From Hyphomonadaceae bacterium (GTDB lineage: Bacteria; Pseudomonadota; Alphaproteobacteria; Caulobacterales; Hyphomonadaceae), in the NCBI GenBank assembly GCA_022844475.1, contig JALHLR010000015.1:1-64000 (forward strand): a stretch of DNA of 64,000 nucleotides, in the 5' to 3' direction. Every line of letters starts with the position of its first letter. Position 1 is the first letter of the stretch. Under the pieces are notes generated by a model. It did no database searches. It saw only the letters and a list, made by a program, of their open reading frames with translations, and was not told the DNA's origin. Below are positions 1-64,000 of this stretch, one piece after another. Position numbers and translations under genes: made by a program.

Positions 1-348
1 CTCATCGTCCATCGCCCCGATCTCGAACTCTATCCGGAAGGTCCGAAGCTGGGCTTAGGACTCTGGAACATGCCGGTCCCCGAACAGGCGTTGGAGATCG
101 GCCTCCTCGCCGTCGCCGGCATGTTCTGGGCGGCCCAGCGCGCACGCGCTGGACTCGCAGCCTGGCCGGCCGCCGCGTTTGTCGCTTTGCTCATCGTCGT
201 CCAGATCGTCGCGATGCTGCTTCCGCAGGAGGCCTCTGAGAGCCTCGTCGGCGCCGCACCCTCTGCACTCGCCGTGTACATCGTGCTCGCCTTGGTCGCG
301 ATCTTTCTCGACGGGCGGCGAGCGCCACAAGCCTTACCCGATCGATAA
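1..348 (+). CDS. C-terminal part of a membrane protein (5' end outside window)
   Basis: The reading frame is open from the first base and ends at a TAA at 346-348, so only about 115 C-terminal residues are visible. They contain three hydrophobic segments separated by short charged turns (near residues 28-42, 52-74 and 88-106) and end in a short basic/polar tail (RRAPQALPDR). An internal ATG at 70 is not needed because the frame is open upstream of it. The visible part looks like an integral inner-membrane protein. I do not recognise the family and no catalytic motif is visible. Confidence 0.55.
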   Translation, partial: LIVHRPDLELYPEGPKLGLGLWNMPVPEQALEIGLLAVAGMFWAAQRARAGLAAWPAAAFVALLIVVQIVAMLLPQEASESLVGAAPSALAVYIVLALVAIFLDGRRAPQALPDR

Positions 349-428
349 TGTTTGATCGATCGCGGCTAACCTGATCGAAATCATGCTCGCCTACGCTAGA
401 GCCACGAATAGCAGCGGGGAGCAGGGCT

Positions 429-1469
429 ATGGCATTCGGCAAACGCACGGCTGGTTCCGCCCCTCCGCCCTACACGCCCCCCGCTGAGCTCGACGCGCCG
501 GAGGCGGCTGCGCCTTTGCGGACCCGCGTCACCAACCCGGGCGCGATCGACAACAAGTTCATCGGCCTCGCCGTCGGCGTCGTATTCCTCTCGGCCGGCG
601 CAGCCATCGCCGCGCCCTCGCTCCTGTCGATGGTGAGTGGCGCAAGCGTCCGCCCGATCGAGCAAGTCATCGCAGGCCTCGACCGCGACGCCATGCGTGC
701 GGCGCTGGCGCTTGAAGCCTTCCCGGACGAATCCGGTCGCGTCTTCATGACCAGCCTCGCCACCCATTTCCCGCAGCAGCATGACAGCCTGCTCGACCAG
801 CTCGCTGACACTGCGGCCGCCGGCGGCGACCGCGACGACCTGTTCCTCTCGATGAACGCCTGGACGATGGGCTTCGCGCCGCAGCACATCAGCGCACTCA
901 GCCGCACCGGCGCCGAAGGCTTCGACAAGTCGCTGGGTATCCTCAAGGAAGCCCTGCAGATGGTCGAATCCGAAACGGGCGGCTGCACCATGAAGTCGCT
1001 CGAAGGCTTCATGCGAAACCCTTCCAGGCTCACAGATCTCACCCGCTACGGCAGCGACGGCTACCGCGTGAGCATGCGCGCCGGCGCCACCATGGTGGAC
1101 CTTGTCGCCAAGGGCCGCAACGCGCCGCCGGTCAACGCCACGATAACGCCGGATGACGAGAACGCGCTGCAGTCCACGTTCATGTCGATGATGTCCGACC
1201 CGCAGGTGATGAACCTGATCCAGTCCGGCATGAACCTCCGCTCGCAGGACATGCAAATGGAGTTCGCGCAGAACATCAATGTCTGCCAGCTCGCGCGCAC
1301 CTTCGTCATCAAGCTCGAAAACCTGCCAGCCGGCACCAAGTCACGCCTGCTCGCGACTGCGCTGTCATCCGATTTCGGCGCGCTCGCCGGCAATCTCGGC
1401 AGCCCCTTCGGCCCCGGTGCATTCCAGGACATGCAGCCCGGCATGGGCACGACGCAGTTCTTCCCGTAG
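429..1469 (+). CDS. Hypothetical membrane-anchored protein, 346 aa
   Basis: The ATG at 429 follows a purine-rich GGGGAG ribosome site. Residues 1-40 are Pro/Ala-rich and polar. One hydrophobic segment (about residues 45-68, FIGLAVGVVFLS...) could be a signal anchor, leaving some 275 residues in the periplasm. The rest is mainly helical, with many Met residues and two Cys (in GGCT and NVCQ) that could form a disulfide. The stop codon lies 5 bases from the stop of the convergent TIR gene. A second exported protein of unknown function at 5489-6523 also has a two-Cys C-terminal region, but I could not show the two are related. No known domain is recognised. Confidence 0.75.
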   Translation: MAFGKRTAGSAPPPYTPPAELDAPEAAAPLRTRVTNPGAIDNKFIGLAVGVVFLSAGAAIAAPSLLSMVSGASVRPIEQVIAGLDRDAMRAALALEAFPDESGRVFMTSLATHFPQQHDSLLDQLADTAAAGGDRDDLFLSMNAWTMGFAPQHISALSRTGAEGFDKSLGILKEALQMVESETGGCTMKSLEGFMRNPSRLTDLTRYGSDGYRVSMRAGATMVDLVAKGRNAPPVNATITPDDENALQSTFMSMMSDPQVMNLIQSGMNLRSQDMQMEFAQNINVCQLARTFVIKLENLPAGTKSRLLATALSSDFGALAGNLGSPFGPGAFQDMQPGMGTTQFFP

Positions 1470-1474
1470 CGCCT

Positions 1475-3913
1475 CTACCGCTGCGCCGGCTCCACAAGCT
1501 CGCCACGCAGCCAGCGTCCAGCCTGCATCACGCTGCCGTCCGGAGCCCACACAACGCCCAATCCCTGGCGGTTGCCGCCGGACAGCTCGCCTTCATAGCG
1601 TTGGCCGTTGGTGTAGGTCAGCACGCCGCGCGCCGTACCACCGGCGCCCACACCTGAACCAGCGAGGTTGTCACCGCTCTGCCAGTGCATAACGCCATGC
1701 CCGCTGGCAGCGTCGCCGGAATGTTCGCCTTCGTAACGCGCTGCGCGTGCTGCCGCATTCCCCGGATTGTCGGCGAACTCGTAGACGCCGACACCGTTGG
1801 CCTGCCCGTTTCGCAACTCGCCGCGATAGCGGTCGCGCGCATTGGGCCCGGCGCCCCGCGTGCGTATGCCCAGACCGTTTGGCGCGCCTCCGGAAATCTG
1901 CGCGACATACCTGTCGCCATTTCCTCCCGTGATGGTCTGCGCATCTTTCAGGGCGTCGGCTGACTGCGCCACCTGCCGCGCCGCAGTCGCACGCTGCACC
2001 GCGACCGTCTGCGCGCGCCGCGCGGCCTCGACCACAGCCTTCGTCTCGGCAGGCAACTGCTCGATGCTGAACGGCGCCGGACGGCTGAGCTTGGCGATCA
2101 ACGCCTCGGCGTTTGGCGCACGCGCACCGCTGGGGTAAGCCGCGAGATAGGCGCGGTATCCCGCCAGCGTCCCGTCCCGCTCAGCGATCGCCCACGCCTC
2201 GGCCTCCTCGGCAATGCGGCTCTGTTGCGCCGCCGCGAGCGAGTCCGCCCCTGGCTCCCTGACGACAACATCTGCCGCACGTGCAGCCGCACTCGCCACC
2301 TGGGCTTGCGCCTGCGCGATGCGCCGCTTGTCCGCCTCGACCGCCGCCGACACCGCTGCGCTCGCCTTGGGTGTCGCCCCGGTGTTGCGAACCGCCTCGG
2401 CAAAGGCCCGCAGGTCGCGCGGCGAGGCCGAGCCAAGCGAAGGCGCCGGCTTCCGGCTCGACTGCGCGAAGGCGCGCATCGCCTGCGTCGTGGCCTCGTC
2501 GGCCTTGCCCGTCATTTCACCATCATAGAGCTGGAGAGCGGCCAACCCGCGCTGAATCTCCTCGATCGCCTGCGACCGCTCCGCGCCAAGCGCCACAATC
2601 CGCTCCTCCGCAGCGCGCCCCATCGCGCCGGGTACAACACCCGCCGCCGGGAATGCCTGAAGGTAAGAACGATAGGCAGCCTCGCTGTCTTCCGTCACGG
2701 CCTTGACCCACGCCTGCGCATCCAGCACGCGCAGGGTCGATCGCGCCGTCTCGGCCGTGCTCGCGCGCGGGAAGGCCGACACATGATCGCGCAGTGCCTC
2801 CGCATCGCGGGCATCGACCCTGCGCCAGTCCTCGCCGGACTCAGCGGTATCCTCGAACGTTCCCGTCGCGGGGGCCGCGTTCGCGGTCGTCACATCCGCC
2901 ACACTCTGCACCGGAATACCCGTGGCGACCTGCTCCTGATGCGCCTCGTCGCCACGCCAGCCGAAAGGATCGGCAAGCCACAATCCGACACCTGATCCGA
3001 TCAGCGCAACCGCGGCAACCATGGGCACAGCTGCAAACGACCGCTGTTGCTTCTGATAGCGCGACTCGTAGCCGGAACGCCGCACGATCAGATCGGAGTC
3101 ATCCAGTCGCTCATCGCGCCGCTCCTGCGGCACCCGATAGACGGACTCGGCTAACCGCGGTCCACGCGCGGCTTCGGCGCGATCGACATATCGCGTCGTG
3201 TCGCTTTCCGCATAGCGCGACGAAGGCGGCGGATCGTAGCGTGGCTGCGGCGGCGGAGGGGACGGCTCCGCAAACCGTGGCGATGGCGGCGGCTCGTAGC
3301 GTGGTTGCGGCGGAGGTGGAGGCGGTTCCGCAAAGCGCGGCGGTGGCGGCGGCTCATACTTGGGAGGCGGCGGCGGCGACTCGACATAGCGCGGCGGCGC
3401 GGGAGCAGGATCGACAAACTGCACTGGCGGCGGCTTGGGGCGCTGGGGTTCGGGCTTGGGCGGCGGGGGTGGAGGTGGCACAGCCGCCGCGCGCTTCGGC
3501 GCAGCCGCCGCTGGGGGCTTGACCGGATCACCCGCGCAGTTGCGCAGCATCGCCGTCAGCCGCCGCCAGTTGGGATCGTCCGGATCGCCGTTCCACTTGC
3601 TCAAGTCAACCGCGTCGAGCTCGTCGAACGGGCGCGGCGGCGCCTCGCCATCGATGCGCGCCTGGATCAGCTTGTTCTTGTAGAGCCCGGTCGCCGCTTC
3701 GGACCGGACATACTCGGACCGCCGCGCACTGTCAGACCACAGCACCAGCACGGCCTTCGACCAGCCCAGCTTGAGGTCTGCAATCGGGCTCAGATCAGGC
3801 TTGGGCTCGGCCGGATCCATCCAGCTGTCCCAGCCCTCCTGACGGAGGAGCTCGCCCACCACCCGGAGTCGATCCCGGTCCTGGCGTGCGTATGCAACGT
3901 ATACATCAGTCAT
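1475..3913 (-). CDS. TIR-domain protein with proline-rich linker, transmembrane helix and C-terminal MORN-like repeats
   Basis: This is an 812-residue multidomain protein. Residues 1-125 look like a TIR_2 domain: it opens with VYVAYARQD, and a SARRSEYVRSE helix carries Glu72 where TIR NADases have their catalytic Glu. Residues 130-240 are a proline-rich linker with repeated RFAEP/RYEPPP units. A hydrophobic helix lies at about 293-314, with no signal peptide before it, so the TIR domain should be cytoplasmic and the remainder periplasmic. A stretch near 440-480 resembles a peptidoglycan-binding fold, and residues 685-810 hold several MORN-like units (YRGELRNGQANGVGVY, YEGELSGGNRQGLGV). TIR domains in bacteria serve in NAD+ cleavage, immunity or scaffolding; which applies here is unknown. 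No obvious partner gene is adjacent. Confidence 0.8.
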   Translation of the reverse strand: MTDVYVAYARQDRDRLRVVGELLRQEGWDSWMDPAEPKPDLSPIADLKLGWSKAVLVLWSDSARRSEYVRSEAATGLYKNKLIQARIDGEAPPRPFDELDAVDLSKWNGDPDDPNWRRLTAMLRNCAGDPVKPPAAAAPKRAAAVPPPPPPPKPEPQRPKPPPVQFVDPAPAPPRYVESPPPPPKYEPPPPPRFAEPPPPPPQPRYEPPPSPRFAEPSPPPPQPRYDPPPSSRYAESDTTRYVDRAEAARGPRLAESVYRVPQERRDERLDDSDLIVRRSGYESRYQKQQRSFAAVPMVAAVALIGSGVGLWLADPFGWRGDEAHQEQVATGIPVQSVADVTTANAAPATGTFEDTAESGEDWRRVDARDAEALRDHVSAFPRASTAETARSTLRVLDAQAWVKAVTEDSEAAYRSYLQAFPAAGVVPGAMGRAAEERIVALGAERSQAIEEIQRGLAALQLYDGEMTGKADEATTQAMRAFAQSSRKPAPSLGSASPRDLRAFAEAVRNTGATPKASAAVSAAVEADKRRIAQAQAQVASAAARAADVVVREPGADSLAAAQQSRIAEEAEAWAIAERDGTLAGYRAYLAAYPSGARAPNAEALIAKLSRPAPFSIEQLPAETKAVVEAARRAQTVAVQRATAARQVAQSADALKDAQTITGGNGDRYVAQISGGAPNGLGIRTRGAGPNARDRYRGELRNGQANGVGVYEFADNPGNAAARAARYEGEHSGDAASGHGVMHWQSGDNLAGSGVGAGGTARGVLTYTNGQRYEGELSGGNRQGLGVVWAPDGSVMQAGRWLRGELVEPAQR
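3190..3400 (-). repeat. In-gene tandem repeat encoding the proline-rich linker of the TIR protein
   Basis: About three imperfect units of roughly 60 bp encode alternating RFAEP..PPPPQP and RYEPPPSP segments (residues about 175-238 of the TIR protein). The repetition is visible in both DNA and protein. Such repeats tend to change copy number and would alter linker length between the TIR domain and the membrane helix. Confidence 0.7.
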
Positions 3914-4004
3914 GGCCGCCCCTCTGGGCCGCCCCCGCCGCTATGCTTCTATCAGTGCAATCGCCGCTTGGGGAGATGCGCCAGACAAGCGCAAGACAGC
4001 AAAA

Positions 4005-5369
4005 TCACAGATTTTCAGTGAGCTTTGTCGCATTCGCGTCAGGAAAGAACACCGCAATGCGGGTTCCGCCAGATTCGCGTGACGCGATCGTCAGGGTTCC
4101 ACGATGCAGTTCTGCAAAGGCGCGCACGACGGACAGCCCAAGTCCTGCGCCCTTCTGCTTCTTGCCGGCCTCACCCTGCTCGAACGCACGTGACAGCCGC
4201 GTGAGCTCCTCCGGACTGATCCCGACGCCCGTGTCCGTCACGGAAAGCACAGACCCGCCCGGGACTTCCTCGGCAACAACGACGACTTCGCCCCCGGCCG
4301 GGGTGAACTTCAAGGCATTGGAGATCAGGTTCAGCGCAATCTGGCGCACGGCTTTCGAGTCGGCGAACGCCTCGGCATCCTCCGGACCATCGCACACCAG
4401 CTCGACCCCCTTCCGGCGCGCCTCGTCCATCATGAACCGGACGGCGTCGTCCGCGAGGTCGGAAAGGCTAACGGTCTCCGGATAGATTTCGTACTTGCCT
4501 GCTTCGAGCCGGGCGAGGTCCAGAACATCGTCGACAATAAGGGTCAAGTTCCGCCCACCCTCGTGAATGAGCTCGGCGTATTCCTGATACCGTTCCGGCA
4601 GCGGGCCAAACACGCCGCTGCGCATCATTTCGGCGAATCCCACGATCGCGTTCAGCGGCGTGCGGAGCTCGTGGCTGGTCTGCGCAAAAAAAGTGGTGCG
4701 CGCTTCCAGCTGATCTTTCGCCGTGTCGGCCGCCTTTCGTGCTTCCAGCGCAGCTTGCGCAGCCTTGCGCAACCGGGTTTCCAACTGAGCTAGCCGGCTC
4801 GCGGCGTCCACATCAACTGGCGCCGCACGCTGCCGCTCCCGAGGTTCGCTGACGCGCAACGCTGCAATGATCGCCGTCGACGCGAGCAAGACGAGTCCCG
4901 CCGTTCCATAACTGGTTGTCAGGATCGCTGCGTCATGCACATGCAGCCAGCTCCCGTTCGAACCGGCGACGACGGCGACTAACAAGCCAAGGATCGCAAA
5001 GCCTGCGATCTCGATCGTCAAGCGAACCCTGCCGGACAACCAGGCAACCGCAATCGCGACGCCATATATGACAATAAGTGCAGACACGCCGCCCGTGCTC
5101 GCCGCGCCTGCTGTTGCGAGGGCGATCCAGAGCGCTGATTCAACTTCGACAGCCTGCGCTTCCGACGTGGAACCCCGCATGAAGGCGCCAGCGAGGGGCG
5201 GCAGAACCGCACACACGAACACAAGCGCGCTGAGCCAAAACGGCACGCCGAGCGCCAAACTCCATGCGCCAGCGATGGTTACCAGCCCAAACCAGATTCC
5301 GCCCGCGCCCGTCACGGGCAGCAGCCCGCGACCAAGATACTGCTTGAAGGGTCGGTTTGCATGCCGCAT
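4005..5369 (-). CDS. Membrane sensor histidine kinase (HisKA + HATPase_c)
   Basis: The 454-residue protein has about six hydrophobic helices in residues 20-172, a short coiled-coil-like linker (190-228), then a HisKA domain with phospho-acceptor His233 in the H-box TSHELRTPLN. The ATPase domain carries an N-box (NLISNALKF), a G1 box (DTGVGISPEEL) and a G2 box (KGAGLGLSVV). No receiver domain or partner response regulator gene is next to it, so it is an orphan kinase. The layout of a polytopic membrane module directly joined to HisKA resembles DivJ/PleC-type kinases of Caulobacterales, but assignment to either is only a guess. No periplasmic sensor domain is visible, so any signal is probably sensed within or near the membrane. 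Confidence 0.88.
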   Translation of the reverse strand: MRHANRPFKQYLGRGLLPVTGAGGIWFGLVTIAGAWSLALGVPFWLSALVFVCAVLPPLAGAFMRGSTSEAQAVEVESALWIALATAGAASTGGVSALIVIYGVAIAVAWLSGRVRLTIEIAGFAILGLLVAVVAGSNGSWLHVHDAAILTTSYGTAGLVLLASTAIIAALRVSEPRERQRAAPVDVDAASRLAQLETRLRKAAQAALEARKAADTAKDQLEARTTFFAQTSHELRTPLNAIVGFAEMMRSGVFGPLPERYQEYAELIHEGGRNLTLIVDDVLDLARLEAGKYEIYPETVSLSDLADDAVRFMMDEARRKGVELVCDGPEDAEAFADSKAVRQIALNLISNALKFTPAGGEVVVVAEEVPGGSVLSVTDTGVGISPEELTRLSRAFEQGEAGKKQKGAGLGLSVVRAFAELHRGTLTIASRESGGTRIAVFFPDANATKLTENL

Positions 5370-5488
5370 CCTAACTCGTCATCAATGAATCCGGTCACAA
5401 CCTCGGTAGGGTAAGCACATAGCGGGCCGCGGCTGCTCCAAGGGGTAGCCTGGGGGGCTCGAGTGTGAAGGATTGTCGGGAGGTTCCA

Positions 5489-6523
5489 TTGCGTACGCGG
5501 ACCAAACTTTGCGCTGTTGCGCTCGTAGTTGCAATCGCTGCTCCGGTAGCGATCAGCCAGGTGTCGCCTGAGGCCGCTCCAGCGGGCCGGCTCCTGCCGA
5601 CCACGGCGGCGACCTATGCCGACTATCAGGCCCGGGTCTCCGACATCATGACCAAGGAGCTCGGCGGCGCCGCCGATCTCGAAAAGGCGATCGACACGTT
5701 CGGCGCGCCGAACGTCGGCGAGCTCTCGGCCGGCTGGATCTCATACTCGGGCATCCTCGCCGCGCAGCACCCTGACTTCGTCAAGGAAGTCCGCAACATC
5801 GACAACTACTATGGACGCGAGCGCCTGATGCTCGGCCTCGAGCGCGACCTCGGCTATGCCCGCACGCTGAAAGGCGGAGAGCAGGCGCTCCAGAACGTCC
5901 TCGCCGCCAACACGCGCGACACCAGCCGCCTGTCCAGCGCGGGCGCCTTCGTCAAGGAGCAGTCCTACAAGTTGCAGAAGGTCGGCTGGGGCAAGGAGCG
6001 TGTGAAGAATCCCGACGCGATCCTCAAGTCGATGAAGACCTCAACCCAGGCCTCCAAGCCGATCACCGACGCGGTCTCGAAACTCTTCGCCGGCCCTGAT
6101 CTCGACGCGATGCTCACTACCATCGCCGTCTCGCCGACCACCGCTGACAGCCTCTGGGACAAGTTCTCGGTCATCGCCGTCAACGCACCGGGCAAGGCCC
6201 TCAGCAATGTCTCGCCGGTCTCCGTCGCCCAGCAGGACCTCAAGGTCGCACCGCAGTTCAACGGCACAGCCAACCGCATGGTCACGCTCGCCGCGCTCCA
6301 CGCGATCGACGCCGAAAAGACCAATGGCGACCAGGTGAAGGCAACCATGGCCGACCCGATGTCGCGCCAGTGCCTCGAAGAAGCGCAGCAGTATCTCTAT
6401 GGCTGCGTCTCCACCGCCTACACCCGCTACGAGCTCACCTTCTGCCTCGCCCGCCACGGCCTGCGGTTCGAGAACGACAAGGTCCGCTCGATGGGCAGCT
6501 GCTTCGCCGAGATCTCGAAGTAG
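5489..6523 (+). CDS. Exported hypothetical protein, 344 aa, TTG start
   Basis: A GGGAGG ribosome site at 5478-5483 lies five bases before a TTG at 5489, which makes this the likelier start than an in-frame GTG at 5465. From the TTG the protein opens with a classic signal peptide (MRTRTK, then hydrophobic AVALVVAIAAPVAI). The mature part is helical. Near the C-terminus are three Cys (CLEEAQQYLYGC, FCLARHG) and one more in GSCFAEI, likely forming disulfides in the periplasm. I do not recognise the family. A strong terminator follows at 6547. Confidence 0.78.
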   Translation: MRTRTKLCAVALVVAIAAPVAISQVSPEAAPAGRLLPTTAATYADYQARVSDIMTKELGGAADLEKAIDTFGAPNVGELSAGWISYSGILAAQHPDFVKEVRNIDNYYGRERLMLGLERDLGYARTLKGGEQALQNVLAANTRDTSRLSSAGAFVKEQSYKLQKVGWGKERVKNPDAILKSMKTSTQASKPITDAVSKLFAGPDLDAMLTTIAVSPTTADSLWDKFSVIAVNAPGKALSNVSPVSVAQQDLKVAPQFNGTANRMVTLAALHAIDAEKTNGDQVKATMADPMSRQCLEEAQQYLYGCVSTAYTRYELTFCLARHGLRFENDKVRSMGSCFAEISK

Positions 6524-6546
6524 TCTGACCTGCGCCGAACAAGAAG

Positions 6547-6583
6547 CCGCCCCGGCCGCACCACGGCCGGGGCGGTTTGCTTT
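6547..6583 (+). terminator. Rho-independent terminator
   Basis: A perfect 12-bp GC-rich stem (CCGCCCCGGCCG with its complement) encloses a 5-base CACCA loop and is followed by TTTGCTTT. It lies 23 bases after the stop of the exported hypothetical gene and 73 bases before sufE. Confidence 0.9.
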
Positions 6584-6655
6584 CGGGCCGTGCGCAGCTC
6601 ACGCTCGTCGAGAGAGCCAGTTGCCCTCCGGCGCCAAACACGCCATCTCCCAATC

Positions 6656-7075
6656 ATGACCGTCGCCGACCAAGCCGCCTCCCTGCGCGAAGATTTCGCC
6701 TTTCTCGATGAGTGGGAAGCGCGCTTCACCCATCTCATCGACCTCGGCAAATCGCTGCCGCTGCTGAAGCCGGAGGAGTATTCCGAGGCCAACAAGGTGC
6801 GCGGCTGCTCCAGCCAGGTCTGGCTCGTTGCCGAACCCTCGCCCGAAAATCCCGCCGCCATCCGCTTCCGCGGCGGCTCCGACGCAATGATCGTCGCCGG
6901 CCTCGTCGCCATGCTGCTGCACCTGTTCTCCGACCAGCGGCCCGAGGACATCCTCGCCTTCGACGCCCCCGCCTTCATGCGCGAGATCGGCATCGCCGAC
7001 GCCCTCACGCCACAACGCTCCAACGGCCTCGCCTCGATGCTCCAGCGCATCCGCGCGCACGCGGGCGAGGCGTAG
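6656..7075 (+). CDS. sufE: SufE-family cysteine desulfuration protein
   Basis: From the ATG at 6656 the protein has 139 residues, matching the usual length of about 140 for SufE. The catalytic Cys51 lies in the RGCSSQVW motif; in SufE this residue accepts persulfide sulfur from the SufS desulfurase and passes it to the SufBCD scaffold for Fe-S cluster assembly. The frame is open 22 codons further upstream (to 6590), but that extension is basic and unlike the family. No other suf gene is nearby. Fe-S proteins in this window that could depend on such a pathway include the 51048-52355 oxidoreductase. Confidence 0.93.
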   Translation: MTVADQAASLREDFAFLDEWEARFTHLIDLGKSLPLLKPEEYSEANKVRGCSSQVWLVAEPSPENPAAIRFRGGSDAMIVAGLVAMLLHLFSDQRPEDILAFDAPAFMREIGIADALTPQRSNGLASMLQRIRAHAGEA

Positions 7076-7319
7076 GATCGAACAGCGCCAACGCGCGCTC
7101 ACCCCCGCCCAACACAAGCATCCGCCAGCAGCCACCCGGTATCCACGCACAGCCCCACACCAGCCGCTGCGTCCGACGGCCGATCTTCGCGCGCGTCCAC
7201 TCCGGGAAACGCGCCGCTCCCACACCGCACGGCACTAAAACGCCACCGTCGACCGGTCGCGCCCCATCGCCGCCGCCACGCGCGCAGCTCAATCGGATCT
7301 ACGGGCGAAGCCTGCCCCC

Positions 7320-7601
7320 CTACCGCAACGCCTCCAGAATCGACACCGCGCACCCTCCGCAGACCAGCGTGAAGAACACTTCCAGCAGCGGCACCTTGAA
7401 CTTCATCGTGTTGCCGCCGACCCAGATCAGCCCGGCCACCGCCGCCGCGATCACCCACGGCCCGATCACATACCCCAGCGAATACTGCAGCCGCCCGAAC
7501 GCCGAGTAATACCCCTCGAACCGGAACAGGTAGGCGACGCCCAGCACCGCCGCCGACATCAGGATGGCGAAACCACAGAGAAACCGTTCAAGCGAATCCA
7601 T
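7320..7601 (-). CDS. Small three-helix membrane protein, 93 aa
   Basis: I start it at the ATG at 7601, preceded by GGGGG at suitable distance; an upstream in-frame start at 7634 would add 11 residues. Three hydrophobic helices fill most of the protein (about residues 8-26, 42-63 and 71-90). Short, compact membrane proteins like this are common in alphaproteobacteria and I do not recognise the family. It points away from pstS and lies in a poorly coding stretch; 7076-7319 downstream holds no convincing gene. Confidence 0.6.
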   Translation of the reverse strand: MDSLERFLCGFAILMSAAVLGVAYLFRFEGYYSAFGRLQYSLGYVIGPWVIAAAVAGLIWVGGNTMKFKVPLLEVFFTLVCGGCAVSILEALR

Positions 7602-7828
7602 AGGAACCCCCGAGCCTTTTCCGGTAGCTAGCACGTGGCCGCGCCCGCCTCACCCCTCCACCCGCATCGGCGACGCGGCGTGCGCCAGGAGCCTGAATTC
7701 CCGTCAATTTCGGCCGGCCACGTCGCCGCGAATCTTCTCCCCGACGATCGTCACAAATGCTTCGCAGAACGGGTGATAGAGCCATCTCGATACCGCGCGC
7801 TGGCCAGAAGGCCGAGGGAGCCCCGTCC

Positions 7829-8875
7829 GTGCTGATTCAGCTCGCCCGCAGCCTCGTCACAGCGCTGGCCGCCACAGTTCTCGTAATCGCGCCAGCCCTG
7901 GCGCAGGACATCACCGGCGCCGGCGCCACCTTCCCCGCGCCGATCTATTCCAGCTGGGGCGAGGACTACGCGAAAGCCGGTGGCTCGCGCCTCAACTACC
8001 AGGCACTCGGCTCCGGCGCGGGCGTCACCCAGATCATAAACCGCACTGTCGATTTCGGCGCCTCGGATTCCCCAGTCGCGCCCGAACGGCTTGAGAAGGA
8101 ACAGCTCCTCCAATTCCCCGCCGTCATCGGTGCCGTCGTTGTGATCGTGAACGTGCCGGGCGTAGACGGCACGAAGATCAAGCTCACCGGCGACGTGCTC
8201 GGCGAGATTTATGTCGGCCGCATCCGCCTATGGGACGATCCGAAGATCACCGCCCTCAACCCCGCGCTGAAGCTGCCAAAGATTCCGATCTCGCCCGCCT
8301 ATCGTGCGGACTCGTCCGGCACCACCAGCATCTTCACCAAATACCTTTCGAGCGTATCGCCCCTCTTCAAGGAGCGCACCGGCGCCGGCAACTCCGTCGC
8401 ATGGCGCACGGGCCTTGGCGCTCCCGGCAACGCAGGCGTCGCCGCCGCCGTGAAGAACATAAAGGGCGGCATCGGCTACGTCGAATTCGCCTACGCCGCC
8501 GAGAACGGCATGCAAGCGCTTCAGCTCGCCAACGGCTCGGGCAAGTTCGTGACGCCCACCGTCCCCGGCTTCCTCCAAGCCGCAGAACAGGCCGACTGGG
8601 ACAACGCCAAAAACATGGCCGCCACCATGCTCAACATGCCCGGCGACAATTCCTGGCCCATCGTCTCGGCCACTTACATCCTCGTCCCACGCAACCCGAA
8701 GGACCCGGCCCGCACCCAGAGCGTGCTGAAATACGTCGACTGGTCCTTCCGCAATGGCGCAGCCACCGCCGACCGCCTCCACTACATCATGCTGCCCGCC
8801 GCCGTGCAGGATCGCGTCCGCGCGCAGTGGGCCACACTCGCTCCCGCCGGCAAGCCGCTCTGGCCGGCAAACTGA
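7829..8875 (+). CDS. pstS: Phosphate ABC transporter, periplasmic phosphate-binding protein PstS
   Basis: The GTG at 7829 has a GAGGGAG site upstream and gives a standard signal peptide ending at ALAQ before DITGAGATFP, the typical start of mature PstS. An ATG at 7757 in frame would place 24 charged residues ahead of the signal peptide and is less likely. Family hallmarks include NYQALGSGAG, VDFGASDSP, and RADSSGTTSIFTKYLS, which together build the phosphate site. It captures inorganic phosphate for PstCAB. It heads the operon pstS-pstC-pstA-pstB. I could not find a convincing Pho box upstream. Confidence 0.96.
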   Translation: MLIQLARSLVTALAATVLVIAPALAQDITGAGATFPAPIYSSWGEDYAKAGGSRLNYQALGSGAGVTQIINRTVDFGASDSPVAPERLEKEQLLQFPAVIGAVVVIVNVPGVDGTKIKLTGDVLGEIYVGRIRLWDDPKITALNPALKLPKIPISPAYRADSSGTTSIFTKYLSSVSPLFKERTGAGNSVAWRTGLGAPGNAGVAAAVKNIKGGIGYVEFAYAAENGMQALQLANGSGKFVTPTVPGFLQAAEQADWDNAKNMAATMLNMPGDNSWPIVSATYILVPRNPKDPARTQSVLKYVDWSFRNGAATADRLHYIMLPAAVQDRVRAQWATLAPAGKPLWPAN

Positions 8876-8882
8876 GGTTCCC

Positions 8883-9845
8883 ATGAACACCCCGGCCACA
8901 CCGGCAATCGGTACCCGCAAGATCCACCCCGCCGACACCACCTTCCGCCTCAGCCTGCACGCGGCCGGAGCCGTCGTGGTGATCGTGCTGCTCTCCATCC
9001 TCGCCATCATGTTCATGGGCGGCAAGCTCGCCTTCGACACGTTCGGCCTCGGCTTCATCTGGGGCACGGAGTGGAACCCCGTCACGCAGATCTACGGCGC
9101 GCTGCCCGCCATCACCGGCACGCTGGTCACCGCCATCCTCGCTCTCTGCATCGCCTGGCCCATCGGCTTCGGTATCGCCTTCTTCCTAACCGAGACCTGT
9201 CCCGAAAAACTCCGCACGCCCCTCGGCGTCGCCATCGAACTCCTCGCGGCCGTGCCCTCCATCGTCTACGGCATGTGGGGCTTCTTCGTCCTCGCCCCCT
9301 TCATGTCGGAATATGTCCAGCCCTGGCTCACCAGCACCTTCATCTGGATCCCGCCGATCGGCGACAGCTTCTTCTGGTTCACCGCGCCCCCCATCGGCGT
9401 CGGCATGCTCACCGCCGCGCTGATCCTGGCCGTCATGATCCTGCCCTTCATCGCCGCCACCACGCGCGACGTGCTGCTCTCGACGCCGCAGCTCCTGAAG
9501 GACGGCGCATACGCCATGGGCGCAACCCGCTGGGAGGCGCTCACCGGCGTCGTTATCCCCGCCGTGCGCGGCTCGCTCTTCGGTGCCGTCTTCCTCGGCC
9601 TCGGCCGGGCGCTCGGCGAAACCATGGCCGTCGTCTTCGTAATCGGCAACGCCATCCGCATGCCCGACAGCCTCATGGCGCCCTCGGCCACCATCGCCTC
9701 CGTTGTCGCCAACAACTTCCCCGAAGCCGAACCCGGCACGCTTGATCTTGCCGTGCTGCTCGCACTCGGCTTCATCCTCTTCGTCGTCTCCTTCGGCGTC
9801 CTCGCCGTCGCCCGCTTCCTCCTCCGCCAGGAGCGCATGTCGTGA
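8883..9845 (+). CDS. pstC: Phosphate ABC transporter permease PstC
   Basis: The ATG at 8883, seven bases after pstS, gives 320 residues, normal for PstC. Six transmembrane helices are visible, and the cytoplasmic EAA-type loop (GAYAMGATRWEALTGVVIP) that contacts the PstB ATPase is present, as is the family motif LGRALGETMAV. With PstA it forms the membrane channel for phosphate. The stop overlaps the GTG start of pstA by four bases, suggesting coupled translation. Confidence 0.95.
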   Translation: MNTPATPAIGTRKIHPADTTFRLSLHAAGAVVVIVLLSILAIMFMGGKLAFDTFGLGFIWGTEWNPVTQIYGALPAITGTLVTAILALCIAWPIGFGIAFFLTETCPEKLRTPLGVAIELLAAVPSIVYGMWGFFVLAPFMSEYVQPWLTSTFIWIPPIGDSFFWFTAPPIGVGMLTAALILAVMILPFIAATTRDVLLSTPQLLKDGAYAMGATRWEALTGVVIPAVRGSLFGAVFLGLGRALGETMAVVFVIGNAIRMPDSLMAPSATIASVVANNFPEAEPGTLDLAVLLALGFILFVVSFGVLAVARFLLRQERMS

Positions 9846-10714
9846 AACAGCTCACCGCCGCCACCCGCGCCCGCTACTTCCGTCGCCAGCTGGTCGACCG
9901 CGTCATGGGCGGCCTCTGCATCGCCGCCGCGGGCGTCGGCCTGATCCTCCTCGCGCTCATCCTCTGGATGCTGTTCTCGAACGGCCTCGCGGGCCTCACG
10001 CTCGACACCTTCACCAAGCCGATGTCCCAGCCGGGCTCTGGCGGCGGCCTTGCCAACGCGATCATCGGCTCGTTGCTGCAGGTCGGCGTCGGGGCGATGA
10101 TCGGCGCGCCGCTCGGCATGATGGTCGGCGTCTATCTCTCCGAAGTCGGCAAGGAGTCGCGCTTCGCCTCCATCGTCCGGTTCGTGAACGACATCCTGCT
10201 GTCCGCCCCCTCTGTGCTGATCGGCCTATTCGTATACCAGATCGCCGTTCTGCCCTTCGGCGGCTTCTCAGGCGTCGCCGGATCGATCGCCCTCGCCCTC
10301 ATCGCCATGCCCATCGTCGCCCGCACCACGGAAGACATCCTGCGCCTCGTGCCCCAGGCCTATCGCGATGGCGCCATCGCCCTCGGTAGCCGCGAGAACG
10401 AGGTGGTACGCAAGGTCGTCCTCCCCGCAGCCTTCGGCGGCATCCTCACCGGCATCCTCCTCGCCGTCGCGCGCATCGCGGGCGAGACCGCGCCGCTGCT
10501 CTTCACCTCCCTCGGCAACGACATCTGGTCAACCGACATGACCCAGCCCATGGCCAGCCTGCCGATGGCAATCGTGCGCTATTCCAACACCCCCTATCCC
10601 GAATGGGTCTCACTCGCCTGGACCGGCGCCATGCTGATCACTGTGGGCGTACTTGTCCTCAACATTGCGTCACGCTTCTCGTACGCGGCCGTCGCCGGAA
10701 AGCAGGGGGGCTGA
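9842..10714 (+). CDS. pstA: Phosphate ABC transporter permease PstA
   Basis: The GTG start at 9842 overlaps the pstC stop. The 290-residue protein has six transmembrane helices, an EAA loop ([20 protein letters not shown]) and the PstA signature [12 protein letters not shown]. It pairs with PstC as the second permease half. A one-base gap separates it from pstB. Confidence 0.95.
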
Positions 10715-10715
10715 T

Positions 10716-11576
10716 ATGGTCGCCGCCATGACAACCGACACCCAGCAGCCCGCCGCACGCACGCCGCGCACCACACCCATGGCCGCGCCCACGGTTACCG
10801 CAACAAACGCCACAGCCAAGCCCACACGTATCCGCCTCGAACACATCAACGCCTTCTATGGCCAGAAGCAGGCGCTGTTCGACGTCAATCTCGACATCCC
10901 CGACAACACCGTCACCGCCTTCATCGGCGCCTCGGGCTGCGGCAAGTCCACCCTGCTTCGCTGCCTAAACCGCATGAACGACACCATCCCCAGCGCGCGC
11001 GTCGAGGGCGCGATCCGGATGGATGGCACGGACATCAACTCGCCCGAGATCGACCCCGTGCAGGTCCGCACCCGCATCGGCATGGTGTTCCAGAAACCAA
11101 ACCCGTTCCCGATGTCGATCTACGACAACATCGCCTACGGTCCCCGCACCCACAAACTCTATGGCTCGAAAGCCGACCTCGACGAACTCGTCGAGAAATC
11201 GCTGCGTCGCGCTGCACTCTGGGACGAAGTGAAGGACCGCCTCAACAAGTCAGGCCTCGGCCTGTCCGGCGGCCAGCAGCAACGCCTCGTCATCGCAAGA
11301 ACGCTCGCCGTCTCGCCTGCGGTCATCCTTATGGACGAACCCTGCTCCGCGCTCGACCCCATCGCCACGGCCCACATCGAGGCGCTGATTGATCAGCTGC
11401 GCGAGCATACATGCATCGTGATCGTCACCCACTCGATGGCACAGGCCGCGCGCGTCTCGCAACGCACCGCCTTCTTCCATATGGGCAAGCTGATCGAGTC
11501 CGGCCCCACCGACCAGATCTTCACCATGCCGAAGCTCGACCAGACCCAGGACTACATCACCGGCCGCTTCGGCTGA
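10716..11576 (+). CDS. pstB: Phosphate ABC transporter ATPase PstB
   Basis: The ATG at 10716 follows a GGGGGG ribosome site at the end of pstA. The ATPase has Walker A GASGCGKS (residues 71-78), Q-loop [10 protein letters not shown], signature LSGGQQQR, Walker B VILMDEP and the switch His in VTHSM. It powers phosphate import. An Ala/Thr/Pro-rich extension of about 37 residues before the conserved start is longer than in most PstB proteins; the internal start is not evident, so I keep the full frame. The usual phoU and phoB genes do not follow. Confidence 0.95.
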
Positions 11577-12059
11577 TCGGGCTCCAACGCCCCCCCCTCC
11601 GTCGCGCTTCGCTCGCCACTTGCGTTGCAAGCAAGTGGGGCAAGCACCGCCCTCCTTCCTACCTGAGTCTCCACGCGGCTGGGGGAGCGGTGGCTGCCCC
11701 AACACCTCGAGACACTGGCGCCCGTCTTGCCCACATCGCGAGCGGCGGCCGCAGGGAGCGCCCGTCGAACCACGAGGGCGCGAACACAAAGGCTCGCGAC
11801 CGGCCCACAATCCCCCGACTGTTCCTTGCCAACAGCTTACTGCCTCAGCGCCCCGCGCGTCTGATAACGCACCGCCATACCTACCCCACACCCCGGGTCG
11901 GCAGTCATCTGCCCCTCGGTTGCACTCCGCCACCGCTCCACCGCGACGCTGGTTCGACAGTCCTGCAATTTCCTCACCCTGCCACACGCTTGTTGATCCC
12001 GGTCAACCGGCGATCGAAGCGCCAGCCTAGGGTGAAGCCTGCAGCAGGAGGAACGCTCC
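11577..12059. other. 483-bp intergenic stretch with a palindromic, repeat-like segment
   Basis: No convincing gene is present. At 11616-11638 the arms CCACTTGC and GCAAGTGG enclose GTTGCAA as an 8-bp stem hairpin. It is embedded in a stretch (about 11590-11700) of the kind of C/G-rich, TCGCGCTTCGCTCG-containing sequence that I recall as dispersed extragenic repeats in alphaproteobacteria. It may also act as the pst terminator, though no T-run follows. The final 20 bases carry the AGGAGG-like site of the next gene. Confidence 0.5.
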
Positions 12060-12893
12060 GTGAGCTACCGCAACATTATCGTTCTCGTTGATGAAACAGC
12101 GACATCGGCCCCACGCATCGCCGCCGCCGCAGGCCTCGCCGCGCGTTTCGGCGCCTCTCTCACCGGCATGTTCCTGAAGTCCGGACACATACCCGCTTTC
12201 GTTGTCGGCGACGCCTTCACCGCCGTCACAACCGTGCAAGCCTATGTCGAGGAACGGGACAAGACGATCAGGCTCGCAAGCAGCAAGGCGCGCAAGGCCT
12301 TTGAAGACGCAGCCGCCGGCGGCGGTATTCGCCATCACTGGATCGAGGTCGATGGTGATGACGAACAGGCCGTCCTTACGGCAGTGCGGCAGTTCGACCT
12401 GACAGTCTTCCCGCACGAGGCCACGTCCAGTTTCGGCACGCAGGCCATCAGCGCGGCGACCATAGGCATCGGCTCAGGCGCCCCGCTTCTGATCCTTCCC
12501 GAACGCGGCTATCCTGTGCCGTTCGGCGCAAAGGTTCTCGTTGCATGGAAGGAGTCCCGGGAATCCGCACGCGCGGTTCGCGACGCCATGCCATTCCTGT
12601 CGGCTGCCAGTGAAGTCCATTTCCTTTGCGTCGCCCCCGACGCCGAAGCGGATTTCGACGACCTGCAGCGGCAGTATCTCGCCGCTCATGGCTGCACCAA
12701 CGTCCACATGCACATCGACCGGAACACCGACCAGCCGGTCGCAAACGCGATCCAGCGTCATGCCGGCAAGGTCGGTGCAGACCTCGTGGTCCTCGGCCTC
12801 TACGGACATTCGCGCATGCGCGAACTGCTGCTGGGCGGTGTCAGCCGCGACATGCTGGGGTCCATTCACCTGCCGCTTCTGGTGTCCCACTAG
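12060..12893 (+). CDS. Universal stress protein with two tandem Usp domains
   Basis: The GTG at 12060 has a strong GCAGGAGG site. The 277-residue protein has two Usp folds: residues 3-148 begin NIIVLVDET, and residues 158-277 begin KVLVAWKES and end with the Usp ATP-binding pattern GADLVVLGLYGHSRMRELLLGGVS. The second domain keeps the G-2x-G-9x-G(S/T)-like nucleotide motif, while the first lacks it, suggesting one functional site. Such proteins are cytoplasmic stress or energy-status proteins. It stands alone between the pst operon and a zinc-ribbon gene. Confidence 0.88.
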   Translation: MSYRNIIVLVDETATSAPRIAAAAGLAARFGASLTGMFLKSGHIPAFVVGDAFTAVTTVQAYVEERDKTIRLASSKARKAFEDAAAGGGIRHHWIEVDGDDEQAVLTAVRQFDLTVFPHEATSSFGTQAISAATIGIGSGAPLLILPERGYPVPFGAKVLVAWKESRESARAVRDAMPFLSAASEVHFLCVAPDAEADFDDLQRQYLAAHGCTNVHMHIDRNTDQPVANAIQRHAGKVGADLVVLGLYGHSRMRELLLGGVSRDMLGSIHLPLLVSH

Positions 12894-12966
12894 CGCTTGA
12901 CGGCCCGCGCGCGCCGGCGGCAGATGCCGATCCGTCCGGAACGCATGCCACCAAGGAACCTGCCCA

Positions 12967-13215
12967 ATGCCGCAAAAGGAAATGCGCATCATCCCGAAGC
13001 CCCCGGCCGACGCGATCGTGCTCACGCCGGAGGCAGGCAAGCTCGCCCTCGAAGGCAAGGGCGGCGACACCTATCGCTGTGGCGCCTGCAAGACGCGGCT
13101 GATGGACAATGTCAGCCACATGGACGTCTTCCACGGTGAGCACTTCGACGCCGTGAAATGCCCGAAATGCGGCAAGTTCAATGGCCTGCCCGAAGACGAC
13201 CACCATCATCATTGA
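12967..13215 (+). CDS. Small zinc-ribbon protein with His-rich tail, 82 aa
   Basis: Two CXXC pairs (Cys38/41 in RCGAC and Cys65/68 in KCPKC) suggest a structural zinc ribbon. The C-terminus is DDHHHH, a possible extra metal site. The start at 12967 follows AAGGAAC. It lies 74 bases downstream of the universal stress gene, same strand, and could share its transcript. No function can be assigned. Confidence 0.72.
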   Translation: MPQKEMRIIPKPPADAIVLTPEAGKLALEGKGGDTYRCGACKTRLMDNVSHMDVFHGEHFDAVKCPKCGKFNGLPEDDHHHH

Positions 13216-13329
13216 TGGCTTCAAGGGGTGAGCCAGCCGGAGTCAGGTTCCGCCCCTGATTCCGGTCTGTTCCCTCTCCGATTCCTGCGCGTTTCCGCGT
13301 TCTGTGAATAAGCCCGACGTGTGGATAAC

Positions 13330-13842
13330 TCAGGCCGGCACGAACTCCCGGTCGCGACGCAGGGAAAGATCAACCCACATCGCCGCCCGGTCCGGATCGA
13401 CCGCTGCTTCCGCCGGCAGGTAGCGGTCGTGGCAAAGCACGAGATCCGCCTCGACGCCACTCGACGACAGCGGCAGCCGCAGCCAGTAGTGCATCGACCC
13501 GTCAGCCAGCCGCGTCGCGCCCGAAACCGGCACCTCACGCAGGAGCGAACGTGTCGCCAGCTCAGCCCACATCGCCCCGCCACGGCAGGCGTCGATCTGA
13601 TCCGCAGTCTTCCCGCGCGCCTCGCAGCCAAACACCGTCTGCAGGCCAGTGCCGGCGAGACGGAAACGGAACTGACCGCCATCCTCGCAGCTCAGGATCG
13701 AGACATAGGCCAGCTCACGATTGATCGCGGAAATATCGATATCCTCGCACGTGATGAAGTTGCGCCCCCGCAACCGCTTGCGCCAGGACTCAAGCACCTT
13801 CGTCTGCCCCATCGGGGCAGCAGCAACATGATCAAACGACAT
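13330..13842 (-). CDS. PAS-domain protein (PAS_5-like), about 170 aa
   Basis: The region KVLESWRKRLRGRNF, the EDIDISAINRELAYVSIL strand and the FRFRLAGTGLQTVFG segment match the layout of the alphaproteobacterial PAS_5 family. I favour the ATG at 13842, which has AGGGG six bases upstream; the frame is open to 13980 with another ATG at 13887. No output domain is attached, so it may be a stand-alone sensor or adaptor. It is convergent with the zinc-ribbon gene. Confidence 0.72.
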   Translation of the reverse strand: MSFDHVAAAPMGQTKVLESWRKRLRGRNFITCEDIDISAINRELAYVSILSCEDGGQFRFRLAGTGLQTVFGCEARGKTADQIDACRGGAMWAELATRSLLREVPVSGATRLADGSMHYWLRLPLSSSGVEADLVLCHDRYLPAEAAVDPDRAAMWVDLSLRRDREFVPA

Positions 13843-14162
13843 TCTCAGCCCCTGGAATCCAATACGGAACGGACCGAAATCCGGCATCCGCAAAGACTTC
13901 TGTTGTTGAACAGGATCCGTCAGGCCAGCCCGACCCCCGGATCTTTTACTGAGGGAGCCGCCTCCCGCACACACGCGCAACTCGAAGCGGCCCAGTGATT
14001 CGCATCACTGTCCCGTAGGGTGATTCGGTTCGCGGACTCAGGCAAGGCCCCGCACGAACCAATTCTTCACATGCATCAACAAAGTCCAAACAGTGTGTCT
14101 TGTTGCGGACACGACTCGAATGCGTGCGATTTGGATTCATTCAAGAAAAAGAACGCGGCGCG

Positions 14163-14573
14163 CTACTTCTTCATCAGACCAAGGCCCATCTTCCGGGCGA
14201 GGTCGGACCGCTGCTTCGCATAGGCAGGCGCCACCATTGGATAGTCGGCCGAGAGACCCCACTTCTCGCGATACTCCTCCGGCGACATGTCATAGCGCGT
14301 ACGCAGATGGCGCTTCAGGGACTTGAACTTCTTGCCATCCTCCAGGCAGACGATGTGATCGTCCGTCACCGACTTCTTCACCGAAACAGCTGGCTTGAGC
14401 TCCACCCTCAGCTCGGCAGCCGGCGCGCCCTGGATTTCGGCCAAGGTGGCATGAACCCGCTCGATCAGGCGGGGGAGCTCGACGACTGGAACCGTATTGT
14501 GCGCCACATAGGCGGAGACAATATCCGATGTGAGTTCGATAAGACTAGAACGGGGCCGTGCTTCCGTATCCAT
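14163..14573 (-). CDS. mucR: MucR/Ros-family transcriptional regulator with altered zinc ligand
   Basis: From the ATG at 14573 the protein has 136 residues and starts [19 protein letters not shown], the typical MucR N-terminal oligomerisation region. The zinc-finger-like core reads [19 protein letters not shown]. The first Cys, the Asp three residues later and the first His are present, but the second ligand position, normally His in HLRTHY, is Arg (codon CGC). Ros/MucR proteins bind AT-rich promoter DNA and silence many genes, controlling envelope, motility and cell-cycle genes. The AT-richer sequence at 13990-14160 lies just downstream of this gene. An upstream in-frame start at 14678 adds residues atypical for the family. 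Confidence 0.92.
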
Positions 14574-14708
14574 GTGCAACGTTGCTTCCCGACAGGTTGA
14601 ATCGCTCTGCTGAACGCCATTACTGCCCGGATACTCTGTGAGTTCACGAAGTCTGTAAATGCCAGCCTGAAAGGACACGCGTTATTGCGAGAATGTCGGG
14701 CGCAACTG

Positions 14709-16493
14709 CTAGGCAAACAGGGAAAACGCCAGAACAACGCCCAGTATTGCAAGGCTCAGGACAGCGGTTGCGCTTAGCGGAACATTGGCCGCGACCCACC
14801 CTTCAGGTCCGAAGACCTGCCGGGCCGCCAGCTGCGCCGATCCGCCAACCGCCCCGATGGCCCCTGACACGACACGACCCGCCTTTCCCACCCGTTTCCC
14901 GACAGCTCGCGCCATCACCGGCCAGCCCCGACGCCAGAACCACTCGACATCGATGATTAGCCCCGGCTTCTCGGCCGGATACCAGCGCCGCCACTGCAAC
15001 AGCATGAAAGCGAGCGCCGCGAAAACCAGAAGCTGAAACTGCTGCAGCACATGCCCCGCCGTCCACAGGTCGGTCGCCAGATACTCCATCGCCGCCTCCT
15101 GATACGGCAGGAACTGGTAGAGCCAACCGGGTGACAGGCCGACGAGAATGCACAAGGCCGCAGCCGCGCCCATTGCGAGCAGCATATTGAACGGCGCCTC
15201 CTGCGGACGCTTACCGCTGTCATGACTGAAGAAGCAGAAGTACGGGATCTTGATCCCCGAATGCTCGAGCACACCGGCCGACGCGAACAGCAGCGCGATC
15301 CAAACGACGAACAGCGCCGGGTCCGCATGGCTCGCCGACATCACCATCGACTTCGCGACAAAGCCCGAGAACAACGGCAGCGCCGAAATCGACGCCGCGC
15401 CTATCAGACAGAACAGCGTCGTCCACGGCATGGTGCGATGCAGCCCACCCAGCTCGCTCGCCTTCGTCGTCCCCGTCCGATAGAGCACAGCGCCCATGCT
15501 CATGAAGAGCAGCGCCTTGTACATGATATGCGCAAACGCATGCGCCGCCGCACCATTGACCGCCAGCTGCGTGCCGATGCCGACAGCGCACACCATGAAG
15601 CCGACCTGGTTGTTGAGGCTGTAGGCCAGCACTTTCCGAAGGTCATTCTCGATCACCGCGAAGAAGACCGGGAACACGGTCATCACTGCGCCGATCCAGA
15701 TCAGCCACTCGAGCCCGGCGAAGTAACGCGCCAGCGCATAGACGGCGAGCTTGGTCGTGAAGGCCGACAGAACCACCGCGCCCGTCTCGGAGGCGCGAGG
15801 GTAGGAATCCTGCAGCCAGTTGTGAACCATCGGGAAGGCCGCCTTGATCCCGAAGCCTGCGAGGATCAGCACCGCGCCGGGTGCATTGATATCCATCACG
15901 CCAACCGGCAACCCGGCCTGGCTCGGCGCGATCAGCGCGAACTGCGTATCTCCCGTCGCCGCGACATACATGCAGATGCCCGCAAGTACGAGCATGCCCG
16001 AACCGATCTGGAAGACGAGATAGCGCACCGCCGCCCGCACGCTCTCCGGCCCGCGCGGCGCAAGGATCTGGAAAACCGACGCGATCGCTGTCAGCTCCCA
16101 TGCGATGAACAGGCTGATGAGATCGCCGACGAACACAGCAGTTATCGCAGCGCCCGCATAGAGCATCGCCGTTGAATCCTGCAGCGCATCGCGCCGGTGA
16201 AGCGAATACACGCCCACCAGCGCAGACGCGATGATGAATGCGAGGCCAAACACGAAGGACAGACTGTCCGGCCGATACAGCACGAGCTCCAGTCCAAGGA
16301 ACTGTACCGTCTGCAGGTTGATGCTCAGCCCCTCAGCTGAGATCAGTGCGATAAGCGCAACCAGCGGCCCGCCCACCATCAGGATGGCGCGCGAGGCGAC
16401 ATCGCGCGCAAACGGAAGCAGCAGCGCAGCGGCGAGGATGAAGAATCCGGGATTGGTATTGGCCAACAAGTCGGCGAGGCGTTCAATCGTCAC
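14709..16493 (-). CDS. Proton-translocating antiporter D-type subunit (third copy) of the Mrp-like operon
   Basis: A GTG at 16493 with GGGAGG upstream overlaps the stop of the preceding small gene by 11 bases, and I take it as the start (594 residues). The protein is a NuoL/M/N-type antiporter subunit with about 14 or more transmembrane helices. Conserved residues include the TM5 Glu in FIAWELTAIAS and the TM7 Lys in FGIKAAFPMVHNWL. The last 150 residues are an extension with amphipathic and hydrophobic helices, absent from the other two D-type proteins here. It is the last gene of the operon. It could form a third proton channel in an extended complex. Confidence 0.88.
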   Translation of the reverse strand: MTIERLADLLANTNPGFFILAAALLLPFARDVASRAILMVGGPLVALIALISAEGLSINLQTVQFLGLELVLYRPDSLSFVFGLAFIIASALVGVYSLHRRDALQDSTAMLYAGAAITAVFVGDLISLFIAWELTAIASVFQILAPRGPESVRAAVRYLVFQIGSGMLVLAGICMYVAATGDTQFALIAPSQAGLPVGVMDINAPGAVLILAGFGIKAAFPMVHNWLQDSYPRASETGAVVLSAFTTKLAVYALARYFAGLEWLIWIGAVMTVFPVFFAVIENDLRKVLAYSLNNQVGFMVCAVGIGTQLAVNGAAAHAFAHIMYKALLFMSMGAVLYRTGTTKASELGGLHRTMPWTTLFCLIGAASISALPLFSGFVAKSMVMSASHADPALFVVWIALLFASAGVLEHSGIKIPYFCFFSHDSGKRPQEAPFNMLLAMGAAAALCILVGLSPGWLYQFLPYQEAAMEYLATDLWTAGHVLQQFQLLVFAALAFMLLQWRRWYPAEKPGLIIDVEWFWRRGWPVMARAVGKRVGKAGRVVSGAIGAVGGSAQLAARQVFGPEGWVAANVPLSATAVLSLAILGVVLAFSLFA

Positions 16494-16806
16494 GACCCGC
16501 CTCCCCGCTTCGCTTGTCATAGTAGCCTTCGGGACGCCGCAGCATCTTTCCAAGCGGCCAGCCACTCAGCACGGCGAACGCAAACGCCACAAAACCAAAC
16601 ACGCCCTGAAACCCCGGAGCGTAGGTCACGTCCTTGATCGGCCTGAACGCCAGCAACATCTCCAGCCCGATCAGCGCAGCGCCAATCACGACCAGCGACC
16701 ACGTGACCACGATCTTGAACAACGGTGTCCTCATCCACGAGAACAGAAATACCGACAGCGGATGCTCACCCGGCTCGCCCAGCACAGGTTCTTTCTCCTC
16801 GCTCAT
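16483..16806 (-). CDS. Small two-helix membrane protein in the antiporter operon, 107 aa
   Basis: The ATG at 16806 overlaps the stop of the upstream D-type gene by four bases, and its end overlaps the next start, so it is firmly inside the operon. It starts with an acidic segment (MSEEKEPVLGEPGE), then has two hydrophobic helices (about residues 29-52 and 68-86) and a charged tail. I do not recognise the family; position suggests an accessory subunit of the antiporter complex. Confidence 0.8.
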   Translation of the reverse strand: MSEEKEPVLGEPGEHPLSVFLFSWMRTPLFKIVVTWSLVVIGAALIGLEMLLAFRPIKDVTYAPGFQGVFGFVAFAFAVLSGWPLGKMLRRPEGYYDKRSGEAGRDD

Positions 16807-18293
16807 GGCGCGGCCTCCATGAGCGTGAAGGCGCCGAGCGGTTCGAGATAATCGGCGATGAACTCGGCCGCGACGAACAGAGCAAGGCATCCGATCGCCG
16901 TGACGCCCGCAGCGGTCAACGCCGCCCCTGGCACGCCACCAGGCCGCGTAAACTCCGGGCCCTTGACGCCTGCTGGGGCGAACAATGCGTTGAACGCCAC
17001 AGGCAGAAGATAGGCGACGCTCAGCAGCGACGATACGATCATCGCCGCCGCCGTCAGCCACTCGCCCGATCCGAAAGAGGCATCCACCAGCAGGAATTTC
17101 GACCACATCCCGCCCATCGGCGGCAGGCCGATCACGGACAGCGACGCGATGAAGAAGAAGGTCAACAGGATCGGCATCCGCCGCCCCGCCCCGCCCATCT
17201 CGGAAACTTTCGCGGCGCCGGTTGCGACATAGATCGCGCCCGCGCAGATGAAAAGCGTGATCTTGGCGACCGCATGCATAACCATGTGCAGCCCGCCGGC
17301 CACGAGTCCCGAAGCGAAAGGGAGCATCGCAGCGGACGTGATGTAGGCAAGCTGCCCTACGGTCGACCAGGCCAACCGCGCCTTGAGGTCATCCTTGGTC
17401 AGCGCGACCAGCGAAGCGATCACGATCGTCGCCGCAGCGAGCCAGAGTATCCAGGTCGCAGCCGGCAGCGCCGTGATCAGCTCCGGACCGAAGATATAGG
17501 CGGAAATCTTGAGGATGGTGAACACTCCCGCCTTCACTACCGCCACTGCATGCAGCAAAGCGGACACCGGAGCTGGCGCCACCATTGCCGCCGGCAGCCA
17601 GCCATGCAGCGGGATCAATGCCGCCTTCGCCGCACCGAACACGAGAAGAAGCAGAAGCACATTCTCGATCACCACACTCGTCGTCCCGGGCAGCAACCCA
17701 CCCGGTGTGAACGTGGTCGAGCCCGCCACGCTCGCGACGCCGATGATGCCCGGCAGGAAGAGAACAACCGAGGCGCCAACCAGTGTTGCGAGATAGATGC
17801 GCCCTGCCCTTCGCGCCGCCGCATCTCCCTTGTGCGTCACCAGCGGATAGGTCGCCAGCGTCAACGCCTCGTAGAAAATGAACAGCGTGAAGAGGTTTGC
17901 CGCCATCGCGACACCCATGACGCCGAACATCGCCAGCGCGAAGCACACATAGAACCGCGTCTGGTTCGCCTCACGCGCCCCGCGCATGTAGCCGATCGAG
18001 AACAACGAATTCACCGCCCACAGCACGCTCGCCATCACGGCGAACAGCGCGCCCAGCGGCTCCAGCCGGAACGCAATCTCCAGCCCCGACATCGGCTGCG
18101 CGATGACCAGCTCCGGCGCATCGCCCGCGCCGACGCGCATGAACATTGCGATCGTGATGATGCACAGCCCGATGCATGCCACCAGCGTCAGCGTCTCGCG
18201 CACATCGGGCATCCGCCCCACGGCATAGCTTACCGCAGCCGAAAACAGTGGCAGCGCCAGCGTAAGCAGGATCAGCAGCTCCCCACTACTCAT
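16803..18293 (-). CDS. Proton-translocating antiporter D-type subunit (second copy)
   Basis: This 496-residue protein belongs to the NuoL/M/N-MrpD superfamily: around 14 transmembrane helices, the TM5 Glu in FIFYEALTLATYPLV, the TM7 Lys in AAKAALIPLHGWLPAAM and the TM8 region HAVAVVKAGVF. Its start overlaps the stop of the first D-type gene by four bases. It is expected to move protons, or exchange protons for cations, within the Mrp-like complex. Confidence 0.92.
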   Translation of the reverse strand: MSSGELLILLTLALPLFSAAVSYAVGRMPDVRETLTLVACIGLCIITIAMFMRVGAGDAPELVIAQPMSGLEIAFRLEPLGALFAVMASVLWAVNSLFSIGYMRGAREANQTRFYVCFALAMFGVMGVAMAANLFTLFIFYEALTLATYPLVTHKGDAAARRAGRIYLATLVGASVVLFLPGIIGVASVAGSTTFTPGGLLPGTTSVVIENVLLLLLVFGAAKAALIPLHGWLPAAMVAPAPVSALLHAVAVVKAGVFTILKISAYIFGPELITALPAATWILWLAAATIVIASLVALTKDDLKARLAWSTVGQLAYITSAAMLPFASGLVAGGLHMVMHAVAKITLFICAGAIYVATGAAKVSEMGGAGRRMPILLTFFFIASLSVIGLPPMGGMWSKFLLVDASFGSGEWLTAAAMIVSSLLSVAYLLPVAFNALFAPAGVKGPEFTRPGGVPGAALTAAGVTAIGCLALFVAAEFIADYLEPLGAFTLMEAAP

Positions 18294-19810
18294 GGCGCCG
18301 CCCCCACGAGTGCTGAGGCGCTTGCATTCGCCATGCTCGCCGGGAGCGTCGCATCAACACCGAACCACAGCGACAGGCCCGCAAGAACGAACAGCGGAGC
18401 GAGCACGCCAACAGGCGCCTCCCTCGCCCGCTCCGCGCCCCGGACCGGCGCCCGGAAGAACATCACCTCCAGCATCCGGCCGACATAGATCAGCGTCAGC
18501 AGCGAGCCGATCGCCAGCACGGCCACGATCCAGATTTCCCCTGCCTGCAGTGCAGCCGAGACAAGCGACCACTTCGCAAGGAAGCCCATCGTCAGTGGCA
18601 CGCCCGCAAGGCTCGCCGCCCCGACACCAAATGCCGCCGCCGACCACGGCGCCTCGCGCGCAATGCCGGAGAAGTCCTCGACAGTCCGTGCCCGCACGCT
18701 GACCGCAAAGGCGCCGACGGCCATGAAGAGCGCGCCCTTCATCAGCGCATGCGCGACAAGATAGAACATACCAGCGGACAGCCCCGCTGGCGTGGCCAGC
18801 GACACGCCGAGCAGGATGAACCCCACCTGGGCGACCGACGAGAAGGCGAGAATGCGCCTCACCTCGTTCTCGAAAATCGCCTGCACGGAACAGATGATCA
18901 CCGCCGCCGCCGCAAGCGGAGCCAGTATCCAACTCAGGAAAACCTCCCCGAACTCACCTTCGGGAAACACATCGAAGACAAACCGGATGATCAGGTAGAT
19001 CGCAGCCTTGGTCGCAGTCGCCGCAAGGAACATCGACACGAGGCTCGGCGCGCCCGCATACGCGCCCGGGAGCCAGCCATGGAGCGGGAACATCGCTGCC
19101 TTGACGCCCAGTCCCGCCACGACGAACGCAAGCCCTGCCTGCACCGCCGAATTGTCACCCAGCGTCGCGAGCCGCATCGCCATGTCAACCATGTTCAGCG
19201 TGCCCGTCGCCGCGTAGAGAAACCCTACCCCCAGCACATACAGCGTCGCGCCGACTGTCCCGAAGATCAGATAGCTGAACGCCGCCGGCAGCGCGCGTCT
19301 GTCCCGCGCCTCGCCCACCGCCACCAGCGCATATGTACCGATGGATGAGACTTCGAGAAACACGAACGCATTGAACGCATCGCCCGTAAACACCAGCCCG
19401 AGAAATCCTGCTAGGCACAGGAGATAGCCGGACTGGAACAGCGTGCGCTTCTCCGCCTTCACCTCCGACTCCAGCGCATGCCCGGAATAGAGCGCTCCCA
19501 TCACGCCGATCGAGGCGACCAGCAACGCCATCGTCGCGCCCAGCGCATCAATGCGCAGCGCAATTCCCATGGGCGGCGCAAAGCCGCCGAGCGCATAGTC
19601 GATGACGCCCTCTCGCGCGACCTCACCAGCCACCGCAACCGCCATCCACAGCGCGAACGCCGCCGTCAGCACGGACACCATCCATGCCGTTCGGCCGCCG
19701 GGGCTCAGCGCCGCAGCGCACGCGCCGATCAACGGCCCCGCGATCACAAGTATCGGCGCCTGCGCCGTCAGGGCCGGCGGCGCAACATAGAGGGCTTCGA
19801 ACAGGATCAC
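18290..19810 (-). CDS. mnhD: Mrp/Mnh antiporter subunit D (first copy)
   Basis: The start is a GTG at 19810 whose last bases overlap the mnhC stop (GTGA). The open frame extends far upstream, but that part lies on top of mnhC. The 506-residue protein has the conserved TM5 Glu (FVFLEVSSIGTYAL), TM7 Lys (GVKAAMFPLHGWLPGAY) and TM8 Lys region of antiporter-like subunits. Directly following subunit C, it occupies the normal mnhD position. Confidence 0.92.
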   Translation of the reverse strand: MILFEALYVAPPALTAQAPILVIAGPLIGACAAALSPGGRTAWMVSVLTAAFALWMAVAVAGEVAREGVIDYALGGFAPPMGIALRIDALGATMALLVASIGVMGALYSGHALESEVKAEKRTLFQSGYLLCLAGFLGLVFTGDAFNAFVFLEVSSIGTYALVAVGEARDRRALPAAFSYLIFGTVGATLYVLGVGFLYAATGTLNMVDMAMRLATLGDNSAVQAGLAFVVAGLGVKAAMFPLHGWLPGAYAGAPSLVSMFLAATATKAAIYLIIRFVFDVFPEGEFGEVFLSWILAPLAAAAVIICSVQAIFENEVRRILAFSSVAQVGFILLGVSLATPAGLSAGMFYLVAHALMKGALFMAVGAFAVSVRARTVEDFSGIAREAPWSAAAFGVGAASLAGVPLTMGFLAKWSLVSAALQAGEIWIVAVLAIGSLLTLIYVGRMLEVMFFRAPVRGAERAREAPVGVLAPLFVLAGLSLWFGVDATLPASMANASASALVGAAP

Positions 19811-20256
19811 GGACCCCGCCCCGCACCGGCAGCATCGACCCGCGCAACTGCCTCGATCTCGCCGGCCTCCACGGTGCCGTAAGCCTCGCGGATGCGCACC
19901 GCGATCGACAGCCCAACGGACAGCGTCGCAACGCCGACTACGATCGCGGTGAGGATCAGCACATGCGGCAGCGGGTTCGAATATACGACCCCTCCAACGC
20001 CGAACTGCTGCACATAGGCGGGATCGAGCTGCGCCGCGAGCGCGCGCGCCTCGGGGCTGTCTGCATAGATCCTGATCGCCGCCGTGCCGCCAGAGACCTT
20101 GCCCAGGCTGATGTAGAACAACGCCGTCGACGTCTGGAAAAGTGCGAGCCCGATCATCCGCTTGATCAGATTGCCCGTCGAGAACAGGACATACAGGCCG
20201 ATCATCATCAGCACGACGGCGGCCAGGTAGTTGAAGTGCGTGACAGCGACGTTCAT
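19807..20256 (-). CDS. mnhC: Mrp/Mnh antiporter subunit C (NuoK-like)
   Basis: The protein has 149 residues with three transmembrane helices like NuoK/MnhC: LIKRMIGLALFQTSTALFYI carries the conserved helix, and LPHVLILTAIVVGVAT is the family-typical C-terminal helix. Between them is an insertion of about 30 residues including AALDPAYVQQF-like sequence that is longer than in simple MnhC proteins. Start overlaps the upstream stop by four bases. Confidence 0.92.
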   Translation of the reverse strand: MNVAVTHFNYLAAVVLMMIGLYVLFSTGNLIKRMIGLALFQTSTALFYISLGKVSGGTAAIRIYADSPEARALAAQLDPAYVQQFGVGGVVYSNPLPHVLILTAIVVGVATLSVGLSIAVRIREAYGTVEAGEIEAVARVDAAGAGRGP

Positions 20257-21317
20257 GTCGACGCCCCCGGCTCTTCCGCCGCACGACCCGCAAAACCGTA
20301 GAAGATCGTCACCATCGTCGCAGCCACGGTGAGCAGCACGCCAAGCTCGATGAAGAAGATGCCGAAATGCTGGCCCCAGTGATGCGCATGATCAGGGTCG
20401 CCCATCAGCCCCGGTGGGATCATCGCCTCAACGCTTGGCGGGAACAGATAGTCATAGTCGAGAAATCCGCCGCCATTGATCATGCAGACGACGCCCACGC
20501 CAGAATACAGGAGCACCCCCATCGTCGCGATGCTGCGCACAGCCCTGACAGGCAAGGCCGCAATCGTTCCGCGTAGCCCGAACACCAGTGCATGCAGGAT
20601 CGGCGCAACCGCGAGGATCACCCCCGCCTGAAACCCACCCCCGGCGCCGAGATCGCCATGAAACTGCACATAGAACGCGAACAAAGCGATCAGCGGGATC
20701 AGCAGCTTGGCCGTCACGCGGAGCACGACATGATGGTCGCCCGTCGCCGCCGGAGCTGGCGGCAAGTTCGACCGCGGTCCGAACCCCAACATCAGCGCGA
20801 CGCCGATGCCCGCTGCAAAGACAACAACCGTCTCGCCAAGCGTGTCGAAACCGCGATAGCTCGCGAGCACCGCGGTCACCACGTTCGGCACGCCAATTTC
20901 GTCAGGCGTCTGGATGAGATAGCGGCGCCCCACATGCGCATTGGTCGGCGAGGCAGGATCGCCAAACTCCGGCAGTCCCGTCACCGCATAGACAAGCAGA
21001 CCGCCAACACCGAGCACCAGAACCGCCGGCACAATAGTCATCCGCCAGTTGTGACGAACAGGCCCCGCGCGCACCAGCAGGATCGCCCCGAGCAGCACCA
21101 CAGTGGAAATGCCGGCCCCAACGACAGCCTCGGTGAAGGCGACGTCGGCTGCGTCCATCACGATGAGCCACACCGCGCTCGCCAGCGAATACACACCCAT
21201 CAGCAGGATCGCCGCCAGCAGGCTGCGCGTGCGCGCAATGGCGAGGCCGATCGCGACCAGCATGAGCAGCAGCGCGATGTTCAGTCCGAAGTTCACCTGC
21301 AGCGCGATCTCACTCAT
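20253..21317 (-). CDS. mnhB: Fused MbhD (DUF4040)-MbhE-MnhB subunit of the Mrp-like antiporter
   Basis: The 354-residue protein contains three parts. Residues 1-85 resemble DUF4040/MbhD (LLAAILLMGVYSLASA, FTEAVVGAGIST). Residues 92-180 resemble the MbhE part of MrpA (TPDEIGVPNVVTAVLASYRGFDTLGETVVV). Residues 195-345 are MnhB-like (FYVQFHGDLGAGGGFQAGVILA). In standard Mrp systems the first two are the C-terminal end of the large MrpA subunit, whose antiporter part is absent here. Neighbours on both sides overlap by four bases. Confidence 0.9.
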   Translation of the reverse strand: MSEIALQVNFGLNIALLLMLVAIGLAIARTRSLLAAILLMGVYSLASAVWLIVMDAADVAFTEAVVGAGISTVVLLGAILLVRAGPVRHNWRMTIVPAVLVLGVGGLLVYAVTGLPEFGDPASPTNAHVGRRYLIQTPDEIGVPNVVTAVLASYRGFDTLGETVVVFAAGIGVALMLGFGPRSNLPPAPAATGDHHVVLRVTAKLLIPLIALFAFYVQFHGDLGAGGGFQAGVILAVAPILHALVFGLRGTIAALPVRAVRSIATMGVLLYSGVGVVCMINGGGFLDYDYLFPPSVEAMIPPGLMGDPDHAHHWGQHFGIFFIELGVLLTVAATMVTIFYGFAGRAAEEPGAST

Positions 21318-21709
21318 GGCGCGGCGCTCTCGTCGTCGTCAGACGTTTCCCGACGCTGCGTGTCAGGTCTTGCCTCGCTGGCCGCTACGCCCTTCATGAT
21401 CTGGAAGGCCCCGATGCGTGGCGTGTGCCCTGCGCTGAACGCCGCATTGGCAAGCGCGTTTGCGGCCGCCGGCGTCGTCAGCATCACGAACGCCCACACG
21501 AACCCCAGCTTCAGCGTTTCCAGCGTCAAGCCGGAGATCAGCGCCAGCCCAAGCAGCACCAGCGTCGCGCCGCCGGTGTCCGTCAGACTCGCGGCATGGA
21601 TACGCGTGTAGACGTCAGGAAAGCGCAGCACGCCCACGCCGCCGAGCAGCGTCAGGAGCGCGCCGGCAACCACCAGCCCGCCGCCAACCACATGCAGCAC
21701 GTCACCCAT
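21314..21709 (-). CDS. mnhG: Mrp/Mnh antiporter subunit G
   Basis: 131 residues with three transmembrane helices and the MnhG hallmark GVLRFPDVYTRIHAASLTDTGG. The polar C-terminal tail (about 30 residues, acidic at the end) is longer than the minimal family. MnhG is a small membrane subunit needed for assembly or function of the antiporter. It overlaps mnhF by 8 bases. Confidence 0.93.
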   Translation of the reverse strand: MGDVLHVVGGGLVVAGALLTLLGGVGVLRFPDVYTRIHAASLTDTGGATLVLLGLALISGLTLETLKLGFVWAFVMLTTPAAANALANAAFSAGHTPRIGAFQIMKGVAASEARPDTQRRETSDDDESAAP

Positions 21710-21989
21710 CCTTGGCCTCAGTGCCGAGCGGACGCGAAAGCGTCCGGTAACGAAAGAATTTCATCAATGCGATCGTCGTCACGAAGTTGATCAGCGCATA
21801 GACGATGGCAATGTCGAGAAATGCAGGTCGCCCCGACAGATAGCCGATCACGGCGATCAGCAGCACGATCTTCGTGCCGAACGAGTTGGCCGCCAGCATG
21901 CGATCATACTGTGATGGCCCGACGATCGCGCGCCAGATCATCATCGTCATGGCGACAACCAGCCCTGCAACACCGGCGGCCAGCAGCAT
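21702..21989 (-). CDS. mnhF: Mrp/Mnh antiporter subunit F
   Basis: 95 residues, three transmembrane helices, with the MnhF signature RAIVGPSQYDRMLAANSFGTK. The ATG follows GGAAGGG, which lies over the end of mnhE. A structural subunit of the Mrp complex. Confidence 0.93.
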   Translation of the reverse strand: MLLAAGVAGLVVAMTMMIWRAIVGPSQYDRMLAANSFGTKIVLLIAVIGYLSGRPAFLDIAIVYALINFVTTIALMKFFRYRTLSRPLGTEAKDG

Positions 21990-21993
21990 GGGA

Positions 21994-22482
21994 TCAGCCC
22001 TTCCGCTTTGCGCCGTCCGCCGCCCGGGCGGCGCGGCGGTCCATCTGGTCGAAGCTTGCAGGCGTCGCGTTCTCGCGCACGAGGGCGTGCACTTTCAGCG
22101 CGTCGCCATCGACGTCAACTGTGACGGTGCCTGGCGTCAGCGTGATCGAGTTGGCGAACAGCGCCTTGCCGAGCTCGGTGTGCGCCTTTGTCTTGATCGA
22201 CACCATCGCAGGGTCGATTGCAGAGCGCGGCCCCACCACCCGCGCAATCACGGCGATGTTGGATTTCACGATCTGGCCAAGCAACCACGCCACATAGGGC
22301 AGGAGCAGCGGGAGGCGATGATAAGGCGATGCATCGCGCCCAATGACGCCGAGCCGCGCCGACAGCCACAGCGCAAGCAGAACCGCAACCACGGCCAGCA
22401 CCAGGAAGTAGGGCGAGGTCAGTCCCGAAAGGGCAAACCAGAACGCGATGAGGGCGACCAGCAATCCCGGGAGGTAGGTCAT
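21994..22482 (-). CDS. mnhE: Mrp/Mnh antiporter subunit E, first gene of the operon
   Basis: The ATG at 22482 has an AGAGGAGG ribosome site. The 162-residue protein shows two N-terminal helices, the MnhE feature YVAWLLGQIVKSNIAV, and the soluble segment SITLTPGTVTVDVDGDALKVHAL characteristic of the family. It starts a nine-gene leftward operon (E-F-G-MbhDE/B-C-D-D-small-D) built almost entirely of overlapping genes, so expression is likely coupled. Confidence 0.94.
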   Translation of the reverse strand: MTYLPGLLVALIAFWFALSGLTSPYFLVLAVVAVLLALWLSARLGVIGRDASPYHRLPLLLPYVAWLLGQIVKSNIAVIARVVGPRSAIDPAMVSIKTKAHTELGKALFANSITLTPGTVTVDVDGDALKVHALVRENATPASFDQMDRRAARAADGAKRKG

Positions 22483-22553
22483 CGATGCGGCCTCCTCTGC
22501 TGGGACGCGTGACCCGTTTGAACCAGTCCGACGGGAAATTCCAGCAAAACCGG

Positions 22554-23765
22554 CTATCTGCCGAACACCGCGCGGGGAACAACGTCCTCAAGCCCAAGCT
22601 CGGCAAGATCCGCGTCGATATCGTCTCTACCCGCCGCCGCCTCCGGCGAAAAGGCCGCGCTGAGCGACCAGTTCCAGTAGCGCAGCACGGTCTGCGCCTT
22701 GGCGACTGCTATCGTCTCGTAGGCCTCCGAGACGCGTGTGAAATCGGAACCGTCTTCATGGCGACGCAGCGCCGTCCACAGGGCACGCAGATATTGACGC
22801 TTGAGGCCCGTCGCCTTGCACAGCACGGCGAGGCCTTCGCCGCCTGGATCCTGACAGATGCGCTCGGCCGTCGACGCCTTGACGCCAGACAATGCCGCGA
22901 TGTCCATCAGCGCCTCGGGCGTAATGCCGATTATCGCCGCAGCATCGATTGCAGACTCAAGACTGTCATGTGGAGAGCGGTCGATCGCTGTCCGGTCGCG
23001 CTGGCGGCGCTCGATCACCTGCAGCACCTTGCGCACGACGGGGTCAGGGTCTGTCGCAGAATAGCGAAAGATATCGCCGCACATGTCGATCAGCAGCGTG
23101 CGCTCGGCCGAGAAGCGCAGCAGGATATGCCGGCGCTCGACAGGACCCGACCACCAGAACATTGCAAGCGCATGCGCCGGGCGCACCTCCTCACGCTGAA
23201 TCAGCAGCGGCGGCAACGCTGGCGCATCGCGCGAGGCGGCCACCATCAGCTCCACGGAGCGGTCAGACAGTCTCGACTGCGAATTCTCCAGAAGCGCCTT
23301 CATCGCGAGCGGATCGCCGCTCTCGGCGATCGCTGAGGCGACAGCCGGGCCGATCTCGCGCCGCTGCGCGACGTACACGCGGTGAGCCGATTGCCCATGC
23401 TCGACAATGTGACAGAGGTCGGCGTCGTCGAAGGCCTTGTTGTCCGCCAGCAGCAGCTGTGCGACATGCGGGACATCGAGCGCCAGAAATCTCAGCAACC
23501 GCTTGGGCGCCTGCGACATCTCCTGCAGCCGCCGCGCGCACAGCTCGCGCGCGGCCACATCTGACTCGACCAGAATTTCAAGCAGCAGGTCCCCCGCAAT
23601 CGCGCGGTCCTGGATGTTGCCCCGTGACGACGGGAGAGCCACCACATCCATCAGCCTGCGCAGCAGCGAGCGGCGGGCGAAGCCGTCCGCCGCCGCGGGC
23701 GAAACGCCAGCTGACGCGCCGCCCGGCCTGCCAGGCGCCTCGGCGAGAGACGAACGATCGGACAT
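22554..23765 (-). CDS. DUF2336 (HEAT-like helical) protein
   Basis: The 403-residue, all-helical protein has no signal peptide or membrane helix. Segments such as LLLEILVESDVAARELCARRL, LLRFLALDVPHVAQLLL and DADLCHIVEHGQSAHRVYVAQR match the alphaproteobacterial DUF2336 family, which has a HEAT-repeat-like appearance. Function of the family is not established. It ends 71 bases upstream of mnhE on the same strand, so read-through into the antiporter operon is possible. Confidence 0.82.
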   Translation of the reverse strand: MSDRSSLAEAPGRPGGASAGVSPAAADGFARRSLLRRLMDVVALPSSRGNIQDRAIAGDLLLEILVESDVAARELCARRLQEMSQAPKRLLRFLALDVPHVAQLLLADNKAFDDADLCHIVEHGQSAHRVYVAQRREIGPAVASAIAESGDPLAMKALLENSQSRLSDRSVELMVAASRDAPALPPLLIQREEVRPAHALAMFWWSGPVERRHILLRFSAERTLLIDMCGDIFRYSATDPDPVVRKVLQVIERRQRDRTAIDRSPHDSLESAIDAAAIIGITPEALMDIAALSGVKASTAERICQDPGGEGLAVLCKATGLKRQYLRALWTALRRHEDGSDFTRVSEAYETIAVAKAQTVLRYWNWSLSAAFSPEAAAGRDDIDADLAELGLEDVVPRAVFGR

Positions 23766-23864
23766 GCGCCCTGCTTCCTCTAGGGCACAGAATGCATGAG
23801 CCGCGGTTAACGGATCATCAACCAGGGCCCGCGGGCCGGCGCCGCCGCGCCGACGGTCGAGAGA

Positions 23865-24338
23865 TCAGGTGGCGTAGCCAGCCGCAGGCTTCTCGCCTGC
23901 GCTGCCAGGATGGACGAAGACCAGCGCAAGCGAAGCCGCAAGAAGCCCTGCAACCAGATAAAAGAGCGCCGACGCATCGGTCTCCACGGTCGTCACGGTC
24001 CCGCCCTCAGCAATCTGATCCACCGGCAGGGGCACCCCCAGCATCATGAGCTGACCGACCAGCGCGGCCAGCACGCCCAGCAGCAGGGTTGACAGGACAG
24101 CCCCCGCACGCCGCGTAACCGGCACGAGGATCAGGAGGGCAGCCAACGCGCCCAGAACGCCGAACGCAAATCGCCCGCTGGGCTCGAAATAGGCGATATC
24201 GGACGTGTCACGAAACACCTCGAACAGGTGGTTCCGAGCAGGCGGTTGCGGCGCCAGAAGCTCCGCCGCCATCCAGAACAGCATCACAACCAGAAAAAGG
24301 GCAATCACCCAGCTTCCGAGCGTCCGGGCTTCCCGCAT
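23865..24338 (-). CDS. Hypothetical four-helix membrane protein, 157 aa
   Basis: Well-placed AAGGAG before the ATG at 24338 supports the start. Four hydrophobic helices (about 9-29, 57-76, 82-102 and 125-145) are separated by a short periplasmic-looking loop rich in Pro, Phe and acidic residues. No known family was recognised. It lies between the DUF2336 gene and the EF-hand gene, all leftward. Confidence 0.72.
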   Translation of the reverse strand: MREARTLGSWVIALFLVVMLFWMAAELLAPQPPARNHLFEVFRDTSDIAYFEPSGRFAFGVLGALAALLILVPVTRRAGAVLSTLLLGVLAALVGQLMMLGVPLPVDQIAEGGTVTTVETDASALFYLVAGLLAASLALVFVHPGSAGEKPAAGYAT

Positions 24339-24411
24339 GACCGCACTCCTTCACGCACCAACCGCGATCAGAATGGCCCAGATTGGCGGGGATTCCAAAT
24401 GCCGGCTGCGC

Positions 24412-24448
24412 TAACAGAAAGGCGCCCCGGACGACCTACCGGAGCGCC
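24412..24448 (-). terminator. Rho-independent terminator after the EF-hand gene
   Basis: Read on the minus strand, GGCGCTCCGG pairs with CCGGGGCGCC (one G-T pair) around an 8-base loop and is followed by TTTCTGTT. It begins 24 bases after the EF-hand stop. Confidence 0.85.
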
Positions 24449-24471
24449 CTCGTCAGATCGTCGAACCGGCA

Positions 24472-25497
24472 TCAGGCCTTCGGCAGGTATTCCTGCAGCG
24501 ACAGCTTGCCGTTCCTGTCAGTGTCGAGCCGCGTGAACGCCGCCTTGATCGCCTCTGGCGAGGCGGACTTCACGCCGGGAATCTCGATGCGGGGCAACTC
24601 GGGCAGATCAGACCCGTCCTGCGTGCCTATGCGTATCATCGGCGGCGCCACGATCCTCGCATACTCATCTTCGCTAAGCGACTTGTCGCTGTTGGCGTCG
24701 AGAATTTCGAACCCGCGCGTGTACATCGCAGTCTGGTTGGCGCGGTACTCGTCGAGACTGATCTTGCCGTCCTTGTCGAGGTCGATGACGGCAAACTCTT
24801 CCTTTCGGATGTCATCCACCGAGATTGTAATCGCCCTGTTGATCGACACCCCACTCCCGTCCGCTTCCCCGGCCTTCTCCTTGTTCATGTGACGGGTGAT
24901 GAACTTGTATTCGTGCTTGTCGGCCGCAGCCTTCTCGCCGTCCCCGCCAAGTTCCTCAGGCAGGTAGAGCGCAAACGCGTCCTTCTTCATCACGCCCGGT
25001 TCGATCCTGATGTCCGCAGGCAGCTTGTCGCCTGAGCGCGTAATGCCGCGCGTCTCGATCACGACATTGTCCCTGGCGCTGTCCGATGGCTTCGGTCCTA
25101 GAAACTCGTCGACCGACAAGACGCCATCACCATTGACGTCCAGGCGCGTGAATTGGGCCTTGAAGTCCGGCGCTGCGGCGCTGGGCAACACAGCAAGAGC
25201 AGTCAGGCCGATGGCGAGCGCGCCGCCGGCGGCGACGCGGGGCGCATACCTGCGCACATTGGGGGGGAGTGTCATGACGAGGGTCCTTTTGTCTGCCTCT
25301 ACGGGCGGCCGCTCGCGCGCGTCGAGATAGGTCTGCACCTGCTCGCGAACGACTTCGCTGGCAGTGGTGCCGTCCTCCCGGCAGGCGGTCAGGAACGCCT
25401 GCTTGGTCTCATGGGGGATCCGGACTTCCAGGGTTTCGGACTTCTTGACCCGCTGGGTCTTCTGGTCAGGCTTCCCGTCTCTGATCATGAATCTCAT
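24472..25497 (-). CDS. Ribbon-helix-helix / transmembrane / EF-hand protein
   Basis: The 341-residue frame has three parts. Residues 21-60 (ETLEVRIPHETKQAF...ASEVVREQVQTYL) look like a ribbon-helix-helix DNA-binding domain. Residues 88-108 are hydrophobic, ending in an Ala-rich PSAAA site. Residues 118-341 hold four EF-hand loops: DVNGDGVLSVDEF, DLDKDGKISLDEY, DANSDKSLSEDEY and DTDRNGKLSLQEY. If translated whole, it would place a DNA-binding domain inside and a calcium-binding domain in the periplasm. An internal ATG at 25275 has AAAAGGA nearby and would give an ordinary exported EF-hand protein, so two products are possible. The first start may be 25497 or 25488. Confidence 0.82.
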   Translation of the reverse strand: MRFMIRDGKPDQKTQRVKKSETLEVRIPHETKQAFLTACREDGTTASEVVREQVQTYLDARERPPVEADKRTLVMTLPPNVRRYAPRVAAGGALAIGLTALAVLPSAAAPDFKAQFTRLDVNGDGVLSVDEFLGPKPSDSARDNVVIETRGITRSGDKLPADIRIEPGVMKKDAFALYLPEELGGDGEKAAADKHEYKFITRHMNKEKAGEADGSGVSINRAITISVDDIRKEEFAVIDLDKDGKISLDEYRANQTAMYTRGFEILDANSDKSLSEDEYARIVAPPMIRIGTQDGSDLPELPRIEIPGVKSASPEAIKAAFTRLDTDRNGKLSLQEYLPKA

Positions 25498-25635
25498 CCC
25501 TCAGCGCGTGCGGCCGTCCCTCACATGAGGACGATCCGCATCTCCAGCCCAGCGAATTGCCGTATGGGCGCCAGACAGATTCCGTCCGGCCATGGCAGGA
25601 TCATGGCGCTTCCCTCCACAGGCTTCTCAAATTCC

Positions 25636-25666
25636 TGTCCGGACGCCAGCAAATCCGTGTCCGGAC
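25636..25666. promoter_or_regulatory. Candidate operator: two TGTCCGGAC copies 22 bp apart
   Basis: TGTCCGGAC occurs at 25636-25644 and again at 25658-25666, each containing the palindrome GTCCGGAC. A weaker GTCCGG is at 25584-25589. The pair sits in the 234-bp region between the leftward EF-hand gene and rightward maoC-like gene. The 22-bp repeat distance is about two helical turns. Binding protein unknown. Confidence 0.4.
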
Positions 25667-25731
25667 ATGGCTTGCGGCTGAATTTTCAGCGAATACTGTC
25701 GCTCCCACCGGACCCAAGGAAGGCTCCCACC

Positions 25732-26181
25732 ATGCGCATGGTCAATTACGCCGATCTCGAATCCCTCGTCGGAACCGAGGTGGGGGTCTCGCCCTGGCAC
25801 CAGATCACCCAGAGCCAGATCAACAAGTTCGCCGAGGCTACAGGCGATCACCAGTGGATCCATGTCGATGTCGAGCGCGCCACCCGGGAGATGGGCGCCC
25901 CCATCGCCCACGGCTATCTGACGCTCTCCCTCCTCCCCATGCTGGCTGCCCAGATCATGCGGGTCGAGAACGTCACACGCGGCATCAATTTCGGATGCAA
26001 CAAGGTGCGCTTCACCAACATGGTGCCCGTCGGCTCCCGGGTCCGCCTGCGCCAGAAATGCCTGGCGGTCGAGAGCCGCGCTGGCGGCAAGCAGGTCGCG
26101 ATGGAATCCACCATCGAGATCGAGGGCAAGGACCGCCCCGCCTGCGTCGCCGAGTCCATCGGCATCATCTACGGCCAATAG
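25732..26181 (+). CDS. MaoC-like (hot-dog fold) dehydratase/hydratase
   Basis: An AAGGAAGG site precedes the ATG at 25732; a much longer open frame upstream overlaps the divergent gene and is not used. The 149-residue protein has the MaoC/R-hydratase catalytic pattern Asp39 and His44 in ATGDHQWIHVD, followed by GAPIAHGYLTLSLLP. These enzymes add water to trans-2-enoyl-CoA to give (R)-3-hydroxyacyl-CoA. The single-domain length fits NodN/MaoC-type hydratases. No other fatty acid gene is next to it. Confidence 0.9.
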   Translation: MRMVNYADLESLVGTEVGVSPWHQITQSQINKFAEATGDHQWIHVDVERATREMGAPIAHGYLTLSLLPMLAAQIMRVENVTRGINFGCNKVRFTNMVPVGSRVRLRQKCLAVESRAGGKQVAMESTIEIEGKDRPACVAESIGIIYGQ

Positions 26182-26342
26182 CCCTGCCGGCGCTGCGGCG
26201 CCCTTAGCCGTCAAACTGACGCGCCATCAGGGAAAACCTGTGCACGGACCAGGCGTAAGGCCTTCCGCACACATGGTTTTCTGCGCGGCCGCTTGGGGCG
26301 AATCGCCGCTTCCCCCACAAAAGCGCACCCCAGACGGATTAT

Positions 26343-28574
26343 ATGTCGACGATGGCGCGCAAGACTTCCCCCAAGACTTCCCAGAGCACTGGCAGCAGAA
26401 TCGGACGAACGACGGAGGGATCGGGTGGTCCTTCTGGCTCCGGACCGACCTCGCAGAGACCGCCCCGCGCCCGCCGGGACACGCAGGCGGTCATCGAGCA
26501 GCTCGGCCGCGCCCGCATCGATCCCTACGCCTGGCTCAAGGACGACAATTGGCGGGAGGTCATGCGCGACACGTCCCGTCTGCGCGCCGACATCCGCACA
26601 CATCTCGAAGCCGAGAATGCCTACACGAACACCGCCCTGGAAGCACCGACGACGGCATTGCAGGACGAACTGTTCGAAGAGATGCGCGCCCGCATCAAGG
26701 AGAATGACAGCTCAGTCCCCGCCGTCGACGGCGCCTGGGCGTACTATCGCCGCTTCCGCGAAGGCGGGGAGTACCCGGTCTTCGCACGTCGCCCCACCGA
26801 TCTTGCCTTCGCCGGCAATACGGACGCCGAACAACTGCTGATAGACGGCGACGCCCTCGCCAAAGGCTGCGACTACTTCGATATCCGCAAGGTCTCGCAC
26901 TCGCCGGATCACCGCCTGATCGCCTTCGCCGTCGACGACAAGGGCTCGGAGTTCTACACGCTTCACATCCGCGACTGCCTCACCGGCGCCGAGGTAGACA
27001 CGATCCGCGACACCTATGGTGACTTCGTCTGGGGCGAGGATTCGAAATCGGTCTTCTGGGTCGCGCGCGACGAGAATGTCCGCCCCGTCGCCGTCTTCTG
27101 CCGCCGCATCGAGAGCAGCGCCGACGAACTCGTCTACCGCGAGCAGGACCCCGGCTTCTTCGTCGGCCTACAGAAGAGCGAGTCCCGCCGCTTCATCTTC
27201 GTCGTCGCCAACGACCACACGACGACCGAGTGGCGATACATGCGCACCGGCAGCGACAGCCATGCACTGACACTGATCGCCGAACGCGAACCCGGCGTCG
27301 ACTACTCCGTCGTCGACTTCGACAACCGCTTCTGGATCCGGACCAACCGCAACGGCGCCGTCGATTTCGCTCTGGTGTCTGCACCGCACGACCAGCCCGA
27401 GGAAGAGAACTGGCGCATAGAGATTCCGCACCGCCCTGGTATCCTGCTGCTCGATCTCGAGCCCTTCGCCGATTTCATCACGCGCATGGAGCGCGAGAAC
27501 GGCCTGCCGCGCATCATCGTGCGCGAGCGCGCCACCGGCGCCGAACACGCGATCGACTTCGCCGAGGCGGCCTATTCCCTCGGCATGTCCAGCGGCTATC
27601 AGTGGGACTCGCCCTGGCTGCGCTTCGAATACTCCTCCCCCAGCACCCCGGCGCAGGTCTTCGACTACGATATGCGCTCGCGCCAGCGCATCCTCCGCAA
27701 GACGCAGGTCGTGCCCTCAGGCCACAACCCCGACGACTACGTCGTCGACCGCATCGACGCGCCCGCAGACGACGGCGCGCTTGTGCCCGTCACGCTGCTT
27801 CGCCACCGCACGACCCCGCTTGATGGCACGGCCCCCGTGCTGCTCTACGGCTACGGCTCCTACGGCATCACCCTGCCCGCCGACTTCCGCACCGGGCGCC
27901 TGAGCCTTGTCGATCGCGGCTTCATCTACGCCACCGCCGACGTGCGCGGTTCGATGGCGAAAGGCTACCAGTGGTATCTCGATGGCAAGCTGGAGAAGAA
28001 GGCCAACACCTTCACCGACTTCGTCGCCGCGGGCCGCCACCTCGTCAGCCTCGGCTACACCTCGCGCGGCCGTATCGTCGCGATGGGCGGCTCGGCGGGC
28101 GGGCTGCTCATGGGCGTCGCCGTCAATCTCGACCCGACCCTGTTCGGCGGCATCATCGCCGCCGTGCCCTTCGTCGATGTGCTCAACACCATGTCGGACG
28201 AGACCCTGCCGCTCACCCCGCCCGAATGGCCCGAATGGGGCAACCCCCTGATCGACGCCGATGCCTACGACCGGATCGAAGCCTACTCGCCCTACGATCA
28301 GGTCTCCGCGCGCGCTTATCCGCCCATGCTGATAACCGGCGGACTGACTGACCCGCGCGTCACGTATTGGGAACCCGCCAAATGGGCCGCCGCCCTGCGC
28401 CACGAAGCGCCAGATGGCGGCCCCTACTTCCTCAAGATCAACATGGACGCTGGCCATGGTGGGGTGTCGGGCCGCTTCGCCAGCCTCAAGGAAACTGCGC
28501 TGGAATTCGCGTTCGCCCTCGCCTGCGTCGGTCGCGCGACCTTGCCGGGCTGGCGAGGCCGCCCGGTCGCCTGA
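26343..28574 (+). CDS. ptrB: Oligopeptidase B (S9A serine peptidase)
   Basis: 743 residues, slightly longer than family norm because of a Ser/Thr/Pro/Arg-rich N-terminal segment of about 45 residues. The rest has the beta-propeller domain followed by the hydrolase domain: catalytic Ser in GGSAGGLLMG, Asp in GLTDPRVTYWEP and His in AGHGGVSGR. Oligopeptidase B cleaves short peptides after Lys or Arg in the cytoplasm. No signal peptide is seen. The exact start is uncertain, since an ATG three codons downstream (26352) is equally possible. Confidence 0.93.
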   Translation: MSTMARKTSPKTSQSTGSRIGRTTEGSGGPSGSGPTSQRPPRARRDTQAVIEQLGRARIDPYAWLKDDNWREVMRDTSRLRADIRTHLEAENAYTNTALEAPTTALQDELFEEMRARIKENDSSVPAVDGAWAYYRRFREGGEYPVFARRPTDLAFAGNTDAEQLLIDGDALAKGCDYFDIRKVSHSPDHRLIAFAVDDKGSEFYTLHIRDCLTGAEVDTIRDTYGDFVWGEDSKSVFWVARDENVRPVAVFCRRIESSADELVYREQDPGFFVGLQKSESRRFIFVVANDHTTTEWRYMRTGSDSHALTLIAEREPGVDYSVVDFDNRFWIRTNRNGAVDFALVSAPHDQPEEENWRIEIPHRPGILLLDLEPFADFITRMERENGLPRIIVRERATGAEHAIDFAEAAYSLGMSSGYQWDSPWLRFEYSSPSTPAQVFDYDMRSRQRILRKTQVVPSGHNPDDYVVDRIDAPADDGALVPVTLLRHRTTPLDGTAPVLLYGYGSYGITLPADFRTGRLSLVDRGFIYATADVRGSMAKGYQWYLDGKLEKKANTFTDFVAAGRHLVSLGYTSRGRIVAMGGSAGGLLMGVAVNLDPTLFGGIIAAVPFVDVLNTMSDETLPLTPPEWPEWGNPLIDADAYDRIEAYSPYDQVSARAYPPMLITGGLTDPRVTYWEPAKWAAALRHEAPDGGPYFLKINMDAGHGGVSGRFASLKETALEFAFALACVGRATLPGWRGRPVA

Positions 28575-28649
28575 CGCTCCTGGACTTCCCGCACTTGCCC
28601 TGCCGCCCCACTCTGGGTAGGTCAGTTCGAGTTGGGGATGTAACGCGTC

Positions 28650-29318
28650 ATGGATCTACCGAACGAGCCGACTGCGAGCGTGAACGCGAAACGCGCTTCG
28701 CGCGCCAAGCCACGCGTCGACAAGGAAGCGCGAAGAGCGGAATACCTCCGCGCCGCGGCGCACGCCTTCCTCACTCGCGGCGCATCCGCATCGATGCAGG
28801 ATGTCGCTGACGCGGCTGGCGCCCCCAAGCCCGTCTTCTATCGCATCTTCCCCTCGCGCGCCGAGCTGATCGAAACACTGTTCGCGCACGTCCACAGTAC
28901 AATCGTGAAGACACAACAGGGCAAGTGGGACGGCCATGGCTGGGCCCTGCGTGTCGTCTATCTCGAAGCGAAGAAGGACCGGGAAATCTTCCTCGTCGTG
29001 CTCAAGACATTCGGCGGCGATCCGGCGCTCGCGCCCTTGCGCGAAAAGCTGCTCGACCTCGTCTACAGACAAGCCGCCAAATTCTTCGCACCCGCTGATG
29101 GCGCGCCGCCCGGCCAGCCCGACCGGACGGCCCGCGCGTCCCGCACCATGACCGGCCTGATGTTCGACACGCTGGTCGCGTGGCTCGAAGACAATGACGG
29201 ACTGACGGACGAGAAGCGTTTCGTCTGGTGGGGCCGCATCGTACGCGAATGGCACCTCGCCACCCGCGAAGCTTACGACCTCGACGCTGCCGAACGACGC
29301 GCGGACGGATCTGTCTAG
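28650..29318 (+). CDS. TetR-family transcriptional regulator
   Basis: A 222-residue protein with an N-terminal helix-turn-helix: RRAEYLRAAAHAFLTRGASASMQDVADAAGAPKPVFYRIFPSRAEL in pieces matches the TetR pattern, with the recognition helix KPVFYRIF. The C-terminal domain is helical and would bind an unknown ligand. It follows ptrB by 75 bases on the same strand and its stop shares a CTAG with the convergent FGE gene stop. The target is unknown; no operator could be identified. Confidence 0.88.
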   Translation: MDLPNEPTASVNAKRASRAKPRVDKEARRAEYLRAAAHAFLTRGASASMQDVADAAGAPKPVFYRIFPSRAELIETLFAHVHSTIVKTQQGKWDGHGWALRVVYLEAKKDREIFLVVLKTFGGDPALAPLREKLLDLVYRQAAKFFAPADGAPPGQPDRTARASRTMTGLMFDTLVAWLEDNDGLTDEKRFVWWGRIVREWHLATREAYDLDAAERRADGSV

Positions 29319-30211
29319 TGCGCGTCCCCAGCGCATCTGAACCCGACATGCATGAGTGAGGTGTCGGGCGTCGCGTGCGAACGCGCCGTCGCCCGAAAGC
29401 CCTCGCACACGCCCTCGCTGCAGAGGAACGATCCACCGCGCTGGACACGCTCGTTCACCGTGCGCGCGCCTCCGGGTGCGGCCGGATACGAAAGATACGC
29501 CGATGAGGTCCATTCCCAGACATTGCCCGCCATGTCGGTAAGGCCCGACGGCGCTTCGCCGAACGCGCCAACAGGCGAGGTCCCAAGATACCCGTCATCG
29601 CCCGTGTCCATGATCGGAAAGACGCCCTGCCATGCATTCAGCCTGAATTTCGCGTCGAACGAGGCAGGGGTCCCGGACCTGAAAACCGTCCCATCCGGCG
29701 TTTGGCCCAGCTGGGCGGCGCGCTCCCACTCGAACTCCGTCGGCAGCCGCGCCCCATGCAATGCGCAATAGGCGGTTGCATCGTTCCACGACACCTGGGT
29801 CACCGGATGATCCGCCTCTGCAGCATCCTTGTCGGGCCCACGCGGATGTTTCCACGTCGCGCCTTCCACCATCAGCCAGGCGCCATCGCCCTTGCTGAGT
29901 ACGCCGGCGCCGCCGAACTTTTCAGCCTCGGTCACATAGCCTGTCTTTTCGACGAATGCCGCGAACTGGGCCACCGTCACGGGCGAGCGGTCCATCCGGA
30001 AAGTGGCGATGTCTAGCGTGAACGCAGGCCGCTCATTGCGCGGCGCGCTGTCATCGCCGATCTGCACACGTGCACCGGGTATCTCCACCATCACCGCATC
30101 GCGTGTCAGGGATGGCGGCGAACAGGCGGCGAGCACAGATGCGACCAGCAGGACCGATGCCGTCCCGCTCCTTGAAGCCAGGAAGGACGAAGACGCCAGC
30201 CTGCCAGTCAT
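29315..30211 (-). CDS. Lipoprotein formylglycine-generating enzyme (sulfatase-modifying)
   Basis: The ATG at 30211 overlaps the sulfatase stop (ATGA); the open frame upstream lies inside the sulfatase gene. The 298-residue protein has a lipobox (SVLAAC, Cys30), then an FGE-sulfatase domain: VMVEIPGARVQIGDD, PVTQVSWNDATAYCA, LPTEFEWERAA, NVWEWTSS. The two active Cys of true FGEs are present (Cys264 and Cys269 in FLCSEGVCEGFRATARS), so it should be an active oxidase rather than a lectin-like homologue. FGE converts the Cys in the CXPXR motif of sulfatases to formylglycine. A lipid-anchored, exported FGE is unusual; its partner sulfatase is also a lipoprotein. Confidence 0.9.
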   Translation of the reverse strand: MTGRLASSSFLASRSGTASVLLVASVLAACSPPSLTRDAVMVEIPGARVQIGDDSAPRNERPAFTLDIATFRMDRSPVTVAQFAAFVEKTGYVTEAEKFGGAGVLSKGDGAWLMVEGATWKHPRGPDKDAAEADHPVTQVSWNDATAYCALHGARLPTEFEWERAAQLGQTPDGTVFRSGTPASFDAKFRLNAWQGVFPIMDTGDDGYLGTSPVGAFGEAPSGLTDMAGNVWEWTSSAYLSYPAAPGGARTVNERVQRGGSFLCSEGVCEGFRATARSHATPDTSLMHVGFRCAGDAH

Positions 30212-31659
30212 ATCGGCAACTCGAAAGGCGTGCCGCAAACATTGTAGTTCGTGAACGGCCGCGACGGCCATGCCGGGTCCTTCAGGTCCTTCGCCCAAAG
30301 GTCGAACGCGTCGTTCAACTCCTTCAGCTTCGCCGGTTCGCTGGCCGCAAGGTTGGTGGTCTCGTTGAGATCGTCCTTCAGGTTGAACAGATAGGTGAAC
30401 TTGCCATCGAGGCTCTTCCAAAGCTTCCAGTCGCCCTTGCGGATCGAGGCGTGAGGCGTCCGGCGCCAGGCCAGCTGGTCATGCGGTATCCCGCTTGCCT
30501 GCCCACGGAGGAACGGCACGAGATCGACGCCGTCGAACACGCGATCGGTTGGCAGCTTGCCGCCCGCCGCCGTCAGCGACGTCGTGAACACGTCCATCGT
30601 GGAGACGATCTCGCGATAGACCTTGCCTGCCTCCAGCCGGTCAGGCCATTTCACCATGAACGGAACGCGTGTCCCGCCCTCATAGTGGCTCAGCTTGCCG
30701 CCGCGCAGCGGCTGGCAATCGCAGATGCCTTGCACATAGGCCGCGCATCCATTGTCCGACATGAAATACACGATGGTGTTCCCGCTTTCGCCTGATGCCT
30801 CCACTGCATCCAGAATGGCGCCCACCTGATCGTCCAGCGCGGAGATCATCGAGGCATAGACCCGCATGCCCTCGTCCTTGATATGCAGGAAGCGGTCATA
30901 ATACTTCTTCGTCGTCTGCAGCGGCGTGTGCGGCGCGGTGAAGGCCGTGTAGAGGAAATAGGGCGTGTCGCTCGCTGCATTGCGCGTCACGAACTCCACG
31001 GCGCGCTCGCCAAGGTATTCGGTAAGATAGCGGTCTTCGTTCTCGATCACCTTCCGCGTCGGACCTTCAAAGATCCTGTTGTGCGCTGTCCGCAAAGGCG
31101 TTGGGCGCGAATCCGTACCCTCGAGCTCCGCGAAGATTTCGTCTGGCGCATCGGGGTTCATGTAGGACGTCGCCCCCGTCAGCAGTCCAACGAATTCATC
31201 GTACCCGCGGTTGGTCGGATAGAAATCGTCGTTCGACCCCAGATGCCACTTGCCCACCAGCCCGGTCTGATAGCCAAGATCATTGAGCGCCTTGGCCAAC
31301 GTGATCTCGCCTGTGGGCAGGCCGAGATTCTGCTCGACATCGCGGGCAGGCGGCCCGTTGTTGAACTCGAACCCGAACCGGTCAGGATGCCGGCCCGTGT
31401 TCACGCCCGCGCGCGAGGGCGAACACACCGGCGCCGCAGAATACCCGTCCGTGAAGATTACCCCAGACTTGGCAATGCGGTCGATATTCGGCGTCAGGAT
31501 CCGCTTGCCGCCGTAGGAGGAAATGTCGGCATAGCCAAGATCGTCCGCAATGATGACGACGATGTTGGGCTGCTCCGCTTCCGGGGGCCGTTCCGTCGGC
31601 GCTGCGCAGGCGGTTGCGAACGCTGCGACAACCGCCGCCAGTGACAATACAGACCGCAT
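30208..31659 (-). CDS. Cys-type sulfatase lipoprotein
   Basis: Start at 31659, with GGGGAG upstream. The 483-residue protein has a signal peptide with a lipobox-like Cys18 (FATAC), so it is probably a lipoprotein. Alkaline-phosphatase-superfamily sulfatase features: IADDLGY (metal Asp), the modification site CSPSR with Cys79 as the residue to become formylglycine, GKWHLG, and a metal site around SDNG. The substrate class is unknown; sulfated polysaccharides are plausible. The end overlaps the FGE gene by four bases, giving a coupled enzyme/activator pair. A divergent esterase gene starts 140 bases away. Confidence 0.93.
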   Translation of the reverse strand: MRSVLSLAAVVAAFATACAAPTERPPEAEQPNIVVIIADDLGYADISSYGGKRILTPNIDRIAKSGVIFTDGYSAAPVCSPSRAGVNTGRHPDRFGFEFNNGPPARDVEQNLGLPTGEITLAKALNDLGYQTGLVGKWHLGSNDDFYPTNRGYDEFVGLLTGATSYMNPDAPDEIFAELEGTDSRPTPLRTAHNRIFEGPTRKVIENEDRYLTEYLGERAVEFVTRNAASDTPYFLYTAFTAPHTPLQTTKKYYDRFLHIKDEGMRVYASMISALDDQVGAILDAVEASGESGNTIVYFMSDNGCAAYVQGICDCQPLRGGKLSHYEGGTRVPFMVKWPDRLEAGKVYREIVSTMDVFTTSLTAAGGKLPTDRVFDGVDLVPFLRGQASGIPHDQLAWRRTPHASIRKGDWKLWKSLDGKFTYLFNLKDDLNETTNLAASEPAKLKELNDAFDLWAKDLKDPAWPSRPFTNYNVCGTPFELPI

Positions 31660-31798
31660 GTCCGTCTCTCCCCGGATGCGCAACGGCCGAATTTCGCGGC
31701 GCGTCGTCAATTATCGCGATACGTGGTAGCAACACTATTGTCGTTCACTCTGCGGTCAAGCAAAGGCTGCCAGCTTGAGGCATCCGAGGGGACACCAC

Positions 31799-32749
31799 AT
31801 GAAACATGGCCTATCGCTCGCGCTTGCAGCCTCGCTTGCCCTTCTTGCCGCATGCTCCGCAGCGGCGCAGCCCGACGGGCGCGTCGCCGCGCGCGCTGCG
31901 ACGGACGACGTGAAAATCCAGCACGATGGCCGCGAGCGTCGCTATCTCATCAGCGATTTTTCCGGCGGCAAGCCCGCGCCGGTAGTGTTCGTGCTCCACG
32001 GCGGCGGCGGGCATCCCGAGAATGCACAGAGTATGTCGCAGTTCGACGTGATCGCCGCCCGGGAAAAGTTCATCGTCGTCTATCCGGGTGGAACCGGCGG
32101 CATGCCCGGGGGACGCCTGCTAACGTGGAACGCTGGCCATTGCTGCGCCTACGCCCTTGACAACAAGGTCGATGATGTCGGGTTCATCCGCACCATCATG
32201 GACGAGCTGGTCGCCTCAGGCCGCGCCGACCCGAAACGCATCTACGTCACCGGCATGTCCAACGGTGCGATGATGAGCCATGTGCTCGCCCGCGAACTGT
32301 CAGGCCGCATCGCCGCCATCGGACCCATCGTCGGGGCCACGTTCGGAGACGAACCGGCGCCGAAGGGGCCGGTGGCTGCGGTCATCTTCGTCGGTCAGGA
32401 CGACCAGACGGTTCCCGCCTCGGGCGGCCCTCTGGGCGGGGCAACCAAGCGCGGCGGGCGCTCGGCCGAAGACCGCAACGTCGCCCCCGACATCGACCAG
32501 GCATCCTACTGGGCGAAAACCAACGGATGCGCACGCCCGGTCGAATCACGCGATGCAAAGGGCAAGGCAGTGGAACTCCGCTGGGAGAAATGCACCTCCG
32601 GCAGGCCTGTTCATTTTTACAGGGTTGCAAACAACGGGCATGCCTGGCCCGGCGGCAAGGCTGGCCGCGCCGAAGCCGACCAGCCGACCCCGGATGTCGA
32701 CGCCAGCGAGATGATGTGGCGGTTTTTCACCGCCAACCCGAAACCCTGA
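31799..32749 (+). CDS. LpqC-type esterase/depolymerase lipoprotein
   Basis: An ATG at 31799 with GAGGGGA upstream gives a 316-residue alpha/beta-hydrolase. The lipobox LLAAC places a lipid on Cys19. The oxyanion segment is VLHGGGGHPENAQS, the nucleophile Ser is in GMSNGAMM, and the family-specific NAGHCCAYALDNKVDDVGF is present; the catalytic His is in NNGHAWPGG. This family (LpqC, PHB depolymerase, feruloyl/acetylxylan esterases) cleaves ester bonds in polymers. Together with the divergent sulfatase it may act on decorated polysaccharides, an inference from position. Confidence 0.88.
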   Translation: MKHGLSLALAASLALLAACSAAAQPDGRVAARAATDDVKIQHDGRERRYLISDFSGGKPAPVVFVLHGGGGHPENAQSMSQFDVIAAREKFIVVYPGGTGGMPGGRLLTWNAGHCCAYALDNKVDDVGFIRTIMDELVASGRADPKRIYVTGMSNGAMMSHVLARELSGRIAAIGPIVGATFGDEPAPKGPVAAVIFVGQDDQTVPASGGPLGGATKRGGRSAEDRNVAPDIDQASYWAKTNGCARPVESRDAKGKAVELRWEKCTSGRPVHFYRVANNGHAWPGGKAGRAEADQPTPDVDASEMMWRFFTANPKP

Positions 32750-32775
32750 TACCCTCCGCCGCGCTCAAAGATGAA

Positions 32776-32813
32776 CAGCCCCGCGGCCACCTTTCCGCCA
32801 CAGGGCTGGTTTT
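32776..32813 (+). terminator. Possible terminator after the LpqC-type gene
   Basis: CAGCCC at 32776 pairs with GGGCTG ending at 32808, with an inner GCGG/CCGC helix, then GTTTT. A second small stem (CCGC AGGT GCGG) followed by GGTTTTCTCTT lies at 32857-32880 and could add to termination. Confidence 0.45.
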
Positions 32814-32994
32814 GGAATTCAGGCCTCGCGGGGCTGGGCCGGGATTCCGTCACGAACCGCAGGTGCGGGGTTTTCTCTTACCGCGCGGCAGGCTAGGCAG
32901 GCTCTGGCCAGGGCCGGTAGGGGCGTCTGGCCGTCAGGTCGCCCCGCGACGTTCCGAGTGCAGTGTTCCGGTTGTTCAGGAGTAGACGGCTTTC

Positions 32995-35900
32995 ATGACG
33001 TTCAAGGTCCGCCTGCTGCTTGGAGCCGCAGCTCCGCTCGTTTTCACACTTCCCGCCGCCGCCCAGGTGACGATCTCGACCGCCACAACCACGCCGGTCC
33101 AGACCGCAACCGCTAGCAGTGGCGCCCCCTCCGACATAACCATCAGTTCGCCATCGGGAAGCATCACGCCCGCCGCGGCCAACACGACCGCGGTGACGGT
33201 CAACAGCAGCAACGACATCATCAACAACGGCGCAATCACGTTCAACAACCTGAACGACACCATCGGCGTACGCCTGCTCCCCGGCCTTACCGGCAGCTAT
33301 GGCGGCAGTGGCGCGATCAACCTGATCGAGGATTACACGCGCGTCGACACCGCCGCGGACACCGATACCGAACTTGACGGCCCGCTTGCCCAGGGAACCA
33401 ACCGCTACGGCATTCTTCTCGATCCGGGTGGGACGTTCACCGGCGACATCCGCATCGATGCGACCAACAATGTCACAACACCAGTCGGCGGCTCGATCAA
33501 CGTCGAAGGCAACAACTCCGCCGGCGTCTCGCTCCAGTCGAACCTTGCTGGAAGTTATATTCAGAACGGCGTCGTTTCCGTTACCGGCACGAACACGATC
33601 GGCGTCGACATCCGCGGCGACGTGACCGGCAACATCCAGATCGGCAGCGAACCTGTTACCACAGGCACGGCTGGCGTGGCCGGCGCCACGATCGCCGGCG
33701 GCGTCTCCGTCCGCGGCGAAAGCGCGGTCGGCGTGCGGGTTCTGGGCGATGTGGCAGGCGAGTTCATGATCGACGGCTCGATCTCATCAACCGGATTCGC
33801 ACAGGGCGAGACCAACAACTACGAAGACCCCGATGACGCCGATACCAACAATGAAGGTCCCGATGAGCCTGTAGCGCTTGACCCCGATGACCTGCTCGTC
33901 GGCGGGTCAGCCGTCGAGATCCGTGGCGACCTGGCTCGCGGTTTCCTGAACAATGGCGCGGCGATCGGCGTTCCCGACACCACCCCTGACACCAAGGACG
34001 CGATCCAGAACTTTGACGAGAACCGCGCGCGCGGCGTGATCAGCACCCTTGGCTCGGCGCCAGCGGTCACCATTCGCTCACTCGACGGCGCCGCGGGCGA
34101 CGCCATCCTGCTCGGGCGTGTCCGGGAAACGATCATCGACAACCTCGACGACGACAATGACGACAATCTCACCGAGGTCATCGCGACGTTCAACTACGAC
34201 TACGGATTCATCAATCGCGGCGCGATCGAATCAAGCGGCGTGAACGTCGGCTTCAACGCGACCGGCCTTCTGATCGCCGGGTCGGCAGACGGCCTGCACT
34301 CGACGACAGTCGCGGGCGGGATCTTCAATGGAGGCGGTATTGCAGCCACGTCCTTCGAGGCGAACGCCAATGCCGTCGTGATCGGCGCGGGCGCCACGAC
34401 GCCGCAATTCGTCAACAATGGCTCGATCACCGCCACAGCCAACACCCAGACAACGCACGACTCCTATGGCGTGCGGATCGAGGCCGGCGCGGATATCAGC
34501 GCCGTGACCAACAATGGCCTGATACTGGCCAGCGTCGACAGTTTCTCGGGCGACGCCATCGCCTTCCAGGACCTCTCCGGCTCGGTCGACACCTTCGTCA
34601 ACAACTCCCGCCTTACCGCCGGCTTCTTCGACGACAACCTCACCGATAACATCACTGACGGTACGGGGCGCACGATCGCGCTCGACCTGTCACACAGCGC
34701 CGGCAACGTGCTGATCACCCAGACCGATGCAATCGACAATGCGCGGATCATTGGCGATGTGCTGACCGGCGTCGGCTCGGACCGCTTCGATCTGCTGTCA
34801 GGCCAGGTAATCGGCGACGTCAATCTCGGCGCCGGTGCGGGCTCTGACACACTCAACGTCTCAAGCGCCTCGCTGAGCGGCAACGCGATCTTCGGCGGCG
34901 CTGGCGCAAGCGTCTTGTTCAACGGCGGCCTGATGGCCGGCGACATCACGCTCGGCAGTACATCCGGCGCGCTGTCGTTCACCAACAACTCGAACTTCCT
35001 CGGCGACATCACCCGCACAGGCGGCGGCGCGATGTCGCTCACAGTCGACAACTCGACCGTAAACAACCTCGCCACGGGCACACTGAACCTCTCGTCGATG
35101 TCGCTGGCAAACAATGCCCGCATCGGCATTGCGATCAATAACGCCCGCATTGCCGGCAACATCCCCAACTTCAACATCTCCGGAACGGCCAACATCGGGG
35201 CTAACACCCGGTTCAATCCGGTCTTCGATCAATTCACGAACCAGACCTTCACCCTGCGCATAGTCAACGCAGGCACGATCAATCTCGGCGGCCCGCTTTC
35301 GGGCATGATCAATGCCACGGGGCCTTTCCTCTACAACGCCCAACTGGTTCAGCCGAACCCGAATGCGATCGATCTTGTACTCGAAGTGAAGGATGCTGCC
35401 GAGCTCGGCCTCAACAACCGGCAATCTGGGGCTTATGGCGCGGTGCTCGGCCTCATGGAGGAGTCAGACACGGTCGCCTCGGCCCTGACGACGCCCACCA
35501 CAGCTGCCGAATTCCAGCGCGGCTTCTCCGACATGCTGCCCGCCAACGATGCATCGGTTCTCCGAGTCCTCGCCACCAACGCATCTGCCGCGTTCGGCGC
35601 CACCGCCAACCGCCTCGATATGATCTCGAGCAAGCCGGATGCTCCTGGCGGAGCATGGACAGAAGAGTTCGGTGTCTACCATACAGCCGACGCAAGCGCC
35701 GACTCCGTCGAACTGTCCGGCGGCGGCTTCGGTGTTGCGGCGGGCCTGGACCTGATCTCCACCGGCAACGCGCTCATCGGCACATTCCTCTCGCTCGAGT
35801 CCATCGAGATGGAAGAGGAAGGCCGCAGCTCGGCCCCGCTCAACGTCTCGCAGACATCGATCGGCGCCTATGCCGGATGGGTCAACGGCAACCTCGCGGT

Positions 35901-36489
35901 CAACGGCGCGGCCTCCTACGGCTTCATCGATTTCTCGTCCGACCGTGAAGTCGCGGTTGGCACACTGGCTGAACGGCTGCGCGGCCAATGGACAGGGTCG
36001 AGCTATTCCGCCTCAGGCCGGGCCACCTACACGGTTCCGCTCGGCTGGCTCGATGTGAAACCCTTCATCGGCGCGGATTACACTGGCTTCCAGCAGGACG
36101 GCTATCGGGAGGCAGCATCCTCGCTCGATGACCTCGAAATCATTGCCGGCGACAGCGACGCCTCGCTCGCCACGGCCTCCTACGGCCTCCAGCTCATCGG
36201 CAATCTCGGCGGCGACGATGCATACACGTTCCGCCCGGAGATCTCCGCCGGCTACCGCAGCATCCTCAACTGGGACGCAACGCCTGCGACGCTCGCCTTC
36301 GCGGGCGGACCCACGGGCTCCACCTTCACGCTCAATCCCGGCGTCGAACCGGAAGATGCGATCGTCGCCGGTCTTGGGATCAACATCGATAGCCAGTTCC
36401 TGAACGTCAAAGTGGGCTACGATACCGAGATCTCCGACACAGCGACGACGCACTATGGTTCAGTGACGCTGCGCCTCGCATTCTGGTAG
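32995..36489 (+). CDS. Autotransporter (type V secretion) with repeat-rich passenger and C-terminal barrel
   Basis: 1164 residues. Signal peptide 1-24 (LPAAAQ end), then a passenger of about 800 residues rich in Gly, Asn, Asp, Ser, Thr with the alternating hydrophobic pattern of a beta-helix. Asp-rich segments (EDPDDADTNNEGPDE and DNLDDDNDDN) could bind cations. From about residue 875 the C-terminus has the alternating amphipathic strands of an autotransporter barrel (GGAWTEEFGVYHTADAS, GSSYSASGRATYTVPL) and ends HYGSVTLRLAFW with a terminal aromatic as needed for outer-membrane insertion. No catalytic site was seen in the passenger; adhesion or surface structure is a reasonable guess. No linker protease site is evident. 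Confidence 0.9.
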   Translation: MTFKVRLLLGAAAPLVFTLPAAAQVTISTATTTPVQTATASSGAPSDITISSPSGSITPAAANTTAVTVNSSNDIINNGAITFNNLNDTIGVRLLPGLTGSYGGSGAINLIEDYTRVDTAADTDTELDGPLAQGTNRYGILLDPGGTFTGDIRIDATNNVTTPVGGSINVEGNNSAGVSLQSNLAGSYIQNGVVSVTGTNTIGVDIRGDVTGNIQIGSEPVTTGTAGVAGATIAGGVSVRGESAVGVRVLGDVAGEFMIDGSISSTGFAQGETNNYEDPDDADTNNEGPDEPVALDPDDLLVGGSAVEIRGDLARGFLNNGAAIGVPDTTPDTKDAIQNFDENRARGVISTLGSAPAVTIRSLDGAAGDAILLGRVRETIIDNLDDDNDDNLTEVIATFNYDYGFINRGAIESSGVNVGFNATGLLIAGSADGLHSTTVAGGIFNGGGIAATSFEANANAVVIGAGATTPQFVNNGSITATANTQTTHDSYGVRIEAGADISAVTNNGLILASVDSFSGDAIAFQDLSGSVDTFVNNSRLTAGFFDDNLTDNITDGTGRTIALDLSHSAGNVLITQTDAIDNARIIGDVLTGVGSDRFDLLSGQVIGDVNLGAGAGSDTLNVSSASLSGNAIFGGAGASVLFNGGLMAGDITLGSTSGALSFTNNSNFLGDITRTGGGAMSLTVDNSTVNNLATGTLNLSSMSLANNARIGIAINNARIAGNIPNFNISGTANIGANTRFNPVFDQFTNQTFTLRIVNAGTINLGGPLSGMINATGPFLYNAQLVQPNPNAIDLVLEVKDAAELGLNNRQSGAYGAVLGLMEESDTVASALTTPTTAAEFQRGFSDMLPANDASVLRVLATNASAAFGATANRLDMISSKPDAPGGAWTEEFGVYHTADASADSVELSGGGFGVAAGLDLISTGNALIGTFLSLESIEMEEEGRSSAPLNVSQTSIGAYAGWVNGNLAVNGAASYGFIDFSSDREVAVGTLAERLRGQWTGSSYSASGRATYTVPLGWLDVKPFIGADYTGFQQDGYREAASSLDDLEIIAGDSDASLATASYGLQLIGNLGGDDAYTFRPEISAGYRSILNWDATPATLAFAGGPTGSTFTLNPGVEPEDAIVAGLGINIDSQFLNVKVGYDTEISDTATTHYGSVTLRLAFW

Positions 36490-36521
36490 AACGCGAGGCA
36501 CGGGCAGGAAAGGTTCGCGAG

Positions 36522-37757
36522 ATGACCAAACTCACGCGCCGCCCTCCACATGCCCATCTGGTCACAGGCGCGATGGCCTGCCTGCTCGCATCTGCTTGCG
36601 CAGGCGGCCCGCCGCCGGATCTCGGTCCGGTGGCGCCGCGCGGCGCAACGCCTGTCGGTTTTTCCAGCGGCATCCGCACCGAGACGCGCGACTTCGACTT
36701 CAACAAGGAGGGCGCGCCCCGTGCCGTTCGCGCCATTGCTGATCGCACGATCGACATGCTGGCACTGTCCGGCGGTGGCGCTGGCGGCGCTTATGGCGCC
36801 GGCGTTCTCGTGGGGCTGACCAATGCCGGCACACGCCCGCGCTTTGAGATCGTCACCGGCGTCTCCACCGGCGCACTGATCGCCCCGTTCGCCTTTCTTG
36901 GCTCCGATTGGGACGGCAAGCTGACGCAAGCCTATGGCGGCGAGGCCACCGACAAGCTGATGCAGGCGCGTGGCCTCGGCGTGCTGTTCGATGTCGGCGT
37001 GTTCGACGGCAAGCCGCTTCGCGACCTCGTGGAGCGTTTCGTCACCGAGGAACTCGTCTTCGCCGTCGCGCGCGAAGCCGCCAATGGCCGCATGCTGCTC
37101 GTCGCGACCACAAACCTCGATCGCGAAGAAACCGTGCTCTGGGACATGGGCGCCATCGCCCAGCGCGGCGGCCCGCAGGCGCGCGACCTTTTCCGCCAGG
37201 TGCTCGTCGCCTCCGCCAGCGTGCCCGGCGTCTTCCCGCCCGTGATGATCAAGGTCGAAAAGGACGGCCAGCAGTTCGAGGAGATGCACGTCGACGGCGG
37301 CGCCTCGACACCCTTCTTCATCGCGCCGGAATCCCTGATGCACCTCGACGAGGCCTCCGCCAGCCTGCGCGGCGCCAATGTCTATGTGATTATCAACGGA
37401 CAGGTGGCGTCCGCACCACGCTCCACATCGAACAACACGCTGGACATCGCCGCACGCAGCTTCACTTCCGTCCTCAACCAGATGACGCGCACCGCCATCC
37501 TGCAGACCGACGACTTCGCCAGGCGAAACAACCTCGGATACCGCTTCAGCGGCATCCCCTCCGATGTCGAGTTCGGCGGCTCGCTCGCATTCGACAAGGT
37601 GAACATGAGCGCCACCTTCGACTACGGCATGCGCTGCGCAACACGCGGCCAGGTCTGGCTAACCGAGGAACTCGCCGCCGCCCGCATCCGCGAAGACGCC
37701 GACCTGAAGCCCTTCGCCGAAGCAGACTGCCCGCTTATTCCACGCAGGTACGGCTAG
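36522..37757 (+). CDS. Patatin-like phospholipase lipoprotein
   Basis: The 411-residue protein has a lipobox (LASAC, Cys26). The patatin fold is clear: oxyanion loop LSGGGAGGAYG (residues 82-92), nucleophile Ser115 in GVSTGAL, and catalytic Asp in HVDGGAST. Patatins hydrolyse acyl esters of phospholipids with a Ser-Asp dyad. As a lipoprotein it would act in the periplasm or at the outer membrane. It starts 33 bases after the autotransporter on the same strand, so the two may be cotranscribed. Confidence 0.91.
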   Translation: MTKLTRRPPHAHLVTGAMACLLASACAGGPPPDLGPVAPRGATPVGFSSGIRTETRDFDFNKEGAPRAVRAIADRTIDMLALSGGGAGGAYGAGVLVGLTNAGTRPRFEIVTGVSTGALIAPFAFLGSDWDGKLTQAYGGEATDKLMQARGLGVLFDVGVFDGKPLRDLVERFVTEELVFAVAREAANGRMLLVATTNLDREETVLWDMGAIAQRGGPQARDLFRQVLVASASVPGVFPPVMIKVEKDGQQFEEMHVDGGASTPFFIAPESLMHLDEASASLRGANVYVIINGQVASAPRSTSNNTLDIAARSFTSVLNQMTRTAILQTDDFARRNNLGYRFSGIPSDVEFGGSLAFDKVNMSATFDYGMRCATRGQVWLTEELAAARIREDADLKPFAEADCPLIPRRYG

Positions 37758-37829
37758 CGCTGGCAAGCCCGCGCCCTTGCCCTTCACAGCACACCGTCCG
37801 ATATCTCCCGCAACAGCGGAGAAATCATC

Positions 37830-39296
37830 ATGGCCGACCCCACCGAACTTGGCCGCATCGCGCTGAAGCGGCCTGACCTCTTCCGCCAGCAGTGCTACAT
37901 CAACGGCAAATGGGTCGGCGAGCCGACGCATGACGTTCGCAATCCCGCAACGCGCGGCCTGATCGGTCGGATCCCCAATCTCGGCACATCGGACACCGAA
38001 GCCGCCGTTGCGGCAGCCGCAGCCGCCCTGCCAAAATGGAAAGCCGAAACCGCCGCCGCCCGCGCCAGGATCATGCGCAAATGGAACGACCTGATGCTCG
38101 CGCACCAGGAGGATCTCGCGCGCCTGATGACGGCCGAGCAGGGCAAGCCGCTCACCGAGGCTCGCGGCGAGATCGCCTACGCCGGGGCCTTCCTCGAATG
38201 GTATGGCGAGGAAGCCAAGCGCGTGTATGGCGACCTCATCCCCGCGCCATCCGTCGACCGCCGCATCATGGTGATGAAGCAGCCCGTCGGCGTCGTCGGC
38301 GCGATCACGCCGTGGAACTTCCCCGCCGCGATGATCACCCGCAAGGTCGCGCCCGGCATCGCAGCCGGATGCACCGTCGTGCTGAAGCCCTCGGAGCTTA
38401 CACCTTACTCCGCTCTCGCACTTGCCGTGCTGGCCGAGGAAGCAGGCCTGCCGCCAGGCGTGCTCAACATCGTCACTGGCGACGCCGAACCCATCGGCCG
38501 CGTCCTCACCGAAGACCCTCGCATCGCGAAGTTCACCTTTACCGGCTCCACGCCCATCGGCAAGAAACTCGCCGCCCAGTGCGCTGGAACGGTGAAGCGC
38601 GTGTCGCTCGAACTCGGTGGTAACGCGCCCTTCCTCGTCTTCGATGATGCCGATCTCGAAGCTGCCGCCAGCGGCGCAATCATCTCGAAATTCCGCAACA
38701 CCGGCCAGACATGTGTCTGCGCCAACCGCATCTATGTGCAGGATGGCGTCTACGACGCCTTCGCCAAACTCCTCGCCGAGAAGGCCAGCAACCTCGTTGT
38801 CGGTGACGGCCTCACCGGCGTCACAACCCAGGGCCCGCTGATCAACGAGAAAGCCCTGCAGAAGGTCGAGGCCCATGTCGCCGACGCACTGGGCAACGGC
38901 GCAAAAATCCTCACCGGTGCGGCGCGCGACAGGCATGGCGGCACATTCTACCAGCCCACCGTCCTGCGCGACGTCGCCCCCGACGCGCTCCTCACCCGCG
39001 AAGAAACCTTCGGCCCCGTCGCGGGCCTCGTCCGCTTCAAGGCGGAAGCGGACGTCCTGCGCCTCGCCAACGACAGCCGCGCGGGCCTCGCCGCCTACGC
39101 CTTCACACGAGACCTCGCCCGCTCCTGGCGCGTCAGCGAAGGCCTCGAGTACGGGATGGTCGGCATGAACACCGGCCTGATCTCAACCGAAGTCTCACCC
39201 TTCGGCGGCGTGAAGGAGAGCGGCATCGGGAGAGAGGGCTCGAAATACGGCATCGACGAGTATCTCGACCTGAAAGCCGTCTTCGTTCAGCTCTAG
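37830..39296 (+). CDS. gabD: Succinate-semialdehyde dehydrogenase (NAD(P)+)
   Basis: 488 residues, typical of the family. It shows the aldehyde dehydrogenase landmarks TPWNFPAAMITRK, the NAD-binding FTGSTPIGKK, catalytic Glu in ELGGNAPFLV, catalytic Cys in NTGQTCVCANRI and the C-terminal GGVKESGIGREGSKYG found in GabD. It oxidises succinate semialdehyde to succinate in the GABA pathway. No gabT is adjacent. Start ATG at 37830 follows CGGAGAAA. Confidence 0.93.
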   Translation: MADPTELGRIALKRPDLFRQQCYINGKWVGEPTHDVRNPATRGLIGRIPNLGTSDTEAAVAAAAAALPKWKAETAAARARIMRKWNDLMLAHQEDLARLMTAEQGKPLTEARGEIAYAGAFLEWYGEEAKRVYGDLIPAPSVDRRIMVMKQPVGVVGAITPWNFPAAMITRKVAPGIAAGCTVVLKPSELTPYSALALAVLAEEAGLPPGVLNIVTGDAEPIGRVLTEDPRIAKFTFTGSTPIGKKLAAQCAGTVKRVSLELGGNAPFLVFDDADLEAAASGAIISKFRNTGQTCVCANRIYVQDGVYDAFAKLLAEKASNLVVGDGLTGVTTQGPLINEKALQKVEAHVADALGNGAKILTGAARDRHGGTFYQPTVLRDVAPDALLTREETFGPVAGLVRFKAEADVLRLANDSRAGLAAYAFTRDLARSWRVSEGLEYGMVGMNTGLISTEVSPFGGVKESGIGREGSKYGIDEYLDLKAVFVQL

Positions 39297-39314
39297 CAGG
39301 CGTCCGTAGGCCCG

Positions 39315-39352
39315 GCCTCGTCCTTCGCGGCCCCTCAGGACGGGGGCGAGGC
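39315..39352. repeat. Short extragenic palindrome (REP-like)
   Basis: GCCTCGTCCTTCGCGGC... folds with AGGACGGGGGCGAGGC: 6-bp outer arms and an inner TCCT/AGGA, with a bulge. From memory, the CCTCGTCCTTCG...CCTCAGGA pattern resembles a dispersed palindromic repeat common in alphaproteobacteria. It sits between two convergent genes and may also end transcription, though no T-run follows. Confidence 0.45.
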
Positions 39353-39414
39353 TCACCAACCTTGCAACATGAACTCCGCCACCGCCGCCCCGCGGCAGGG
39401 ATCACGTCCAAGCG

Positions 39415-42012
39415 TCAGAAATCCTGACGTAACCCGATCGTCCCGAACAGGCCGCGCTCCTGCGTCATCACAAGCGGATTGCTGCTGTCCGTGAATTGCC
39501 CGCCCAGTTCGACATCGAAGAAGGTCGACCGGTTGAGATTGTACGACAGCGCAACCGAGCCCCGCGCCGAGGTCTCCTCGGACGATGAGTCCTTCCGGTT
39601 GCGCTGGTCCACCCGCAGCTTGGTATTCAGCCGCAGATCGCGCAGGATCGGATAGCGCATGTTGACCTGCAGCGTCTGCTGTTCCAGCGTCATGGTGTCC
39701 GCATACCTTACGCCGGCAATGAGGATTGCGCCCTCGGTGAAGACATCCGACGCCACCAGCTGCCCCGAATAGTAGTATTCCGTCCCCGTGCTCGGAAACG
39801 CTTCGACCCCGGCCGAAGCCTTGGTACCGGAGACGTTGGTCGCGATAACGTCGACATTGATCTGCAGGCTCTCCGTGATCGGCCGCGAAACGCTTATCGA
39901 CGCCGAGCGCGAATACGCCGTCCGGTCCTGAGCGAACTGGTAGATGTCTTCCGGCTGATAAGTCGTCAGCAGGTCATTAGGGTTCTCCACGCCCTGTCCA
40001 ATGATTGCATTCAGTGTCGTCAGCAACGGTGAGCGGCGATAGTCCACGGCAACCGAGATACTCGACTCATCCTCGAACCGCAGAGCGCCATTCAGAAGCG
40101 CCAGGTTGGTCTGCCCGAAATGCAGGTCGTAGTCGTAAACTCCGTAAGCCGTGAACAGCGAGTTGAAATACCTGAACTCCCCACCCACCGCCTTCCGGTC
40201 GACCAGGTCGCCATAGGTCTGATGAACATAATAGACCGTCGTGTCCAGTGCATCCTCGATCATCGCGAAGTCGACGCTTCCGCCAAACAACAATCGGTCC
40301 GTGTTCACCTCGAGATCGCGCGAGGATTGAACCGGGTAACCGCCCACCACGTTGAGCTTGAGATTCTCCGTCGCCTGGAAACTCAGCAGGCCGCCATCGA
40401 AGCGACCGAAGATCCCGCCCGTGTTCCGCGTCTGCCGCCCGAGGCGAACAGCCGTGTTCAACTCGCGGTCCGACACATCAAGATAGAGCGTGCTCACCCC
40501 TCCTTCATCGCGCTGGATGCCCGCGCGGAAATCGTCCCGGAACACCCCGGAGAACCGCAAAAGCCCTTCAGTGCGATCATTGCCAACCGTCAGGTTGATG
40601 TCGGCGCCATACAGTATCTCGTTGAGGTTGGTCCGGTTCTCCTCGATCGGATCCGGATTGACCTCCGGCCCGCCGACCACCGGCACATCCTCGAACAGGA
40701 AGCCACTCTCGTCGCGCTGGTACAGCATCGACAGCGAGCCTGAGAGCTCAGCCTTCACGCTCGAACTCGTCACTGTCTGCGGTCGGCCTTGTTCATCCAG
40801 CTGGCCCGGCCTGACGGTCTCCGGCTCCTCGCCGAGCAAGGCCGCCAACCGCTGCCGCACACGCGCAGCATTCGGATGGTCCGGATAGCGCGCGATGAAC
40901 GTCTCGTATTCAGCCTTCGCGTGAGCCAGCTGCTTGTTCCGCTCGCGCGCAAGCCCAAGTATCTCCTGCGCCTCCGGCGTCGCCGAACTCTCGGGCTGGC
41001 CCAGCAGACGTTCGGCAAGCCTGATCGCCGCCGCATTGTCGCCAGTCGCCAGCACGTCACGCAGTTCCTGCAGCAGCCCATCGGACACCGGATCAACGGG
41101 AAGCGCCGAAGGCTGTGAACTCGTCCCCGATCGCGCAGCCAGCCACGCCTGATAGACCCGCTCGCGCTCCGACCGGTCAATCCGTGCAATCCACGCTTCG
41201 GGATAGGCCGTCGCGACCTGTGGCAGGATCTGTTCCGCCTCCATCCGCGTCGCGAAAGTCCCCAGCCGCAGCCTCGTCCACTCTACTCCGTTTTCCTCTG
41301 CCGTGTACTGGTATCCCGCAAACTGCCCGAAGGCGTCGATCTGCTTGACCTCCTCAGCCGGCAACACCTTGCCGCGCTCGGACAGAAGGTTGATCGCGTA
41401 GTTGCCGTTGGGCTCCAGTGTTTCAGGCAGGGACTGCGTCACGGACTGGATGATGTTCGAACCTGACGACGCACTTGCTTGTCCGCCTGCTTCTGGAACG
41501 CATCCATCGCGCCCCGAAACGGTGATTACGAGGCGCGTCGCCGTCCTGTCCGGCTTCACATCCCAGTTGGCGTCATGGTCGAACTGCAGAACCAGCGTCG
41601 GCCCGGCCGGATCCGACACGTCATAGGTGATACGCTGGATGCCAGCCACCTTGCTCGATGGCGGCCGCAGGCTTTCCGTCGCCAGTGCGGTCGACAGCGA
41701 ACCACGGCTGAAGTTCAGCGGCTGCACCCCGATGCGCAGCTCGCGCCCGCCACGATCCGGAAAGTGCGACACGTAGCGGACCGGCACGTTGAAATCGATG
41801 TTCACCGTCGCACACGCGCCATTCTCCTGCGCGGTCACACGCGAGAGAAACCGGTCCGAGATCGTCTGCGCATAGCTCGACGGAGCGAGCTGGCTCGCCA
41901 TCGCGACGAACACGCTGCCCGCCAGCATTGTCCGTACCCGCAGTGCCCGAACGCGCGCGCACACCCCGTCGATCTGCTCGGGCCTCGCACGCTTCTGGTC
42001 CTTCACCGTCAT
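39415..42012 (-). CDS. Outer-membrane protein with N-terminal periplasmic domains and C-terminal beta-barrel
   Basis: 865 residues; signal sequence about residues 28-50 after a basic N-terminus, so the true start may be later than 42012. Residues 65-170 resemble an AMIN-like beta domain; about 210-290 (YAINLL..., TFATRMEAEQILPQV) resemble a SPOR domain; about 310-400 contain a TPR-like helical pair (AHAKAEYETFIARYPDHPNAARVRQRL). From about residue 425 to the end is a long run of amphipathic beta strands that ends GLFGTIGLRQDF, with C-terminal Phe, typical of an outer-membrane barrel. It is the last gene of an operon with two multiheme cytochromes, so a conduit through the outer membrane is possible. 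Similarity to MtrB/PioB was not seen by eye. Confidence 0.82.
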   Translation of the reverse strand: MTVKDQKRARPEQIDGVCARVRALRVRTMLAGSVFVAMASQLAPSSYAQTISDRFLSRVTAQENGACATVNIDFNVPVRYVSHFPDRGGRELRIGVQPLNFSRGSLSTALATESLRPPSSKVAGIQRITYDVSDPAGPTLVLQFDHDANWDVKPDRTATRLVITVSGRDGCVPEAGGQASASSGSNIIQSVTQSLPETLEPNGNYAINLLSERGKVLPAEEVKQIDAFGQFAGYQYTAEENGVEWTRLRLGTFATRMEAEQILPQVATAYPEAWIARIDRSERERVYQAWLAARSGTSSQPSALPVDPVSDGLLQELRDVLATGDNAAAIRLAERLLGQPESSATPEAQEILGLARERNKQLAHAKAEYETFIARYPDHPNAARVRQRLAALLGEEPETVRPGQLDEQGRPQTVTSSSVKAELSGSLSMLYQRDESGFLFEDVPVVGGPEVNPDPIEENRTNLNEILYGADINLTVGNDRTEGLLRFSGVFRDDFRAGIQRDEGGVSTLYLDVSDRELNTAVRLGRQTRNTGGIFGRFDGGLLSFQATENLKLNVVGGYPVQSSRDLEVNTDRLLFGGSVDFAMIEDALDTTVYYVHQTYGDLVDRKAVGGEFRYFNSLFTAYGVYDYDLHFGQTNLALLNGALRFEDESSISVAVDYRRSPLLTTLNAIIGQGVENPNDLLTTYQPEDIYQFAQDRTAYSRSASISVSRPITESLQINVDVIATNVSGTKASAGVEAFPSTGTEYYYSGQLVASDVFTEGAILIAGVRYADTMTLEQQTLQVNMRYPILRDLRLNTKLRVDQRNRKDSSSEETSARGSVALSYNLNRSTFFDVELGGQFTDSSNPLVMTQERGLFGTIGLRQDF

Positions 42013-42102
42013 AACTATACTCCGTCCCCCGCGCCTCCCGGCGCAGCGTCAGTCCCTGTGTCTCCCCAGCTATGAAAGTTCCCGGCCGCAAGCGGCCCCC
42101 CA

Positions 42103-43746
42103 TCAGTCGAACGAGTTGTCAGAAACCCGGTGGTTCGAGTTCCGCCGTTGGGCAATCGTCGTCATCGTGCTGTCCGTATAGGTGTGGCAGGCCCCCTCGC
42201 AGTCGCGCAGCTCGGCGACCGTATAGCGTGTCGAAGGCGTTCGCGTTTTCTGGTGCGCGTCGGACTCGTAGTCGTTCGCGTGACAAGCCGCACAATCTGG
42301 CTGGTAGGCCGGGCTGGGCCAGGCGACCTGCTGGGCGTTGTTGCGATGGCAGTCTGTGCAATCCAGCGCCGCACGGTGCTGGCCCGGGTATCCGGCGCTG
42401 TTGTGGGTGTAGCGCACGGTCGTCCAGCCGGTGGTGCTGTGGCACTCTTCGCAGGGCAGCGTGGTCACGAAGTGGTTCGCCGGCTTGCCTGTCGCGCTCG
42501 TTCCATTGTGACAGCTCGCGCACGATCCGGTCACAGCCGAATGGTCGAACGTCGCCGGTACCCAGGCCAGAGTCGAATGGCAGTCGCCGCACTGGGCGTT
42601 CGTCGCAATGTGCGCAGAGGGCTTTCCGGTAGCCACGGTCCCGTTGTGACAGGACGTGCAGGTTCCGCTCACTGCGTTGTGGTCCACCCGCACATTCGTC
42701 CACGCCGTGCTGACATGGCAGTCGTCGCATGTGTTGGTCGAGGCAATGTGGCTTGGGGGCTTGCCTGTCGCCTGTGTGCCATTGTGGCAGGTCGAGCACG
42801 ACCCCGTCACAGCCGAATGGTCGAACTGCACGTTCGTCCATGTCGTCGTGTTGTGACAGGTGTCGCAACCGGCCGTCGTCACGATGTGATTGGCTGGCTT
42901 GCCCGTCGCCTGAGTCCCGTTGTGACAGGTCGCGCACGATCCCGTCACGCTCGCATGATCGAACCGCACATTCGTCCAGTTCGTCGTGTTGTGGCAGCTG
43001 TCACAGCCCGCCGTCGTTGCAATGTGGTTTGCTGGCTTGCCTGTGGCGCTCGATCCATTGTGGCAGCTCGCGCAAGCGCCCGTCACGCTGGCATGATAGA
43101 ACCGGACGCTCGCCCAGTTCGTCGTGTTGTGACAGGTCTCGCATCCTGCCGTCGTAGGGATATGGTTTGCCGGCTTGCCCGTCGCCGCCGACCCGTTGTG
43201 ACAGCTCGCGCACGAGCCAGTCACATCGGCATGGTCGAACCGCACATTGGTCCAGTTCGACGTGACGTGGCAATTGTCGCACGTTGCGTTCGTCTGGATG
43301 TGGTTCGCAGTCTTGCCCCGGGCGACGGAGTTGTTGTGGCAAGTTGCGCACGTCGCTGTCGCCGTCGAGTGATCGAAACGAACGCGAGACCAGCTTGCCG
43401 TCGCGTGACAGGACTCGCAGTCCGCATTGGTCGGGATATGCCGGAAGGGCTTGCCCGGCGCGATCGTATCGTTGTGGCAATCACGGCATTGCGTGGGCAG
43501 CGCCTGAAATTTTCCGTTCGTGTGGCAGTTGTCGCAGCTGACCGACCTGTGCGCTCCGTCAAGCGGGAAGCCAGTCGAGAAGTGGTCGAACTGTATCGTC
43601 ACCTCATCGACTGGATCTTGCGCATGCGCAGGCGCGACCACAGTCGAAGTCATCAGCACGGCAACCGCAATCACCAACACCGCCAGCGCCCGCGAGGCCG
43701 CAGTGACGAAAGGCCAGATGTTCCTGTCCGGACGGCGGTGGGCCAT
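42103..43746 (-). CDS. Periplasmic multiheme cytochrome c, 19 CXXCH plus one CX3CH
   Basis: The ATG at 43746 gives 547 residues with a signal peptide (hydrophobic 20-40, cleaved near AHA-Q). CXXCH first-Cys positions are 71, 87, 110, 133, 156, 179, 202, 225, 248, 271, 294, 317, 340, 363, 386, 409, 432, 463 and 485, with a CEGACH (CX3CH) at 516. From 87 to 432 the spacing is exactly 23 residues. Each unit carries one further His, alternately in an NHI context and an FDH context, suitable as the distal heme ligand. No membrane anchor or lipobox is seen, so it should be soluble in the periplasm. It lies between a 24-heme cytochrome and a barrel protein. An upstream frame to 43929 would add 61 residues before the signal peptide and is rejected. 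Confidence 0.9.
   Translation of the reverse strand: MAHRRPDRNIWPFVTAASRALAVLVIAVAVLMTSTVVAPAHAQDPVDEVTIQFDHFSTGFPLDGAHRSVSCDNCHTNGKFQALPTQCRDCHNDTIAPGKPFRHIPTNADCESCHATASWSRVRFDHSTATATCATCHNNSVARGKTANHIQTNATCDNCHVTSNWTNVRFDHADVTGSCASCHNGSAATGKPANHIPTTAGCETCHNTTNWASVRFYHASVTGACASCHNGSSATGKPANHIATTAGCDSCHNTTNWTNVRFDHASVTGSCATCHNGTQATGKPANHIVTTAGCDTCHNTTTWTNVQFDHSAVTGSCSTCHNGTQATGKPPSHIASTNTCDDCHVSTAWTNVRVDHNAVSGTCTSCHNGTVATGKPSAHIATNAQCGDCHSTLAWVPATFDHSAVTGSCASCHNGTSATGKPANHFVTTLPCEECHSTTGWTTVRYTHNSAGYPGQHRAALDCTDCHRNNAQQVAWPSPAYQPDCAACHANDYESDAHQKTRTPSTRYTVAELRDCEGACHTYTDSTMTTIAQRRNSNHRVSDNSFD
42385..43488 (-). repeat. Sixteen 23-residue heme repeats (69-bp period, 138-bp higher-order unit)
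   Basis: Residues 87-454 of the cytochrome form sixteen 23-residue units without a single insertion or deletion. Alternate units are more alike (46-residue, 138-bp higher-order repeat: NGxxATGKPANHIxTTAG units and NTTNWTNVRFDHAxVTGS units). DNA identity between neighbouring 138-bp units is visibly high, suggesting growth by duplication. Confidence 0.88.
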
Positions 43747-43840
43747 CGAACTGTTCTCGCAATCAACGACAGCGCCCAGTACTCCCACCGGGAACCACCT
43801 ATTCCTCTGTCTACGGATGACACAATGGCTGTACGGAAAT

Positions 43841-45610
43841 TTAATTCGTGACTCCTCTCGTTTTCGAGAAATCTTCTGTCGTGTGGCATCGCTCGCAGGT
43901 TGTACCGAACGAACCCCGATGCTTGTCATCAGCGACGTGGCACGTGATGCACCGGGTTGAGATGTCGATCTGACCCATCACGGGCGTGCGGTGACAGCTC
44001 TCGCAATCAGCCTGCTTGTGCTTGCCGGTCAGCGGATAGTCGGTCTGGGTGTCGTGGTTGAACGTCCAACGCATCCACTCCACGGGGTTGTGGCATGTGG
44101 AGCAGTCGGCGCCGAACCGCCCCTTGTGGATGTCCTGCTTCTGGTGACACGAGCCGCACACCGGATCGGCGTCCAGGAAAGCGGGGCTGGTATGGCATTG
44201 TACACATGTCAGGCCGTCATGCTTTCCGAGTAGCGGGAAATCCGTCAGGTCGTGATCGAAACGAACATTGGTCTTCCAGTCCGTTTCGCCATGACACTGG
44301 CCGCATCCATCACCAAGTTGACGCTTATGCGGATCATCGTCGCGGTGACACCCGATGCAACTCGACGGCGGCGCCTTCACATGCGTCGGCTCTTTGTGAC
44401 AGGAGGCGCATGTCGCTGAAGAATGCTTGCCCTTGAGCGCAAAGCCAGCGTCCCGCTCATGCTGGAACCGCACATTTGTCCAGCCCGTCTCGGCGTGGCA
44501 GTCGGCGCATTTGGGGCCAAGAAGCCCCTTGTGCGTGTCGTCATTCTCGTGACACCCGCTGCAGGCCGTCGGCGGAACCCAGTCCTTCACCGGCTTCGTG
44601 TGGCAGCTCTCACATTTCACGGACGCATGCTTGCCCTTCAAGGCAAAATCCGTCTTCGAATGATCAAACGTAACGTTCGTCCAGGAACGCGGCGTATGGC
44701 AGTCGGCGCAGGCTGTTCCATTCCTTCCCTTGTGCGAGTCATCCTTGGCGTGACACCCGTTGCAGGTCGTCGGAAGCGGCGCGTCGAGACCCTTGGTGTG
44801 GCACGACTCGCATCTCGCTTCGGCATGCTGGCCAATGAGCGCGAAGCCGGTCCTTGCATGGTCGAACGAATCGACCTTCCAGGCTGTTTCCTTGTGGCAT
44901 GATGCGCAGTCCGTCCCAAACTTGCCGTTATGTGCGTCGTCCTTGGCGTGACAGGAGACGCACGTCGTCGCGAGGTCTTTCCACTTTTCGTTCACGTGGC
45001 AGGCGGCGCACTGGGTGCTGGCGTGCTTCCCCTTCAGTGCGAAACTCGTCTTGCCGTGGTCAAACGATACGGTCTTCCAGCTCGAGACCACATGGCACGT
45101 GGCGCATGCCGTCCCCAACTGGCCCTTGTGAGGTTCGTCGGCCTTGTGACAGCTTGAGCAGTCCGTGGGCGTCTTCGCGTGTTTCACGCCCTTCTGGTGG
45201 CATTCCGCACACGTTACCCGCGCATGCGCGCCCAGTAGCGGCATATCGGTAAAGCGGTGGTCGAACGTCTTCTCATCTAGAATGACCAGGATCGCATTCC
45301 GCCCCTCATGCTCGACATGACAGGTCTTGCACTCCTTGCCGGCCACCAGAGGCGAGCGGCCATGGAATCCCCGCTTGTTCGTTACATCGAAGGCCGTTTC
45401 CTTGTGACAGTCCAGGCACTTCGCTGGTTGCCCAGCCTTGTTGAACGACTCGTGGCAGACATTGCATGTCGCCTCGAGTTTCTCGTGCGCGCGCGACAAG
45501 GGTCCCGGTGAAACGAGGCGTTCCAGCGGGTTTTGCGCCATGGCCACAGGCGCCGCCATCAACGCGACGACGCCGAACAAGGCAATCAGCAGGGCGCGGA
45601 TCGTCGGCAT
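43841..45610 (-). CDS. Periplasmic 24-heme cytochrome c built from triheme modules
   Basis: 589 residues with signal peptide ending PVAMAQ. There are 24 CXXCH motifs (first Cys at 49, 65, 94, 134, 151, 169, 201, 217, 235, 267, 283, 301, 333, 350, 368, 401, 418, 436, 469, 485, 503, 536, 554 and 572). After three N-terminal hemes, seven triheme modules follow with a period of 66-68 residues (gaps about 16-18, 18 and 32-33). Extra His residues in FDH and GKH contexts can serve as distal ligands. No membrane anchor is present. The start is six bases after the stop of the cytochrome b-like gene, indicating cotranscription. Confidence 0.93.
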   Translation of the reverse strand: MPTIRALLIALFGVVALMAAPVAMAQNPLERLVSPGPLSRAHEKLEATCNVCHESFNKAGQPAKCLDCHKETAFDVTNKRGFHGRSPLVAGKECKTCHVEHEGRNAILVILDEKTFDHRFTDMPLLGAHARVTCAECHQKGVKHAKTPTDCSSCHKADEPHKGQLGTACATCHVVSSWKTVSFDHGKTSFALKGKHASTQCAACHVNEKWKDLATTCVSCHAKDDAHNGKFGTDCASCHKETAWKVDSFDHARTGFALIGQHAEARCESCHTKGLDAPLPTTCNGCHAKDDSHKGRNGTACADCHTPRSWTNVTFDHSKTDFALKGKHASVKCESCHTKPVKDWVPPTACSGCHENDDTHKGLLGPKCADCHAETGWTNVRFQHERDAGFALKGKHSSATCASCHKEPTHVKAPPSSCIGCHRDDDPHKRQLGDGCGQCHGETDWKTNVRFDHDLTDFPLLGKHDGLTCVQCHTSPAFLDADPVCGSCHQKQDIHKGRFGADCSTCHNPVEWMRWTFNHDTQTDYPLTGKHKQADCESCHRTPVMGQIDISTRCITCHVADDKHRGSFGTTCERCHTTEDFSKTRGVTN

Positions 45611-45616
45611 CCGGGG

Positions 45617-46612
45617 CTAGTAGAAGTGCACGGCCACGATGTGGATGCCGGCCGCTACCAGCATGAGAAAGAAGAGCGGCATATGCACGATGTGCCATAG
45701 CGCAAACAGCCGCTCGAAGAATGTCAGGTACGCGGTGTGCCGCAACTCGTGACAGTAGGTGCGCACCAGCAACGCGCCGTCCCGCTTCAGTCGTCTGGCT
45801 GCAACCTTGCCGCCCGGCGCCGAATCCATGCGCTTCGCGCCACGCGCGAGTGCCCGCAGCATCTTGCGGCGAGCGATGGTGATCCGCGCTGACGTGGCGA
45901 GGGCGTAGCCGAGCGCATCGAACACATTCGGGCGCGGCTCGTGCAGAGTCTTCTCGAGCGCCTCAGTGATGTCCGCAACCTCGGAGAAATCCCGACACAG
46001 CGTCTGGCGCAGCAGCGCCGTATCCTGCGCCATCGCTTTAACTTCGGCTTTCTTGCCTTTGAGGTTCCGATGGATTCGCACATACAGCATGCGTCCAAAC
46101 AGTCCGCTGCCCGCAACAATCAGCATCGTCACCAGGGCAACAGCAGCATTGACTGAACCGGTCCTGAATCCAGCATGAAACAGAATGAAAGTCGGCGCGA
46201 GAATCCCCAGCGCCATGTGCAGATGGAACCAGCTGGGAACGCTGCCGAGGAAGGCAAGCTTCGGGAAGCGCTTGCGAACGGGATAAAAGAGCAGGAGGCC
46301 CACACAGGCCACGCCTGCAATGCCGAGCCAGTACCCGACGCCGACTTCGGCCTCGATCTGCAACTGTTCCTTGAACACCAATCCGAAGGACAGGGCAGCG
46401 GCAATCAGCGTCAAATAGAAGGGGAAAATGCGAAAACCGGCCTTCGGCTTTCGGGCGGCGGCTGCGAGGGCAGCGGTCCGCGGCGGCTCTGGAACAGGCC
46501 AGTCAAGCGGAGGATTCGCGACGGCTTTCAGCGGAGGTCGCAGCTTCGGTTCATCAACGATGTCTCGGAGGACCAGCGCTGCACCGCGCCGCGAACCGTG
46601 GGGACCCTGCAC
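45617..46612 (-). CDS. Cytochrome b-like membrane protein
   Basis: A GTG at 46612 with GGAG upstream starts a 331-residue protein. After a Pro-rich cytoplasmic-looking N-terminus come four transmembrane helices (about 62-82, 93-112, 130-149 and 153-175), a long polar helical segment (180-295), and a final helix (300-331). His130, His132 and His146 in one helix, and His307, His310, His324 and His329 in the last helix, are well placed for one or two b hemes, as in b561 or ferric-reductase-like proteins. It heads an operon with two multiheme cytochromes and is the natural inner-membrane link between quinones and periplasmic hemes. Exact family not recognised. Confidence 0.75.
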   Translation of the reverse strand: MQGPHGSRRGAALVLRDIVDEPKLRPPLKAVANPPLDWPVPEPPRTAALAAAARKPKAGFRIFPFYLTLIAAALSFGLVFKEQLQIEAEVGVGYWLGIAGVACVGLLLFYPVRKRFPKLAFLGSVPSWFHLHMALGILAPTFILFHAGFRTGSVNAAVALVTMLIVAGSGLFGRMLYVRIHRNLKGKKAEVKAMAQDTALLRQTLCRDFSEVADITEALEKTLHEPRPNVFDALGYALATSARITIARRKMLRALARGAKRMDSAPGGKVAARRLKRDGALLVRTYCHELRHTAYLTFFERLFALWHIVHMPLFFLMLVAAGIHIVAVHFY

Positions 46613-46692
46613 TAAATACTCCGCGCACTGATGATGCGCTCCCCAGTGCTCGCCTCATGACACGCTCGTGCTGTGATGAAAAGTCTGCAGTC

Positions 46693-46706
46693 ATGAAATA
46701 ATTCAT
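46693..46706. promoter_or_regulatory. Candidate operator in the divergent cytochrome/ccm promoter region
   Basis: A perfect inverted repeat ATGAA-N4-TTCAT sits near the centre of the 179-bp gap between the leftward cytochrome operon and rightward ccmF. This gap is clearly A/T-richer than its surroundings. It is a plausible site for a shared regulator; it is not a standard FNR or RegA/PrrA sequence. Confidence 0.35.
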
Positions 46707-46791
46707 AGGTTTCGGGACTGGCGTTTTCTTGCGCACGAGTCCAATAGTGCGTCTCTGGGGCGCGCATCACGACGACATCGATTGTTGTCGC

Positions 46792-48798
46792 ATGGTAGAG
46801 TGCGAGCCTCCCTTGATCAGCGAACTCGGACTTTTCGCTCTTATCCTTGCATTGATGGTTTCGATCGCACAGGGCGTCGCACCCTTGTGGGGTGCTGCGC
46901 ATGGCAAGACGCGCCTGATGCGCTTCGGCGCTTCGGCGGCGATCGCGCAATTCGCGCTCGTTGCATTTGCATTCACATGCCTCGTCTGGGCGTTCACCGC
47001 TTCTGACTTTTCGCTGAAAGTCGTCGCCGCGAACTCGCACACGCTGAAGCCGATGTTCTACAAGATCTCCGCCGCATGGGGGCAGCACGAAGGTTCCATG
47101 CTGCTCTGGGTGGTCGTGCTCTCCGGCTTTGGCGCGGCAATCGCCGTTTTCGGGAACAACCTGCCCGCCACGCTGAAGGCGCGCGCCCTTGGCGTGCAGG
47201 GCCTGATCGGCGTGGCGTTCCTCGCCTTCATCCTGTTCACGTCCAATCCATTCGCGCGCCTGCTTCCCGCTCCGCTTGAGGGCATGGGCTTCAACCCGCT
47301 GCTGCAGGACCCCGGTCTCGTTGTCCATCCGCCGATGCTCTATCTGGGGTATGTCGGCTTCTCGGTTGCCTACTCCTTCTCGGTCGCTGCGCTGATCGAG
47401 GGCAAGGTGGACGCCGCGTGGGCACGCTGGGTGCGGCCCTGGGTGCTCGCCGCATGGTGCTTTCTCACCATCGGCATCATGCTCGGCAGTTTCTGGGCCT
47501 ATTACGAACTCGGCTGGGGCGGCTGGTGGTTCTGGGATCCGGTCGAGAACGCGTCCTTCATGCCGTGGCTGATCGGCACCGCGCTGCTGCATTGCGCACT
47601 TGTGGTCGAGCGGCGCCATGCGCTGGTCAACTGGACGCTGCTGCTGTCGATCCTAGCCTTCACACTCAGCCTGATTGGCACCTTCCTCGTCCGCTCCGGT
47701 ATACTCACCAGCGTTCACGCCTTCGCCGTCGATCCAGCACGCGGCGTCTTCATTCTCGCGATGGTGATCGCAGCATCCGGCGGCGCATTCACGCTCTACG
47801 CCCTGCGTGCGCGCCAATTGCAGCAGCCGCCATCCTTCGCGCCGATCAGCCGGGAAGGCGCGATTCTCGGCAACAACTTCCTGCTGCTGATCGCCTGCGC
47901 TGTCGTCTTCCTTGGTACATTCTATCCGCTCGTGATTGACGCACTCTCCGGCGACAAGATCTCCGTCGGCCCGCCCTATTTCAACATAACTTTCGGCCCG
48001 ATCATGCTGGCCGTCACTGCGCTGATGGCCTTCGGGCCGATGATGCGCTGGCGCAGCGATGCCGCAAAGCCTGCAGGCAATGCCATGCGCATACCGATGG
48101 CCGTCGGCCTCATCGCCGGTCTCACATCAGGGATTATCGGACAGAGCCTCCCCGGCGGACTCGGCATCGGCTTTGGCGTGTTTCTCATCGCCGCAATGGC
48201 GCGCTGGATGCAGGTTCGGCTGCGCATCGGACAGGTGAAGCCCGAGCAGTCGCTCTTCTTCGCCCGCGCCTTTCCGCGATCGACCTGGGGCTTCGTCATC
48301 GCCCATCTTGGTTTCGCAGTCGCCGTGCTCGGCATCACCGCGATGTCTGCGTGGGAGAAGGATTCCATGTCGTCCCTCCGGATCGGAGATTCGACCACGC
48401 TGGGCACGCGGTCCTTCACGCTGACGCAGGTGCAGAATGTGAAAGGCGCGAACTACGACGCCCAGCGCCTGACCTTCGCCGTCGCTGACGATGGCGCTCC
48501 CGAAGAGGTAATGGTCAGTGAGCGGCGCTACTACCCGGAACGCGACACCGTCACCACCGAGGCAGGCATACGCATGGGCTTCCTGTCGAACCTCCACCTG
48601 ACCGCGGGCGAGGACAATGGCACGGGGGCGTTTGCAGTACGTGTCACGCATCACCCTCTAGCGATGTGGATCTGGTCCGGCGCCCTGCTGATGGCGATGG
48701 GCGGATTCGTCTCCCTGTCGGATCGCCGTTTCCGTGTCGGGGCTCCGCACAAGGTGCGCGCGCCGGCGATCCCTGCAGTTGCGGGAGTTGCGGTATGA
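46792..48798 (+). CDS. ccmF: Heme lyase CcmF/NrfE family
   Basis: About 668 residues, a many-helix membrane protein. The heme-handling tryptophan-rich WWD motif is clear (WGGWWFWDPVENASFMPWL), as are FYKISAAWGQHEGSMLLW and HPPMLYLGYVG, with His residues for heme b. CcmF attaches heme to apocytochromes c in the periplasm. The start is uncertain: ATG 46792, or TTG 46813, which gives MISELGLFALILAL, closest to the usual family beginning. The first of a rightward ccmFGHI set, divergent from the cytochromes it presumably serves. ccmABCDE are not in the window. Confidence 0.93.
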   Translation: MVECEPPLISELGLFALILALMVSIAQGVAPLWGAAHGKTRLMRFGASAAIAQFALVAFAFTCLVWAFTASDFSLKVVAANSHTLKPMFYKISAAWGQHEGSMLLWVVVLSGFGAAIAVFGNNLPATLKARALGVQGLIGVAFLAFILFTSNPFARLLPAPLEGMGFNPLLQDPGLVVHPPMLYLGYVGFSVAYSFSVAALIEGKVDAAWARWVRPWVLAAWCFLTIGIMLGSFWAYYELGWGGWWFWDPVENASFMPWLIGTALLHCALVVERRHALVNWTLLLSILAFTLSLIGTFLVRSGILTSVHAFAVDPARGVFILAMVIAASGGAFTLYALRARQLQQPPSFAPISREGAILGNNFLLLIACAVVFLGTFYPLVIDALSGDKISVGPPYFNITFGPIMLAVTALMAFGPMMRWRSDAAKPAGNAMRIPMAVGLIAGLTSGIIGQSLPGGLGIGFGVFLIAAMARWMQVRLRIGQVKPEQSLFFARAFPRSTWGFVIAHLGFAVAVLGITAMSAWEKDSMSSLRIGDSTTLGTRSFTLTQVQNVKGANYDAQRLTFAVADDGAPEEVMVSERRYYPERDTVTTEAGIRMGFLSNLHLTAGEDNGTGAFAVRVTHHPLAMWIWSGALLMAMGGFVSLSDRRFRVGAPHKVRAPAIPAVAGVAV

Positions 48799-49364
48799 GC
48801 GACGTGTCGCAATCTCGCGCAGCGCTCCCAGCCTGGGTCGCCGTGATACCTGTCGCGATCCTGCTGATCATCGGCGGCTTCTTCGCCTGGGGCCTTACGC
48901 GCAATCCGGCCGAGTTGCCCTCGACCATGATCGACCGCGAAATGCCTGACTTCGCGCTCACCCGCCTGACGCCGGAGCGCGAGGCGCTGACCAAGCAGGA
49001 CCTGATCGGCAAGGTCTCGCTGGTGAACGTCTTCGGCTCATGGTGCTCAAGCTGCATCCTCGAACATCCGCAGCTCGAAGCGATCGCCGGGTCGAAGCAG
49101 GTCGCGCTCTATGGCGTCGACTGGCGCGATCCGCCGGGAGCGGGCGCGGCGTGGCTCGCACGCTATGGCGACCCCTATATAAAGACAGGCGTGGACAGCG
49201 ACAGCCGCCTTGCCATCGACCTCGGCGTCACCGGCGCGCCAGAGACGTTCCTTGTCGATCGCGAAGGTCGCATCCGTTACAAGCAGGTCGGACCCATCAC
49301 GCCCGAACTCTGGGCCGATACGATCCTTCCCCTCATCCGCAAGCTGGAAGCGGAGCCCACATGA
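48795..49364 (+). CDS. ccmG: CcmG/DsbE thiol:disulfide interchange protein
   Basis: The ATG overlaps the ccmF stop (ATGA). The 189-residue protein is anchored by one helix (about 13-33) and has a thioredoxin fold with the active site WCSSC (Cys84/Cys87), the acidic partner Asp-containing GVDWRDP, and the cis-Pro loop GVTGAPETFLVD. CcmG keeps heme-binding CXXCH cysteines reduced before heme attachment. Overlaps ccmH by four bases. Confidence 0.94.
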   Translation: MSDVSQSRAALPAWVAVIPVAILLIIGGFFAWGLTRNPAELPSTMIDREMPDFALTRLTPEREALTKQDLIGKVSLVNVFGSWCSSCILEHPQLEAIAGSKQVALYGVDWRDPPGAGAAWLARYGDPYIKTGVDSDSRLAIDLGVTGAPETFLVDREGRIRYKQVGPITPELWADTILPLIRKLEAEPT

Positions 49365-49822
49365 AACGCCTGATTGTCGCCCTCGCGCTTGCGACATCGC
49401 CCGCCACGGTCGCCCAGACACCTCCGGCAACGTTCACGCCCGAAGTGGAGTCGCTGGCGCGCGAGGTGGGGAAGTCACTGCGTTGCGTCGTCTGCCAGAA
49501 CCAGTCGATCGAGGAATCCAACGCGCCGCTGGCGTCGGACATGCGCCGTCTCGTTCGCGAGCGGATCGCCGCAGGTGAGAGCAAGGACGCCGTCATGGCC
49601 TACATGACCGATCGCTATGGCAATTTCGTCCGCCTGCAACCGCCGTTGCAGATGGACACGCTACTGCTCTGGTTCGGGCCGCTTCTGCTTCTCGTGGTCG
49701 GCGCGGTTGGCTGGTTCGCCTACCTTCGCCCGGCTGGAAAACACGATCTCGCGCCCGTTCCGCTCAGCGATGCTGAGGTCGCCGAGCTGGCGCGCCGCAT
49801 GGAAGCAGGAGGCAAGGCCTGA
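49361..49822 (+). CDS. ccmH: Cytochrome c maturation protein CcmH (CcmL-type)
   Basis: 153 residues with a signal peptide ending TVAQ, the LRCVVCQNQSI motif (Cys42/Cys45) that reduces apocytochrome thiols, and one C-terminal transmembrane helix (about 100-122). It works with CcmF, CcmG and CcmI in the apocytochrome-handling arm of the Ccm system. Overlaps both neighbours. Confidence 0.95.
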   Translation: MKRLIVALALATSPATVAQTPPATFTPEVESLAREVGKSLRCVVCQNQSIEESNAPLASDMRRLVRERIAAGESKDAVMAYMTDRYGNFVRLQPPLQMDTLLLWFGPLLLLVVGAVGWFAYLRPAGKHDLAPVPLSDAEVAELARRMEAGGKA

Positions 49823-51033
49823 TGCTCTGGTTTCTCATCACGCTACTCATGGCTGCTGCAATCGCCGCCACATGCTGGCCATTCCTGCGCCGCAACCGCA
49901 TCGCCGACGGCGCGAGCGCCGACATCTACACGTCACAACTGAACGAGATCGCCCGCGAGGAATCGCTGGGCCTTACCTCAGCCGACGACGCGCGCATGGC
50001 GCGCACTGAAATCCAGCGCCGCCTGATCACGACGACAGACGAGGCCGCAATCCGCGAGGACGCAGACATGACATTGACCGACCGCACCACCTTTATCGCT
50101 GTCGCCGCCTCTATGGCGATCGGATCCGCCATTCTCTATGGCATGGTTGGCTCGCCCCGTGTCGGCGCCACGCCGCAGGCCATCATGATGGCCGCATCGG
50201 GCGGCGGCATGCAGATCGCCGACGCCAGCGCGGCCGGCGGTCAGATCAGCGTGGCGCCCGTCGACGAGATGATCTCCAGCCTCGAGACGCGGCTCGCAAA
50301 CGAACCAGGCGACGTCGAAGGCTGGCGCATGCTCGGCTGGTCGAAGTTCAGGACCGACGACTTTGCAGGCGCCGCCGCAGCTTATGGCCGCGCCATCGCT
50401 ATCGCCCCGAACGACGCCGAAACGCAGTCGGCCTATGGCGAGTCGCTTTCCCGTGCCGCCGGCGGTCTTGTCACTGATGAGGCGGCCGCCGCACTGCAGG
50501 CCGCCTACAAGGCAGATCCCAAGGACGCGCGCGCCCGCTTCCTGCTCGGCTTGAAGAAGCAGCAGGATGGCAAGCCTCAAGAGGCGCTGAACGACTGGCT
50601 TACCATGTTGAAGACAGCCGAGGCCGATGCGCCATGGTTTGACGAGGTGCGGGGTCGTGTCGTCGAGCTCTCTCTGTCTTCGGGAGTTGATGTTTCCGCC
50701 CGGCTTCCGGCAGCGCGCACCGCTGTTGCACCGATGGCGGAGCGGCCTGCCGGGCCTACGACGGCTCAGGTCTCCGACGCCGAGGCCATGTCGCCTCAGG
50801 CCCGGCAGGCAATGATTGACGGCATGGTCTCGCGCCTGGACGCGCGGCTGCAGGCAAACCCGGCCGACCTCGACGGCTGGCTCCGCCTCATCCGCGCGCG
50901 CCGAGTGCTAGGCCAGGAAGACCAGGCGCTTGCGGCTCTGGTGAAGGGCAAGACCATCTTCGCAGCCGACCCCGCCGCGCAGCAGCAGCTCGCCGCCGTG
51001 ATGGCCGAGCCGATCCAGGTTTCCTCCAACTAG
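49822..51033 (+). CDS. ccmI: Cytochrome c maturation protein CcmI
   Basis: 403 residues. Two N-terminal transmembrane helices (about 2-20 and 88-108) flank a cytoplasmic loop, then a periplasmic TPR region (VEGWRMLGWSKFRTDDFAGAAAAYGRA, ARFLLGLKKQQDGKPQEAL). CcmI acts as a chaperone that binds apocytochrome C-terminal helices and delivers them to CcmF/H. The ATG overlaps the ccmH stop by one base. Confidence 0.92.
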   Translation: MLWFLITLLMAAAIAATCWPFLRRNRIADGASADIYTSQLNEIAREESLGLTSADDARMARTEIQRRLITTTDEAAIREDADMTLTDRTTFIAVAASMAIGSAILYGMVGSPRVGATPQAIMMAASGGGMQIADASAAGGQISVAPVDEMISSLETRLANEPGDVEGWRMLGWSKFRTDDFAGAAAAYGRAIAIAPNDAETQSAYGESLSRAAGGLVTDEAAAALQAAYKADPKDARARFLLGLKKQQDGKPQEALNDWLTMLKTAEADAPWFDEVRGRVVELSLSSGVDVSARLPAARTAVAPMAERPAGPTTAQVSDAEAMSPQARQAMIDGMVSRLDARLQANPADLDGWLRLIRARRVLGQEDQALAALVKGKTIFAADPAAQQQLAAVMAEPIQVSSN

Positions 51034-51047
51034 ACGGAGCTGAAGCG

Positions 51048-52355
<1,308 letters not shown>

Positions 52356-52457
52356 GGGGCAACCCGCCGTCCTGCGCCACAGTTCTGATGCACCGCAGCG
52401 TGACTGACGCGGGATTTCCGCCTTCTATGCTGAAAAGCAGAGAATCCGGGGAGAGCA

Positions 52458-54056
52458 ATGAAGCGTTCAAACTTCTGGCTGGCGGCCTCCGTGCTTGGCA
52501 TCGCAGCCTGCACCTCGACGCAAACCGCACCGGATGCTCCGGCAACCCTGGCTGCCGTCAGCGCGGACCAGCTTGCGGGCCAGGTTGTCTACAACCAGTT
52601 CTGCTCCGCCTGCCACAATGGCGGCGACGAGACTGCGCCGGTGCTGGATGACCTTCACGGTCTTGGCCAGGAGCGGATCACCGCCGCGCTGGCTCCCGGC
52701 GGCCTCATGGCCCTGCAGTCCGGCATGATCAACACGCAGCAGCGCGCACAGGTGATCGCCTTTCTGTCCACGCCGGCCAGCGCAACGCCCCAGTTCGCCA
52801 ACGCGGACCTCAGCACCGATCCGACCGGGCTCAATCGGAGCGCATATGTCGAGGGCATTCCCTATCCCGCGCGCCGCATCCGCGACGAGCGCGACGGCGC
52901 CGATGGTCCGCGTCCGTCCGCATGGCCGGCTCCCAAGCTTGGGGTTGGTCCATTCCAGTTCGAATCGTGGGAACAGCGCGACCTGCGCGTGTCCGTCGTC
53001 GCGCGCGGTCTGACATCACCGCGGGCGATCGAATTCCTGCCAAGCGGCGATATTCTGGTCGCAGAGCGCTCGGGAAGTCTCCGTATCATCAGGAATGGCA
53101 AGCTCGATCCCGCGCCCATCGCCGGCACGCCCAAGGTCGCCGTGCTCGGAACCGCAACAGGCTTCATGGATGTCATCCTGCATCCGGACTTCCGGAGCAA
53201 CGGACTGATCTACCTGTCCTACCACAAGCCGGCGCATGGGGAGTACGGCAACAACGCCATCTTCCGCGGACGCTGGAACGGCGTCGAGATCGTCGACGGC
53301 AAGGACATCTTCGTCGGCGACGATGTCGATGCGCTCTACACCAAGATGGCATTCGGACCGGACGGGAAGCTCTACTTCACCATCGGCTGTCCGGGAGTCG
53401 GCACGGACGAGTCGATCGGCCGCGCCCAGAGGCCGGACGACTATGCCGGCAAGACGCTGCGCCTGAATGACGACGGCACGTTGCCGAAGGACAATCCGTT
53501 CGGGGGCAAGGCCGGCTACAATCCCGAACTCTACACGATCGGCCACCGCGTCAATCTTGGACTGACCCTCAACCCATGGACGAAGGAGTTCTGGGTTTCC
53601 GAGCATGGCCCGCAGGGCGGCGACGAGATCAACGTGCTGAAGCCGGGCCAGAACTATGGCTGGCCGCTGGTCAGTGACGGCCGCTACTACTCTGGAACGA
53701 AGGTCTCGCCAGTACCCTACAGGGAAGGGCTGACGCGTCCGCATATTTCCTACGTGCCGTCGATCGCCCCGGGCGGGATGCTGTTCTACACCGGCGACAA
53801 GTTTCCGGGGTGGAAAGGCAACCTGTTTGTCGGGGCCATGCGCATGAGCAACTCCCCTCGTACCGGCCATCTCGAGCGGATCGTGTTCAACGAAAAATGG
53901 GAAGTCGTACGCAGTGAGATGCTGTTGTTCGACCTGCATCAGCGTATCCGCGACGTCGAACAGAGCCCCGACGGCTATCTTTATGTGATCACCGACGAAG
54001 GCGCCGAAAGCGTGCTCATGAAAATCGAGCCCGGCGCGCCAACGCCACAGCAGTGA
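52458..54056 (+). CDS. Cytochrome c-fused PQQ-type sugar dehydrogenase lipoprotein
   Basis: 532 residues, with GGGGAGAG before the ATG. Lipobox GIAAC (Cys18). A small cytochrome c domain follows, with CSACH (Cys49, Cys52, His53) and a Met-containing LQSGM as possible sixth ligand. Residues from about 180 are a glucose/sorbosone dehydrogenase (Asd-type) propeller with the typical FLPSGDILVAER, NGLIYLSY, GHRVNLG and EHGPQGGDEINVL segments. Such enzymes oxidise aldoses with PQQ and here could pass electrons straight to the fused heme. PQQ synthesis genes are not in the window. It lies 102 bases downstream of the Fe-S/FAD gene. Confidence 0.9.
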   Translation: MKRSNFWLAASVLGIAACTSTQTAPDAPATLAAVSADQLAGQVVYNQFCSACHNGGDETAPVLDDLHGLGQERITAALAPGGLMALQSGMINTQQRAQVIAFLSTPASATPQFANADLSTDPTGLNRSAYVEGIPYPARRIRDERDGADGPRPSAWPAPKLGVGPFQFESWEQRDLRVSVVARGLTSPRAIEFLPSGDILVAERSGSLRIIRNGKLDPAPIAGTPKVAVLGTATGFMDVILHPDFRSNGLIYLSYHKPAHGEYGNNAIFRGRWNGVEIVDGKDIFVGDDVDALYTKMAFGPDGKLYFTIGCPGVGTDESIGRAQRPDDYAGKTLRLNDDGTLPKDNPFGGKAGYNPELYTIGHRVNLGLTLNPWTKEFWVSEHGPQGGDEINVLKPGQNYGWPLVSDGRYYSGTKVSPVPYREGLTRPHISYVPSIAPGGMLFYTGDKFPGWKGNLFVGAMRMSNSPRTGHLERIVFNEKWEVVRSEMLLFDLHQRIRDVEQSPDGYLYVITDEGAESVLMKIEPGAPTPQQ

Positions 54057-54256
54057 GGCTCTGTGCCTTTTCTCTGGAATCTTCGGAAACGAGCACACGC
54101 TTTTGCAGGCGCCCCGAACGCGCCTCGCAAACAGTCTGAAATCGGGAAGAGTCCGAACGGCATCCTCTCAGCGACAGGATCCTGTGCCACGAAGTGCCGG
54201 ACAATGGGGTCCAATCCAAAGTCTCAAAGGCCGAAGGGCCGGAGACTATTTCTCCC

Positions 54257-54331
<75 letters not shown>

Positions 54332-54349
54332 GTGCAGGGAGAGGGCGGA

Positions 54350-54378
54350 GAGTTATGCAATTCGCGCGCGGAAAGCAA
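54350..54378 (-). promoter_or_regulatory. Possible promoter of tRNA-Gln
   Basis: On the minus strand TTGCTT, 17 bases, then TAACTC lie about 20 bases upstream of the tRNA. Match to -35/-10 consensus is only moderate. Confidence 0.35.
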
Positions 54379-54461
54379 CTGCCCGGATCGGCCCTGTTTT
54401 GACGCAGTTTCGCTCCCATCGGCCGCCCGGATCGACCGGATTTGGCGGGGTTTTTCCGGCG

Positions 54462-54490
54462 TTGCGCGCCAATCGGAAAGCCGCTATAGG
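54462..54490 (+). promoter_or_regulatory. Promoter of tRNA-Pro
   Basis: TTGCGC (54462-54467) and TATAGG (54485-54490) are separated by 17 bases, resembling housekeeping -35 and -10 boxes, and end 11 bases before the mature tRNA. Confidence 0.6.
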
Positions 54491-54501
54491 CCCCGCTCCG
54501 T

Positions 54502-54578
54502 CGGAGTATAGCTCAGCCTGGTAGAGCGCTTGCTTCGGGAGCAAGAGGTCGTTGGTTCGAATCCAGCTACTCCGACCA
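54502..54578 (+). tRNA. tRNA-Pro (CGG)
   Basis: Cloverleaf with acceptor CGGAGTA/TACTCCG, anticodon stem CTTGC/GCAAG and loop TTCGGGA (anticodon CGG), T-loop TTCGAAT, discriminator A and encoded CCA. No integrase or partial tRNA copy is nearby, so there is no sign that it serves as an attachment site. Confidence 0.96.
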
Positions 54579-54679
54579 GGACAGCTCCCGCCCAATCAAA
54601 TCGTTAACGTCGCCGGCATTCCGGCGGTGACGAACGCTTGCATTTGCGGCAAAGGCTGGCTGACGGCCTGGAGACCTGC

Positions 54680-56440
54680 ATGCGTACTTTCCTCCTTACC
54701 TTCCTTGGCGGCCTTGCGGCGCTGGTGGTGTTCTTTGTCCTGATCCCGCTGATGCTGCTGATGTCGTTTCTGCCCTCGGGCGAGCCACAGAGGGTGCCAA
54801 ATGCCGTGATCGAGGTCGACCTGCGCCGGTCGTGGCCTGACCAGCCGGCGGCGGATGCCCTCAGCGCGGCGTTCAGTGACGTGTCCTTTGTCGAGGTCCT
54901 GCTGCGGCTCAATTCGGCGGCGAGCGATCCCAATGTGAAGGGCGTGTTCGTGCGGGCGCCGGAGATCGACCTCGGCTCGTCGCGCGCAGAGGAGCTTCGC
55001 TCCGCCTTCCTGCGGCTGCGGGCAGCCGACAAGTTCATCATCGCTCACACGCAGGGATTCCTGGCGAGCGGGCCCTCGTCCTATCGTGCGATTTCGGCGG
55101 CGAACGAGATCTGGATGCAGCCGGGCACGTCGTTCGAGACGCCGGGTATCACGTTCGAGACGCTGTTCCTTGGCGGCGCATTCGAGAAATTCAAGGTCGA
55201 CCCGCAGATCGAGCAATTCTACGAGTTCAAGAACGCAGCCGACACCTACAAGCGCACGAACTATTCAGAGCCGCATGCGCTGGCGATGACGGCGCTGGCT
55301 ACGAGTGTCTGGGGCCATTCGATCGCCGACATCGCGGCGGACCGCAACGTGCAGCCTGCGGCGCTGCGCACGCTGCTGGAAGCAAGTCCCTATTCTTCGG
55401 AACGTGCCGTGGAGCTGAAGCTTGTCGACAAGCTCGGCTATCCGGAGGAAGCAGCAGCCGCCGCGCGTGAGCGGGCGGAAGGCGAGTTCGTGGCCATTTC
55501 GGATTACCGGGGCCAGCCGCGCGACGGGAAGGCTGTAATCGCGATCGTTGGCGGCGAAGGCGACATCGTCACGGGCGGCGGCGAGTCGGGTGACGTGTTC
55601 GCGATCGGGACGCCGATGTTTGCGTCGGATCGCGTCGCGGCCGAGCTGATGGAAATTGCAAAAAACGACGAGATCAACGCTGTCGTGTTCCGCGTCGACT
55701 CCGGCGGCGGATCGGCGACGGCGTCAGACCAGATCTGGAACGCCGTGAAGAAGGTACAGGCGTCGGGCAAGAAAGTCGTTGTCTCGATGGGGTCGGCGGC
55801 GGCGTCGGGCGGCTACTATGTGGCGGCGAGCGCAGACAGCATTGTCGCGACGCGCTCGACCATCACCGGATCGATCGGCGTGTTCGGCGGCAAGTTCGCC
55901 ATTGCTGATGGGTTGCGCGAGTTCGGGATCAACCCGGCGTCCGTGGGCGTAGGTGGAGAATTCGCCGGGGCGTATTCGACCGAGGATTTCACGCCCTCGC
56001 AGAAGGCCAAGCTGCAGCAATCGCTGCAGGGCACGTATGACCGCTTCACGCGGCTGGTGTCGGAAGGGCGCGGTCTGCCGCTACAGAAGGTGCAGGAGAT
56101 TGCGCGCGGGCGCGTCTGGTCCGGCGAGGACGCGCTGGCGCAAGGACTGGTCAACAAGACCGGCGACCTGATCACGGCGATCGAGGAGGCGCGCAATCTC
56201 GCCGGCTTCACCGAGGCCGATGGCGTGGACCTGCGCATGAACATCCACACCGCTACGCCGTTTGATCTGATCGCCAGCACGATGGCGGCGGCGAAGGCGG
56301 GCGCGTCCGAGGGCCAGGTGCTCGGCGCGCTTGCGGGCGTGATCGGGCGGCAGCGTGCAGAGGCGCTGATCTCGCAGCTGCGCGCGGTCGGCCAGGCGCC
56401 AGGCGCGAAAGTGTGGATGGCGCCGGTGGTGGAGCGGTAG
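54680..56440 (+). CDS. sppA: Signal peptide peptidase SppA, 67K type
   Basis: The ATG at 54680 has GGAG six bases upstream; an earlier in-frame ATG at 54638 overlaps poorly coding DNA. 586 residues with one N-terminal membrane helix (about 3-27) and two SppA/ClpP-like halves. The catalytic Ser376 is in MGSAAASGGYYVAAS and Lys184 in YEFKNAADTYKR, corresponding to the Ser/Lys dyad shared across the two halves in long SppA enzymes. It degrades leftover signal peptides in the membrane. Codon context is slightly less GC-extreme than its neighbours. Confidence 0.93.
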   Translation: MRTFLLTFLGGLAALVVFFVLIPLMLLMSFLPSGEPQRVPNAVIEVDLRRSWPDQPAADALSAAFSDVSFVEVLLRLNSAASDPNVKGVFVRAPEIDLGSSRAEELRSAFLRLRAADKFIIAHTQGFLASGPSSYRAISAANEIWMQPGTSFETPGITFETLFLGGAFEKFKVDPQIEQFYEFKNAADTYKRTNYSEPHALAMTALATSVWGHSIADIAADRNVQPAALRTLLEASPYSSERAVELKLVDKLGYPEEAAAAARERAEGEFVAISDYRGQPRDGKAVIAIVGGEGDIVTGGGESGDVFAIGTPMFASDRVAAELMEIAKNDEINAVVFRVDSGGGSATASDQIWNAVKKVQASGKKVVVSMGSAAASGGYYVAASADSIVATRSTITGSIGVFGGKFAIADGLREFGINPASVGVGGEFAGAYSTEDFTPSQKAKLQQSLQGTYDRFTRLVSEGRGLPLQKVQEIARGRVWSGEDALAQGLVNKTGDLITAIEEARNLAGFTEADGVDLRMNIHTATPFDLIASTMAAAKAGASEGQVLGALAGVIGRQRAEALISQLRAVGQAPGAKVWMAPVVER

Positions 56441-56961
56441 GGGCGCGGGTTTCGTGCGTTGCGACGTTGTTTAGCCCGGCGTCGGACACATGCCCTCCTT
56501 CAGGCCGGCATGAACCGCCTGTGGTCCTGTCGTTCTGGATCTCCAGATCAGTGAGGGGGCCGGGGACGCGGGACGTCCCGTGTGCTTTTTGCGACGCTGT
56601 TGCCAGCGCTACCGGTAGACAAGAGGTTCGCAGATCCCGCGTCCCGGCAGGCTCTGGACGGCAGCCCGCGCCCCGCGGCCTGCATTTCATCCGCATGGCG
56701 CCGTTGAGGCTACCCGCGTGTTCAGGACCAGTCCCCGAAAGACATCTCGTCTCGCTGGTTCGAGAGGCTCTTCACGCTCGCCGCCATCCACCCCGCGCCG
56801 TTGAACGGTGATCGGCCGCCCTCCACGCGGGATGGATGAGAGCAGTATCTCACAGGTCAGGACGTGGGGGACGAACGTGTCGGGACTCGTCTGGTTCTGG
56901 AGGCGTTGGGACGGGACGAGACATCTGCCTGCTTGGCATGCGGACGTCGCAAGTCCTCGCC
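56441..56961. other. 521-bp intergenic stretch between convergent genes
   Basis: Several short open frames on both strands lack ribosome sites and recognisable proteins, so I call no gene. The only clear element is the hairpin with T-run at 56566-56590. Otherwise I see nothing specific. Confidence 0.6.
56566..56590 (+). terminator. Possible terminator downstream of sppA
   Basis: ACGCGGGAC and GTCCCGTGT form a near-perfect palindrome (one G-T pair) followed by GCTTTTT. It lies about 125 bases past the sppA stop. Confidence 0.55.
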
Positions 56962-57540
56962 TCAGCAATCGATGCGCTCAATGCCTCCATTGCGCAGGTG
57001 GAAGCAGGCGTCCTGGGGGATATCGAGCATGAGGGTCTGGTCGCGGGCGAGTTGGGCGAAGAGGCCGCGGAGGATGCGGCCGGAGACGCCGTGGGAGATT
57101 GCGATGATGGGGTGGTCCGTCGCGACTGCGTCTTCAAGCCAGCTTTGGAGGCGGGTGTTGAGCGCGTCCCAGCTGTCGCCGCCGGGGGCATTGAAGAACC
57201 AGCTCCAGCGGTTGGGCCCGGCGTCGTAGTCGGGGACCCGTTCGCGGATGTCGTCCTTCAGCATGCCGTCCCATTCACCGAGGCTGATCTCGGCGAGACG
57301 CGCGTCGGTTTCGATGGGAGACGCGAAGGCGCCATGTTCGCGGATGATGCGGGCGGTGTGCTGGGTACGGCCGAGGGGCGAGGCGATGATGCGGACCTCT
57401 TTCGGCGCAATCCGGCCGAGCATCTGCCCGAGGCGGCGGCCCTGCTCTTCGCCAAGCGCAGTGAGCGGGGAATCCATCGCGCCCTGGATGCGGCCTTCGG
57501 CGTTGAACGCGGTCTGCCCATGTCGCACCAACCAGATCAT
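56962..57540 (-). CDS. Histidine phosphatase (phosphoglycerate mutase-like) family protein
   Basis: The ATG at 57540 overlaps the upstream gene stop by four bases. 192 residues with the phospho-His motif VRHGQT (His7), DSPLTALGEEQG, ASPLGRTQHTA, LAEISLGEWDG and second catalytic His in AISHG. It removes phosphate from an unknown small molecule; mutase activity cannot be excluded. Last gene of a three-gene leftward operon with a metallo-hydrolase and a rhodanese-like protein. Confidence 0.9.
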   Translation of the reverse strand: MIWLVRHGQTAFNAEGRIQGAMDSPLTALGEEQGRRLGQMLGRIAPKEVRIIASPLGRTQHTARIIREHGAFASPIETDARLAEISLGEWDGMLKDDIRERVPDYDAGPNRWSWFFNAPGGDSWDALNTRLQSWLEDAVATDHPIIAISHGVSGRILRGLFAQLARDQTLMLDIPQDACFHLRNGGIERIDC

Positions 57541-58430
57541 GCAGCGTGATAGCGCGTGGTGAGATTGAACGGGCCGTCTGCCGTCGCCCTGCCCGCTTCG
57601 ACCAGATGGATCATGTGCGCCAGAACGGAGTGGGCGGCGGGCGCGTGGAGGCGCGCGTCGACGTCCTTGTAGATCACCTTGACCATGTCGAGGATCAGCG
57701 TGTCGCCGGCCTTGAGGCGGGCGACGATGGCCTCCTCGCGTGCGCGGCGATGAGCGACATAGGCGTCGATGAAGGGATTGACGTCCTTCACGGGCGGCCC
57801 GTGCGTGGGCCAGAGCGTGTTGAAGTTGCGCGCGCGGATTTTTGCGAGGCTGCGGTAGTAGTCGCCCATATTGCCGTCGGGCGGCGAGATGACAGTGGTA
57901 GACCAGCCCATGATGTGGTCGCCGGAGAAGAGCGCGTTCTCTTCCTTCAGGGCGTAGCAGACATGGTTGGACATGTGGCCGGGTGTGGTGATCGCTTCCA
58001 GCGTCCAGCCTGATCCGGAGAAGGTCTCGCCGTCCTTCACCAGCACATCGGGCATGAAACCTTCCTGGCCATCTTCCTCTAGCGAGGCGTGGGACATCGT
58101 GCCTGAAGGATCGGGCAGTCCGTAGACCTTGCAGCCGGCCCATTGTGCGAGGGGATGGGCGAGCGGCGAATGGTCGAGATGTGTGTGGGTAGTGAAGACG
58201 TGGGTGATGCGTTCGCCTGTAAGGGCCACTTTCAGTGCTTCGAAGTGGGCGTCGATTGGCGGGCCGGGGTCGATGACGGCGACGTCGCCCTTGCCCACGA
58301 TATAGACGCCGGTGCCGATGAAGGTGAACGGGCCCGGGTTCTGCGCGATCACGCGGCGGATCAGCGGGCTCGCCTGGTCGGCGCGTCCATAGGCGAAGTC
58401 GAGATCGCGGACGAAGGGAATTCCGGCCAC
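57537..58430 (-). CDS. Metallo-beta-lactamase-fold hydrolase
   Basis: A GTG at 58430 preceded by AGAGG, just two bases after the upstream stop, gives 297 residues. The metal motif is THTHLDHSPLA, further ligands are in TPGHMSNH, SGDHIMGW and PTHGPP. The C-terminal winged helix-like part (EEAIVARLKAGDTLI...) resembles LACTB2-type hydrolases. Substrate unknown: thioester or RNA hydrolysis are both possible for this subgroup. Confidence 0.9.
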   Translation of the reverse strand: MAGIPFVRDLDFAYGRADQASPLIRRVIAQNPGPFTFIGTGVYIVGKGDVAVIDPGPPIDAHFEALKVALTGERITHVFTTHTHLDHSPLAHPLAQWAGCKVYGLPDPSGTMSHASLEEDGQEGFMPDVLVKDGETFSGSGWTLEAITTPGHMSNHVCYALKEENALFSGDHIMGWSTTVISPPDGNMGDYYRSLAKIRARNFNTLWPTHGPPVKDVNPFIDAYVAHRRAREEAIVARLKAGDTLILDMVKVIYKDVDARLHAPAAHSVLAHMIHLVEAGRATADGPFNLTTRYHAA

Positions 58431-58432
58431 GT

Positions 58433-58849
58433 CTACCTCTCGCCGAGCCGACGGAGCTGGCCGCGCATGGCGCCCAGATTGTAGCCGACCTCTTGCGCCC
58501 GATCGATGATGTCCTGTGGGTCGACGCCCTCGGACGCCTCCGCCAGCGCCCATGCGGTGACCGAACGGGTGCCTGAGCGGCAATAGGCGAGCGTCTTCGC
58601 GCTGGCGGCCATTACGGCTTTCACAGCGTCGGCGGGTGGCTGGCCCACAAAGGGGGCGTGAACATAGGTCATGCCCTCCTTCCTTGCGGCAGCTTCGATC
58701 TCCTGGGACGTCGGCTGGTTCAGCTCCTCGCCGTCGGGCCGATTGTTGATGATGTGGCGGTAGCCCATGCTGGAGATGGCGGGGATATCGCCCAGCGCGA
58801 TCTGCGGCGCGACGGCAAACCGATGAGAAACCTGCCTGATATCAGCCAT
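58433..58849 (-). CDS. DUF442/Blh-type rhodanese- or phosphatase-like protein
   Basis: 138 residues starting at ATG 58849. It has the family pattern MGYRHIINNRPDGEE and AYCRSGTRS, where Cys90 sits in a six-residue CRSGTR loop like that of rhodaneses. In other bacteria DUF442 domains occur fused or adjacent to metallo-beta-lactamase domains and act in persulfide handling. Here it is directly followed by a separate metallo-hydrolase gene. Confidence 0.87.
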   Translation of the reverse strand: MADIRQVSHRFAVAPQIALGDIPAISSMGYRHIINNRPDGEELNQPTSQEIEAAARKEGMTYVHAPFVGQPPADAVKAVMAASAKTLAYCRSGTRSVTAWALAEASEGVDPQDIIDRAQEVGYNLGAMRGQLRRLGER

Positions 58850-58985
58850 GTTGTTCGATGCCTCTTCTGATCCGCGACAAATGTCCGCTTGCACAACGAC
58901 CTCTAGTTCGCCTCTTATAAGCTGGAGCCTGCGGAGGACGTAACCCCTGTCGACTGACCCGTCCCGTTCTCCGGAATCTTCAGCA

Positions 58986-59939
58986 TTGGCGCGCCTGGCT
59001 TCCCGGATCCCATGGGCCTATGTGGGGCGTCGCTTGCTGGCGGCCATTCCCACCATGCTGGTGATCATCACCGTCGTTTTCTTCATGCTGCGTGCGGCGC
59101 CAGGGAACCCGTACTCGGCCGAGCGCATGCTGACGCCGGCGGTGGAGGCGAATCTGAAGGCCAGCCTTGGCCTCGATAAGCCGCTGCACGAGCAGTATTT
59201 TGAGTATGTGGGCAAGGTGGTGCAGGGCGATCTTGGACCCTCCATGGTCTTCTACGACAAGGATGTAAGCGAACTGCTGGGCGAGGGCCTGCCGGTGTCG
59301 CTGACCATCGGGCTGCTTTCCATTACCATTGCCCTGTTCTTTGGTGTCCTGCTCGGCGTGCTGGCGGCGATACGGCAGAATTCGCTGGCCGACTATTCGG
59401 TGATGAGCATCGCGATGGTCGGGATCTCTATCCCGACCTTCGTGACGGGACCGCTGCTGGCCATGGTGTTCGGGGTCTATCTCAACTGGTTTGCGGCAGG
59501 TGGGCTCGACCTGGGGCGGATGAATTTCCACAACCTGTTCCTGCCGGTGCTGACGCTGTCGCTGCCGCAGGTGGCGATCATCTCGCGGCTGATGCGCGCA
59601 TCGATGGTGGAGGTCCTGCGGTCGAACTTCATCCGGACGGCGCGGGCGAAGGGGATAAGCGAGACGCGCATCCTCCTGCGCCATGCGGCGCCTGCGGCGA
59701 TCCTGCCGGTGGTGAGCTATCTCGGGCCTGCGATCGTGGGCGTGATCACGGGGTCGGTGGTGATCGAGACGGTGTTCACCCTGCCCGGCGTTGGCGCGTC
59801 CTTCATCGAGGGCGCGATGACGCGCGACTATACCCGCGTGATGGGGGCCGTCATCCTGTATGGCGGGCTGATCATCGCGCTGAACCTGATCGCCGACGTG
59901 CTCTATGCGATCCTCGATCCGCGGGTGCGCTACTCATGA
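58986..59939 (+). CDS. oppB: Peptide/oligopeptide ABC transporter permease (DppB/OppB)
   Basis: 317 residues starting at a TTG (58986) without a clear ribosome site. The N-terminus YVGRRLLAAIPTMLVIITVVFF, the FMLRAAPGNP segment and the EAA loop FIRTARAKGISETRILLRHAAPAA are typical of the DppB/OppB permeases. With the next gene it forms the channel of a peptide importer. The binding protein probably is the 62929 gene; ATPase subunits are not in the window. Confidence 0.94.
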   Translation: MARLASRIPWAYVGRRLLAAIPTMLVIITVVFFMLRAAPGNPYSAERMLTPAVEANLKASLGLDKPLHEQYFEYVGKVVQGDLGPSMVFYDKDVSELLGEGLPVSLTIGLLSITIALFFGVLLGVLAAIRQNSLADYSVMSIAMVGISIPTFVTGPLLAMVFGVYLNWFAAGGLDLGRMNFHNLFLPVLTLSLPQVAIISRLMRASMVEVLRSNFIRTARAKGISETRILLRHAAPAAILPVVSYLGPAIVGVITGSVVIETVFTLPGVGASFIEGAMTRDYTRVMGAVILYGGLIIALNLIADVLYAILDPRVRYS

Positions 59940-60838
59940 TGATGGCTGTCGTTCCCGGCTCTACCGCCGATGTGTTGAACAAGTCCGCCGTGAAGGGGCG
60001 GTCGCTGTGGGATGATTCCCGCCGGCGGCTGTTCGCGAACAAAGCGGCGGTGGCGGGGATGATCCTGCTGGCCTTGCTGACGCTGGTCGCATTCATCGGG
60101 CCGCTGGTTTGGCCGCACTCCTACGAGTACCAGTATCAGGACAGGCTCGGAATCGCGCCGACGTCCGAGAACATGCACTGGCTGGGGACTGACATTCTCG
60201 GGCGGGACATGGTGGCGCGGCTGCTGATCGGCCTGCAGATCTCGCTGGCGGTTGGATTCATTGCAACTTTCGTCTCACTGGTTATCGGCGTGGCGTGGGG
60301 CGCGGTGGCCGGGTTTGCGGGCGGGCGCGTCGATCAGTTCATGATGCGTATCGTCGATGTCCTTTATGCGGTGCCGTTCATCTTCTTCGTTATCCTGGTG
60401 ACGGTGGTGTTCGGCCGGCACATCTTTCTGATCTTCCTCGCTATCGGCGCGGTGGAGTGGATGACGATGGCGCGGATCGTGCGCGGGCAGACGCTGGCGC
60501 TGAAGCAGAAGGAATTCGTCGAGGCTGCGCGGGCGGCGGGCGTGAAGCCGCTGGGCATCATTGTGCGGCACATCCTGCCGAACCTGCTCGGGCCGGTGGC
60601 GGTCTATGTGACGCTGACCATGCCGGTGGTGATTCTGCAGGAGAGCTTTCTCTCGTTCATCGGGTTGGGCGTGAACGAGCCGCTGACGTCGCTGGGGCAG
60701 CTGATCTCGGCGGGGCAGAAGGAGTTTGCCTATCCATGGCTGCTGTTTGCGCCGGCGGCGCTGATGGTGGTGACGCTGTTCTCGCTGAACTTCATCGGCG
60801 ACGGGCTACGGGATGCGTTTGATCCGAAGGATCGCTAG
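59936..60838 (+). CDS. oppC: Peptide/oligopeptide ABC transporter permease (DppC/OppC)
   Basis: 300 residues with a four-base ATGA overlap with the first permease gene. Typical features are LFANKAAVAGMILLALL, HWLGTDILGRDMVARLL, and the EAA loop FVEAARAAGVKPLGIIVRHILPN. Second half of the peptide channel. Confidence 0.95.
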   Translation: MMMAVVPGSTADVLNKSAVKGRSLWDDSRRRLFANKAAVAGMILLALLTLVAFIGPLVWPHSYEYQYQDRLGIAPTSENMHWLGTDILGRDMVARLLIGLQISLAVGFIATFVSLVIGVAWGAVAGFAGGRVDQFMMRIVDVLYAVPFIFFVILVTVVFGRHIFLIFLAIGAVEWMTMARIVRGQTLALKQKEFVEAARAAGVKPLGIIVRHILPNLLGPVAVYVTLTMPVVILQESFLSFIGLGVNEPLTSLGQLISAGQKEFAYPWLLFAPAALMVVTLFSLNFIGDGLRDAFDPKDR

Positions 60839-60853
60839 CGCGGGAAGCCCGCC

Positions 60854-61399
60854 CTACGCCATCGCCCGCGCCGGGAGGAAGCGGCTGTTGCGGAGCAGGG
60901 CTGCAGAGATCAGAGAGATGACCACGCCGATTGGAAACATCTCGGCGAAGGTGATGGCTATGCGGATGGCCGGATTGGCGTACATGGCCGCGAAGCCCTG
61001 ACCTTCCTTCGTGATCTGCTGGATCCTCTCGGGCGTCGCGCCGGATGCGCGGGCCTGCTCGATCATTGCTTCGAAATAGACGCTCGCGAAGTCGAACTTC
61101 GTGACGGCGAGACTGATCTCCCAGGCGATAACCCAGCCCAGGCTGGCGACGGCGCTGATGGCGAGGCCCATGCCGAGCGCCGGAAGAAACCTGATGACGC
61201 CGCCGAGCACCTTGTCACGATAGTGCTTCACGCCGAGGAATACGCCGGTCAGGGCGACCAGCATCGTGGTGTAGCCGATGACCGCGCCATTCTCGGGTAT
61301 GGCGCCGCCAGCTGGATCGAAGGCGAGCATGCCCCACAGGAGCGGTGCGCCAACGATCAGCGCACCGGGCACGCCATATAGAAGGATAAGCCTGAGCAT
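60854..61399 (-). CDS. DUF4199 membrane protein
   Basis: 181 residues with four hydrophobic helices (about 3-22, 40-60, 70-95 and 146-168) and an amphipathic helix with KFDFASVYFEAMIEQARASG between the third and fourth. The pattern fits DUF4199, a family of unknown function. It follows a VOC protein gene by 12 bases and ends 15 bases from the convergent oppC. Confidence 0.85.
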   Translation of the reverse strand: MLRLILLYGVPGALIVGAPLLWGMLAFDPAGGAIPENGAVIGYTTMLVALTGVFLGVKHYRDKVLGGVIRFLPALGMGLAISAVASLGWVIAWEISLAVTKFDFASVYFEAMIEQARASGATPERIQQITKEGQGFAAMYANPAIRIAITFAEMFPIGVVISLISAALLRNSRFLPARAMA

Positions 61400-61411
61400 G
61401 TGGGGTCTCTC

Positions 61412-61765
61412 CTACGGGATTCTGGGCTGGTCGCCGTTCATCTCGACAAGGCCAAGATGGTTGCCGGCAGGGTCAGCGAAGAGGCCTAGGACGACGACGC
61501 CCTTCACCTCGAATCGCGGGGCGTTGATGGCGCCACCGGCTGCGACAACTTTCGCGAGGGTCTCCGTCACATCGGGCACGCCGAAATAGATCATGCAGCT
61601 GGCCGGGTCAGTTCGCAGGAACCCGTTCAGGCTGGGCGACACGACGGGAACGGAAACGTGACCGGTGGGTGCGCTTTCCCAGCCGAAGACGTCGGCGAAG
61701 AACTGTCGCTGACGGGGCAGATCGGGACCTGCGATGTCGAAGAAGACGATTGGCGCGGCGCTCAT
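61412..61765 (-). CDS. VOC (glyoxalase/bleomycin-resistance-like) protein
   Basis: 117 residues with the VOC beta-alpha-beta-beta-beta pattern: PIVFFDIAGPDLPRQRQFFADVFGW, CMIYFGVPDVTETLAKVVAAGG, LGLFADPAGNHLGLVE. Glu near the end could be a metal ligand, but the first-half ligand is not obvious, so the protein may bind rather than convert a ligand. Member of a four-gene leftward operon. Confidence 0.88.
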   Translation of the reverse strand: MSAAPIVFFDIAGPDLPRQRQFFADVFGWESAPTGHVSVPVVSPSLNGFLRTDPASCMIYFGVPDVTETLAKVVAAGGAINAPRFEVKGVVVLGLFADPAGNHLGLVEMNGDQPRIP

Positions 61766-61882
61766 GGTGCGATCCCCTCTGCGTTTGTCTGGATGAGAGA
61801 AGGTGCCGGCCCCGCGTCACCGCAATCGCCCGAACGGGTGATCTGCGCAAAATCCTCTGAAATTCCAGCGTTACAGACGATG

Positions 61883-62299
61883 TTACCTGAGCATGCCGAG
61901 CTCACGCGCACGCAGGATCGCCTCGGTCCGTCGCCTCACCTCCAGCTTGCTGTAGAGTTTGGCGACATGGCTCTTCACCGTATTGGGCGAGACACCGAGT
62001 GTGCTGGCGATCTCCTTGTTTGAGCGACCCGCGGCCAGGAGCTCCAGCACCTGGAATTCGCGGTCGCTGATGCCCAGCGTGCCCCGCACCTGCTCGTTGG
62101 GGACGAAGCCCTCGCCGACAGGCTGGCGCGGCATCAGCCGCATACCCACCCAAACGCCGAGCGCCAGAAAACCGGCGGCGAGCAGGCCTATGTACAGCTC
62201 GCCGGGGTGGGCGCGAACGAGAAGCTGGAACTCGATCCACTGGAGACCAAGGGCCGCAACGCCAAGCAGGCCGCCATAGATCAGGATCGTTCGCCACAT
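61883..62299 (-). CDS. Membrane-bound LuxR-type transcriptional regulator
   Basis: 138 residues: two transmembrane helices (about 5-25 and 36-56) followed by a LuxR/GerE helix-turn-helix (LGISDREFQVLELLAAGRSNKEIASTLGVSPNTVKSHVAKLYSKLEV). There is no receiver or autoinducer domain, so sensing, if any, is through the membrane helices. It may control its own operon with the VOC and DUF4199 genes. Confidence 0.9.
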   Translation of the reverse strand: MWRTILIYGGLLGVAALGLQWIEFQLLVRAHPGELYIGLLAAGFLALGVWVGMRLMPRQPVGEGFVPNEQVRGTLGISDREFQVLELLAAGRSNKEIASTLGVSPNTVKSHVAKLYSKLEVRRRTEAILRARELGMLR

Positions 62300-62311
62300 C
62301 TCGCGCCTGCC

Positions 62312-62812
62312 CTATTTCACGCGGCGCACGCGTATGGACCTGCCCGCCTCGATCCGCATCAGGAAGCTGCCCAGGGCCGCCGCCTTGATCTCGGCTGTCA
62401 CGGGAAGGGCGCCGAGGCGGCCAACTTTCTCGGTTTCGATCTGGTCCCAGACCTGCCCGATTTCCAGCGTAAATCGGTACTTACCGTCGGCTCGCTTCGC
62501 GGCAGTCGCGATTGTCACCTGAACAGTATCGAGCTGTTCCGTAGCCTTGGGCACGGCGGCGCGGGCGATGTCGGAGGCTTCCGGCCTCCTGAAGCCGAAC
62601 GCCTGCTCGCCCGCCTCGGCGACACCTCCGGTCGTCTCCGCCTGCCTCAGGCCAGCGATGGCCGCATCGTAGCAGGTCAGCCGTTCATCCACCCTCTGCA
62701 GGCTAGCGCATGCGTAGACCTTCGCGAGCGGCGCCTCCTGCGCAAACGCGGCTCCAGCGACCAGCACTCCGGCGCACAGAAAGATGATCACGCGCATGCG
62801 AACACTCGTCAT
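62312..62812 (-). CDS. Exported hypothetical protein, about 166 aa
   Basis: A signal peptide (MRVIIFLCAGVLVAGAAFAQ) is followed by KVYACASLQRVDERLTCYDAAIAGL, a Cys pair pattern seen in many small exported proteins. The remainder is a beta-rich segment. Start is uncertain among 62830 (TTG), 62812 and 62797; I use 62812. Its stop is 12 bases before the LuxR-type gene, so it likely leads that operon. Function unknown. Confidence 0.68.
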   Translation of the reverse strand: MTSVRMRVIIFLCAGVLVAGAAFAQEAPLAKVYACASLQRVDERLTCYDAAIAGLRQAETTGGVAEAGEQAFGFRRPEASDIARAAVPKATEQLDTVQVTIATAAKRADGKYRFTLEIGQVWDQIETEKVGRLGALPVTAEIKAAALGSFLMRIEAGRSIRVRRVK

Positions 62813-62928
62813 TGGGCACGAAGAGCGCAAAGCCCTTCCAATCCGAGGCGGTCTGACGCTAGGTTCCTACCCGAAAAGCCGACCGCGTGCACGCCTGTGC
62901 ATCGGTTTGCACGAAAGAGGAGTTCTTG

Positions 62929-64000
62929 ATGCGCCTGAAGTTCCCGTTGCTGGCGAGCGTTTTCGCCGCTGCGCTTGCGTTGACGGCGTGTGGAGGGGAT
63001 TCGGGACAGACCACGTCCGAACGGTTCACGCGCGGGATTGGCGCGCAGCCCAAATCGCTGGACCCGCAGAAGGTGGAGGGGACGTGGGCCAATGACGTGA
63101 TCGGCGACATGTTCATCGGGTTGTTCACTGAGGACGCCAAGGCCATTCCCGTCCCGGGCGTTGCCGAGTCATGGACCGTCTCTGAGGATGGCCTCACCTG
63201 GACGATCAAGCTGAAGCAGACAGCTTGGTCGGACGGCGAAGCCCTGACAGCCGATGATTTCGTGTTCTCGTTCCAGCGCCTGTTCGATCCGAACGAGGCG
63301 GAAATCGCCTATGCGTCGATCCAGTACGGCATCAAGAATGGCCGCGCCGCCAAGGAGGGACAGGTTCCGAAGGAACAGGTGGGCGTTCGTGCGATCGACG
63401 ACTACACACTGGAAATCCAGCTCGAATACCCCATGCCGCATCTGCCCGGGCTGCTGAAGCACTACACGGCCTTCCCGCTTCCCCGGCACGCGGTCGAGAA
63501 GTTCGGCGACAAGTGGACGACCCCCGAGAACTACGTCGTCAATGGCCCCTACAAGCTGGCCGAGATGCGCCAGAACGATTTCATCCGCGCTGTGAAGAAC
63601 GAGACGTTTGCCGGTGCGGATGATCTCTGTTTCTCGGAGGTGATCTATCTTCCGGTCAACGACCATGACGCCATGGTGCGCCGCGCGATGGCGGGCGAGA
63701 TCGACATGAACAACTCCTTCCCGTCGGGTCAGCTGGAAGTCACACAGAAGAACCTGCCGGGCTGGCCGCGTATCTCGCCGATGATGGCGACGACCTATGT
63801 GGTGACCAACACGCAGAAAGAGCCTTTCAATGATGCGCGCGTGCGCAAGGCCATCGCACTGGCGATGGACCGCGAGCACATCACGCAGAACGTGCTGAAA
63901 GGCGGTCAGATTCCGGCCTACAGCTTCGTGCCGGCTGCGATCGCCAACTACACGCCGGCGGAGTTCGACTGGAAGTCGCTGCCAAGGCCAGAGCGGCTGG
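62929..64000 (+). CDS. oppA: Peptide-binding lipoprotein OppA/DppA (SBP_bac_5), 3' end outside window
   Basis: The ATG at 62929 has GAGGAG upstream. A lipoprotein signal ends LTACGGD. The mature part shows the family landmarks IGAQPKSLDPQKVEG, VAESWTVSEDGLTWTIKL, WSDGEALTADDFVFSFQRLFDP, and VRKAIALAMDREHI. It is open to the last base, about 357 codons in. It probably serves the permeases at 58986-60838 even though a leftward operon lies between. Confidence 0.94.
   Translation, partial: MRLKFPLLASVFAAALALTACGGDSGQTTSERFTRGIGAQPKSLDPQKVEGTWANDVIGDMFIGLFTEDAKAIPVPGVAESWTVSEDGLTWTIKLKQTAWSDGEALTADDFVFSFQRLFDPNEAEIAYASIQYGIKNGRAAKEGQVPKEQVGVRAIDDYTLEIQLEYPMPHLPGLLKHYTAFPLPRHAVEKFGDKWTTPENYVVNGPYKLAEMRQNDFIRAVKNETFAGADDLCFSEVIYLPVNDHDAMVRRAMAGEIDMNNSFPSGQLEVTQKNLPGWPRISPMMATTYVVTNTQKEPFNDARVRKAIALAMDREHITQNVLKGGQIPAYSFVPAAIANYTPAEFDWKSLPRPERL

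What the first reader, a model, noticed from the sequence alone, without database searches (positions are those of the whole stretch)
39415..54056. A two-armed locus that looks like an uncharacterised multiheme electron-transfer system
Seen: leftward genes encode a His-rich membrane protein, a 24-CXXCH cytochrome, a 19-CXXCH (+1 CX3CH) cytochrome and an outer-membrane barrel. Rightward genes, from the same 179-bp gap, encode CcmF/G/H/I, a membrane-anchored Fe-S/FAD oxidoreductase and a cytochrome-fused sugar dehydrogenase. Known: porin-cytochrome conduits such as MtrCAB and PioAB carry electrons across the outer membrane. Inferred: this locus could link NAD(P)H, quinones or sugars to an outside acceptor or donor. 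The components differ from Mtr/Pio (no decaheme MtrA-like protein, barrel with AMIN/SPOR/TPR-like domains). Direction and substrate unknown.
Basis: partly seen in the sequence, partly recalled or inferred. Interest (0 to 1): 0.9.

Follow-up and report, generated by a model that had tools for sequence, protein, structure and literature searches.

The report
Heme wire with a hidden NADPH-type reductase
The locus is a known but uncharacterised bacterial outer-membrane electron wire (PCC3), and comparing many genomes shows that it nearly always travels with a predicted cell-interior flavin and iron-sulfur enzyme, which suggests the wire connects the cell's NAD(P)H pool, and not just its membrane, to the outside world.

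Summary
In detail: 24-CXXCH and 19-CXXCH (+1 CX3CH) cytochromes, a barrel, a His-rich membrane protein, and a divergent CcmFGHI / Fe-S-FAD / sugar-dehydrogenase arm are all there. The leftward arm is not an unknown system: it meets the tested sequence features of PCC3 (He et al. 2017), including the two WX3HX13H motifs and SGXXG of its inner-membrane protein (IMP).

What looks new is in the rightward arm. The membrane-anchored 2x[4Fe-4S]/FAD oxidoreductase lies within 4.8 kb of the IMP in 71 of the 80 best IMP loci; 7 of the 9 others are cut at contig ends. In two genome samples it occurs at full length in exactly the genomes with a PCC3-type IMP: 6 of 398 and 14 of 250 (2 shared). The PCC3 passages I read do not mention it. 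I propose it as a fifth core PCC3 part: a cytosolic NAD(P)H dehydrogenase feeding a NOX/ferric-reductase-like IMP, so most likely an outward wire. Substrate, coupling and direction are inferred, not shown.

CcmFGHI is a lineage-specific dedicated set (CcmF in 21 of 80 loci). The sugar dehydrogenase is not part of the system (0 of 80).

The parts
39415..42012 (-). Outer-membrane barrel (PCC3 porin): N-terminal beta-rich, SPOR and TPR-like part, then a 22-strand C-terminal barrel
   Evidence: Pfam; AlphaFold2 model; Foldseek hits to porins and ushers; homologue called in 46 of 80 related loci, 27 of 29 with at least 9 kb downstream
42103..43746 (-). Extracellular multiheme cytochrome (19 CXXCH + C-terminal CX3CH, mostly 23-aa heme repeats); the ORF runs to 43929, likely start Met62
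   Evidence: one CX3CH in 31 of 44 complete related ORFs
43841..45610 (-). Periplasmic multiheme cytochrome, 24 CXXCH in three-heme repeats
   Evidence: relatives carry 18, 21, 24 or 27 CXXCH in 71 of 72 complete ORFs
45617..46612 (-). Inner-membrane protein (IMP), 5 hydrophobic segments, two WX3HX13H motifs and SGXXG: predicted two-heme cytochrome b
   Evidence: sequence; A5 alignment; hydropathy; motif counts; published signature
46613..46791 (.). Divergent intergenic region between the two arms (179 bp)
46792..48798 (+). CcmF, heme lyase of the PCC3-linked clade (ORF opens at TTG 46729)
48795..49364 (+). CcmG/DsbE thioredoxin-like protein
49361..49822 (+). CcmH
49822..51033 (+). CcmI, TPR apocytochrome chaperone
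51048..52355 (+). Membrane-anchored 2x[4Fe-4S]/FAD oxidoreductase (TrxR/YpdA-like fold), proposed fifth core PCC3 part
52458..54056 (+). GSDH-type sugar dehydrogenase with a cytochrome c part: next to, but not part of, the conserved system
   Evidence: 0 of 80 related loci carry it

Best explanation
This is a PCC3 conduit with its previously unlisted cytosolic dehydrogenase. [quoted passage not shown] Its two Fe-S clusters pass electrons to the IMP, a ferric-reductase/NADPH-oxidase-like cytochrome b with two b-hemes. The 24-heme protein carries them over the periplasm, and the 20-heme protein carries them through or beyond the barrel to an outside acceptor. CcmFGHI is a dedicated heme-attachment set for these heme-dense proteins in this lineage. 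Shown here: the parts, their fit to PCC3, near-invariable co-occurrence and proximity of the flavoprotein with the IMP, its predicted topology and cofactor motifs, and the separate clade of CcmF. Inferred: NAD(P)H as substrate, coupling to the IMP, outward direction, the acceptor.
For: PCC3 fit: porin, two large MHCs and an IMP with the published motifs. Linkage: of the 80 best IMP loci (of 325), 71 carry the flavoprotein within 4.8 kb of the IMP, 65 on the opposite strand (70 by ORFs, L041 having a fragment at its contig edge). 7 of the 9 without are cut at contig ends, and 4 of those 7 genomes have it on another contig. Co-occurrence: 6 of 398 sampled genomes of the phylum have the PCC3-type IMP (127 bits or more; next 46) and exactly these 6 have the full-length flavoprotein. 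In 250 genomes of the order of G366, 14 and exactly the same 14, in 13 of 14 as neighbours. Fisher p 2e-13 and 3e-23, relatedness not corrected. G364 and G366 are in both, so 18 different genomes. Flavoprotein: 31 relatives 48-76% identical; CIGHGACxxxC in 70 of 70; a TrxR-like YRxxxFxRxK segment (recalled as NADPH-type) in 63 of 67 full-length; no CxxC behind the Fe-S part in 67 of 67; more K/R after than before the single TM in 68 of 69. Other IMP families: 23 of 30 examined loci have a flavin reductase near the IMP. S. lithotrophicus ES-1: both PCC3 clusters are down on Fe(II) (PMC8788666, passages). CcmF: 15 of 16 PCC3-linked copies form one clade (100/99) apart from second copies.
Against: No direct evidence of NAD(P)H use or of direction. 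L071 and L079 (Pseudomonadales MAGs) have IMP, MHCs and barrel but no flavoprotein in 9.8 and 9.6 kb upstream nor elsewhere in their genomes at E 1e-30. L041 (edge fragment only), L042 and L109 also had no match elsewhere, and L047 a weak partial one. In G042 and G366 it is on another contig. G007, without a PCC3-type IMP, has a partial match of 236 bits. No Pfam or PDB sequence match ties the IMP to ferric reductases; weak hits include DUF4405 and b561. In Sideroxydans CL21 the IMP of one PCC3 copy rises with iron oxidation (PMC12442390, passages), which fits uptake.
Confidence: 0.6

Rival explanations
1. Inward wire: the conduit takes electrons from Fe(II) or another outside donor and the flavoprotein uses them to reduce NADP+ for biosynthesis, with the membrane potential as a drive or a second donor by bifurcation.
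For: PCC3 was found in iron oxidisers and modelled as an uptake path (PMC5566968, passages); one PCC3 IMP is up during iron oxidation in CL21. The same parts could run either way.
Against: Both PCC3 clusters of ES-1 go down on Fe(II). Several hosts come from groups that I recall as heterotrophs. Electron flow from Fe(II) to NADP+ is steeply uphill and runs against the usual membrane potential (general knowledge).
Confidence: 0.2
2. The flavoprotein is a maturation factor: it supplies electrons for thiol or heme reduction while the CcmFGHI set loads the many hemes, and the IMP works with quinone alone, as He et al. proposed.
For: It lies in one run with CcmFGHI here and in other alphaproteobacteria; a CycH/CcmI-type chaperone precedes the IMP in gammaproteobacterial loci (two checked by Pfam); its fold is thioredoxin-reductase-like.
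Against: 52 of 71 flavoprotein loci have no CcmF in the stretch (some stretches are short). No CxxC outside the Fe-S region in 67 of 67, so the TrxR disulfide mechanism is absent. Two Fe-S clusters fit electron relay better than thiol chemistry (inference).
Confidence: 0.15
3. The two arms are neighbours only by shared regulation or chance, and the flavoprotein serves another pathway.
For: In G042 and G366 it lies on another contig; L071 and L079 lack it.
Against: Exact co-occurrence of full-length members in 398 and 250 genomes, including the two genomes where it is not adjacent.
Confidence: 0.05

Closest known systems
PCC3 porin-cytochrome c complex (He et al. 2017, PMC5566968; passages read)
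   Same: Barrel, extracellular MHC rich in small residues, periplasmic MHC, IMP of about 300 aa with two WX3HX13H and SGXXG
   Different: The passages list four parts and model electron exchange with the quinone pool; here an Fe-S/FAD protein, and in some lineages CcmFGHI or a Sel1-ankyrin protein, are added
MtrCAB / MtoAB / PioAB
   Same: Trans-outer-membrane barrel with multiheme cytochromes
   Different: 24 and 19+1 heme motifs instead of decahemes; 22 predicted strands; barrel with SPOR/TPR part; no CymA-type quinol oxidase seen in the locus
NADPH oxidase / ferric reductase (NOX, FRE)
   Same: Works like it if correct: NAD(P)H flavoprotein feeding a two-heme transmembrane cytochrome b with HX13H pairs
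   Different: Split subunits, TrxR-type flavin fold plus two Fe-S clusters, electrons continue along about 44 c-hemes; no sequence match
YpdA/Bdr and TrxR-type ferredoxin-NADP reductases (7apr, 3ab1)
   Same: Same flavoprotein core (Foldseek E 1.7e-22 and 3.1e-18, TM-score by target 0.57 and 0.52)
   Different: N-terminal membrane helix and 2x[4Fe-4S]; the TrxR C-terminal motif seems to lie before the FAD fold; no active-site disulfide
PCC4 and other IMP clusters (He et al. 2017)
   Same: IMP with HX13H pairs and an accompanying redox protein, which those authors noted
   Different: The non-PCC3 IMP clusters seen here have flavoproteins of other families (Pyr_redox-cNMP-Fer4, or FNR-type); whether they are PCC4 was not tested

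Membership tests
PCC3 | Outer-membrane beta-barrel porin gene in the cluster | tested here: met
   22-strand barrel predicted; Foldseek matches to porins, usher pores and other barrels
PCC3 | Extracellular MHC with many hemes, low-complexity repeats | tested here: met
   19 CXXCH + 1 CX3CH, mostly 23-aa repeats; surface location itself not tested
PCC3 | Periplasmic MHC (published median 21 hemes) | tested here: met
   24 CXXCH; location inferred from a signal-peptide-like start
PCC3 | IMP of about 300 aa, five TM, WX3HX13H on TM3 and TM5, SGXXG on TM4 | tested here: met
   331 aa, 5 hydrophobic segments, motifs present, invariant in the 25 rows of A5
PCC3 | Electron transfer to or from an outside partner | not testable with these tools
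   needs experiment
MtrCAB/PioAB | Decaheme MtrA-family cytochrome with MtrB-family barrel | tested here: not met
   24 and 19+1 heme motifs; no decaheme in the locus; stretches of the 19-heme protein do match a decaheme DmsE model (below its cut-off) and the MtrC/MtrF domain II/IV model; no MtrB entry among the 50 Foldseek rows shown of 1164
NOX/ferric reductase | Ferric_reduct (PF01794) domain | tested here: not met
   Not among the 16 families matched by the 25 IMPs at E<=1
NOX/ferric reductase | Two HX13H heme b pairs in the membrane, fed by an NAD(P)H flavoprotein | tested here: inconclusive
   HX13H pairs present; flavoprotein linked; function untested
TrxR / YpdA disulfide reductases | Redox-active CxxC in the NADPH domain (recalled for TrxR) | tested here: not met
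   No CxxC behind the Fe-S region in 67 of 67 full-length relatives

The most novel reading that the evidence does not exclude
PCC3 is not primarily an iron oxidase but a five-part, trans-envelope NAD(P)H oxidase: a split NOX-like module whose electrons are carried by tens of c-hemes to the cell surface, where they reduce minerals, humics or O2 (possibly making extracellular superoxide). It would be a widespread way for otherwise aerobic Proteobacteria to dump cytosolic reducing power outside the cell.
Probability: 0.35. Interest if true: 0.82.

Novelty: new variant of a known kind. Interest (0 to 1): 0.62.

Why it matters
PCC3 is carried by many bacteria, holds very heme-rich proteins, and in the papers seen here has no proven function or direction; it has been read mainly as a candidate iron oxidase. 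A strictly co-occurring, predicted cytosolic NAD(P)H-type flavoprotein would supply the missing inner end of the wire. It predicts the electron donor or acceptor inside the cell, makes direction testable by one deletion and one enzyme assay, and gives a second marker gene (CIGHGAC motif) for finding the system in genomes.

Tried and rejected
Rejected: a new porin-cytochrome class (the four left-arm genes meet the PCC3 features). Rejected: the sugar dehydrogenase as a part (0 of 80). Rejected: CcmFGHI as a core part (CcmF in 21 of 80; 20 by ORFs). Rejected: the CX3CH as the reason for a dedicated Ccm set, since one CX3CH also occurs in relatives without CcmF (31 of 44 complete ORFs have it; CcmF list). 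Considered: a Sel1-ankyrin protein as a core part. It is directly downstream of the flavoprotein in 40 of 70 loci, 44 if overlaps of 118-145 bp are allowed (6 of the 70 have under 600 bp left there), but it is absent after the window's flavoprotein and in L043-L046, L101 and L107.

Led nowhere: IMP profile against PDB sequences (chance-level hits); phmmer of the cytochromes against PDB (weak). The permuted order of the TrxR C-terminal motif rests on weak single matches (E 0.12 and 0.36 among five listed, the best being an unrelated chain) plus the alignment A3; it was not checked on coordinates.

Limits: the 80 loci are the 80 best of 325 and so biased to the window's IMP. 4 of 80 gave no separate IMP ORF (L070, L077, L082, L091); distances for all come. 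The genome searches scored only a few candidates per genome (mostly 4, 6). Co-occurrence p-values ignore relatedness. For other IMP families I looked at 30 of the 46 non-PCC3 places, with label queries taken from 6 of those loci. For the CcmF tree I used the genomes of 15 of the 20 CcmF loci plus the window's; 30 of the 34 matches became loci; L137 carries one stop in its match and was used as the open ORF; L148 is partial; the tree is drawn with a midpoint root and warns of long branches. Figures and supplements of the papers were not seen, so the flavoprotein could appear there unnamed. Searches behind 'not mentioned': (listings) and passages (12 of 14 PCC3 places).
Full report
WHAT IS THERE. 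The window lies in contig C15 of a 3.17-Mb, 78% complete genome. Minus strand from 46612: a 331-aa membrane protein, a 24-CXXCH cytochrome, a 19-CXXCH + 1 CX3CH cytochrome, and an 865-aa barrel protein. Plus strand from 46792 (ORF from 46729): CcmF, CcmG, CcmH, CcmI, an Fe-S/FAD oxidoreductase, and a GSDH-type sugar dehydrogenase with a cytochrome c part. The two cytochromes hold 43 of the 49 CXXCH in the six-frame translation of the window. The barrel model (27-row alignment A4, pLDDT 82) has 22 long strands after an N-terminal part that holds a SPOR match and TPR-like helices.

LEFT ARM = PCC3. He et al. 2017 (PMC5566968; [quoted passage not shown] The window IMP has five hydrophobic segments, WFHLH...H and WHIVH...H with 13-residue spacing, and SGLFG. 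These positions are invariant in the 25 rows of A5. Both histidine motifs are in 72 of 76 IMP ORFs of the related loci, the other 4 (L039, L042, L047, L093) being cut at contig ends; SGXXG is in 74 of 76. Bradyrhizobium sp. STM 3843, named as a PCC3 host in that paper, was among the loci found (L048).

THE FLAVOPROTEIN IS LINKED. A scan of genome contigs with an IMP alignment gave 325 relatives; the best 80 were kept. By ORFs 70 of 80 carry the Fe-S/FAD protein; tblastn adds a fragment at the contig edge of L041, so 71 of 80. In all 71 it lies within 4.8 kb of the IMP, on the opposite strand in 65 and the same strand in 6 (L062, L065, L066, L081, L096, L097), either directly or behind other genes such as a CcmI-like gene, a CcmFGHI block or a Sel1-ankyrin gene. 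Nine lack it: L039, L042, L047, L069, L104, L109 and L114 are cut at a contig end there; L071 and L079 have 9.8 and 9.6 kb upstream without it. In the genomes of the ten loci that lacked it by ORFs, a full-length copy was found on other contigs for L039, L069, L104 and L114, a weak partial match for L047, and none for L041, L042, L071, L079 and L109.

CO-OCCURRENCE. In 398 genomes of the phylum, 45 have an IMP relative, but only six score 127 bits or more (G000, G147, G042, G246, G364, G366; next 46 bits). The flavoprotein profile at E <= 1e-60 hits those six at full length and one other genome (G007) partially, 236 bits over positions 119-428. In G246 it lies about 8 kb from the IMP, past the barrel gene; in G042 and G366 it is on another contig. 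In 250 genomes of the order of G366, 28 have an IMP match at E <= 1e-10, of which 14 score 197 bits or more (next 77); the flavoprotein is in exactly these 14 of 250. In 13 of the 14 the two are neighbours. G364 and G366 occur in both samples. Fisher p is 1.9e-13 and 3.4e-23, without correction for shared ancestry. The four same-family genomes listed in the phylum sample have neither, so the system is patchy.

WHAT THE FLAVOPROTEIN IS. 31 relatives are 48-76% identical to it. The first cluster motif has Cys at its second position in 62 of 70, Ser in 7 and Ala in 1 (the window has Ser); the second is CIGHGACxxxC in 70 of 70, that is, three Cys and one His. One N-terminal hydrophobic helix is followed by positive charge (more K/R after than before in 68 of 69), which places the redox part in the cytoplasm by the positive-inside rule. 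The AlphaFold2 model (pLDDT 87) matches YpdA/Bdr and TrxR-type ferredoxin-NADP reductases. A YRxxxFxRxK segment, which I recall as an NADPH-type motif, is in 63 of 67 full-length members, and none of the 67 has a CxxC behind the Fe-S part. The TrxR C-terminal motif (TFETDVPGLFIAGE) seems to lie before the FAD fold: residues 170-434 align with residues 3-271 of YpdA, while residues 110-168 give weak matches to residues 269-292 of an FNR and 240-285 of a TrxR (E 0.12 and 0.36). The order looks permuted; this is suggestive only.

OTHER IMP CLUSTERS. Of 46 non-PCC3 IMP places I examined 30; 23 have a flavin reductase of another family next to or near the IMP: a Pyr_redox-cNMP-Fer4 fusion before a 10-heme protein, or an FNR-type reductase before a protein of 7 to 12 hemes (Pfam domains were checked for 7 of them). 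Seven have none called (L157-L160, L164-L166; L159 starts at a contig end). He et al. had noted a redox protein in such clusters; their passages name none for PCC3, and the present data supply one.

CCM. CcmF lies in 21 of 80 loci. In the 16 genomes searched, each has at least one further CcmF match besides the linked one, in pieces in G627 and G634. In a tree of 30 CcmF proteins, 15 of 16 PCC3-linked ones form a clade (100/99) separate from the second copies; L134, from a groundwater gammaproteobacterium, does not join it. So the alphaproteobacterial loci examined keep a dedicated heme lyase for the system. In gammaproteobacterial loci a CycH/CcmI-type chaperone often precedes the IMP (Ig_CycH found in both proteins tested, L054 and L113).

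NOT PART. The sugar dehydrogenase is absent from all 80 loci.

MECHANISM AND DIRECTION. The parts give a possible path from a cytosolic flavin via two Fe-S clusters, two b-hemes and 44 c-type heme motifs to the surface. I favour export of electrons from NAD(P)H: the flavoprotein is predicted cytosolic, IMP clusters of other kinds also carry NAD(P)H-type reductases, and both PCC3 clusters of ES-1 fall on Fe(II) (PMC8788666, passages). Against this, a PCC3 IMP rises with iron oxidation in CL21 (PMC12442390, passages). Nothing here measures activity, and direction stays open.

NOVELTY. PCC3 itself is known. In the passages and searches listed under Tried and rejected I found no statement that an Fe-S/FAD protein, CcmFGHI or a Sel1-ankyrin protein belongs to PCC3. 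Figures and supplementary tables were not seen. I therefore file this as a new variant of a known kind: PCC3 plus a proposed dehydrogenase subunit.

Noticed in passing
L039-L118 (periplasmic MHC ORFs): CXXCH counts of the periplasmic PCC3 cytochrome are quantised: 18 (14 ORFs), 21 (43), 24 (13), 27 (1) and one 22, i.e. 71 of 72 complete ORFs are multiples of three, as if built from three-heme modules.
   Followed up: partly
window 42103-42300 and relatives: The extracellular cytochrome ends in a conserved block LRDCxGACH...RRNSxHRVSD with a single CX3CH. One CX3CH occurs in 31 of 44 complete related ORFs, and it is C-terminal in the 11 printed tails that carry it (14 printed). Its role is unknown.
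   Followed up: partly
L063, L094, L059: Extracellular cytochromes of at least 89 and 90 CXXCH (L063, L094, ORFs cut at the end of the stretch held) and 73 complete (L059); the 2017 paper gave 85 as the largest then known.
   Followed up: no
window 51048-52355: In the Hyphomonas-like relatives the first Fe-S motif loses its second Cys (CCGSAAC or CCGAGAC); across 70 relatives 7 have Ser and 1 Ala there, so the first cluster may differ in type or potential.
   Followed up: no
L048, L051, L065, L096, L100 and others: A Sel1-plus-ankyrin-repeat protein (493-961 aa in the five scanned) directly follows the flavoprotein gene in at least 40 of 70 loci; function unknown.
   Followed up: partly
L033 (G259), L031, L036: A second kind of IMP cluster (Pyr_redox-cNMP-Fer4 fusion, IMP, 10-heme protein) sits next to CcmF/H/I or CcmI-like genes, another IMP-Ccm link.
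   Followed up: partly
L071, L079: Two Pseudomonadales PCC3 loci lack the flavoprotein and have instead genes for proteins of 419-443 aa and 707-821 aa; in L071 the larger has a Laminin_G_3 domain and the smaller no Pfam match.
   Followed up: no
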